A DNA stretch of 33,010 nucleotides, from positions 1 to 33,010 of IMG/VR virus record IMGVR_UViG_3300023243_000066; one strand, written 5' to 3'. A program made the translations under genes and the position numbers. Below the pieces are notes generated by a model, which saw nothing but the letters and a program-made list of their open reading frames with translations, had not been told where the DNA came from and searched no databases. This DNA comes from a virus. Below are positions 1 through 33,010 of the stretch, one piece after another; the first letter of the stretch is position 1, and every line of letters starts with the position of its first letter.

Positions 1-1
1 T

Positions 2-1066
2 GCTGATGCTACAGGTATATACAAAGAGATAGAAGACCTATTAGCTCAAGGTGATAGCATAGAAGAAGCTATTGCTAAAGTCGCAGGTGATTTGGGTGAA
101 ACTGAAGAAGCTATACTAACTGCTTTAGGTACTACAGAAGATAACTTACGTGAAGAGTTTGAAACGGGACTCGCGGATGTAACTACTAAACTGGGCGACA
201 TGGAAACCGACATCTTGTATAAGATGAAGGAGTACCAAGACCAGAACTTAACTGCGGATGAAGCCCTTTCTAAAGCAATAGACGATGTATCTACCGATCT
301 AGGTAAGACTAAAGAAGAAATACTCACGGAGTTAGGTGAGACTGAAGAAACCCTGATAACTCGTTTTGACGAGGGTATGGCTGATCTTGGATTAGAAATA
401 GGTAATGTCGCTAACTTTGTAGGTAAGCCTGCCGGTGACATTACTGCAACAGATGTAGATTTTTACGCGGATTACCTAGCACAACAAGAAGTACTTAGCG
501 AGGCTGATCGGGCTTCTTTTGTTCCCACTGACCAACAATTGCAGTATGATGTTAACAACGATGGTGTAATTGATGCGGCTGACCAAGCCCTTGTGCAGGG
601 AGCCTTTGGTGGCAATGAAGTAGCATTAGGCGGTAAGTTCGCATCCACTGGTTTGTATGCCTACAACGATGCAATAGCCGCACAGCAAAAGCAAGAAGCT
701 GAACAGCAGTTTAAAGAAGAGCAAGAGTTAGAACAACAACGGCAGTTTGAGGTTCAAACTCAGATTGACCAGAACCAAAGACTCAACAAGTTTGATGACG
801 AAATACGTAGGGTAGCGGAGATGCAAGCCGCGCAGCCTACAGTAGCTACTACTAAGAAGATGGGACTAGCGAAAATCGGCCCGCAGTATGGTTTTGATAC
901 TATATTCGCTAACCAACAACAAGAGCAGGCTTATGGCACTCCATTTGGAGGGTACGGCCCTAGTTCTAGTCCTCTTGGGCAAAGTCCATTTGGCGTTAGA
1001 AAAGCGTCAGGTGGTATAATCAAAGACAGTACAGATAGACTATTAAAGATAATTGGAGAAGACTAA
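2..1066 (+). CDS. Partial virion-associated coiled-coil protein with dockerin-like calcium loop
   Basis: The frame is open to the window edge, so the N-terminus is missing; 354 residues are visible. Residues 1-140 are acidic and helical and contain two aligned 45-residue repeats. A canonical EF-hand/dockerin-type loop follows at residues 183-194, with D183, N185, D187, G188, I190 and D194 in the expected positions. Residues about 225-260 are Gln/Glu-rich and probably coiled coil. The C-terminus carries a SGGII motif like the Gly-rich motifs in the next two genes. The stop codon overlaps the next ATG (TAATG), so the two are translationally coupled. The position in a rightward run of virion-type genes suggests a structural or ejected protein. 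I do not recognise the exact family. Confidence 0.75.
   Translation, partial: ADATGIYKEIEDLLAQGDSIEEAIAKVAGDLGETEEAILTALGTTEDNLREEFETGLADVTTKLGDMETDILYKMKEYQDQNLTADEALSKAIDDVSTDLGKTKEEILTELGETEETLITRFDEGMADLGLEIGNVANFVGKPAGDITATDVDFYADYLAQQEVLSEADRASFVPTDQQLQYDVNNDGVIDAADQALVQGAFGGNEVALGGKFASTGLYAYNDAIAAQQKQEAEQQFKEEQELEQQRQFEVQTQIDQNQRLNKFDDEIRRVAEMQAAQPTVATTKKMGLAKIGPQYGFDTIFANQQQEQAYGTPFGGYGPSSSPLGQSPFGVRKASGGIIKDSTDRLLKIIGED
68..409 (+). repeat. Two 45-codon protein-level repeats in the first gene
   Basis: Codons from 68 to 202 and from 275 to 409 encode 45-residue segments that align without gaps. Both follow the pattern AI..V..DLG.T.E.IL..LG.TE..L...F..G.AD, and they are 69 codons apart. 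This is most likely a duplicated coiled-coil segment of a fibrous virion protein. The similarity is clear in protein and weaker in DNA. Confidence 0.7.
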
Positions 1067-2742
1067 TGGGCTGGTATTCAGATACAGTAAACTTTCTTAC
1101 GGCTGACGGTGGTGCGGCAGAAGGATTTTTTAATAGCGATTTAGTTAGTGGGGCTTTACAAGGTGCTGCAACTAGCGGACTTAATCAATTCTTTCAGCCA
1201 GACATCCCAAAAGTAGGGTATCAGGGCAAGATTCCTGAGCTACAAGCTGTGCGCGAACGAGTACCTATGCAGCAACCTACCGAAGGACAGCCTGCCCGCA
1301 GGCCCGGAAGCCAAGGCCGTAGATACTTCTCAGATACCCAGTTTGCAGAACGCCCTGACACACCAACTCCTACGGTAGAGGAAGCACGGGCAGCGGCTCA
1401 AGCACAGGCACGGGAGTTAGGGCAGGCCCAGAATCCTCAAGCCCCTCAAGGTCTAGCTATGGGTGGTATTGCCTCTGCACATAACGGTTACTACCTAGGT
1501 GGTAAGACTGATGGCATGGCTGACGATGTGCCAGCAAGCATTGATGGTAAGCAAGAAGCCCGTCTTAGTGACGGTGAGTTCGTTATTCCTGCTGACGTAG
1601 TAAGTCACCTAGGCAACGGTAACTCTGATGCAGGCGCAGACCAGTTGCACGGTATGATGAACAACGTACGTATGGAACGCACGGGTAATCCAGAACAAGG
1701 TAAACAAATAGACCCTAACAAGTTTATGCCTACTATGGCTCAAGGTGGTGGAATAGCCGCGTATAACTACGGTGGTTCTGTCTATAAAAACTATAGCCCC
1801 AAAACTAACTTCGCAGAGGGAGACCCTGTAGTAGGCGGAGGAGATACTTCAACAGGCGGTGTTGATCCTATTGTAGGGGAAGTAGCGGGAACTGAATCTA
1901 GTCTATCTAACTGGGCTGGCGACTATGTAACTGACATGCTCGGACAAGGTAAAGCACTGGGTAATCAGGCGTATCAAGCCTACCAAGGCCCGCTTAGTGC
2001 CGGAGAGTCAGGGCTACAGCAGCAGGCGTTTGCAGGTATTGGTAGTCTACAAGCTCCTACTAATATGGGAGTTAACGCTTTTACCGCAGCAGACGCTCAA
2101 GCAGGTATGAACCCATACTTAATGTCTTCGCTTAACCCGCAACTAGAGGAAGCGCGACGTCAGTCAGAGATAGATCGTATTGCTAATGCAGGACGCATGA
2201 CGCAGGCAGGGGCGTTCGGTGGTTCACGTCAGGCTCTTATGGATATGGAAAATCAACGCAACCTACAGACTAACCTAGCAGATATAACAGGTAAGGGCTA
2301 CGCCTCTGCATATGACAGGGCGAGAGAGCAGTTTAACTTAGATCGAGACAAGAGTAATCAGTACGGGTTTGACGTACTCGCTAGGCAAGAAGGTGCAGGC
2401 GCTACTCAGCGAGGCATCGAAAGCGAAGGTATGGCCGCAGATTACGCACAGTTTAAAGAAGAACGTGACTTCCCTTACAAGCAAGTACAGTATATGCAGT
2501 CACTACTGCAAGGGTTGCCACTAGAAGCACAATCAGTTTCTTACAACGCCCCTAGTACCGCAGCACAGTACGCAGGTACAGCAGAGACCATAGAAGATAT
2601 ATACAACAAGTATTTAGGCGGAGGTTCTCAGGGTACTGGTGAATGGCAGTTTGGAGGCGCGACCGCAGCGGAAGTAGAGGCTGAATATGCGGCTGACCCT
2701 AGTATTACTCCGGCGGCAATAGCGGCAAAATACTCGCAATAG
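1066..2742 (+). CDS. Virion/internal protein with Gly-rich GGK..D..P motif (558 aa)
   Basis: Starts at the ATG overlapping the previous stop. The N-terminal 60 residues are followed by a Pro/Gln/Ala-rich stretch. Residues 131-200 then hold a Gly-rich block (MGGIASAHNGYYLGG, then a DGKQEARLSDGEFVIP segment) that I recall from predicted virion proteins of many marine phage contigs. A second short block, MAQGGGIAAYNYGG, lies near 225-240. The C-terminal half is Ala/Gln/Gly-rich and helical, with the segment MNPYLMSSLNPQLEEARRQ near residue 350. No enzyme motif is seen. The family looks like an internal or ejected virion protein of short-tailed phages; that role is inferred from composition and neighbours. 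Confidence 0.7.
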   Translation: MGWYSDTVNFLTADGGAAEGFFNSDLVSGALQGAATSGLNQFFQPDIPKVGYQGKIPELQAVRERVPMQQPTEGQPARRPGSQGRRYFSDTQFAERPDTPTPTVEEARAAAQAQARELGQAQNPQAPQGLAMGGIASAHNGYYLGGKTDGMADDVPASIDGKQEARLSDGEFVIPADVVSHLGNGNSDAGADQLHGMMNNVRMERTGNPEQGKQIDPNKFMPTMAQGGGIAAYNYGGSVYKNYSPKTNFAEGDPVVGGGDTSTGGVDPIVGEVAGTESSLSNWAGDYVTDMLGQGKALGNQAYQAYQGPLSAGESGLQQQAFAGIGSLQAPTNMGVNAFTAADAQAGMNPYLMSSLNPQLEEARRQSEIDRIANAGRMTQAGAFGGSRQALMDMENQRNLQTNLADITGKGYASAYDRAREQFNLDRDKSNQYGFDVLARQEGAGATQRGIESEGMAADYAQFKEERDFPYKQVQYMQSLLQGLPLEAQSVSYNAPSTAAQYAGTAETIEDIYNKYLGGGSQGTGEWQFGGATAAEVEAEYAADPSITPAAIAAKYSQ

Positions 2743-2766
2743 AATTTAAAGTTTTAGGAGATACCC

Positions 2767-4668
2767 ATGTTACAAGCAGGCGGCATAGATAAGTTAGTAG
2801 AGCAAAAAGCAGATGCGTATAGAGGTAACCCTCAAGCATTACAAAAAAGATACTCTCAGAATCAAGAGTTGATGGATTTGCTCGCCATGCAGAAGCTGAA
2901 AACTGAAAAAGAAGCCGCTTCTAGGGAAATGGCGCTAAAAGCTGAACAGACTCCAAACACTATAGCAGAGCAATACGAGCAGCAGTTAGTGGGTATGAAC
3001 AAGAACGAGATGGCTGGACAAGTAGCTGGGGTTCTTGGGCAGAAACAAAAACAATCTCAACAGAAACAACAAGCTATGGGTATGCCTCCTCAGAAACCCC
3101 AAGGCCAACGGCCTCCTATGCCTCAAGGCGCTCCTCAAGGTATCGCTAGTCAGCCTCGTCCTAACATGCAAGGCATGGCCCAAGGCGGAATTATTGGCTA
3201 CGCCGCAGGTGATAAGGTAGAAGCTAAAGGTAGTAGGCTAGAGCAAGCATTAAAAGCGATAGGAGTATCCTATAAAGACTACAGGGCTATGCGTCCAGAG
3301 CAAAGAAAAGAACTTGACGCTAAGATACAACAAGAATACGTAAAGCAACGTGAAGAGTTTACTGCCGCAGGCGTACCCGAGATGCCTATTTCAGCGGCAA
3401 TAGATAAGGCAATGGTGCCTACTCCTGAAAGAGTTGCTAGTGATGCGGCGGCAAAAGCTAAGTACGATAAAAAGCAATCTATGGGTGCCACAGGGTTAGA
3501 TGCGCTCCTTGCCGATGACGAGTTGCTCGCTGAAGAAACAACTCAAGTAGCCAAAGCAACTGATGCGGCCAATGCTGTTAACGTAGCTACTGGACAAACT
3601 ATAGGGCAGCCTCCTATGGGACAACCTCCCGCTGGGCAAGCTCCCGCTGGTGGAGCTGAAGCTGAATCTATGCTTGGTATAGTTGGGTTATCTACGGAGG
3701 ACTTAAACAAAACCGTTGACACGAGTGGTATAGGCCAAACGCAAGTAACAGACAGACTTAAAGATAACAAAGTACTATCTGCACTGCAAAAGTCTGCAAA
3801 AGCCGATCCCTCTAAAGCCCAACAAGATACAATTACTAGGATGAGTGGCGCAGATAAGTCTAAGGGCGGGCTTGACAGGGAGGGACAAGAAGCTACGTAC
3901 AACAAATACCTAACAGAAAAAGAAGTTTTAGATGCAGAACTGCTAGACCCAGCACGCTTAAAAAGAGAACGCGCTAATGCGGGTATCAGAGGGCTTATAG
4001 AAGGTGGTACTGGTCGTGGGGCTAGCATTGCTAGGGGCAAGTTTGATGAGAACACTATAGCAAGTAGGCAAGCTAGTATAACGCAACGTTTAGGCATAGA
4101 ACAAAAACGCATGGACAACGACGTTAAGATAGCAACGGAAATAAACGCCGAAGCGGGGCGTGCTATGGGAAGGGTATATCAAGACCGCCAAAGCGCGTTA
4201 GGTACTTTGGCTAAACTCCCTGCGGAAGACATCGCCGCTGCTACCCAACAGGCTAAACTAAAAATAGATCAAAACCATAACGAAATTAAAAACAAGATTG
4301 ACGCTTTACAAGCAATCTCTACTGCTCAGTTAAACAAGGCCGCAGGAATGGCAAATAATACAGCGGAGATAGGACGTGCGTTATCTTCTCTTCAAGAGGT
4401 TAGGAGAAAGGCTAAAGAAGATTTTTATGCCCGTATTAGTCCTCAAGTTTCAATACTAAGAACCAAGCAAGCTAACGGAACCCTTACTACAGATGAAGCA
4501 GATACTTTAGCAAATTTCGAGGTAGAGGCTAATCAAATCCTAGAAAAAACTGGGATTGATGATAGCATTGACTACTTCAGTAATTTACTAACTAGTAAGC
4601 CCGAGTCTGGTACTGCTCCCGATCCTGATCCTAGAGCAGCTAGCGCAAATAAGTATATACAACCTTAA
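2767..4668 (+). CDS. Virion/internal protein, Gln/Pro-rich with MAQGGIIGYAAG motif (633 aa)
   Basis: Preceded by a good ribosome site (TTAGGAG, 2754-2760), which fixes the ATG start. Residues 1-90 are helical. Residues about 95-135 are Gln/Pro/Met-rich low complexity, ending in the motif MAQGGIIGYAAG near residue 137, which echoes the Gly-rich motifs of the two upstream genes. Two further Ala/Pro/Gly-rich linkers occur near residues 270-300. The C-terminal 250 residues are charged and probably coiled coil. No catalytic motif is evident. Lying between two virion-type genes with the same strand and short gaps, it is most likely a structural or ejected protein of the same particle substructure. 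Confidence 0.7.
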   Translation: MLQAGGIDKLVEQKADAYRGNPQALQKRYSQNQELMDLLAMQKLKTEKEAASREMALKAEQTPNTIAEQYEQQLVGMNKNEMAGQVAGVLGQKQKQSQQKQQAMGMPPQKPQGQRPPMPQGAPQGIASQPRPNMQGMAQGGIIGYAAGDKVEAKGSRLEQALKAIGVSYKDYRAMRPEQRKELDAKIQQEYVKQREEFTAAGVPEMPISAAIDKAMVPTPERVASDAAAKAKYDKKQSMGATGLDALLADDELLAEETTQVAKATDAANAVNVATGQTIGQPPMGQPPAGQAPAGGAEAESMLGIVGLSTEDLNKTVDTSGIGQTQVTDRLKDNKVLSALQKSAKADPSKAQQDTITRMSGADKSKGGLDREGQEATYNKYLTEKEVLDAELLDPARLKRERANAGIRGLIEGGTGRGASIARGKFDENTIASRQASITQRLGIEQKRMDNDVKIATEINAEAGRAMGRVYQDRQSALGTLAKLPAEDIAAATQQAKLKIDQNHNEIKNKIDALQAISTAQLNKAAGMANNTAEIGRALSSLQEVRRKAKEDFYARISPQVSILRTKQANGTLTTDEADTLANFEVEANQILEKTGIDDSIDYFSNLLTSKPESGTAPDPDPRAASANKYIQP

Positions 4669-4686
4669 CTGTAGGTAAGTACCCGT

Positions 4687-7600
4687 ATGGCCACTATACA
4701 GCAACTAAAAGACGCGGTAGTACGTGCTCGCGCAGCTAATGATGTCGAAGCAGCGCAGTACTTGCAAGAACAAATTAATAAAAGTACGCGTAGGTTAGAA
4801 CAGACCTATGGCCCACTAGCAAAAAAAGATAGTGGTGGCGCAGGGTTCTTTGAGAACGTAGGTAAAGGTCTAGCCTCCGGTGCTATTGGCATGTACGAGT
4901 CTGCTGCTTTAGGTGGAGCTGCCTTGCTAGAAGAGGAAGAAGAACTTAAAGCCCGCGACAAAATTAAGAGTGTGGCCGAGTCTTTCCGTCCCGAAGGTGG
5001 AGACAAAGAAGCCCTATCCTATAAGCTAGCCTCTGGCATTGGTTCTATTGGTGCCTTACTGCCTACCGCATTACTTGGCCCTGCCGCCTTGCCCGCTGCC
5101 GCTGCTATTGCCGGTGGTGCTGGTGCTGGTGAAGCAAGCGAACGCGCAAGAGAGTTTGGTGCTACCGAAGAAGAAAGAAGTTCTGTTACGTTCCGTGGTA
5201 CAGCTATTGGTCTGCTAGACCTAGCTCCCCTAGGTAGAATCGCCAAAGGACTTCAAATTCCCGGCGTAGCTAAAGTACTAGAAAAAGTTGACGCTAATGA
5301 CTTAAAGGGTATTAAAAACCGCATTCGTAGTGTAGCAACTACGGGCGTAGCTGAAGGCGCACAGGAAGCCGCTGCCGCAATATTACAGAATCTTAACGCC
5401 CGTGGGTATGACGCTGAAGCAGAATTAATCGACGCAGGTGTACTTGACGAAGCTACCATAGGCGGCGGTGCAGGTGCCATTATACAAGCCCTTGCAGACG
5501 TTATTGCGGGGCGTAGAGGCGGTAAGTCTGTAGGTACCGACGGCGCAATAGAGGGAGATGACAAGTCTGATGAACAAGCTGTAGAAGAAGTATTTGGCCT
5601 ACCTGCTTTACCTGAAACCGTTAACATACCCATGCCTGATGGCTCCCTACGTGAAAACGTGCCAATAGATGACCCTGAAGCGCGGGTATACTTACGCGCA
5701 CAAGAGTTGCAAGGCGACGCCGAATCACGCAGGACTACAGAACGTGATGCTATCCTTGAAGCGCAGGACAGAGAACAAGGGCTTGCCTCGCTAGTTAAAG
5801 ATGATGCGGCGGAACAAGCACGTAGACAAACTGGTGACTTATTCCCACTAGAAAAAGCAACGGCAGAAAAAGAAGCTGCGAGAGTAGCCGCACGCGCACC
5901 CGAGGGTATGAGTGACGCTGAAATGGCTGATGCTATGGCCGAACAAGACGCTGAGACCGAGAGAGCAAGGCGTCTGGAAGATGATGACCAGATAAAAGAA
6001 CAACCCGACATGATAGACCGTGCGGAAGACGAGCAGATACGAGACATAGAAGAGACGGCTGATATTGAAGCCTTGCTCGCAGAAGACGAAGCTCAAGCGG
6101 CTAGAGACGCAGAAGAAAAACGCGCTATAGAGCAGGAATACGCTGTTCTGTTTGAAGGCACCCTAGATGTTGCCGAGGCAGAGGCTAGAGATGCCGCTAT
6201 TGCAACCGAAAACAGAACAGCACTGGCACAGTTAGAAGCACAAGTTAAGGAGCGTGGGCCTAAAGAAACTCAACAGCAGCAGCCCCTAGGCGGTATGCAA
6301 ACGAAGTCTTCCGCTAAGAAACAAGGCGTGAGGCGCAATGCTACCGAAACTGCGGAGGCGTACGCAGCAGAAAAGAACATCCCTTTAGACACGATAACTC
6401 CCGCTGAGGGTAAACAAATTACTCTGACTGACGTTAGGATAGCAGAACGCCAGAAAGTTGCGGGTATGCCTACTAAGAAGACCGCCGACTTGGAGTCGCA
6501 GGCCGGTGCCGTACAGCCGTTGCCGAAAGAAGTTACCCAGCAGCTAAAAGGATTAGGTATTACAATACCTACTATAACGCCTAAAGCTGCACCAAAAACA
6601 CCCCCCGCGAAAACTGCCCCGAAAGCAGAAGCAAAAACAGAAGCGCCTGCTGATACCAGTACACAAGAAGCCCCTACCGACATAGGGGGTGATATTGAGT
6701 TCCCTACTGCCGTACCTCGTGGCACAGAGTTTACTAATCCTGATGATGTAACAGCGTTAACCGACCTAGTTACTAAGCCTATACCCCGAGATCAGAAGGG
6801 TATGGAGCAAACCGCTCAGACTTACATTAAGAGGTTTAAGCGCCCTGCCGATGCGTTTGAGGCTATAGCTTTTGAAATCGCAGAGAACACGCCTAAGTTC
6901 CGTGAACAGAAAGGTACTCCTACATCCGAGAAAGCTAAGTTTGCAGGTACTGGTGGAGCTAACACTAAAACTACATTGCAGTGGATAGAGAAGAATCTAA
7001 GCTCCGATGCTAAGGCAGAGATAGATCGCCGCATAGTCGAGCAACAGAAGAAGTCAACCGATGTAGAAAAAGATACGAAAGCTAGGGCTACTCAAGAACG
7101 AGACGACACTAAGGTAAAGCAACGCGAAACTAAGATAGCACAGGATGTAGACACCGCTACTGGTGGTCAGGCTACGGTAGTTGGTACATCTACCCCTTCC
7201 AAGGCTACTCCAAAAGTCGAGCCTAGCCCTACTGCCCGTGCAGACAGAGCTACCAAGAAAAAAGCATCAGGAGCGACTAAGAAAGAAGATGTAGTTAGCC
7301 AAGCAATAGAGAACATACAAGGCAGTAGGGGTAAGAATGCAAAGGCACCTCTTACCGAGGATATGTCTCCTGACCAATTACGTGCGAGGGTAGCGGCTGA
7401 TACTGCTAAGTTCATTGCCGGTGGTGGTAAGATCGACGTGCTTAACTTGGAGCTAGACCCCAAGGTTGCGCTGGAACTGAGTGAGGCTTTACCTAAAGAC
7501 GTTAAGGAGCTACTGAAGAAAGGGGACTTAAAAGCCGCATTACAGTCCCTTGCAAAAAGCACTAAGAGTAAGCGCGTCAAGCAGATAGCTAGAGCGTTGT

Positions 7601-10600
7601 CTGAGAACACTGGCACCACCAAAATAGAATTGGCTAATGAAGCTAGTCTAAAAGACAAAGGGTACGAAATCGGAGATGAGGGTAACGTAGCAGGTTTGTT
7701 CGATCCTAGGATCAACACTGTAATACTTAACTCTAACATGCCTCTGACCATACATGCGCTACTGCATGAGACTACGCACGCTACTACGCTTAATCAATTA
7801 AAGAACAAATCTCACCCAGCAACTAAGCAGTTGGAGAAGTTGTATAAAGACGTTAAGCCGTATTTAGATACAGCGTACGGTGCAGAGAACCTTAACGAGT
7901 TCATAGCTGAAGCGTTTAGTAACCCTGTGTTCCAGCGTAAGCTAGCCTCTATCAACCCTAAAGGCGAGGATATAAGTGCCTTGGAGCGGTTCTATCGTGC
8001 AGTCACTAACTATGTACGAAGACTTATCGGCATGGACACTAAGCCTGTAGGCTCTGCGCTAGACGAAGCTGATGCGGCTATTATAGCGATGCTGTCTCCC
8101 AACATGGCTACAAGCAATGATCCTGTTATGAACATGGTGTCTACTCAAGACGGAGTAAGAAAAGTACTTAACGACATGACAGACATACAGAAGCGTTTGT
8201 CCGAAGGCCCAAAGAAATCTTTCCTTGAAGGTGCTACAGACTTTTTAAACGGCACTGCGGATAGGACAGCTAAAGACTTCTTACTGAGACTAACTGGTTC
8301 GCAAGCATTAGGCGACGTAGCAAGAAACAATGGTTTCGGGCAGTTAGGGTTAAACCTAGACAAGCTATTTGGAGATCAACGAGGCAACATACAAAAATCT
8401 GACGAGAAGATAAATAAAGTATTAGAGGCTTATGATGCGTGGGCTAAGAAGAACTTAGAACAGAAGCAGTTGCTAGATAACATTATATATAGCCAAGAGC
8501 ATGGCGCTACTATTTATCAGGTAGACCCTACTCTTACCCGCGCAGAAGCTAAAAAGAGATACGGTAACCAGACTGCTCAAGACGACAGGAACCTATTTGA
8601 AGTATGGGAAGCTAATCAAGATCAATGGAAGAAATTAAATGATGGCGGTAGAAAGCAGTTTACCGAGTTACGTAATACCTATAAACGTATGCACGAAGAC
8701 CTCGTGGCTGTTATCAATCGTGAGATTGACGAGATAGGTGACGGCAAAGACAACGCTTCTAAAATAAAACTAAAGAAGCAGATGAACGAGCGTCTGATCT
8801 CATCTAACACTATGGAAGTATATTTTCCGTTGGTTCGTCAGGGTAACTACAAGTTGTCGTATGCAACTAAGATTAAAAACGACGATGGTACTTTTAGAGA
8901 AGAATCAGTATTCCTTATGTTTGAGACTGAGGGAGCACGGGACAGTGCGGCTAAGGAAGTAAAGAACGATGCCCTTACCGTTGCTGACACAGTAGAATCT
9001 TACGAGGGTGATACCAAAGCATCTAGCTACAGAAGTCCTCCCGCCGGTTCTTTCGTTGCTGACGTGTTAGATGTTATCGCTGCTAGCGTACCCAAAGATA
9101 AGCGAGGGGAAGTACAGGAGCAAGTAATGCGACTGTTTATTGAGACACTACCCGAAACTTCTTTTGCTAAGTCTCTACAACGACGTAAGAACACGTTAGG
9201 TTACATACAAGACGCTCGCTTAGGTATGCAGACTAAAGGCTTTGATCTAGGTGCCCAGATAGAGAAGATGCGTTATGGCGGTGAGATACGTGCAGTTGAG
9301 AAGGCTATAGACCTGAAGCATGGAGAAGGCGCTCCCGAGGGTGTTAACAAAAATACGTTTAATCTGGTTAAAAGAGAGCTAGACAGGCGTGCTAAGTTTG
9401 CCCGTGAAGGAGCCACTAACAAAGGCCCAGAGCAGTACTACCAACGTGCTAACCAGACAGCCTTTATATACACCATTGGTTTTAACGCCTCGTCCGCACT
9501 TGTTAACTTGTCTCAAATACCCCTAGTGGTGCTGCCGTACCTTACAAGTAAATTTAATGCTAAAGATGCTTCTGTAGCCTTGGGTAGAGCAGGTAAGTTT
9601 GTAACTTCCTCTAAAATATCTATCGACGAATACTACGACATCAAAGAAGTTAGCACGACAGATGCGGATGGCGTGGTAAGTCGAAAGGACGTATACACTC
9701 TTAAAGCAGGCCAAGAAAAGAAAATACGGGATACCTCTGCTACTAAAGCGGAAGCTGACGCGAAGATAAAATACTTCAACCGCATGATACCTTTGGTACA
9801 AAGGGCTAAGAACGGGGGTCAGATACATCACTCTACAATAGCTGATCAGTTAGGCGTAAACGATGCGGGACGACAAAAGAATAAGAACCCTGCGCTTAGA
9901 TTCCTAGATGGTACGTCTGCTTTGTCCGCTGTAATGTTCAACGCAGCAGAAAGATTTAACCGTCAAGTTACCCTAACGATGTCTTACGACCTTACTCTAA
10001 ACAAGCTAGATGCTATGCACGAAGCTAAGGGTGATAAGAGGTTCTACAGTGCAGTGCAGGCCAAGTTCATAGACGTACCTAGTAGTTCTGAAGCGCGTAT
10101 GGAATTAGCAGTAGCTGAAGCCGTGTACTTTGCACAGGAAACAAACGGTGGTTCTGTACTAGAAACTGCGGCAGGTTACTCACAGCAGGGTATCGGTCGT
10201 GTGGCGCTGATGTATAAGAGTTATGGCCTACAGATGTACTACACCATGATTAAGTCTGCCATACTAGCGGGAGACAATATGTTCGCTAAAGATGCTGAAG
10301 GAAAGGAACTACGTAACATGGCGCTTAAACAGGCTATGGGGGTTCACTTATCCGCGTTGTTCTTTGCTGGGGTGCAAGGACTACCGTTATACGGTATGGT
10401 CAGCATGATATGGAACATGTTCTTAGATAACGAGGAGGACGATGCTCGCACCATAACACGTAAGTACCTAGGTGAAGGTTGGTACAAAGGCGGGTTAACT
10501 GCGCTTACGGGTACAGATGTAGCCTCGCGTGTTAGCCTAAGTAACTTGTTGTTGCAGGAGAACAGGTTTAACAAAGACCCTTCTCTGGAAGAAAGCCTAG

Positions 10601-11175
10601 GATTCTACTTGGGTGGCCCTGCATTGAGTACAGGCACTAGGCTCAAACGCGCCTATGATGACTTCAACTCAAGCGAGTACGGTAGCTTTGAGCGTGGTAT
10701 GGAAAGCCTTATGCCCGCTGGCCTTACTAATGCTTACCGTAGCACAGTTGGACGTTACGCAAGAGAAGGTGGTATACGGTCTAGGAGAAAAGACCCTATA
10801 TATGATGACATGACTGTCGGTGATTTCGCGGCTCAGGCTCTAGGATTCCCCCCTGCGGAATACACTTACCGTCAAGAAGTATCTGGTAGGAACAAAGGCG
10901 TAGAGAAAGCAGTTACAGAGAAGCGTTCCATGCTAGCCAAGAAGTTCTATGTAGCACAGCGCATGGGTGACCATGAGGTTATGGCAGAGGTACTGAAAGA
11001 TATTAGTACCCATAACAAGCGTCACCCTACTGCGGCACTGACGGGGGAGCAAATAACCAAGTCAGTTAAATCTCATATGGCTACGTCAGCCAAGATGCAC
11101 AATGGGGTTACGGTAAATCCTATAATGAAGTTCGCTATAGAGAGAAGTAACAGGGAATACAACAAGGGCTACTAA
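4687..11175 (+). CDS. Giant virion protein with embedded HExxH metallopeptidase-like domain (2162 aa)
   Basis: Largest gene in the window. Residues 110-160 form a hydrophobic Gly/Ala stretch that could cross or disrupt a membrane. Residues about 340-530 are very acidic and helical. Residues about 590-900 are Lys/Pro/Thr-rich linker. At residues 1027-1031 there is HETTH, followed about 45 residues later by NEFIAEAF, an arrangement typical of zinc metallopeptidases (two His plus a downstream Glu). The C-terminal 1000 residues contain hydrophobic segments near 1594-1620 and 1860-1880. This architecture matches very large ejected or polyvalent phage proteins that enter the host with DNA. The start has only a weak ribosome site (GTAGG). 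I see no RNA polymerase motifs, so it is not assigned as an N4-type virion polymerase. Confidence 0.8.
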   Translation: MATIQQLKDAVVRARAANDVEAAQYLQEQINKSTRRLEQTYGPLAKKDSGGAGFFENVGKGLASGAIGMYESAALGGAALLEEEEELKARDKIKSVAESFRPEGGDKEALSYKLASGIGSIGALLPTALLGPAALPAAAAIAGGAGAGEASERAREFGATEEERSSVTFRGTAIGLLDLAPLGRIAKGLQIPGVAKVLEKVDANDLKGIKNRIRSVATTGVAEGAQEAAAAILQNLNARGYDAEAELIDAGVLDEATIGGGAGAIIQALADVIAGRRGGKSVGTDGAIEGDDKSDEQAVEEVFGLPALPETVNIPMPDGSLRENVPIDDPEARVYLRAQELQGDAESRRTTERDAILEAQDREQGLASLVKDDAAEQARRQTGDLFPLEKATAEKEAARVAARAPEGMSDAEMADAMAEQDAETERARRLEDDDQIKEQPDMIDRAEDEQIRDIEETADIEALLAEDEAQAARDAEEKRAIEQEYAVLFEGTLDVAEAEARDAAIATENRTALAQLEAQVKERGPKETQQQQPLGGMQTKSSAKKQGVRRNATETAEAYAAEKNIPLDTITPAEGKQITLTDVRIAERQKVAGMPTKKTADLESQAGAVQPLPKEVTQQLKGLGITIPTITPKAAPKTPPAKTAPKAEAKTEAPADTSTQEAPTDIGGDIEFPTAVPRGTEFTNPDDVTALTDLVTKPIPRDQKGMEQTAQTYIKRFKRPADAFEAIAFEIAENTPKFREQKGTPTSEKAKFAGTGGANTKTTLQWIEKNLSSDAKAEIDRRIVEQQKKSTDVEKDTKARATQERDDTKVKQRETKIAQDVDTATGGQATVVGTSTPSKATPKVEPSPTARADRATKKKASGATKKEDVVSQAIENIQGSRGKNAKAPLTEDMSPDQLRARVAADTAKFIAGGGKIDVLNLELDPKVALELSEALPKDVKELLKKGDLKAALQSLAKSTKSKRVKQIARALSENTGTTKIELANEASLKDKGYEIGDEGNVAGLFDPRINTVILNSNMPLTIHALLHETTHATTLNQLKNKSHPATKQLEKLYKDVKPYLDTAYGAENLNEFIAEAFSNPVFQRKLASINPKGEDISALERFYRAVTNYVRRLIGMDTKPVGSALDEADAAIIAMLSPNMATSNDPVMNMVSTQDGVRKVLNDMTDIQKRLSEGPKKSFLEGATDFLNGTADRTAKDFLLRLTGSQALGDVARNNGFGQLGLNLDKLFGDQRGNIQKSDEKINKVLEAYDAWAKKNLEQKQLLDNIIYSQEHGATIYQVDPTLTRAEAKKRYGNQTAQDDRNLFEVWEANQDQWKKLNDGGRKQFTELRNTYKRMHEDLVAVINREIDEIGDGKDNASKIKLKKQMNERLISSNTMEVYFPLVRQGNYKLSYATKIKNDDGTFREESVFLMFETEGARDSAAKEVKNDALTVADTVESYEGDTKASSYRSPPAGSFVADVLDVIAASVPKDKRGEVQEQVMRLFIETLPETSFAKSLQRRKNTLGYIQDARLGMQTKGFDLGAQIEKMRYGGEIRAVEKAIDLKHGEGAPEGVNKNTFNLVKRELDRRAKFAREGATNKGPEQYYQRANQTAFIYTIGFNASSALVNLSQIPLVVLPYLTSKFNAKDASVALGRAGKFVTSSKISIDEYYDIKEVSTTDADGVVSRKDVYTLKAGQEKKIRDTSATKAEADAKIKYFNRMIPLVQRAKNGGQIHHSTIADQLGVNDAGRQKNKNPALRFLDGTSALSAVMFNAAERFNRQVTLTMSYDLTLNKLDAMHEAKGDKRFYSAVQAKFIDVPSSSEARMELAVAEAVYFAQETNGGSVLETAAGYSQQGIGRVALMYKSYGLQMYYTMIKSAILAGDNMFAKDAEGKELRNMALKQAMGVHLSALFFAGVQGLPLYGMVSMIWNMFLDNEEDDARTITRKYLGEGWYKGGLTALTGTDVASRVSLSNLLLQENRFNKDPSLEESLGFYLGGPALSTGTRLKRAYDDFNSSEYGSFERGMESLMPAGLTNAYRSTVGRYAREGGIRSRRKDPIYDDMTVGDFAAQALGFPPAEYTYRQEVSGRNKGVEKAVTEKRSMLAKKFYVAQRMGDHEVMAEVLKDISTHNKRHPTAALTGEQITKSVKSHMATSAKMHNGVTVNPIMKFAIERSNREYNKGY

Positions 11176-11213
11176 TAAAAACCCCCCTGTCGCCTCGGAA
11201 ACGAGCAGGGGGG
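11173..11213 (-). terminator. Intrinsic terminator of the leftward transcript
   Basis: CCCCCCTG (11182-11189) pairs with CAGGGGGG (11206-11213). Inside it CTCG/CGAG closes a GAAA tetraloop, leaving a 4-nt bulge. Read leftward the G-run is followed directly by TTTTTATTA, a strong T-tract. It has no T-tract rightward. It overlaps the stop codon of the giant virion gene, so it stops leftward transcripts from invading that gene. Confidence 0.85.
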
Positions 11214-11269
11214 TAGAGAGGTAAAACCATAGTGAGTAAGGGGAGTGGCCCACTACGTCCAATATAGTA

Positions 11270-11485
11270 TCATATAGTCCGCCAGATACGAATACCTAAT
11301 TTACCATTTTCTATGGCTATCTTTGTCTTTACTTGCCATTTCTTACGTTTAAACAGTGTTACGACCTGATCCTTAGCTTTCTGCGTGTTTAAACACGGTA
11401 CGAAGAGGGACGCTCCAACGTGCATACCCTCCCAGTTAACTATAATACGTATCCCGTCGGGATGTAGGTCATCAACCATTAACAT
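11270..11485 (-). CDS. Small protein of unknown function (71 aa)
   Basis: Last gene of the leftward replication block, beginning 1 nt after the primase stop, with AAGGTG as ribosome site 5 nt before the ATG. It is basic, with a helical RKKW-containing middle and the C-terminal end LGIRIWRTI. There is no signal peptide and no recognisable motif. A small ab-fold is possible. Tight coupling to the primase-helicase suggests a replication accessory role, but this is only context. Confidence 0.6.
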   Translation of the reverse strand: MLMVDDLHPDGIRIIVNWEGMHVGASLFVPCLNTQKAKDQVVTLFKRKKWQVKTKIAIENGKLGIRIWRTI

Positions 11486-11486
11486 G

Positions 11487-14297
11487 TTACACCTTCACAT
11501 CTGCCGCAGAACAGTCTATGGATATAACGTGAGTTAGTGGTAGGTAAGTAGTAGTACCTTTAGTCAACCGCACCTTAGTAGTTTTAGCTCCAGACTTATC
11601 TTTCAGTTCTTGAATAAACGCTGAATAATTTATCTGTTGCCTACCGCACCACGTTTTAAGGGGTTTAGGTATTAAGTAAGCTATCTTCGTATCAGTCTCG
11701 TAACGCCCTACTAACCTAATTCTAGGGTCTAATTCTGGTATGACTAACGCATCTAGCCCGTTGTTCTGTGCCTTACGTAAGTCGTCGGTGCTTTTGATTT
11801 TAAGTATGCTACCCCAGTTCTCATGGAAGTAGTCGTTTAAAGTATCTAGTGCAGAACAGTTCATACCGGCCACATTGTCCTTATTCTCTCTCAATAGTTT
11901 AATTATGTACTTAAACAACTTATTTGTATCGTAGTCTACTAGCCCTAGCTTCTTAGCTATGAGTACACCCGTAAGGGTAGAAGCCCCACCCGCTGACCAG
12001 AATCGGTTCTCTGCGGTAAGCTGTGCCGCCTTATCTATCTTGGCCCGTACCTTCTCCAGTAAATCCTTAACACTGTCTATGTTAGCTATAACGTACTGCA
12101 TGTACACTTTACCTGCGTGCCCGTATATAGTTTCTGCATTGATTGCGTGTATGTCTGTTAAGTACTTAGTTTTACTTTGGTCGAACAACCTAACTGCTTT
12201 AGTCTCCATCATCCGTTGGGCTTCCGCTTTCGGCATAGCCTTGTACAGACTGACTTTCTCGATAGCACTACAGTTGCCTGTGGTAACGGACAGTAGCTTC
12301 CAAGGTTTACCTCTAGCGCGTTCGGTATTATTACCCCCACTAGTCATACGGTTCCTCTGTTTACCACTGGATATTTGGTATATAAGCGACGATAAATCCT
12401 CACCTTTAAGTTCAGTAAGTTCGTCAATGTACAGGGGTAGGTTTTGGTATACCTCACTGCGGTTCATCCTAGAGTGTTGAGTATCATCTTCTCCCAGTAC
12501 TAGGGCTTTAGGGCTACCCCATATAGACGCGCCTACGTTCATGGCGGTGGTCTTACCTACGCCGCTCTCCTTACTATGTACGTGAAACCCTGCACAAGAA
12601 ACGGGGGACAGGGCCATAAGGGGGGAACCAAACCCTGTGCCTACTATGTATTGATGCAGTTCAAACCCATCACGGTTGTAAAAGTTGGCCGTATCTATCC
12701 AACCCTGCAAAGTGCCTTTAGGTTCAAATGCGTGAAACAACCCCACTGTCGGGGTAGAGGGAGGATTGTCGCCAATACGATCAGCAAATACTTCTTCATT
12801 GCCTAATACAAAGGACTTAAAGTCATCTCCAGTCCACCCAAACTGCCTACGTGCTTCTGTTGCTACTCCCGTAGCCTGTAACTCGTTTACCCAAGTTGTC
12901 ATGTAAGTCATAAGTTCATCCATTCGTGAGACGGCCACACCATGCATGGACATCTGTTTCCGTAATTCTTCTTTTGAAGTAACCGCTGTAAGGGGAATAG
13001 TAAACTCTCTAACCCCGTCTTTGGGCAAGTGCAATCTAACGACCACTGCTTCGCCCATCTCTACATCTGATATGCGTTTAACTATGTACAGGTCATTGTG
13101 GTACACCACCTTCTCATCTGTATCGCCTTCGGCATTGGTAGTACGCATATACACCCCACCATTGGTACCCCTAAAGAATGGCCTAGGGTACGGCGGAATC
13201 ACATAGGTAGTAGTAATAGGTGAGTCAGGTAAGTCCATCTCAGGTACTTCTACTATGTTATCTTCTGCGGTAGCTTCTATCACGCTACTACCTAGCACTA
13301 TAGGAGACTTTACCTTGCCCCAGTTCGGGCAGTCAGAACATACATCGGGGTTAAACTCGTCGAAAGACGTACACTTGTATGGGCCTTTGATTAGCTCCAT
13401 CTTCTCTACGGTAGCCTGCTCAGAGTAACCCTCGTGGTTCTTAGATATGTTGCGTGCCGCTGACTCAGAGTCAACACAGAACTTAGCTATAGATAGCCCC
13501 GCTCTCCACATAGGCTCACTGCAATTCTCTTGGTCTTGCCATATGGTGCGTAGTTGCTCACAGCCAGTACCGTTCATAGTCTTAGCTATGATGTCTTTAA
13601 ATTTGTTTTGCCTGTTACCGATCAGTGCGTTCATCACAGCATTGCTACCGGCAGGAGCCATTATCTTAGGAACTGGTATCAGTCCGCCTCCCAACAAGGT
13701 CGAGAACTTATCAAAGTCTACGTTGTCAGGGTAATCATCTGCTAAGAACTCAACAGCAGATGGGGGGTCAGTCTTATAGTTATGCGTGGTTGGTACTCGC
13801 AGTACCCTAGCGGCATCGGCAGTGACAGAGGGGTCAGCCAGTAGCCCGTGTTCAGCACATAACTTCTTTAGACGTTCTGCTACAGGTAGCCAGTCGTTCA
13901 ACTCTATCGACTCCGAAAGGAACCAATACGCGTGTATGCCACGTCCAGAGTTAACTAGCTTGGGCTTCGGTAGTGATAATGTCTTACAGAACCCTTGTAG
14001 TGCCACAAGAGCTGTATCTTGATCTGGATAGTCTTTGGTAGCCCCACAATCTAAATCGAGAAAGAAAGACTTCAGATGATGCACGTTAGCTACTTTACGT
14101 GAGTTCGGTTCTTTGAACGTGCCTAGAGCGAAGTATGCGTCATACCCCTTGTTATCTAGGTCGCGTGCGGCATCGGCCATATCCCCCACGGAGGTGTAAA
14201 ACTTCTGTATCCTCCGATCATCTTTTGTACGAAAAGAGAACAAGCAGTAATGCCCGTCTTCCCCCAATACCCTCCTTAAAAAATCTTCTGTTTTCAT
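11487..14297 (-). CDS. Primase-helicase fusion (AEP-like primase plus DUF927-like ATPase), 936 aa
   Basis: Probably primes and unwinds DNA at the phage fork. The N-terminal domain has FFLDLDCG (DLD at residues 81-83) and SGRGIHAYW (117-125), which fit the metal-binding and nucleotide-binding motifs of archaeo-eukaryotic primases. C309, C320 and C323 (CSDC) suggest a metal-binding connector. The C-terminal half has a Walker A, SGVGKTT, at 578-584, followed by LYIDELTEL as probable Walker B, in a segment resembling DUF927 helicases. The order primase then ATPase is usual for plasmid and phage primase-helicases. It lies downstream of the SSB-like gene and a 100-nt gap with inverted repeats. Confidence 0.85.
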   Translation of the reverse strand: MKTEDFLRRVLGEDGHYCLFSFRTKDDRRIQKFYTSVGDMADAARDLDNKGYDAYFALGTFKEPNSRKVANVHHLKSFFLDLDCGATKDYPDQDTALVALQGFCKTLSLPKPKLVNSGRGIHAYWFLSESIELNDWLPVAERLKKLCAEHGLLADPSVTADAARVLRVPTTHNYKTDPPSAVEFLADDYPDNVDFDKFSTLLGGGLIPVPKIMAPAGSNAVMNALIGNRQNKFKDIIAKTMNGTGCEQLRTIWQDQENCSEPMWRAGLSIAKFCVDSESAARNISKNHEGYSEQATVEKMELIKGPYKCTSFDEFNPDVCSDCPNWGKVKSPIVLGSSVIEATAEDNIVEVPEMDLPDSPITTTYVIPPYPRPFFRGTNGGVYMRTTNAEGDTDEKVVYHNDLYIVKRISDVEMGEAVVVRLHLPKDGVREFTIPLTAVTSKEELRKQMSMHGVAVSRMDELMTYMTTWVNELQATGVATEARRQFGWTGDDFKSFVLGNEEVFADRIGDNPPSTPTVGLFHAFEPKGTLQGWIDTANFYNRDGFELHQYIVGTGFGSPLMALSPVSCAGFHVHSKESGVGKTTAMNVGASIWGSPKALVLGEDDTQHSRMNRSEVYQNLPLYIDELTELKGEDLSSLIYQISSGKQRNRMTSGGNNTERARGKPWKLLSVTTGNCSAIEKVSLYKAMPKAEAQRMMETKAVRLFDQSKTKYLTDIHAINAETIYGHAGKVYMQYVIANIDSVKDLLEKVRAKIDKAAQLTAENRFWSAGGASTLTGVLIAKKLGLVDYDTNKLFKYIIKLLRENKDNVAGMNCSALDTLNDYFHENWGSILKIKSTDDLRKAQNNGLDALVIPELDPRIRLVGRYETDTKIAYLIPKPLKTWCGRQQINYSAFIQELKDKSGAKTTKVRLTKGTTTYLPLTHVISIDCSAADVKV

Positions 14298-14322
14298 AAA
14301 TAGTACCTAATTCCGAGAGGTA

Positions 14323-14372
14323 CCATAGCAGGGGCGCTTACACGCCCTTTTCGGTAGTCATCCTAGCTATGG
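14323..14372. other. Nested inverted repeats in the gap between SSB-like and primase genes
   Basis: The 100-nt gap 14298-14397 is long for this tightly packed block. CCATAGC (14323-14329) pairs with GCTATGG (14366-14372). They enclose a second stem of GGGCG and CGCCC with a 6-nt loop, followed on the plus strand by TTTT. Read leftward there is no T-tract, so a folded leader of the primase message or a processing site is more likely than a leftward terminator. A short rightward terminator for antisense RNA is also possible. Confidence 0.4.
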
Positions 14373-14397
14373 GTGTAGTTGTTACAGTGGGAGACTA

Positions 14398-15123
14398 TTA
14401 GTCGTCCCAGTCGGCTACTATATCAGCCAGTGCATCGTCAGATGCTTTCGGTGCAGGAGCTTTCTTCTTAACTACTTTCTTTGGCTCCTCGACTTGCGCG
14501 GGTTCATCATCCCCAAACAGGTCGTCTGTTACTGCTTCCGTAGGGGCGGCAGGTGCGGCAGGTGCTACTACTTCAAAAGGATTCTCTTCTGCGGAGAACT
14601 GAAACCCACCTTCTACTGCGCCAAACGGGGATGCGGCTTCCATAGGTACGTACTTGATAACCTGTACGGCACGTAGTCTAAGGGATACACCCGCTTCACG
14701 CATGTAGTAGGGAGTAAAGGTTACTGCTACGTTAACAGTACTACCCGTGGTAAGCATGAAGTCGTCTGGTAGTTTAACGCCTTTACTATCGTACTGTACA
14801 GGCTTAAACGTAGCGTCTTTACCGTACGCCCCTTTCAAAGATGCCTTGTACGTATAAGTACCATCTTCTTCTTTCTTGAAAGGCATGTCAAACTTGTCAG
14901 GCCATCCCTTCTCTTTCTTGGCTTCGTATGCGGTAACCATTGATACAAAGAGAGCCTTAGCTTGGTCTTTAGTCATACGGAAACGAGTCTCGTACTTAGC
15001 ACCTTCGTCAAACGCGTCACACGGAACCGTGCGGTTTTCTGCATTGTCGAACTTGTAAGTCTTATTGATACGAGGCCATAGGGCTTCTACGTCATTGATA
15101 AGGTATTGATTATTTGTAGCCAT
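14398..15123 (-). CDS. Probable single-stranded DNA-binding protein (241 aa)
   Basis: Likely coats single-stranded DNA during replication. The first 190 residues look like a b-rich single OB-type domain (segments such as TGSTVNVAVTFTPYYM and VSLRLRAVQVIKYV). A Pro/Ala/Lys linker follows, and a strongly acidic tail ends in DIVADWDD, the usual feature of phage and bacterial SSBs for recruiting partners (compare T7 gp2.5). A second acidic cluster, DDLFGDDE, lies just before the linker. AGGA 9 nt before the ATG supports the start. It sits between the four-Cys protein and the primase. OB fold and function are inferred, not proven. Confidence 0.75.
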   Translation of the reverse strand: MATNNQYLINDVEALWPRINKTYKFDNAENRTVPCDAFDEGAKYETRFRMTKDQAKALFVSMVTAYEAKKEKGWPDKFDMPFKKEEDGTYTYKASLKGAYGKDATFKPVQYDSKGVKLPDDFMLTTGSTVNVAVTFTPYYMREAGVSLRLRAVQVIKYVPMEAASPFGAVEGGFQFSAEENPFEVVAPAAPAAPTEAVTDDLFGDDEPAQVEEPKKVVKKKAPAPKASDDALADIVADWDD

Positions 15124-15141
15124 GTTATAAATCCTAATTAA

Positions 15142-15819
15142 TTAGTTTGCATTTAACTCGAAACCTTCCACCACACTAAACGGAGACACAGGTTCACTTG
15201 TTGTGGGGATAGACATAGTGATAGCCCGAATAGTATCTTCGTGGTCAATCATGGCCGAAACCCTTGTAAGCGTGTCTTCATCTAAGCGGTCTACCGGCTT
15301 AAAGCAAAGTTTTGGTACCGCGCTATCCTCATCAAAGTAAATCTTGGTGATGATAGTAACTACAGGAGTATCATGTTTAGCGAGTAACCGAGCATAGTGT
15401 TGCATACCCTTATCACCACTATTAGTACTGCCGAATATAGACGTGGCAGGTATCTGTAACTGATACACTTCTTCAGGTTTATCCTGAAATACAACTGCTA
15501 GTCGTTGTGAGAACCGACAAGCCCTACCCCCATAAGAACCTGAACCTCTTATATTTTGAGGACAATCCATACAACGCGCAGACTGCCGTTGCTCTTGGGG
15601 TACTTCTCTAGCTGGTAACTGCGTGTCAGGTGACCAACACGTAGGTACCGCAACCCTATTGGGGTCATACGCATCGCCATAGTAAGCGCGAGATACTGGG
15701 GCGGCATTAACTATCACCACATCCATATAACCTAAATCCCTAGTAACTTCCTCACCGTCAGCTATAACGTGAAACTTACCACCACGTATACTGATTCGGC
15801 GTAGTCCGTTGCTACTCAT
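15142..15819 (-). CDS. Conserved phage protein with four-Cys zinc-binding pattern (225 aa)
   Basis: C61, C83, C86 and C101 form a CW...CMDC...RAC arrangement suited to binding one zinc ion, inside a region of the type GSGSYGGRACRFSQRLAV. I recall similar hypothetical proteins beside SSB genes in other phages, but no function is known to me. Its start overlaps the stop of the HTH gene (TGATG), so it is translated together with it, and the SSB-like gene follows 18 nt downstream. A DNA-binding or SSB-partner role is a reasonable guess from context. The rest of the protein looks a/b with no catalytic motif. Confidence 0.7.
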   Translation of the reverse strand: MSSNGLRRISIRGGKFHVIADGEEVTRDLGYMDVVIVNAAPVSRAYYGDAYDPNRVAVPTCWSPDTQLPAREVPQEQRQSARCMDCPQNIRGSGSYGGRACRFSQRLAVVFQDKPEEVYQLQIPATSIFGSTNSGDKGMQHYARLLAKHDTPVVTIITKIYFDEDSAVPKLCFKPVDRLDEDTLTRVSAMIDHEDTIRAITMSIPTTSEPVSPFSVVEGFELNAN

Positions 15820-16070
15820 CAGGCGTCATCATCCAAATCTAACTCTAGCTGTTCGTGCATAGAGATTTCAGTTAGATAGTCTTCTTCGGGTGTATGCGCA
15901 CTGTTCAAAAGTGCCGCTTCAACTTCAGGTAACTTGAAACGATAGGTTGGCCCCACTTTAATATATGTATCGGTGGGAATCTTGTTATTACGTAACCATG
16001 CACGGACGGTAGATATAGATACCGAGAAGTGCTTCGCTACATTTTCAATAGGTACAAATGCTACTGACAT
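15819..16070 (-). CDS. Small winged HTH protein, excisionase/MerR-like (83 aa)
   Basis: The N-terminal half reads as a helix-turn-helix (IENVAKHFSVSISTVRAWLR, residues 8-27), followed by a wing-like KVGPTYRFKLPEVEAAL, the layout of excisionase-type and MerR-type small DNA-binding proteins. The C-terminus is acidic (LELDLDDDA). The ribosome site GGAGG lies inside the last codons of the upstream gene and the start overlaps its stop (TAATG). It could be a transcription regulator of the phage, an excisionase, or a replication-origin binding protein. No integrase is visible in this window, so excision is not favoured. Confidence 0.75.
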   Translation of the reverse strand: MSVAFVPIENVAKHFSVSISTVRAWLRNNKIPTDTYIKVGPTYRFKLPEVEAALLNSAHTPEEDYLTEISMHEQLELDLDDDA

Positions 16071-16468
16071 TACTTCCTCCTTACTGAGACTACATACTCT
16101 GAGTCTACGTTAAGCCCTTTAGGTACGAGGGCGGGGTTTTCTTCTAGGAACTGCTTCATGTTCGTTTGGTTGAGTCGCTTATCAAGTAACTCAGGTGCCC
16201 CATGCTCTAATATAAACTCGTGCATGTTGCTCCAATCGCTAGTCCAATACCTAGTCTTAGCAGATCGGTAAAACAATCCTGCTGAAGTCTTCACACTATC
16301 GACGCCCTGATCTTTACAGTATCCAAGTAAGGCTTTCTTAACCTTGTCTAACTGTTCAGACAGCTTGCCGTCTTCTTCTTTAAATTCCGCAGAAAGTTCC
16401 GAACGCTTATCTTTTATCTTTAGATAAACCTTAGTCAACTGTTCAGCGGTAGTATTACTTTCACTCAT
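16070..16468 (-). CDS. Conserved phage protein, N-terminal coiled coil (132 aa)
   Basis: I place the start at the ATG at 16468 because AAGGAG lies 7 nt before it; a GTG 30 nt further upstream has no such site. Residues 1-55 form a charged coiled coil. The rest contains SAGLFYRSAKTRYWTSDW and LNQTNMKQFLEENP, a pattern I recall from conserved hypothetical proteins of many proteobacterial phages. The coiled coil followed by a small domain is loosely like Gam-type host-nuclease inhibitors, but I cannot show homology. Its last codons hold the ribosome site of the HTH gene. Confidence 0.7.
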   Translation of the reverse strand: MSESNTTAEQLTKVYLKIKDKRSELSAEFKEEDGKLSEQLDKVKKALLGYCKDQGVDSVKTSAGLFYRSAKTRYWTSDWSNMHEFILEHGAPELLDKRLNQTNMKQFLEENPALVPKGLNVDSEYVVSVRRK

Positions 16469-16517
16469 TACACGCTCCTTTACTAACGGGACGTTCACTT
16501 TATTAGCTTATCGTTAG

Positions 16518-18053
16518 CTAGTCAAGTATTTCTTTGTAAAGATCAATCATCTTTGTGTGAATGTCTATTCTGTTATCTAGCAGTGCGTAAACACGTTTCT
16601 CTGCGTGCGACCCCTGTAGCTGCACGACGGTACATTTGTGATCTTGTCCTGATCTGTGTACACGAGCGTTTGCTTGAGCGTATGTCTCCAACGAACTTGT
16701 CGGTGCCCACCACACTACTGTGTTAGCCGCAGTCAATGTAACTCCGTGCGCGGCTGACTGTGGTTGTATAACTAACACGCGAGGGTTATCGGCTTCTTGG
16801 AACCGTTTAAATATCTCCGTACGTTTACCTGCACTCACATCCCCACGGATAACTTCTGTCGATATATTATCTTCTCGTAGATTGGCGGTAAGCATGTCTA
16901 TAGTGTGCTTGAATGGTACAAACACTAATACTTTCTTACTCGACTCGTCTATTACTTCACGTAGTACCTTGTAGCGTGGGGATATATCGAACTCTACTGC
17001 GTCCCCCTTGTCGGTATACACTGCACCTGCGGATATTTGCAGTAGCTTGTTCATACCGACCGCCGCGTTAACTGCTGTGACTTGTTCTCCTGCCGCCTCC
17101 ATAACCATCTTGTTCTTCAGTTCTTTGTAGTACTTCAACTGCTGTCGGGTAAGCGGTACTTCTCTTTTGGTGTACACCATAGGTGGTAGGTCAAGGCACT
17201 CGTCTTTGGTAAACCGTATAGCCGGTTGCAGTATCCTATGCACGGTTGTCGTGGCATCTTCTTTCGGCACCCACTTAAAGTTTGTAACCTTTCTCATCAC
17301 TTGGTCGCGGAACGAACCAAAGAATCTAGGCACGCCCTTGGGATTAACGAGTTTAGCTATGCCATACGCATCGGTAGGACTTTGCGCGGCGGGAGTACCT
17401 GTCATCATCCATAGCCATGTGCTTGGCCCGATTAACTTATTTAAGGTCTTCCATCGCTTTGTCTGAGGGTTCTTGTAGTGAGTAGCTTCATCCACAATGA
17501 TAAGGTCAAACCCTCCGTTGGCTACTGCGTCCGCTACAATCTCTACCCCGTCATAATTTATTATCACGTACTCAGCATCGCCTTCTATTATCTTTGCGCG
17601 TTTAGCCTTAGCTCCATATGCCACGTCTACTTTACGGTGCATGGCAAAACTAAACAGGTCATTGCGCCATGCGGAATCCATGATAGATAGAGGGCATATA
17701 ACTAACACTCGACGTATTACCCCCTGCTTCATAAGGTAGTCAGACGCCCATATAGCACTGGCTGTCTTGCCTGTACCCTGCTCGTTGAAACAAAAGCTCT
17801 TACGGTTTAACGTGAAAAAACTAGCAGTGGTCTTCTGATGATCGAACGGTGTGTACTTACCCGTCCATTCATACTTAGATTCTATTGGGGAGGGCGCGTT
17901 GATATTCATGTTACGCAACACCTGCGTTTCTTCTAACCCCCAGTTAACAAGTACTTGGTTGTTTGGTAGTTCCCTACTCTTTGGTATTACCGATGTAACC
18001 TTTGCGGGGTTACGTAGCGTAAGTAATAACGCCTTATTATCTACTATCTTCAT
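16518..18053 (-). CDS. SNF2-family (superfamily 2) DNA helicase/translocase, 511 aa
   Basis: ATP-driven DNA translocase or helicase of the SNF2 type, expected to act in phage replication or recombination. Motif I is EQGTGKT (residues 91-97), motif II is DEATH (188-192), motif III is the MMTGTPAAQ segment, and motif VI is QANARVHRSGQ (460-470); both RecA-like lobes are present. The length is typical of phage SNF2 helicases without extra domains. It is the first gene after the hairpin-rich gap at 18.05-18.28 kb, with GGAG 8 nt before the ATG, so it probably starts a separate leftward message ending at 11.18 kb. No truncation or frameshift is seen. Confidence 0.9.
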   Translation of the reverse strand: MKIVDNKALLLTLRNPAKVTSVIPKSRELPNNQVLVNWGLEETQVLRNMNINAPSPIESKYEWTGKYTPFDHQKTTASFFTLNRKSFCFNEQGTGKTASAIWASDYLMKQGVIRRVLVICPLSIMDSAWRNDLFSFAMHRKVDVAYGAKAKRAKIIEGDAEYVIINYDGVEIVADAVANGGFDLIIVDEATHYKNPQTKRWKTLNKLIGPSTWLWMMTGTPAAQSPTDAYGIAKLVNPKGVPRFFGSFRDQVMRKVTNFKWVPKEDATTTVHRILQPAIRFTKDECLDLPPMVYTKREVPLTRQQLKYYKELKNKMVMEAAGEQVTAVNAAVGMNKLLQISAGAVYTDKGDAVEFDISPRYKVLREVIDESSKKVLVFVPFKHTIDMLTANLREDNISTEVIRGDVSAGKRTEIFKRFQEADNPRVLVIQPQSAAHGVTLTAANTVVWWAPTSSLETYAQANARVHRSGQDHKCTVVQLQGSHAEKRVYALLDNRIDIHTKMIDLYKEILD

Positions 18054-18100
18054 TTATCGCTCCGATACGAAATAGCATGAAGTGGGTGTCCACGTCACGC

Positions 18101-18223
18101 GAAAAAATTTAGTAGCCCTGCTTCGTCCACGGATAGGGCTAAGTCCGCATTATGATTCTCATTAGGACTACTCGATTTTATGCCGCATATCTATTGGGGA
18201 GCAATAGCGCCGTAAGGAACGGC
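18101..18223 (-). ncRNA. Candidate structured RNA: four consecutive hairpins in the leftward gap
   Basis: Read leftward from the end of the HNH-like gene, four stems follow one another: GCCGT/ACGGC (18209-18223), CTATTG/CAATAG (18191-18207), AGTCC/GGACT with an inner ATGA/TCAT (18142-18169), and TAGCCCT/AGGGCTA (18113-18141), followed by a T-run. The last stem looks like a terminator. The gap (227 nt) is the only long one inside 18 kb of overlapping leftward genes. A 3'-UTR-derived small RNA or a structured regulator would fit. No covariation was tested. Confidence 0.4.
18102..18141 (-). terminator. Probable leftward intrinsic terminator upstream of the SNF2 helicase
   Basis: A 7-bp stem, TAGCCCT/AGGGCTA, with a 15-nt loop is followed leftward by CTAAATTTTTTCG. 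The T-run begins a few bases after the stem, so efficiency may be partial. It would separate the 28.9-18.3 kb message from the 18.0-11.2 kb message, or attenuate read-through between them. Confidence 0.55.
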
Positions 18224-18280
18224 ACGACATCATTTAAAGACGCATCAAGCACGCGTCAACCCATACCAATAGGGAGTTCT

Positions 18281-18553
18281 TTACTTAGGCTTTCTACTGC
18301 CTTTCTTTTTGTAGTTCCGACTACGATTAGTAGAGCTATCCTCTACTGTAACACCGTCTTTGTTGCTTCCGCCATTGACCAAGGCTTTCTTATGACTAAC
18401 GTCTTTACCTTCACGCTTGTCAGCCTTACCGTTACCATTGGCATCTGCGCCTTCTCTATCCATCTTACGTCTGGCGCGTTGCCGCTCCATTCTACGTTCA
18501 AACGTGTCACTGCCTACGGGGGCGTTGACCTGCTTCTTTCTTTTCTTACGCAT
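18281..18553 (-). CDS. Small basic HNH-like protein (90 aa)
   Basis: The start is the ATG overlapping the upstream stop (TAATG at 18551-18555). The N-terminal third is strongly basic and helical (RKKRKK, RRMERQRARRK). The C-terminal part has DVSHKKALVNGGSN (51-64) and NRSRN (76-80), the spacing of an HNH-type bba-metal core (His, GGxxN, then Asn), as in small phage HNH-like proteins. It lacks the Cys pairs of full HNH nucleases and is very short, so catalysis is uncertain. It may be a DNA-binding or packaging-associated HNH relative. It is translationally coupled to the nuclease gene before it. Confidence 0.65.
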   Translation of the reverse strand: MRKKRKKQVNAPVGSDTFERRMERQRARRKMDREGADANGNGKADKREGKDVSHKKALVNGGSNKDGVTVEDSSTNRSRNYKKKGSRKPK

Positions 18554-19224
18554 TAGTTTCTCCCATTGTGTACGCACTCTGTAACAATACAGTGCCTACG
18601 ACATAACCCACTTTGGTGTGCATTCCACACATTGTTTTCAAAGGCTTGCTCCATACGGCTATAGTCTGACAGCCACTTCTTCCATAGCCTAGGCTCTTCC
18701 GGCTTGGAGTAGTCTTCCTTTATTAACTCCCCGCATACCACAAACAACAACCCACCCTTCACTTTCTCTAGGTCGGGGAACATCTTAAACATGCTCATAG
18801 CCATCAGTTCTAACTGACCTTTATCAGCGTACCTAGTATTTTTACTTGTCTTGTAGTCTACCACATAAGCTGTTTTGGTGCGTTTGTTCATAATAACTAA
18901 GTCAGCTATGCCACGCCACCAAACATCGTCAGCAAAGAATTCGCAAGGCTCAAGGTTTTCGGTAAGCCCCATCTTCATCTCACATATCTTCTCGCCTTCC
19001 ATGCCATTCAGTACATCAAGTACATCTTTACAGTAGTTGTATTCAGGGGGTAACGGCTTACCATCCCTAATGTATTCCTCTGCGGCTAGGTGTACGGCAG
19101 TGCCATATAGCATGGCTTCTGTCTCAGATTCCCTGTAATCCTTGGCAATCTTTAGATGGTAGAACTTCTTAGGACACTGTTCAAAAGATTTAATCTTTGA
19201 GAACGACCACGGGGCAATGCTCAT
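18553..19224 (-). CDS. RecB/Cas4-like PD-(D/E)XK exonuclease with probable Fe-S cluster (223 aa)
   Basis: Likely a single-strand or end-processing exonuclease for phage DNA metabolism. The fold motifs are in order: SFSKIKSFEQCP at the N-terminus, GTAVHLAAEE (41-50), GIADLVI (D108), VVDYKTSK (D123, K125) and QLELMA (Q137). C17 with C208, C212 and C217 gives one N-terminal and three C-terminal cysteines, the layout of the 4Fe-4S cluster in Cas4 and AddB nucleases. The length is that of Cas4-type phage nucleases. GGAGG precedes the ATG, and 4 nt overlap the upstream gene. Confidence 0.85.
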   Translation of the reverse strand: MSIAPWSFSKIKSFEQCPKKFYHLKIAKDYRESETEAMLYGTAVHLAAEEYIRDGKPLPPEYNYCKDVLDVLNGMEGEKICEMKMGLTENLEPCEFFADDVWWRGIADLVIMNKRTKTAYVVDYKTSKNTRYADKGQLELMAMSMFKMFPDLEKVKGGLLFVVCGELIKEDYSKPEEPRLWKKWLSDYSRMEQAFENNVWNAHQSGLCRRHCIVTECVHNGRN

Positions 19225-19460
19225 CGTAACCTCCGCGAATAAGATCGGCGGCGATCAAGTTTAACTATACTGTCGCAATGCCTAGACCAAAATATATCAT
19301 CAGTCACTACAAAGCCTTTCGGTGCCTCCTCTAATTTAAACTGTAAGTTAGGAAATTTTTCATCTGCGAAATATTCCATAACCCCTTCAGCCATTTCTTT
19401 GTTAGTGTACATACCATCCACGTAATGCGTACCTAAAAATAAGATTATATATCTACTCAT
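19221..19460 (-). CDS. Small protein of unknown function (79 aa)
   Basis: Starts at the ATG overlapping the upstream stop (TAATG), with CGGAG as ribosome site. The N-terminal strand RYIILFLGTHY, followed by a helical KEMAEGVMEYF, suggests a small a/b domain; the end is very basic (DRRRSYSRRLR). I do not recognise the family. Its overlaps with both neighbours show that it is translated as part of the polymerase-nuclease operon. Confidence 0.6.
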   Translation of the reverse strand: MSRYIILFLGTHYVDGMYTNKEMAEGVMEYFADEKFPNLQFKLEEAPKGFVVTDDIFWSRHCDSIVKLDRRRSYSRRLR

Positions 19461-19696
19461 TAATGTTTCTCCGCATACATACTACATACTAGGTTAAGTT
19501 CATCCGCTAACGCACCGACTTGCGTTAGGTTTAGTTGTATCCGATCAACGTGCCTAGTCATACCTATTGTTTCACACTGCTCTATACATACTACTGGGTC
19601 GCCATCTATGGTTTCCCCCACAATGATACTCAGGTAATCCCCATGAGTTTCCGGTACGCCTGATGTAGGCTTAGGCCAATCAATCACTTTACCCAT
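19460..19696 (-). CDS. Small protein of unknown function (78 aa)
   Basis: Overlaps the upstream membrane-protein gene by 8 nt and the next start by 1 nt. The sequence is probably b-rich in its first half (YLSIIVGETIDGDPVVCIEQ), then a helix, LTQVGALADELNLVCSMY. Two Cys in the middle and one near the end do not form a recognisable metal site. Function unknown; context is the DNA polymerase operon. Confidence 0.6.
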   Translation of the reverse strand: MGKVIDWPKPTSGVPETHGDYLSIIVGETIDGDPVVCIEQCETIGMTRHVDRIQLNLTQVGALADELNLVCSMYAEKH

Positions 19697-19889
19697 TGAT
19701 GTACATCCCTAATCCGTACGTTACAGACCAACCTAGTAGGCCAATTAATACTACCAACTCTACCCTACGTATGACTACGGGGCGGAATAACCAATCCTTA
19801 ACACCTCTTGGTGTGCGGGTACCGGCATCTTTTATAGCCTTGTCCGCAAACTTATGCGCTTCTTTCATAGCTTTTTCTATATCACTCAT
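19689..19889 (-). CDS. Small single-pass membrane protein (66 aa)
   Basis: The ATG overlaps the polymerase stop (ATGA). Residues 1-40 are charged and helical; residues about 44-64 form one hydrophobic segment (ELVVLIGLLGWSVTYGLGMY), so the protein is probably anchored with its N-terminal part in the cytoplasm (Arg/Lys before the helix). It is too short for a classical holin with several helices, though a one-helix holin-like or host-takeover protein cannot be excluded. No lysis partner is adjacent. Confidence 0.6.
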   Translation of the reverse strand: MSDIEKAMKEAHKFADKAIKDAGTRTPRGVKDWLFRPVVIRRVELVVLIGLLGWSVTYGLGMYING

Positions 19890-21721
19890 CCTGCCGCCTC
19901 CCCATAAGACTTACCTGTATCTGACTCACACGTTATAGGCAAGCCCTCTGCCCATGTAGAAGTAGTGCTCATGCAATCTTCTATGTACTGTTTGGCCTGA
20001 CTAAGTTCGGTCTCTGGTACACAACATACCACGGAATCGTGAACCGTCAAAGCTACCTTGTATTTCTTAGCTATTGCTAACATCTGATCACCAATGATAC
20101 ATCTAGCTATCGCTTGGCATATGTTCTCTGCTACCTTACCACCATATATTCTGGTGTATCCACGGCGCGTTCTGTACTTAAACTCTGGGCCACGTTCACC
20201 CTGCTCATACTGTAAGTCGTCATAGCGCATCTTCAAGCCAGAGGGTAGTAATACCCAACCGTTACGCCCGTCTACCCCATACTTGATTATATCGTTGGGG
20301 CCAAAGCTACCTGAGTTACCACGCGACATCTCTATTAACATGTTCTGACATGCACGCCAGAAGTGGTTTATCTTCCAGTTGGCATCGCGGTAGATACTTA
20401 CTACCCTACGTGCCTCCTCAACATCCATGTGAGTTCCGAACGATTGTAATTGATCTGCAAACCGAACTGCGCCCATACCATAACCGCAACCTAGGATTGT
20501 AGTCTTACCAACAAAGCGTTGCTCCTTGGTAACATCTTCTTCAGGTATGCCATATATCTTCGACGACATCTTTATGTAAACGTCTTCACCGTTCAGGAAA
20601 GCTAATACTAAATCATCCTGTCCCGCCAACCATGCTAGTACTCGGGCTTCAATCTGCGACGAGTCACAGTCAATAATCATGTAGCCTTCGGGGGCAAGCA
20701 TACTGTTCTTTAACTTCTTACCATTAACACCACGGCTAGGTAGGTTTTGGATGTTGATCTTGTCATCGCCTCCCCACCTACCAGTGTGCGCCGCGTAGTA
20801 TCTTACGGGTACCGGGAGCAGCCCACGTTTAGCTATACCTATAAACCTCTCAGTACGTGATTCCTCTAATGTGCTTTTGGTGCCTAATCGAGAGGTCACC
20901 AGTGCCTGTACACGCGAGTCATGGTGGCTAGCTAACGCCTTAAACTGTTCGTCGTTCTTGGCGAACGCGTAGGTCTGCTTACCCGTAGTAGGGCTAGTCT
21001 TCATAGGGGGTATAACACCTAGTCCTACAAGTAACTCAGCAAACTTAGGGTTGCTCATAAGTTCTTTCTTAGTTGCACCAGAGGACGTTATCAAGTCTTC
21101 TTTAATCTGCTTGGTATCTTCTAGGTGGTGCTCTAGTAGTCCCAAGTCCAACTCCAGTATAGGCTCCACAAACATACGCAAGGTGCAGTCTATGATGCGT
21201 AGCTCCCCCTTCGGGAACCCCTTACCCATGATGTTAAACAATCTATATGTTAACTCAACATCATTGATGCAGTAGTCCCCGTACCGACTTAGTTCTTCTT
21301 CGGTGAAATCTCCACGGCGCTTCCCGATAGCGTCGAGTACTTCCGTTCCCTTCGCTCCAATATTGTACCTTTGAGCAAGCGCAGAGAGAGAGCCGCCAAC
21401 TTCGATCCCATGTAGAGCACGGGCAATGCACAGAGTATCGGCAAGGAGGCGAGGATGAACATCAAACAGCCAACTAAGAATGGCACCATCAAACAAAGTG
21501 TTGTGGCAAAGGAGAATAGAATTTTCCCAGTCGAAAGTTTGTAAGTATTGTCTAAGTTCTTCATGTGTTCCACTAGCCCACTCCGTTCCATCATTATTTA
21601 CTTTTAACCCTATACCTATCACCTCAAAACGAGGGTCACGGATATAGGATTCCATTGTCATCTTACGTAAGGAAAAGTCTTTGTCATAATACGTTTCCAG
21701 ATCAACCGTTATCAGGTTCAT
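19886..21721 (-). CDS. polA: DNA polymerase, family A, with 3'-5' exonuclease domain (611 aa)
   Basis: Replicative polymerase. The exonuclease domain is intact: DLE at residues 7-9, HNTLFDGAI, and the YGDYCINDVE motif. The polymerase motifs are motif A DCDSSQIEARVLAWL (about 349-363), motif B RFVGKTTILGCGYG (402-415) and motif C VHDSVVC (about 559-565). There is no 5'-nuclease domain, as in T7-like and marine phage enzymes. The residue aligned to E. coli Pol I Phe762 is Leu410, which affects incorporation fidelity and speed in this family. It overlaps genes on both sides by 4 nt and stands in one operon with nucleases and small proteins. Confidence 0.95.
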   Translation of the reverse strand: MNLITVDLETYYDKDFSLRKMTMESYIRDPRFEVIGIGLKVNNDGTEWASGTHEELRQYLQTFDWENSILLCHNTLFDGAILSWLFDVHPRLLADTLCIARALHGIEVGGSLSALAQRYNIGAKGTEVLDAIGKRRGDFTEEELSRYGDYCINDVELTYRLFNIMGKGFPKGELRIIDCTLRMFVEPILELDLGLLEHHLEDTKQIKEDLITSSGATKKELMSNPKFAELLVGLGVIPPMKTSPTTGKQTYAFAKNDEQFKALASHHDSRVQALVTSRLGTKSTLEESRTERFIGIAKRGLLPVPVRYYAAHTGRWGGDDKINIQNLPSRGVNGKKLKNSMLAPEGYMIIDCDSSQIEARVLAWLAGQDDLVLAFLNGEDVYIKMSSKIYGIPEEDVTKEQRFVGKTTILGCGYGMGAVRFADQLQSFGTHMDVEEARRVVSIYRDANWKINHFWRACQNMLIEMSRGNSGSFGPNDIIKYGVDGRNGWVLLPSGLKMRYDDLQYEQGERGPEFKYRTRRGYTRIYGGKVAENICQAIARCIIGDQMLAIAKKYKVALTVHDSVVCCVPETELSQAKQYIEDCMSTTSTWAEGLPITCESDTGKSYGEAAG

Positions 21722-21912
21722 TTGTGGACACCCTTACCGTATCCTAATTCCTTCCCATCTTTCGCGTATAGTTCTGCACCTGTATCCAATATCCATCCAC
21801 TACCTGTAATTCCATACCGTATGCGAAATACTCGTCCGTATTGAGACAGTCCTATAACCTCCCCGTCACTTGGATCAATAACAATCTGTATTATCCGTTC
21901 GTCAATCTTCAC
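21718..21912 (-). CDS. Small protein of unknown function, GTG start (64 aa)
   Basis: AAGGAG (21919-21924) lies 6 nt before a GTG at 21912; a TTG at 21918 would touch the ribosome site, so GTG is preferred. The protein is b-rich (IIQIVIDPSDGEVIGLSQYG), with repeated Gly turns and a C-terminal KELGYGKGVHK, and resembles a small barrel. It overlaps the polymerase start (ATGA) and the DUF3310 gene, so it is coupled to both. I do not recognise it. Confidence 0.6.
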   Translation of the reverse strand: MKIDERIIQIVIDPSDGEVIGLSQYGRVFRIRYGITGSGWILDTGAELYAKDGKELGYGKGVHK

Positions 21913-22213
21913 TTTCAACTCCTTCTATTAACTTGTTTAGGTACCACTGCGCTTTCTTTAAGTCCTCTAACGGCTTGTCCTTACGCTCGTACCTCCAAAG
22001 GTATTTCAGACAAGCACCTTTGCAGTACCCCTTGAATGCTTCGGGTGTCATAGACTCTTGTATGCCCTCAATGCATTCGACCTTGCCGTAGGTATAGTGG
22101 CTTGGGCTGTTTACCATGTCTTCTTCCACACCATTTGCCCACGCCTCTAACCCTGTCTTTTCTATAGCAGGTAGTTCTTCCTGTAACCGTTCCCAATCTT
22201 CTTTACTAGCCAT
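21902..22213 (-). CDS. DUF3310-family protein, T7 gp1.7-like (103 aa)
   Basis: The core MVNSPSHYTYGKVECIEGIQ, followed by FKGYCKGACLKYLWRYERK and a helix DLKKAQWYLNKLIE, is the diagnostic DUF3310 pattern. The domain occurs in many phages and in the T7 gp1.7 group, where a nucleotide kinase activity has been described; whether this small version has it is not known. GGAGG before the ATG supports the start. It sits between the VRR-NUC and polymerase genes, consistent with nucleotide or DNA metabolism. Confidence 0.85.
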   Translation of the reverse strand: MASKEDWERLQEELPAIEKTGLEAWANGVEEDMVNSPSHYTYGKVECIEGIQESMTPEAFKGYCKGACLKYLWRYERKDKPLEDLKKAQWYLNKLIEGVESED

Positions 22214-22214
22214 A

Positions 22215-22532
22215 CTATCCTCCGAGGATTAGTTCAATGTCATTCATGCTATCTTCATTAATTACGCACGCGATTCCGTACGCCTCGCTTATCTCTCTGA
22301 GATTCTTTTCCTGTAAAGCTGTTGGCATGTTCTTACCTGCCTTACACTCTATCCCAAAGAACTTACCGTTGTAGCATCCTACTATGTCAGGTACTCCGCT
22401 CTTACCGTATCCCCCAGTAGCAGGGAAAAAGTAGTAGCACCCTAACGCCTTTAACTGCTCAACTATCTTCTTCTTTACCTTCCCTTCCGGTGTCATCGCC
22501 ATCTGCTTTGCCTCCATTTGATACCAGTTCAT
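22215..22532 (-). CDS. VRR-NUC family endonuclease (105 aa)
   Basis: Small stand-alone PD-(D/E)XK nuclease. The motif SGVPDIVGCYNGKFFGIECK contains the catalytic D and ExK, followed by the helix TALQEKNLREI, all typical of VRR-NUC proteins, which in phages are thought to cut branched DNA. I place the start at the ATG at 22532, where AAGG precedes by 7 nt; the longer frame begins with a GTG with poor spacing. Its first 74 nt overlap the end of a membrane-protein gene in another frame. The DUF3310 gene follows directly. Confidence 0.85.
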   Translation of the reverse strand: MNWYQMEAKQMAMTPEGKVKKKIVEQLKALGCYYFFPATGGYGKSGVPDIVGCYNGKFFGIECKAGKNMPTALQEKNLREISEAYGIACVINEDSMNDIELILGG

Positions 22533-22656
22533 CGTGCCGCCTTGCCGCCCATGCACGGTCTTTGTCTCCTACTATCAGTGAGGCACCATAGGTCATTACA
22601 CAGAAACCTACTATCAACACCACACCAAACAAACATGACAATATTTGACCTATCAT
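22459..22656 (-). CDS. Small single-pass membrane protein overlapping the VRR-NUC gene (65 aa)
   Basis: The ATG at 22656 has GAGG 5 nt upstream and lies 7 nt after the previous stop; a GTG at 22662 is the alternative. Residues 2-28 form a hydrophobic segment (ILSCLFGVVLIVGFCVMTYG), followed by a hydrophilic, mostly acidic tail (GDDTGREGKEEDS). The 74-nt overlap with the nuclease gene is unusual, but the ribosome site and operon spacing support translation. A holin-like or membrane-remodelling role is possible; nothing specific is recognised. Confidence 0.55.
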   Translation of the reverse strand: MIGQILSCLFGVVLIVGFCVMTYGASLIVGDKDRAWAARRHDELVSNGGKADGDDTGREGKEEDS

Positions 22657-22663
22657 AAACACC

Positions 22664-22942
22664 TCATTTCTCTACCCAAAAAGTATGTTCGTCAATACGC
22701 ACACCGACACCTTCTACGTGTGTAGTTGGTGGGGTCGGGTCACATATCATAAGTACCGATAGCTTTTCTTCAAGCCATTGCGGTAGTCCTTTATCCAAAT
22801 CATATATCCCCTCACATTCCGAGTCAACACAATTCATACCCAAACACGTTACCTCGATACTATTCTCATGGCCTAGTGATGATACGCGGTAAGTGTTGGG
22901 CATACTAAGTGGATCGTCCCATATCGTGTTACTGCGTGACAT
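22664..22942 (-). CDS. Protein similar to the C-terminus of the preceding 309-aa protein (92 aa)
   Basis: I choose the ATG at 22942, which overlaps the upstream gene by 14 nt; the longer frame (to 22999) would overlap by 71 nt. The last 45 residues carry the pattern LP..L..KLS.L.IC....VG.R..E..F.V, which matches the last 40 residues of the upstream 309-aa protein. The first half has two cysteine pairs around NCVDSECEG. It is likely a duplicated domain kept as a separate gene. Function unknown. Confidence 0.6.
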   Translation of the reverse strand: MSRSNTIWDDPLSMPNTYRVSSLGHENSIEVTCLGMNCVDSECEGIYDLDKGLPQWLEEKLSVLMICDPTPPTTHVEGVGVRIDEHTFWVEK

Positions 22943-23858
22943 AGAAGACGGCCTCACTATGACGATACCCGACTTGTGGTATGAATGCGTCCTCCTCACA
23001 TATCGACAGGGTAGACAGTTTACCTAACACCCCCTCTGGTAAGGTGTCCTCGTAGTAAGTAGCCCACTTTAGAGTAGCGTTTCTGGCAAGCCCACGAATA
23101 TCTTCTATAGGACATACATCGAATGCTTGGTTACCTAATTTCTCATACACCCGCACGACACTTAAAGGTAGGTTACGATCTTCTTCTGCCTGATCCTTTA
23201 CAGCCTTACCCGCACGTAGGGCAGTTAGGTTGTTAGCTAGGGACTTGTCCATGAACTCATACCCAGAATCCAACAGTAAGTACATCTCCTTTAGTATGGG
23301 GGCACATGCTTCCTCCATATTCTTATCCCAACTAGAACCAAACATATTACGCCATATATTTGAGTGCGCCTCAGATGAGGAACTCCGGTACCTATGCGCG
23401 GCGTCCTTGTACTTGTCAATACTAACAAGAGCCACCTCTTCATGGGAGAACCTGCGCAGGTACTTCTTTGCATTCTTTAGCCCGACATGAGCTAGGGTAC
23501 TAACTTTCGTACGAAACCCCTCAGAGTAGTTGTCGTACTTGTTGTTCTGTATGTCCCTACTGTGTACGACATACGATAACTTCTCTTTGGCATGGTCGAA
23601 GTCTACATCTATCCACCCCATAACGTACTCATCGTCAGACATGTAAACGTGATACACCGAATGATTAATATCGCTACTACTAGCGCGTACCTCACACCCC
23701 CTGAACGCTTTCTTTACCTCTTGTGCAAACCACCGCATCTCTTTGCGGTTAGTCGCATTGCCTATCAGGTTAGGCTCGGGGGAGGTAACAACCTCTAACA
23801 CCTCTGCAACAGTGTGTATTTGACATTTGCCGTGTATGTCATACATATAAGTAGCCAT
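22929..23858 (-). CDS. Protein of unknown function (309 aa)
   Basis: Starts with GAGG 9 nt upstream, 1 nt after the stop of the 286-aa gene, so the two form a pair. The N-terminal 130 residues are mixed a/b (HVYMSDDEYVMGWIDVDF) and the middle is helical and charged, with a Ser-rich RYRSSSSEAHSN segment. The C-terminal 40 residues (KLSTLSIC ... VGYRHSEAVFYV) recur in the next gene. No enzyme motif is evident. I recall similar pairs in other marine phage contigs, but with no assigned role. It belongs to the operon downstream of the MoxR-VWA genes. Confidence 0.65.
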   Translation of the reverse strand: MATYMYDIHGKCQIHTVAEVLEVVTSPEPNLIGNATNRKEMRWFAQEVKKAFRGCEVRASSSDINHSVYHVYMSDDEYVMGWIDVDFDHAKEKLSYVVHSRDIQNNKYDNYSEGFRTKVSTLAHVGLKNAKKYLRRFSHEEVALVSIDKYKDAAHRYRSSSSEAHSNIWRNMFGSSWDKNMEEACAPILKEMYLLLDSGYEFMDKSLANNLTALRAGKAVKDQAEEDRNLPLSVVRVYEKLGNQAFDVCPIEDIRGLARNATLKWATYYEDTLPEGVLGKLSTLSICEEDAFIPQVGYRHSEAVFYVTQ

Positions 23859-23859
23859 G

Positions 23860-24720
23860 CTATTTCACCTCTCTGTATTCTTCAAATGAGTCAGTGAACT
23901 CACCCATATAGTTAGCCCACGCGTTGAACTTGGTGCGGAACTTCTTAGGGTCACTTGTTAAGCTGACGTTAGTAGTTGGGTTTGTGTGTCCCCAGTACCT
24001 GTTACCCATGCTCGGTGCTAGATCACACAGGAACGCGTGGAGCATATCAGTACGAGCCTCGTGCTGTTCGTCCATCAGCACACATAGAAACAAGTCACCC
24101 TTGACACTGTTAGCCGACCATCTAGCCTCGCGGTTGGAATCCCAATTCATAGTGCCTTCTATCATTGGGGTCATAGTCCATGCCCAGTGTAGGTACTCTT
24201 CGATAGCTTTCTTGAATGGTTCCTTCTTCTCTTTGTTAACACGTACTCGTGTGACAGGTAACGGGTGCGGTTCGCTGGTAAGCGTCCATGACTCTTGTGG
24301 TGTATGTCTGTCGGTAAACACTATGGTCTTGTCTTTGTCCTTGGGTAGGTAGTAGCGGTTGCCCTCATAACGTATGTACTGCTTGCCTCCGTCCACTATG
24401 AAGCCCATGTTCCTCGGCATACACCGATCAAGGAATGAGTACCTACTGCAATGTGCGTGGTCACCATCTCCATTACGAAACTCTACTGTGTCAGTGTTAT
24501 CGGCATTGCGAGTCCAGACCACTGCGGCACTGCTTGGGTCACTGCCAGTAGCACCGTAGTCTACTAACATGTAACAGGTTGGTGATTCCTTGACGATACA
24601 TTCCCACTTACGTCTGCGATCCCCGAGAGGAACTATGTTGGTGCCCCTGATAGGTTTGGTGGTGTTATACAAATGCTCCACATGTGTGAAACTGTCTAGC
24701 CCATAATTAAACATAGCCAT
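23860..24720 (-). CDS. Protein of unknown function behind a palindromic leader (286 aa)
   Basis: The ATG at 24720 has GGAG 7 nt before it, and an exact copy of the 18-bp palindrome lies 20 nt upstream. The N-terminus reads MAMFNYGLDSFTHVEHL, followed by Arg/Lys-rich GDRRRKWECIV and then a b-rich middle. The C-terminal third has conserved-looking Trp-rich helices (EEYLHWAWTMTPM, FNAWANYMGEF). I do not recognise a fold or active site. Sharing its leader type with the MoxR gene and the 308-aa gene suggests coordinated expression with them. Confidence 0.65.
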   Translation of the reverse strand: MAMFNYGLDSFTHVEHLYNTTKPIRGTNIVPLGDRRRKWECIVKESPTCYMLVDYGATGSDPSSAAVVWTRNADNTDTVEFRNGDGDHAHCSRYSFLDRCMPRNMGFIVDGGKQYIRYEGNRYYLPKDKDKTIVFTDRHTPQESWTLTSEPHPLPVTRVRVNKEKKEPFKKAIEEYLHWAWTMTPMIEGTMNWDSNREARWSANSVKGDLFLCVLMDEQHEARTDMLHAFLCDLAPSMGNRYWGHTNPTTNVSLTSDPKKFRTKFNAWANYMGEFTDSFEEYREVK

Positions 24721-24740
24721 AATATTTCTCCGAGTTGTTG

Positions 24741-24758
24741 TGTCTACATATGTAGACA
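24741..24758. promoter_or_regulatory. 18-bp palindrome, copy 1
   Basis: Exact TGTCTACATATGTAGACA. It stands 20 nt before the start of the 286-aa gene and 11 nt after the stop of the 72-aa gene. The adjoining TTTGTCTTAC (24764-24773) is shared with copy 3. As RNA it folds into a 7-bp stem with a 4-nt loop just ahead of the GGAG ribosome site; as DNA it would suit a dimeric regulator. Confidence 0.85.
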
Positions 24759-24769
24759 GTTAGTTTGTC

Positions 24770-24988
24770 TTACCCCTGTTGTATGCGTTGCCACGCACGT
24801 TGCACTGTCCCCACGTCATTGCGGTCATAGTCACTGTCCACTGGCGTATCCCTAACGTGATCGTAATAGAACTCCAGTGCCTCCTCTACAGTATCTATAG
24901 CCTCTGACCAATCCATCTTGTGTTCCTCTTGCGTTGCGAACTCCGATGGGTCTAGGTCAGGGGATTCAAACTTCTTGCCTATACTCAT
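24770..24988 (-). CDS. Small acidic protein of unknown function (72 aa)
   Basis: Coupled to the upstream HTH-like gene by an ATGA overlap, with GAGGATAG as ribosome site. It is strongly acidic, with one amphipathic helix in the middle (DWSEAIDTVEEALEFYYDHV) and another at the end (GTVQRAWQRIQQ). Small acidic phage proteins are often DNA mimics or inhibitors of host factors, but there is no direct sign of that here. Its stop lies within the conserved flank of palindrome copy 1. Confidence 0.6.
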   Translation of the reverse strand: MSIGKKFESPDLDPSEFATQEEHKMDWSEAIDTVEEALEFYYDHVRDTPVDSDYDRNDVGTVQRAWQRIQQG

Positions 24989-25281
24989 TTCACTATCCTC
25001 TTATTTAGCCACTCACCTGAGAACTTCTCATCAGGTGTGGTGAAGGCAGACTTAACTGTGTCCGCTGTTTTCTTAGGGCTACGCGATACACGCTCACCCT
25101 CGTTGTTGTAGTCCTGATTGATCGGGCGTAGGTGCGCTGTATTCACCTCGTACGCTTTGTGTAACCTCGTTGCCATCGTACTAGCTGATATTCCAGATAC
25201 CCTTGCGTAGTCACTCGCGGTATAAAAATGCCCTGTAACAAGTTCAGGGTGTTCCCCTCTAAAGGGTAGTAGCTTTGCCAT
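24985..25281 (-). CDS. Putative HTH DNA-binding protein (98 aa)
   Basis: The start at 25281 overlaps the stop of the 37-codon microgene (TAATG) and follows a GGGGGTG ribosome site; a GTG 6 nt upstream is less likely. Residues about 20-42 (YTASDYARVSGISASTMATR) fit a helix-turn-helix in which ISASTMATRL is the recognition helix. The remainder is polar and basic. It is a candidate for binding the repeated palindrome of this region, but this is only a positional guess. No other domain is seen. Confidence 0.6.
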   Translation of the reverse strand: MAKLLPFRGEHPELVTGHFYTASDYARVSGISASTMATRLHKAYEVNTAHLRPINQDYNNEGERVSRSPKKTADTVKSAFTTPDEKFSGEWLNKRIVK

Positions 25282-25394
25282 TAGCACACCCCCCTTAGCA
25301 CGCAGTCGCTATACGTCATGTTGTTAACAAACAGATATAGTGCTGTCACTATTACAGCTAGCACCCAGTACTTAACGTCTTCTCGTATATACAT
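25281..25394 (-). CDS. 37-aa single-pass membrane microprotein
   Basis: A short frame that fills the gap between the VWA gene and the HTH-like gene exactly. Its ATG overlaps the VWA stop (TAATG, 25392-25396) and its TAA overlaps the next ATG (25279-25283). The product begins MYIREDVKYW, followed by the hydrophobic stretch VLAVIVTALYLFV, and ends with Cys-containing CVLRGVC. The double stop-start overlap is hard to explain by chance. It probably sits in the inner membrane; function unknown, but its place suggests a partner of the MoxR-VWA pair. Confidence 0.65.
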   Translation of the reverse strand: MYIREDVKYWVLAVIVTALYLFVNNMTYSDCVLRGVC

Positions 25395-26668
25395 TACATA
25401 TCCCTCGACTTGATGTGTACTGCCTTACCCTCATCGGGTACTGCGTGTTGATTGTCTAGTATCGCCCAGAGGACGGGGCAAGTCCAACTCCCCCAACCGC
25501 TGTACAAGTAGCCATCAGTCAGAACGATACATGCTTGGGGCTTGATGCTCTCGTCGATCATGTACTGCGTGACACAATTGACATCAGTGCCGCCACCACC
25601 CATAGGTTTGGTAGATGTAACCAGACTGTCTAACTCGTGCATGTCGTACGACTCGTCACCCACAACACTGCTACCCCAATACAACAGACGTATCTTGTCA
25701 GGTTTTACTGTGTCGCATACACCCTTGACCTCGGATAGGAACGTGGTCAGTTCCCCCTGACCAATAGAACCTGACGTGTCAATGGCAATCACTAACTCGC
25801 CAACTTGCTCACTGATACCAGATGGCATGATGATGCCCTGACTCATTAGCCTACGGTTGGGTCGTGCGTATGTAGAGTAGTCGTTACCTGCACACGTTGT
25901 CTGTATAAACTCACGTAGTACCTCACGCCAATCGACCTGTGGCTGTAGTAACTCGTCGAGATCGCGGTTGCCAGTACCACCCATCTTACCTGCGGCCATA
26001 GCACCCTGACGTATTGCCTCGTCAATGTCCCGCGCCAACTCGCGTTGCTCCTCCTCGGATAGTGATTGAGCGCCGTCCCAGTCATGCTCATCGAATCCAC
26101 TTCCCTGACCTATAGCGGTGTTTTGTGAGCCTGTGGTAGCGCCTCCACTCTGTTCACCCTCACCCTCTGACTCGTTATCCTGTGAGGCATTACCACTACC
26201 CTGCCCGGACTGCTGTTCTTCTTGTTCCTTACGTATTAGCTTGAACACTTGGGCTGTGTCCATGTCACGGTACTTCTCATCTATTAGCCCACCATCGGGT
26301 ATCTTGGCGAACCCATCTTGATTGTCATCCATGATCTTGAGGTTGATAACATAGTCACATGCCATGTTAGCTGTCATATGATCAATGTCATGTAGATGTT
26401 TCCACGTAGTCAGGTGACTGTATAGCTTGTGGTAGTTCTCGTGCAGTAGTAGCCCACGTAATTCGGTATCGGTCAGCCCATCAACAAACGCACGCCCATA
26501 CTTCTCATCACGCCCATTGGTACAGGCTGTCGGTATATCGTCATCTATCGTCTTCTCGCCTATCATCAACACACCGGCTAGTGCTGTGTACTTGGGGTTG
26601 CCCATGACAGCGACGATTGCCTTGGACAATCGCTCCTCTGCTGTAAGCTGTTTACCTATAGTTAACAT
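25394..26668 (-). CDS. Metallopeptidase-like / VWA domain protein (424 aa)
   Basis: Two-domain protein of the type paired with MoxR ATPases. The N-terminal domain has HENYH (76-80) followed by ANMACDYVIN (100-109), as in the putative metallopeptidase domain (DUF2201 type). A low-complexity Gln/Ser/Gly/Glu linker spans about 148-195. The C-terminal VWA domain has an intact MIDAS: DTSGS (297-301), GGGGTD (357-362) and LTDG (383-386), so it should bind a metal ion and a partner. AAGGAG before the ATG is strong. It follows the MoxR gene by 10 nt. N4-like phages also carry a MoxR-like and VWA pair (gp24, gp25) of unknown function. Confidence 0.85.
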   Translation of the reverse strand: MLTIGKQLTAEERLSKAIVAVMGNPKYTALAGVLMIGEKTIDDDIPTACTNGRDEKYGRAFVDGLTDTELRGLLLHENYHKLYSHLTTWKHLHDIDHMTANMACDYVINLKIMDDNQDGFAKIPDGGLIDEKYRDMDTAQVFKLIRKEQEEQQSGQGSGNASQDNESEGEGEQSGGATTGSQNTAIGQGSGFDEHDWDGAQSLSEEEQRELARDIDEAIRQGAMAAGKMGGTGNRDLDELLQPQVDWREVLREFIQTTCAGNDYSTYARPNRRLMSQGIIMPSGISEQVGELVIAIDTSGSIGQGELTTFLSEVKGVCDTVKPDKIRLLYWGSSVVGDESYDMHELDSLVTSTKPMGGGGTDVNCVTQYMIDESIKPQACIVLTDGYLYSGWGSWTCPVLWAILDNQHAVPDEGKAVHIKSRDM

Positions 26669-26678
26669 AATCTACTCC

Positions 26679-27761
26679 TTATACCTTGTCTGCGGCGAAC
26701 ATGTAGTTGTTCTGCATAGCCCACTCGGTGAACTTCTTGCTCTGCATAACTACGTTACGGTGTGCGTAGGTATTACTGCGGCACCCATTAGCGAATAGAC
26801 CTTGCGCTTCCTTGTCTAGTCGTTGCATGTATGTCACCCACGAATCTACCCAGTCACGGTTCATCGCACCTAGTGCGCGGTACACTGTCATACATATAGC
26901 TGATGCTGACTCGGGTACCTTGGCGTTGAGCGGATCGTCCTTGATAGACTGTAGGCTAGGTAGTTGGTCGGCTAACTTCACGAGCGCCATCATGTCCATC
27001 GCTCCGCGATCACCGATAGTACCCATGAGTAAAGCTGTTAGGCTGTGATCGTCATACATATCGCGTAGCTTGAGCACGTCACTAGCGGCCTCCAATGATC
27101 TTGGGGTGATAAACGCGGCACGTTGCGCCTTGGGGTGATATATGTACGGGTTGTCATCGGGGTTCTTCACATCCTCGAAGCCTTGTAGTACCTGCGGGAA
27201 CTCACGTACGAAACCTAGCACACTGTGATCGACCTCGTTGTTGATACCCCAGTCGATAAACTCGTCACTGGTAGACTTACGTGCTGTGACTACGGTGATG
27301 CGATTGCGGGTATGTGGGGGTAACAGATCGCCCACACCCTCTGCGCTTAGGTTGGTAGTAGCGAACACAATGCTACCCTCTGGTAACTTCTTTGTGCCTA
27401 CCTTGTGCTCTAACATAGTAATGTTGAGGGCGTTCTTCACTGCGGGGTTAGCCTTACCCAACTCGTCAATGTTAATCAACAGTGGCTTGCCTAGGTGTAT
27501 ACCGAACTCCTCGTTGGGTAGGTATGTGACGTAACCCTCCTCGGTGTTGAGTGATGGTATGCTGATGTCACCTAAGTCCTTGGTGGTACAGTCGAAGTAA
27601 CAAGGTGTGTGGTTGGGGAATCTCTCTGCTAACGTCTTTAATAGTGATGACTTGCCGTTACCCATGTGACCCTGTACAAGTATGGTGCGCTTGTGTCCAA
27701 CAGTGGCGATAGCGTTGGCGATTTGGTCTAGCGATAGTGCGTACATATTTTGTGTGTTCAT
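26679..27761 (-). CDS. MoxR-like AAA+ ATPase (360 aa)
   Basis: The AAA+ motor is complete: Walker A GHMGNGKSS (31-39), Walker B LLINIDELGKA with D99/E100, sensor 1 FATTN (133-137) and an arginine-finger segment PPHTRNRI (148-155). The protein ends in a helical C-terminal domain. MoxR ATPases work with VWA proteins as chaperone-like remodelling machines for metal insertion or complex assembly. The VWA partner is the next gene. The ATG at 27761 is preceded by GGAG and, 19 nt upstream, by palindrome copy 2. The substrate in the phage cycle is unknown. Confidence 0.9.
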   Translation of the reverse strand: MNTQNMYALSLDQIANAIATVGHKRTILVQGHMGNGKSSLLKTLAERFPNHTPCYFDCTTKDLGDISIPSLNTEEGYVTYLPNEEFGIHLGKPLLINIDELGKANPAVKNALNITMLEHKVGTKKLPEGSIVFATTNLSAEGVGDLLPPHTRNRITVVTARKSTSDEFIDWGINNEVDHSVLGFVREFPQVLQGFEDVKNPDDNPYIYHPKAQRAAFITPRSLEAASDVLKLRDMYDDHSLTALLMGTIGDRGAMDMMALVKLADQLPSLQSIKDDPLNAKVPESASAICMTVYRALGAMNRDWVDSWVTYMQRLDKEAQGLFANGCRSNTYAHRNVVMQSKKFTEWAMQNNYMFAADKV

Positions 27762-27780
27762 AGTGGTATTGCTCCGAGTG

Positions 27781-27798
27781 TGTCTACATATGTAGACA
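27781..27798. promoter_or_regulatory. 18-bp palindrome, copy 2
   Basis: Exact TGTCTACATATGTAGACA between the stop of the 65-aa gene and the MoxR start, 19 nt before its ATG. The leader GCTCCGAGTG beside it (plus-strand sense) matches copy 3 at 8 of 10 positions or better. Confidence 0.85.
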
Positions 27799-27800
27799 GT

Positions 27801-27998
27801 TTATTTGATTAGTGTCTCAACAATGCGACCGCTCTCAGTCACTATCTTATAATACGTCACGCGGTGTGTGCGTAGCGTGCGTAGGTTCTTGTAGTGCTTG
27901 GTGCGCTTGTAGTTGCGCACTCGTAACACTGCCTGCCCATCTAGGTTACCCAGTATCTGATAGTTGTTTGCATCATAGGCTTCGACGTAATATTTCAT
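27801..27998 (-). CDS. Small basic protein of unknown function (65 aa)
   Basis: I place the start at the ATG at 27998, 1 nt after the upstream stop, with GGAG 7 nt before it. The protein is very basic and Tyr-rich (VRNYKRTKHYKNLRTLRTHR), probably a small b-barrel that binds nucleic acid. It is followed directly by palindrome copy 2. No recognised family. It may be translated together with the 308-aa protein. Confidence 0.6.
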   Translation of the reverse strand: MKYYVEAYDANNYQILGNLDGQAVLRVRNYKRTKHYKNLRTLRTHRVTYYKIVTESGRIVETLIK

Positions 27999-27999
27999 C

Positions 28000-28926
28000 T
28001 TACATCTCCAACGATGGTAGTGACTTGATAGCTTCATCTACTGCCCTTTTGGTTTCGGCACGGAATGACTCGTTGTTACGTAACCCATCGGGAGTGACCC
28101 CGCGTAGCGCATCGTCTAGCTTGAGTGCCATCGCTGACATCTGGCTGTCACCTGCTACGTTACACACGTTAAGCAGTTCTACCATGTCTAGCACGTTGTC
28201 CACTAGCGTATCGCGGAACACTTTCTTCTTGTCAGCCCCGCCATAGTCCAGTCGCTCGGACATATTAGACAGTGCCTTGTACGTACGATCCCAGACATCC
28301 TGCATAGCAGTGTGCAACTGCTTACTATAGTAGTCGCTGTAGTGTGACTCCAACACGTCACGTTGCTCGTTGCCCACGTCCACACGAAAATCACCTGCCT
28401 CGGGTAGCGGTATATATGATATGTTGAACGCAAACTTATTGCGGATAGACTCCTCGGTCGGGTAGTCCTCACGTATAAACAAGTTACCGATGCGTGCCTG
28501 TGCGCGGCTTACTTCCCAAGTGTAGTTGCTACAAAACGTATCGACCATACCTGTAAACTCGTTCTGTAGGTCGGTCATCTGTTGATGGTACTTGAAGTAC
28601 TGCGCTGTCGGTAGCAGTCGCATCCCTAGGTCAGACCATGGCATTGTCATGCTGTAGTGGATGTTGCGTGCATTGGTCACGAATTTCTGGATGGCTGTCA
28701 GTTCATCGCAATTACCCAGTAACTTCTTATTGACTGATGCCGTACCGTTATCGGCATAGTTCTGACTAGTCACTGATGCTGATGCTGACTTGTCTTTCTT
28801 GCGGCCAGTCCAACAGCTAATCTTTAATTCGCATAACATGGCACTGGATGCGATTGATGGTGCGTTTGCCTGTGGTGCCTGTGGTGCCTGTGGTGCGTTG
28901 GTTACTGCTTGGTTTGTATTGTTCAT
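28000..28926 (-). CDS. Protein of unknown function, first gene of the MoxR-VWA operon (308 aa)
   Basis: The ATG has GGAG 9 nt upstream and palindrome copy 3 at 18 nt. Residues 1-30 are low complexity, with three APQ units encoded by a 9-bp tandem repeat. The rest is helical and soluble (SSAMLCELKISCWTGRKKDK, then a long middle). There are no catalytic motifs and no membrane segment. MoxR-VWA pairs usually act on a dedicated client encoded beside them; this protein is the best candidate client or adaptor by position. I recall similar proteins next to MoxR-like genes in other phages, but cannot name the family. Confidence 0.7.
   Translation of the reverse strand: MNNTNQAVTNAPQAPQAPQANAPSIASSAMLCELKISCWTGRKKDKSASASVTSQNYADNGTASVNKKLLGNCDELTAIQKFVTNARNIHYSMTMPWSDLGMRLLPTAQYFKYHQQMTDLQNEFTGMVDTFCSNYTWEVSRAQARIGNLFIREDYPTEESIRNKFAFNISYIPLPEAGDFRVDVGNEQRDVLESHYSDYYSKQLHTAMQDVWDRTYKALSNMSERLDYGGADKKKVFRDTLVDNVLDMVELLNVCNVAGDSQMSAMALKLDDALRGVTPDGLRNNESFRAETKRAVDEAIKSLPSLEM
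28868..28896 (-). repeat. 9-bp tandem repeat encoding Ala-Pro-Gln units
   Basis: Three GGTGCCTGT-type units on the plus strand inside the 308-aa gene, read leftward as APQ repeats. Likely a slippage-prone flexible N-terminal linker. Confidence 0.8.
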
Positions 28927-28944
28927 AATGTCTTGCTCCGAATG

Positions 28945-28962
28945 TGTCTACATATGTAGACG
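28945..28962. promoter_or_regulatory. 18-bp palindrome, copy 3
   Basis: TGTCTACATATGTAGACG, one terminal base changed. It lies 18 nt before the 308-aa start and about 70-85 nt downstream of the predicted start of transcription from the 29038-29065 promoter. It is flanked by TTTGTCTTAC (28969-28978), as at copy 1. Confidence 0.8.
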
Positions 28963-28980
28963 GTTTGGTTTGTCTTACTG

Positions 28981-29001
28981 CGTGATAACATCTTATGACG
29001 T
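28981..29001. repeat. 21-bp direct repeat, copy A
   Basis: Begins CGTGATAACATC and is identical over 21 bp to 29496-29516. Each copy starts 17-18 bp to the right of a palindrome (copies 3 and 4), so palindrome plus repeat form a composite element present twice. Confidence 0.85.
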
Positions 29002-29037
29002 ATCACTTGATAGGCTAAATCTCTCAGCCATGTAACC

Positions 29038-29065
29038 ATTATACGCTGATGGTGGCTTATGTCAA
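29038..29065 (-). promoter_or_regulatory. Consensus sigma70 promoter driving the leftward 28.9 kb operon
   Basis: Read leftward: TTGACA (29060-29065), a 16-bp spacer, then TATAAT (29038-29043). Both hexamers match the consensus exactly. Transcription would start near 29031 and give a leader of about 105 nt holding the 21-bp repeat, palindrome copy 3 and the ribosome site of the 308-aa gene. It indicates use of host RNA polymerase early in infection. Confidence 0.8.
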
Positions 29066-29102
29066 ATGGTGGCTAAACGTGTTGTTTGGTGTGAAACGGT
29101 GT

Positions 29103-29132
29103 TGTGTACTCCTGTGTACTCCTGTGTACCTG
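29103..29132. repeat. Tandem 10-bp repeat TGTGTACTCC
   Basis: Two exact units and a third imperfect unit in the non-coding region just right of the promoter. They could be protein-binding sites or simple slippage. Confidence 0.7.
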
Positions 29133-29164
29133 TGTGTAGGTCGGTAAGTCCTTGATATACCTAC

Positions 29165-29453
29165 AATGTTACGTTTGTACCTTTTTGACAGAATTACAGG
29201 GCGATATTTTTATTGGGTTTAATCGGTGAGAGAAAGGTAACAAAGCGAATAATTCCTTGGTACCTAAGTAATTCTGAGGAAAAGGTAACATTATAAATTA
29301 TTTTATAAATAGATAAGAAACAGCACAATCTGATAGGCAATCCTCGATCACCCTGCGTATGCCAGATCATTACTTGTCACCAAAACACACAATCTGATAA
29401 TGTTACTTTTAAAAGGTACAGAGAGGTAACATTACCCTGAAAAAGGTAACATT
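29165..29453. other. Candidate replication origin with AAAGGTAACATT iterons
   Basis: An AT-rich, gene-free stretch. Boxes matching AAAGGTAACATT lie at 29233-29244, 29281-29292, 29422-29433 and 29442-29453. Inverted versions are at 29165-29176 and 29399-29410. A CACAATCTGATA direct repeat occurs at 29324 and 29388. Repeated 12-bp boxes next to an AT-rich tract (29281-29315) fit an iteron-type origin. The 29036-29722 region as a whole holds no convincing gene. Confidence 0.5.
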
Positions 29454-29460
29454 GTAATTT

Positions 29461-29478
29461 TGTCTACATATGTAGACA
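29461..29478. promoter_or_regulatory. 18-bp palindrome, copy 4
   Basis: Exact TGTCTACATATGTAGACA immediately right of the last iteron-like box. No start codon with a ribosome site follows on either strand, so this copy is not a gene leader. Confidence 0.85.
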
Positions 29479-29495
29479 CTTTCCCCCGTTTATTA

Positions 29496-29516
29496 CGTGA
29501 TAACATCTTATGACGT
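29496..29516. repeat. 21-bp direct repeat, copy B
   Basis: Identical to 28981-29001 and placed 17 bp right of palindrome copy 4. No consensus promoter is seen to its right, unlike copy A. Confidence 0.85.
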
Positions 29517-29529
29517 GTGGGTCGCGAGG

Positions 29530-29673
29530 CGCAACGCGGAAGCTATAACTGGTATCACTGTCTACATATGTAGACGCTTTTGCCCTGACCCGCAACGCGG
29601 AGGCTATAACTGGTATCAACACGTCACGCTGTGTGAGGTGCGAGGCGCGGCGCGATCTATGAAACTGGTATCA
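29530..29673. repeat. Direct repeats CGCAACGCGGA.GCTATAACTGGTATCA
   Basis: 28-bp units at 29530-29557 and 29591-29618 differ at one base. A third, partial copy of the last 11 bp (AACTGGTATCA) lies at 29663-29673. They are about 60 bp apart, with palindrome copy 5 between the first two. The spacing is close to six helical turns, which would place bound proteins on one face of the DNA. Confidence 0.8.
29559..29576. promoter_or_regulatory. 18-bp palindrome, copy 5
   Basis: TGTCTACATATGTAGACG, the same terminal variant as copy 3, placed 1 bp after the first 28-bp repeat unit. No gene start is nearby. Confidence 0.8.
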
Positions 29674-29691
29674 AAAGACTTTTTGATAGAC

Positions 29692-29716
29692 GAAAAAAAA
29701 GCCCCTCGAAAGGGGC
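29692..29716 (-). terminator. Strong intrinsic terminator of the two-gene leftward operon
   Basis: GCCCCT (29701-29706) pairs with AGGGGC (29711-29716) around a 4-nt loop. Read leftward the stem is followed by eight T. It lies 6 nt after the stop of the 66-aa gene and isolates the repeat region from that operon. Confidence 0.9.
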
Positions 29717-29722
29717 CAGTTG

Positions 29723-29923
29723 TTATTGCCAGCTTAGGATGTGATCAATGATTGATCGGTGGTTGCCTAATTTAGATTGTGCTAGCTGTCGCTCAATGCG
29801 CAGGTCAGACAATACCGAATCCACATCCCTGCTAGAATTACCAGTGAGTGGTAGGTTCAACTGGCACGCTTGTAAATGGGCTATGGTATCTTCAATCAAC
29901 TTAATTTGAGTAGATGGTTTCAT
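29723..29923 (-). CDS. Small helical protein of unknown function (66 aa)
   Basis: The start is taken at the ATG at 29923, with AGGGA 8 nt before it; an upstream alternative has no good ribosome site. The sequence is nearly all helix (STQIKLIEDTIAHLQACQL, then VDSVLSDLRIERQLAQSKL) and looks like a two-helix hairpin. It is the second gene of a short operon ending in a strong terminator. It may be an early regulator or host inhibitor; there is no specific evidence. Confidence 0.6.
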   Translation of the reverse strand: MKPSTQIKLIEDTIAHLQACQLNLPLTGNSSRDVDSVLSDLRIERQLAQSKLGNHRSIIDHILSWQ

Positions 29924-29967
29924 AATGTTATTCCCTATTGAGTGGCCGTCCATGGCCGGTGAGTGAT

Positions 29968-30567
29968 TCAGTGCTTAGGTTCTACTGGAGTGTTTACCAG
30001 TTTGACCAGTGCCGCCAGTGCCGCAGTCACTGCGACTACATCATACTCTGGCGTTTCCTTTCCCTGAGCGATCTTGTTAACCCGATTGAGTAACTCAATT
30101 TCCTTGGTCACTCCGATCTGTTTAGCCGGTGCCGCCTCAGTCGCTTCACCCTTCGGTTGTTGCGGTGCCTTCTTAGACTTACTGTCGCGGTAAGCCGCAT
30201 CCTGTCGCAGTCGCATGGCATCCCTATCTGCGCACATGTATCTGGCCAGTAGTTTACCCGCGTCCCGCTTCTCTACTTTGCGTGCCTCGCTCAGTGCTTT
30301 AGTGGGCGTATTGGCCAGTTTGACTATGGCCGCGCCCATACCCTTGAGTCGGGCCATTTGAAGCGATGCTCTCAGTTCGTCGGTGGCGGTCGATTGGTGG
30401 CCGTCATGTTCCTTGCCCACTGCTATCCATTGCGTCCAATGGTGGCCTTCCTTGATAGCTAGATCATATGCTACCTGCGCCGCCTTACGTGCCCCTACAT
30501 CTTTGCGAGTGGCCGCAGTAATTGCATCGGATACTGTATTGCTTAGAGTGTTATTTAACTTTTGCAT
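29968..30567 (-). CDS. Basic helical protein of unknown function (199 aa)
   Basis: First gene after the divergent control region, with AAGG 8 nt before the ATG. It is Ala/Lys/Arg-rich and almost all helical, with a Lys/Pro/Ala-rich linker near residues 130-150 (KSKKAPQQPKGEATEAAP). The C-terminal part has VTKEIELLNRVNKIAQG. It has no membrane segment and no catalytic motif. Being promoter-proximal, basic and beside the repeat region makes a DNA-binding early protein plausible. Confidence 0.65.
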   Translation of the reverse strand: MQKLNNTLSNTVSDAITAATRKDVGARKAAQVAYDLAIKEGHHWTQWIAVGKEHDGHQSTATDELRASLQMARLKGMGAAIVKLANTPTKALSEARKVEKRDAGKLLARYMCADRDAMRLRQDAAYRDSKSKKAPQQPKGEATEAAPAKQIGVTKEIELLNRVNKIAQGKETPEYDVVAVTAALAALVKLVNTPVEPKH

Positions 30568-30585
30568 AATGTTTACCTTAGGTTT

Positions 30586-30611
30586 ATCAAGATGCGTTAT
30601 TGCGTCTTGAT
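30586..30611 (-). promoter_or_regulatory. Hairpin at the transcript start of the 199-aa gene
   Basis: ATCAAGATGC (30586-30595) pairs with GCGTCTTGAT (30602-30611) around a 6-nt loop, with one G-T pair. It lies at the predicted 5' end of the leftward message. A 5' stem can protect mRNA from decay; an operator is the other option. Confidence 0.55.
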
Positions 30612-30617
30612 GGGTTC

Positions 30618-30645
30618 AGTATAACAAGTTAACACAAAAAGGCAA
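30618..30645 (-). promoter_or_regulatory. Extended -10 promoter for the 199-aa gene
   Basis: Read leftward: TTGCCT (30640-30645), a 16-bp spacer and TGTTATACT, in which TATACT (30618-30623) is the -10 and TG the extension. The start would be near 30611, at the hairpin. Palindrome copy 6 is centred about 68 bp upstream of that point. Confidence 0.55.
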
Positions 30646-30670
30646 TAGATAGCATACAAGATAACCAAAC

Positions 30671-30688
30671 TGTCTACATGTGTAGACA
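30671..30688. promoter_or_regulatory. 18-bp palindrome, copy 6
   Basis: TGTCTACATGTGTAGACA; the single change lies in the central four bases, so the 7-bp arms are intact. It is upstream of the -35 box of the leftward promoter, in the position of an activator or divergent operator. Confidence 0.8.
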
Positions 30689-31136
30689 AACCCACGATTC
30701 ACCATGATCCGATACCTACCCCGCCCCCACCCACCACTTCACGCTACAGGAGTCCCAGTGCTCTATGTATTACTAGTTTCCACGAATTAATCACTTTTTT
30801 CTGAGTTTGAGACCCCTACCCCCTAACATAGGAGACACCCCCCACCTTGTTTCGGTGAGGAGATACGAAAAAATTTTTTATAGGATTTTTAGAGTGTGGC
30901 TTAGGAGAGGTCTTCTACTGCAACAGCGAATAAAGAAATTATTACGAAGTAAATCATGTAAACAATCATGTCTGGCCCTTGGTTGGTGAGTGAGGGCGCA
31001 TTATAGAAGCTATTGGTTATGATTTGAAATGTTGGTTTAGTATGCAAGTTATATCATAAATGGTATGGGCAACTCCTCTATACTTGTTTCTGTAAAACAA
31101 GTGTGTTACAAATGCACCTCCGGTGAATAACCTGCG
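30689..31136. other. Non-coding region between leftward operon and terminase genes
   Basis: No convincing gene on either strand. It contains a C-rich stretch (about 30720-30740), an A/T run AAAAAATTTTTT (about 30869-30880) and a perfect 8-bp hairpin ACTTGTTT/AAACAAGT (31082-31102) 35 nt before the terminase start. No good rightward promoter was found by eye, so the terminase genes may use a phage-modified or weak promoter here. Confidence 0.5.
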
Positions 31137-31730
31137 ATGTACGATATGACGATTAAACTCGAACCCGAGACAGGGGTTCCGCTTTTTGATGACGACCCTG
31201 CGGTGGACTTAACTGTTCGTGCGCAAGCAGCAAGAACTACAGCCTTAGAGCTAGCAGACCACGGGTTAGAATTGAAGCCCAACAAAGAAGACGAAGACAT
31301 AGCAGCTAAAATTGCTATAGCGTATGCCGACGACCCCGAAAAAACATCGAAGAAAGCCACGAACAACCGTATGGCTACCCTAACACCTGCCTCTTTGGTG
31401 CTTACAGGTAACATACTCACCGAATTTGGTGCCTCAGTAGTAGAATCTGCTGTATCGGTACGCCACCTTGTAACAAATAAACTCATCCTAGAGACCGAGA
31501 ACCCCGATCCACGCGTCCGTATCCGAGCGTTGGAGCTACTGGGTAAGATTTCAGACGTAGGGCTGTTCTCTGAGAAGTCAGAAGTGACTGTTACACACCA
31601 GTCAACGGATGATTTGAAGGCAAAACTGCGTAGGAAGCTAGAGAAGCTAGTAAATCCGGTAGATGAAGTTGTTTTGAACGGTGAAATAATAGACCTTGAC
31701 GCTGAGTTAGGGTTAGCAGCCGGTGAGTAG
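31137..31730 (+). CDS. terS: Putative terminase small subunit (197 aa)
   Basis: It directly precedes and overlaps the large terminase gene by 8 nt, the standard place of the DNA-recognition subunit. The product is acidic at both ends and helical, with an ATNNRMATLTPASLVLTGNI segment and a RVRIRALELLGKISDVGLF helix pair in the middle, followed by a basic coiled segment (KAKLRRKLEKL). I see no clear HTH, so the call rests mainly on context. No good ribosome site precedes the ATG; a second ATG 9 nt later is an alternative start. Confidence 0.65.
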   Translation: MYDMTIKLEPETGVPLFDDDPAVDLTVRAQAARTTALELADHGLELKPNKEDEDIAAKIAIAYADDPEKTSKKATNNRMATLTPASLVLTGNILTEFGASVVESAVSVRHLVTNKLILETENPDPRVRIRALELLGKISDVGLFSEKSEVTVTHQSTDDLKAKLRRKLEKLVNPVDEVVLNGEIIDLDAELGLAAGE

Positions 31731-33010
31731 TGTCGCCGCAGACTTTACGCAGGACGAAATCCAGCATATGTTGGATAACATTGATACTTTTAGTGTCGAT
31801 GAAGTGGCTGAGATAGAGAAACTTGTCGATGAACTGGGTAAAAGACGTATAGTTAAGGCCGCGTACGACGATTTAATTGAATTTTGTAAACTTATGATGC
31901 CTGACTTCATTGTTGGTAAGCATCATAGGATTCTAGCCGACCTATTAATGGCTATTGAGAGTGGGGATAAGGATAGAGCGTGCGTAAATATCCCTCCGCG
32001 CCATGGCAAGTCCCAACTAGTGTCTATTTTCTTCCCAGCGTGGTATTTGGGGCGTAATCCAGACAAGAAAGTGATGATGGTGTCGCACACAACCGACCTC
32101 GCGGTGGATTTTGGACGTAAAGTGCGTAACTTAATCTCTAGTGAAGCATACACAGACATATTTCCTACCGTAAGGTTAGCCAGTGACTCTAAATCAGCCG
32201 GTCGCTGGAGTACGAGTGTAGGTGGGGAGTACTACGCCTGCGGTGTTGGCTCTGCATTGGCTGGTCGCGGTGCCCATTTACTATTGGTAGATGACCCACA
32301 CTCTGAGCAAGACGTGATTAACGGCAACTTTGTTGTCTTTGAGAAGGCATACGAGTGGTTTACGTTCGGTGCTCGTACTCGTCTAATGCCGGGGGGTAGT
32401 GTAGCTATCATCCAGACTAGATGGCATATGGACGACCTGACAGGGCGCGTGGTCAAGGATATGGCCCAGAACGAGCGAGCTGACCAGTATGAGGTCATAG
32501 AGTTTCCTGCAATACTAGATGTAGACGACAAAGACACAGGTAAGCCCATACAAAAACCCTTATGGCCAGAGTTTTTCGACCTTGAGGCATTATTACGTAC
32601 CAAAGCATCCATGCCTGTGTTCCAGTGGAATGCTCAGTATCAGCAACAACCTACCGCAGAAGAAGCCGCATTAGTTAAAAGAGAGTGGTGGAACGAGTGG
32701 GAGAAGGAACGCCCGCCCAGTTGCGAGTATGTGATCATGTCATTGGACTCCGCAGCCGAAAAACACAACCGTGCGGATTACACGGCATTGACTACATGGG
32801 GGGTGTTTCTTAATGAGGAGACTTCAGCGTATAATATAATCTTGCTTAATAGTATAAAAGAGCGTATGGAGTTCCATGAGCTTAAAGAATTAGCTATGGA
32901 TCAGTACACAGAATGGGAACCAGACGCGTTTATCGTGGAGAAAAAGAGTTCAGGAGTCGCGTTATACCAAGAAATGCGGCGTATGGGGCTACTTGTACAA
33001 GAATATACCC
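31723..33010 (+). CDS. terL: Terminase large subunit, 3'-truncated by the window end
   Basis: Motor and nuclease for DNA packaging at the portal. The frame starts at a GTG inside the end of the small-subunit gene and is open to the window edge (429 codons seen). Walker A is PPRHGKS (residues about 91-97), Walker B is LLLVDDP (D190, D191), and a coupling-type RWHMDDLTG follows. The RNase H-like nuclease domain begins with MSLDSAAE (D342), followed by ADYTALTTWG. The C-terminus is missing. Position after a divergent control region means packaging genes start the rightward half, which presumably continues into capsid genes outside the window. Confidence 0.9.
   Translation, partial: MSSVAADFTQDEIQHMLDNIDTFSVDEVAEIEKLVDELGKRRIVKAAYDDLIEFCKLMMPDFIVGKHHRILADLLMAIESGDKDRACVNIPPRHGKSQLVSIFFPAWYLGRNPDKKVMMVSHTTDLAVDFGRKVRNLISSEAYTDIFPTVRLASDSKSAGRWSTSVGGEYYACGVGSALAGRGAHLLLVDDPHSEQDVINGNFVVFEKAYEWFTFGARTRLMPGGSVAIIQTRWHMDDLTGRVVKDMAQNERADQYEVIEFPAILDVDDKDTGKPIQKPLWPEFFDLEALLRTKASMPVFQWNAQYQQQPTAEEAALVKREWWNEWEKERPPSCEYVIMSLDSAAEKHNRADYTALTTWGVFLNEETSAYNIILLNSIKERMEFHELKELAMDQYTEWEPDAFIVEKKSSGVALYQEMRRMGLLVQEYT

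What the first reader, a model, noticed from the sequence alone, without database searches (positions are those of the whole stretch)
22664..23858. Tail-domain duplication between two adjacent unknown genes
The C-terminal 40-45 residues of the 309-aa protein and of the following 92-aa protein share KLS.L.IC and VG.R..E..F.V in the same order. A free-standing copy of a partner's terminal domain often acts as a competitor, a cap or a heteromer subunit.
Basis: seen in the sequence. Interest (0 to 1): 0.5.

Follow-up and report, generated by a model that had tools for sequence, protein, structure and literature searches.

The report
Phage gene pair sharing one domain
In a varied group of uncultured phages, a long protein and the small protein encoded right after it carry two anciently duplicated copies of the same small domain and were found together wherever the sequence was complete enough to see, so they probably work as one two-part complex of unknown task.

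Summary
The last 37 residues of the 309-aa protein and of the 92-aa protein are similar in sequence (pair E 0.001; family profiles E 2.3e-12). The relationship covers the whole 92-aa protein: predicted structures show the same order of elements (strand-strand-strand-helix-strand-strand) in residues 232-309 of the long protein and 17-91 of the short one. This is no recent duplication: in a tree of 39 genomes all long tails and all short proteins fall on two sides of one well supported branch. Both genes were present in 68 of 69 loci found with the long family and 56 of 60 found with the short one; every miss lies at a contig end. They sit between an AAA+ ATPase/vWA-metallopeptidase pair and an Hjc-like nuclease plus DNA polymerase A. 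Neither protein has a Pfam, NCBIfam, PHROG or PDB relative at a trustworthy score. Competitor or cap roles are not excluded. Interest is moderate: a new, well-defined, testable module of unknown function.

The parts
22929..23858 (-). long gene, 309 aa, no known family
23454..23858 (-). long protein residues 1-135: N-terminal alpha/beta module (helix 35-51, four strands 55-99, helix 123-133) with the motifs N-K-Y and K-N-A-K-K-Y-L-R
   Evidence: model; alignment
23175..23444 (-). long protein residues 139-228: three long helices joining the two ends
   Evidence: model
22932..23165 (-). long protein residues 232-309: tail domain, strands 232-240, 243-251, 266-269, helix 277-286, strands 297-299, 304-308
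   Evidence: model; profile hits
22664..22942 (-). short gene, 92 aa, the same domain free-standing, no known family
22667..22897 (-). short protein residues 16-92: strands 17-23, 28-34, helix 36-40 (extra), strand 45-48, helix 55-65, strands 80-82, 87-91
   Evidence: model
22929..22942 (-). 14-base overlap: the short gene's ATG lies inside the Tyr-Val codons of the long gene's end; the same 14 bases of overlap in 32 of 68 loci
22952..22955 (-). GAGG, possible ribosome-binding site 9 bases before the short gene's ATG (read by eye)
   Evidence: sequence
25394..26668 (-). DUF2201 metallopeptidase-vWA protein, conserved upstream neighbour
   Evidence: Pfam; 43 of 43 loci
26679..27761 (-). AAA+ ATPase (MoxR-like by analogy), conserved upstream neighbour
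   Evidence: PHROG 1297; Pfam AAA_16 under its cut-off; 37 of 38 loci
28000..28926 (-). DUF3150 protein next to the ATPase
   Evidence: Pfam
23860..24720 (-). 286-aa gene directly before the long gene, no known family
   Evidence: 31 of 46 loci
22215..22526 (-). Hjc-like nuclease (PHROG 93), conserved downstream neighbour
   Evidence: 54 of 54 loci
19886..21721 (-). DNA polymerase A, conserved downstream neighbour
   Evidence: 45 of 49 loci

Best explanation
The two genes are one module. SHOWN: the short protein is a paralogue of the long protein's C-terminal domain, split off once before the sampled phages diverged; the two are inherited together, next to or near each other, in one conserved block of genes. 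INFERRED: the short protein binds the tail domain of the long protein as a pseudo-symmetric heterodimer, so that the long protein (head module, helical stalk, tail domain) carries a second, separately made tail domain; the overlapping genes help to make both in matched amounts. INFERRED, weaker: the complex is an adaptor or client of the neighbouring AAA+ ATPase/vWA-metallopeptidase pair, or an accessory of the neighbouring nuclease and polymerase.
For: Homology. Same order of predicted elements. One split, long 39 and short 39, SH-aLRT 99, with similar branching inside both halves. Both genes in 68 of 69, 56 of 60 and 62 of 67 loci of three overlapping scans, all misses at contig ends. Two copies in 11 of 13 whole records by the joint profile, one in the other two, whose long tail shows only with a profile that includes such tails. 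Gene overlap in 42 of 68 loci. Long tails resemble the short protein of their own genome more than those of others: 15 clade representatives, mean score 53.2 vs 47.1, 17 of 10000 permutations; not explained by letter make-up (shuffled difference 0.6, sd 1.3). Neighbours.
Against: No contact was tested. The own-pair signal weakens to 160 of 10000 when one of two near lineages is dropped and could reflect gene conversion or shared pressure. In 12 of 68 loci the genes lie 266-660 bases apart, so overlap is not needed. Co-inheritance within one conserved block is also expected of genes whose products never touch. The short model is weaker (pLDDT 81, pTM 0.70, first 9 residues under 50), and I could not superpose the two models.
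Confidence: 0.5

Rival explanations
1. Both proteins form homomers through the shared domain, and the short one competes with or caps assemblies of the long one (dominant-negative regulator).
For: Same fold order; a free copy made from an overlapping gene would be present whenever the long protein is.
Against: The two copies have been distinct since one ancient split, with different favoured residues (short: P-x-W before the helix and W in the last strand; long: Y in the last strand). A simple competitor would be expected to stay similar to its target; only a mild own-genome similarity is seen.
Confidence: 0.15
2. Paralogues that went separate ways: each tail domain binds a different partner (for example the ATPase/vWA pair on one side, nuclease or polymerase on the other) and they are neighbours only because the block is conserved.
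For: Other neighbours are equally conserved (vWA 43 of 43, nuclease 54 of 54), so neighbourhood alone is not specific; some lineages have other sequence in between.
Against: The 286-aa gene (31 of 46) and the DUF3310 gene (25 of 49) come and go in the same block, while the long-short pair was not broken in any locus with room to see both.
Confidence: 0.27
3. Chance or convergence of a short motif in two unrelated proteins.
For: The single pair is only moderately significant (7 of 5000 shuffles).
Against: Profile comparison E 2.3e-12; the short-family profile picks the long tail as the only other match in 11 of 13 whole records; same order of predicted elements.
Confidence: 0.02
4. The short frame is a frameshift extension of the long protein rather than a gene of its own.
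For: The frames overlap (the short frame is open from 23023; overlap 14 bases from the ATG).
Against: In 26 of 68 loci the nearest ATG of the short frame lies 7-660 bases behind the long stop, so the arrangement needed for a fusion is not conserved; a start M-S-x is conserved in the nearer relatives.
Confidence: 0.02

Closest known systems
A0A6J7X9R3, A0A6J5RNX1, A0A6J5RE98 (uncharacterised proteins of uncultured Caudovirales phages, BFVD)
   Same: Foldseek E 1.4e-18, 8.4e-10 and 2.3e-08 to the long model; the first has TM 0.73-0.75 over 311 columns
   Different: no name or function; 14-19% identity; whether a short gene follows them was not examined
AAA+ MoxR / vWA-metallopeptidase pair of group 2.2 jumbo phages (PMC7824862, passages read)
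   Same: the neighbouring pair in this window has the same make-up: AAA+ ATPase and a vWA protein with an N-terminal metallopeptidase domain
   Different: the passages read mention no long-short pair; those authors propose virion assembly, here the pair lies among replication genes
vWA and AAA ATPase gene pairs of haloviruses (PMC7911831, passages read)
   Same: vWA next to AAA ATPase, with a Holliday junction resolvase in the same genome module
   Different: no counterpart of the long-short pair is mentioned in the passages read
Replication regions of Rhizobium phage RHph_TM3_14A and Pseudomonas phage KPP25
   Same: among the nearest annotated phages by DNA polymerase A (34.6% and 33.2% identity); RHph has ATPase and metallopeptidase genes before the polymerase
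   Different: neither whole record has a match to the short-family profile
PAS / roadblock / longin-type small alpha-beta folds
   Same: many rows of the structural second look for the short model are of this kind (the fold names and that such folds often pair are recalled)
   Different: best Z 4.7, all under the level of middling chance matches; no sequence match

Membership tests
Paralogous domain pair (short gene = free-standing copy of the long gene's tail) | significant sequence relationship over the whole domain | tested here: met
   sequence match strongest over 52 columns, the first two strands match through the joint profile, which was trained on both families
Paralogous domain pair (short gene = free-standing copy of the long gene's tail) | same predicted fold | tested here: met
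Heteromeric complex | physical contact | not testable with these tools
   only single chains can be predicted
Heteromeric complex | strict co-occurrence | tested here: met
   68 of 69, 56 of 60, 62 of 67 loci, misses at contig ends
MoxR-vWA chaperone cassette (neighbouring genes) | vWA protein with metallopeptidase domain beside an AAA+ ATPase | tested here: met
   PF13203 E 3.3e-27 and PF09967 E 4e-14; ATPase by PHROG 1297 E 2.4e-47
MoxR-vWA chaperone cassette (neighbouring genes) | ATPase belongs to the MoxR family proper | tested here: inconclusive
   only general AAA_16 under its cut-off in Pfam and weak BchI-ChlI in NCBIfam
PAS/roadblock/longin-type fold (tail domain) | clear structural match to a solved member | tested here: inconclusive
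   Foldseek none at E <= 0.001; VIA best Z 4.7
RWD/UBC-type fold (N-terminal module of the long protein) | clear structural match to a solved member | tested here: inconclusive
   VIA best Z 7.4 to a Mediator chain over 92 residues, under the stated level of 8; the name RWD/UBC is my recall of that kind of fold
PHROG 1456 'DNA binding protein' | profile match of the long protein | tested here: not met
   E 0.19 for the window protein; among 40 members scanned it is not in the 25 families shown by member count

The most novel reading that the evidence does not exclude
The pair is an obligate third component of a phage-specific AAA+/vWA-metallopeptidase machine: the short protein completes or exchanges with the long protein's tail domain, and the ATPase remodels this complex to switch the phage replication machinery (nuclease, polymerase) between states.
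Probability: 0.15. Interest if true: 0.65.

Novelty: new variant of a known kind. Interest (0 to 1): 0.42.

Why it matters
It defines two new protein families with one shared, apparently undescribed domain, and ties them as a fixed pair to an AAA+/vWA block whose task in phages is unknown. If the two bind, it gives a concrete candidate for what that block acts on, in a wide group of phages for which no relative of this pair was found in the searched collection of phage records.

Tried and rejected
Known families: Pfam, PHROGs, NCBIfam, PDB sequences: only weak, scattered matches (best isolated ones: phrog_32141 E 0.00029 and phrog_14093 E 0.00033, each in 1 of 40 members; TPR_MLP1_2 E 0.0014 under its cut-off), none shared by the family. 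I take them as chance.

Cultured relatives: tblastn against 50,697 phage records with seven queries and megablast of 10 kb of the window gave nothing convincing; best E 0.02 to an unannotated 5.9-kb faecal phage record, not followed up.

Frameshift fusion: rejected because of gaps in 26 of 68 loci. Recent duplication: rejected by the tree ('quick' method, 92 columns for 78 rows, many inner forks open, long branches flagged; the long/short split is starred). An AU test was not run.

Structural relatives: Foldseek against the PDB found nothing at E <= 0.001 for either model. In the second look, fits of the helices to SMC/Rad50-type chains look like plain coiled coils.

Literature (search listings only unless said): no paper held 'DUF3150' with 'phage' or 'DUF2201' with 'MoxR'; 'MoxR', 'VRR-NUC', 'phage' gave one paper on CRISPR, passages read, not about this; other searches. 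Passages were also read of PMC7159879 (nothing on this). So 'not in print' means only these searches of an open-access library.

Rows dropped: loci too short on a side were left out of the neighbour counts (eligible n given); A7 uses only the last 100 codons of long open frames; L162, where the short domain ends a 254-codon open frame, was cut to 104 codons; tree rows are 39 genomes picked from 57 distinct long and 60 distinct short tails thinned at 90% identity (whose automatic sorting put a few cut-off or odd frames in the wrong class; these were left out by hand). The three locus scans share many contigs, so their counts are not independent.

Full report
WHAT IS THERE. The window is a 33,010-base virus record. 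At 22929-23858 on the minus strand lies a 309-aa gene and, overlapping its end by 14 bases, a 92-aa gene. The pair alone gives BLASTP E 0.001, and 7 of 5000 shuffles of the short protein score as well: suggestive, not decisive.

RELATIVES SETTLE IT. IMG/VR contigs gave 10 loci for the long protein, 60 for the short one and more with alignments as queries. Aligned families compared as profiles gave E 1.8e-6 (16 vs 16) and 2.3e-12 (40 vs 39, 52 columns, 27% identity). As an independent check, the short family alone was used to search 13 whole virus records in six frames: besides the short gene it found one further place, the tail of the long gene, in 11 of 13; the two failures belong to one divergent lineage, where the tail is seen with a profile that already includes such tails, so that part is less independent. 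The shared stretch does not come from shared DNA: the genes overlap only at the last codons, and the end motif of the long protein is also kept where the genes lie hundreds of bases apart.

EXTENT AND FOLD. AlphaFold2 gave a confident model of the long protein (pLDDT 91.7, pTM 0.84): an N-terminal alpha/beta module, three long helices (139-228), and a tail domain with strands 232-240, 243-251, 266-269, helix 277-286, strands 297-299 and 304-308. The short protein (pLDDT 81.4, pTM 0.70) has strands 17-23, 28-34, 45-48, helix 55-65, strands 80-82 and 87-91, plus a small helix 36-40. By sequence alignment the helix, the glycine hairpin and the last strand coincide. So the unit is about 75-78 residues, practically the whole short protein. 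Coordinates could not be read, so superposition was not done.

HISTORY. In a tree of the domain from 39 genomes (78 rows, 92 columns), long and short each need one change of label (shuffled mean 26), support 99. The lineages recur on both sides, as expected if one ancient split was followed by joint inheritance. Each long tail is on average somewhat more like the short protein of its own genome: 0 of 2000 permutations over 39 genomes (not corrected for relatedness), 17 of 10000 over 15 clade representatives, 160 of 10000 over 14; letter make-up does not explain it. This could be matched contact surfaces, or partial gene conversion. It is not a strict rule: the own short protein ranks first for 3 of 39 long tails, median rank 10.

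CO-OCCURRENCE AND NEIGHBOURS. Both genes are found in 56 of 60 loci, 68 of 69 and 62 of 67; every exception is cut by a contig end. No N-terminal module without the domain, and no third architecture, was seen among the ORFs of the fetched loci, apart from an extended open frame in L162/L163. Whole records hold two copies in 11 of 13 and one detected copy in 2. In the 69 loci, counting only those with enough sequence: vWA protein upstream 43 of 43, ATPase 37 of 38, 286-aa gene 31 of 46; Hjc-like nuclease downstream 54 of 54, DUF3310 25 of 49, polymerase A 45 of 49. The short ATG overlaps the long stop in 42 of 68 loci, by 14 bases in 32; in 14 it follows within 40 bases, in 12 at 266-660 bases (nearest ATG taken mechanically).

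HOW IT MOST LIKELY WORKS. I favour a heteromer: the short protein pairs with the tail domain of the long one. Shown: homology, strict pairing, overlap. Inferred: contact and matched dose. The link to the AAA+/vWA pair rests on neighbourhood alone. In print, such pairs in phages and haloviruses are proposed to be chaperone and co-chaperone or adaptor (PMC7824862 and PMC7911831, passages read).

AGAINST KNOWN THINGS. No library has either family at a trustworthy score. BFVD holds structural relatives of the long protein without function. Weak structural resemblances (short: PAS/roadblock-like, Z up to 4.7; long N-terminus: Mediator chain, Z 7.4) are under the level at which the tool says they mean more than a common arrangement. 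Two of the nearest phages by polymerase lack the pair.

VERDICT. Observation confirmed and extended; interpretation partly supported. A new, apparently obligate two-gene module of unknown task: of moderate interest, easy to test.

Noticed in passing
window 25394-28926: DUF3150, AAA+ ATPase and DUF2201 metallopeptidase-vWA genes in a row; no paper found for DUF3150 with phage.
   Followed up: partly
L173 2443-3694 and 6112-7979: The vWA and polymerase genes of this contig appear as several overlapping open frames, as if broken by frameshifts; sequencing error is likely.
   Followed up: no
L063 5235-5549 and L064 4845-5207: In this lineage the short protein carries an extra C-terminal stretch; in L064 it holds an R-V-G-I motif twice.
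   Followed up: no
L162 4351-5112 (L163 4645-5406): The short domain ends a 254-codon open frame; whether the protein is really longer there was not settled.
   Followed up: no
window 4687-11175: A 2162-aa open frame, presumably a large virion protein; coding strand and base skew switch near 11.2 kb.
   Followed up: no
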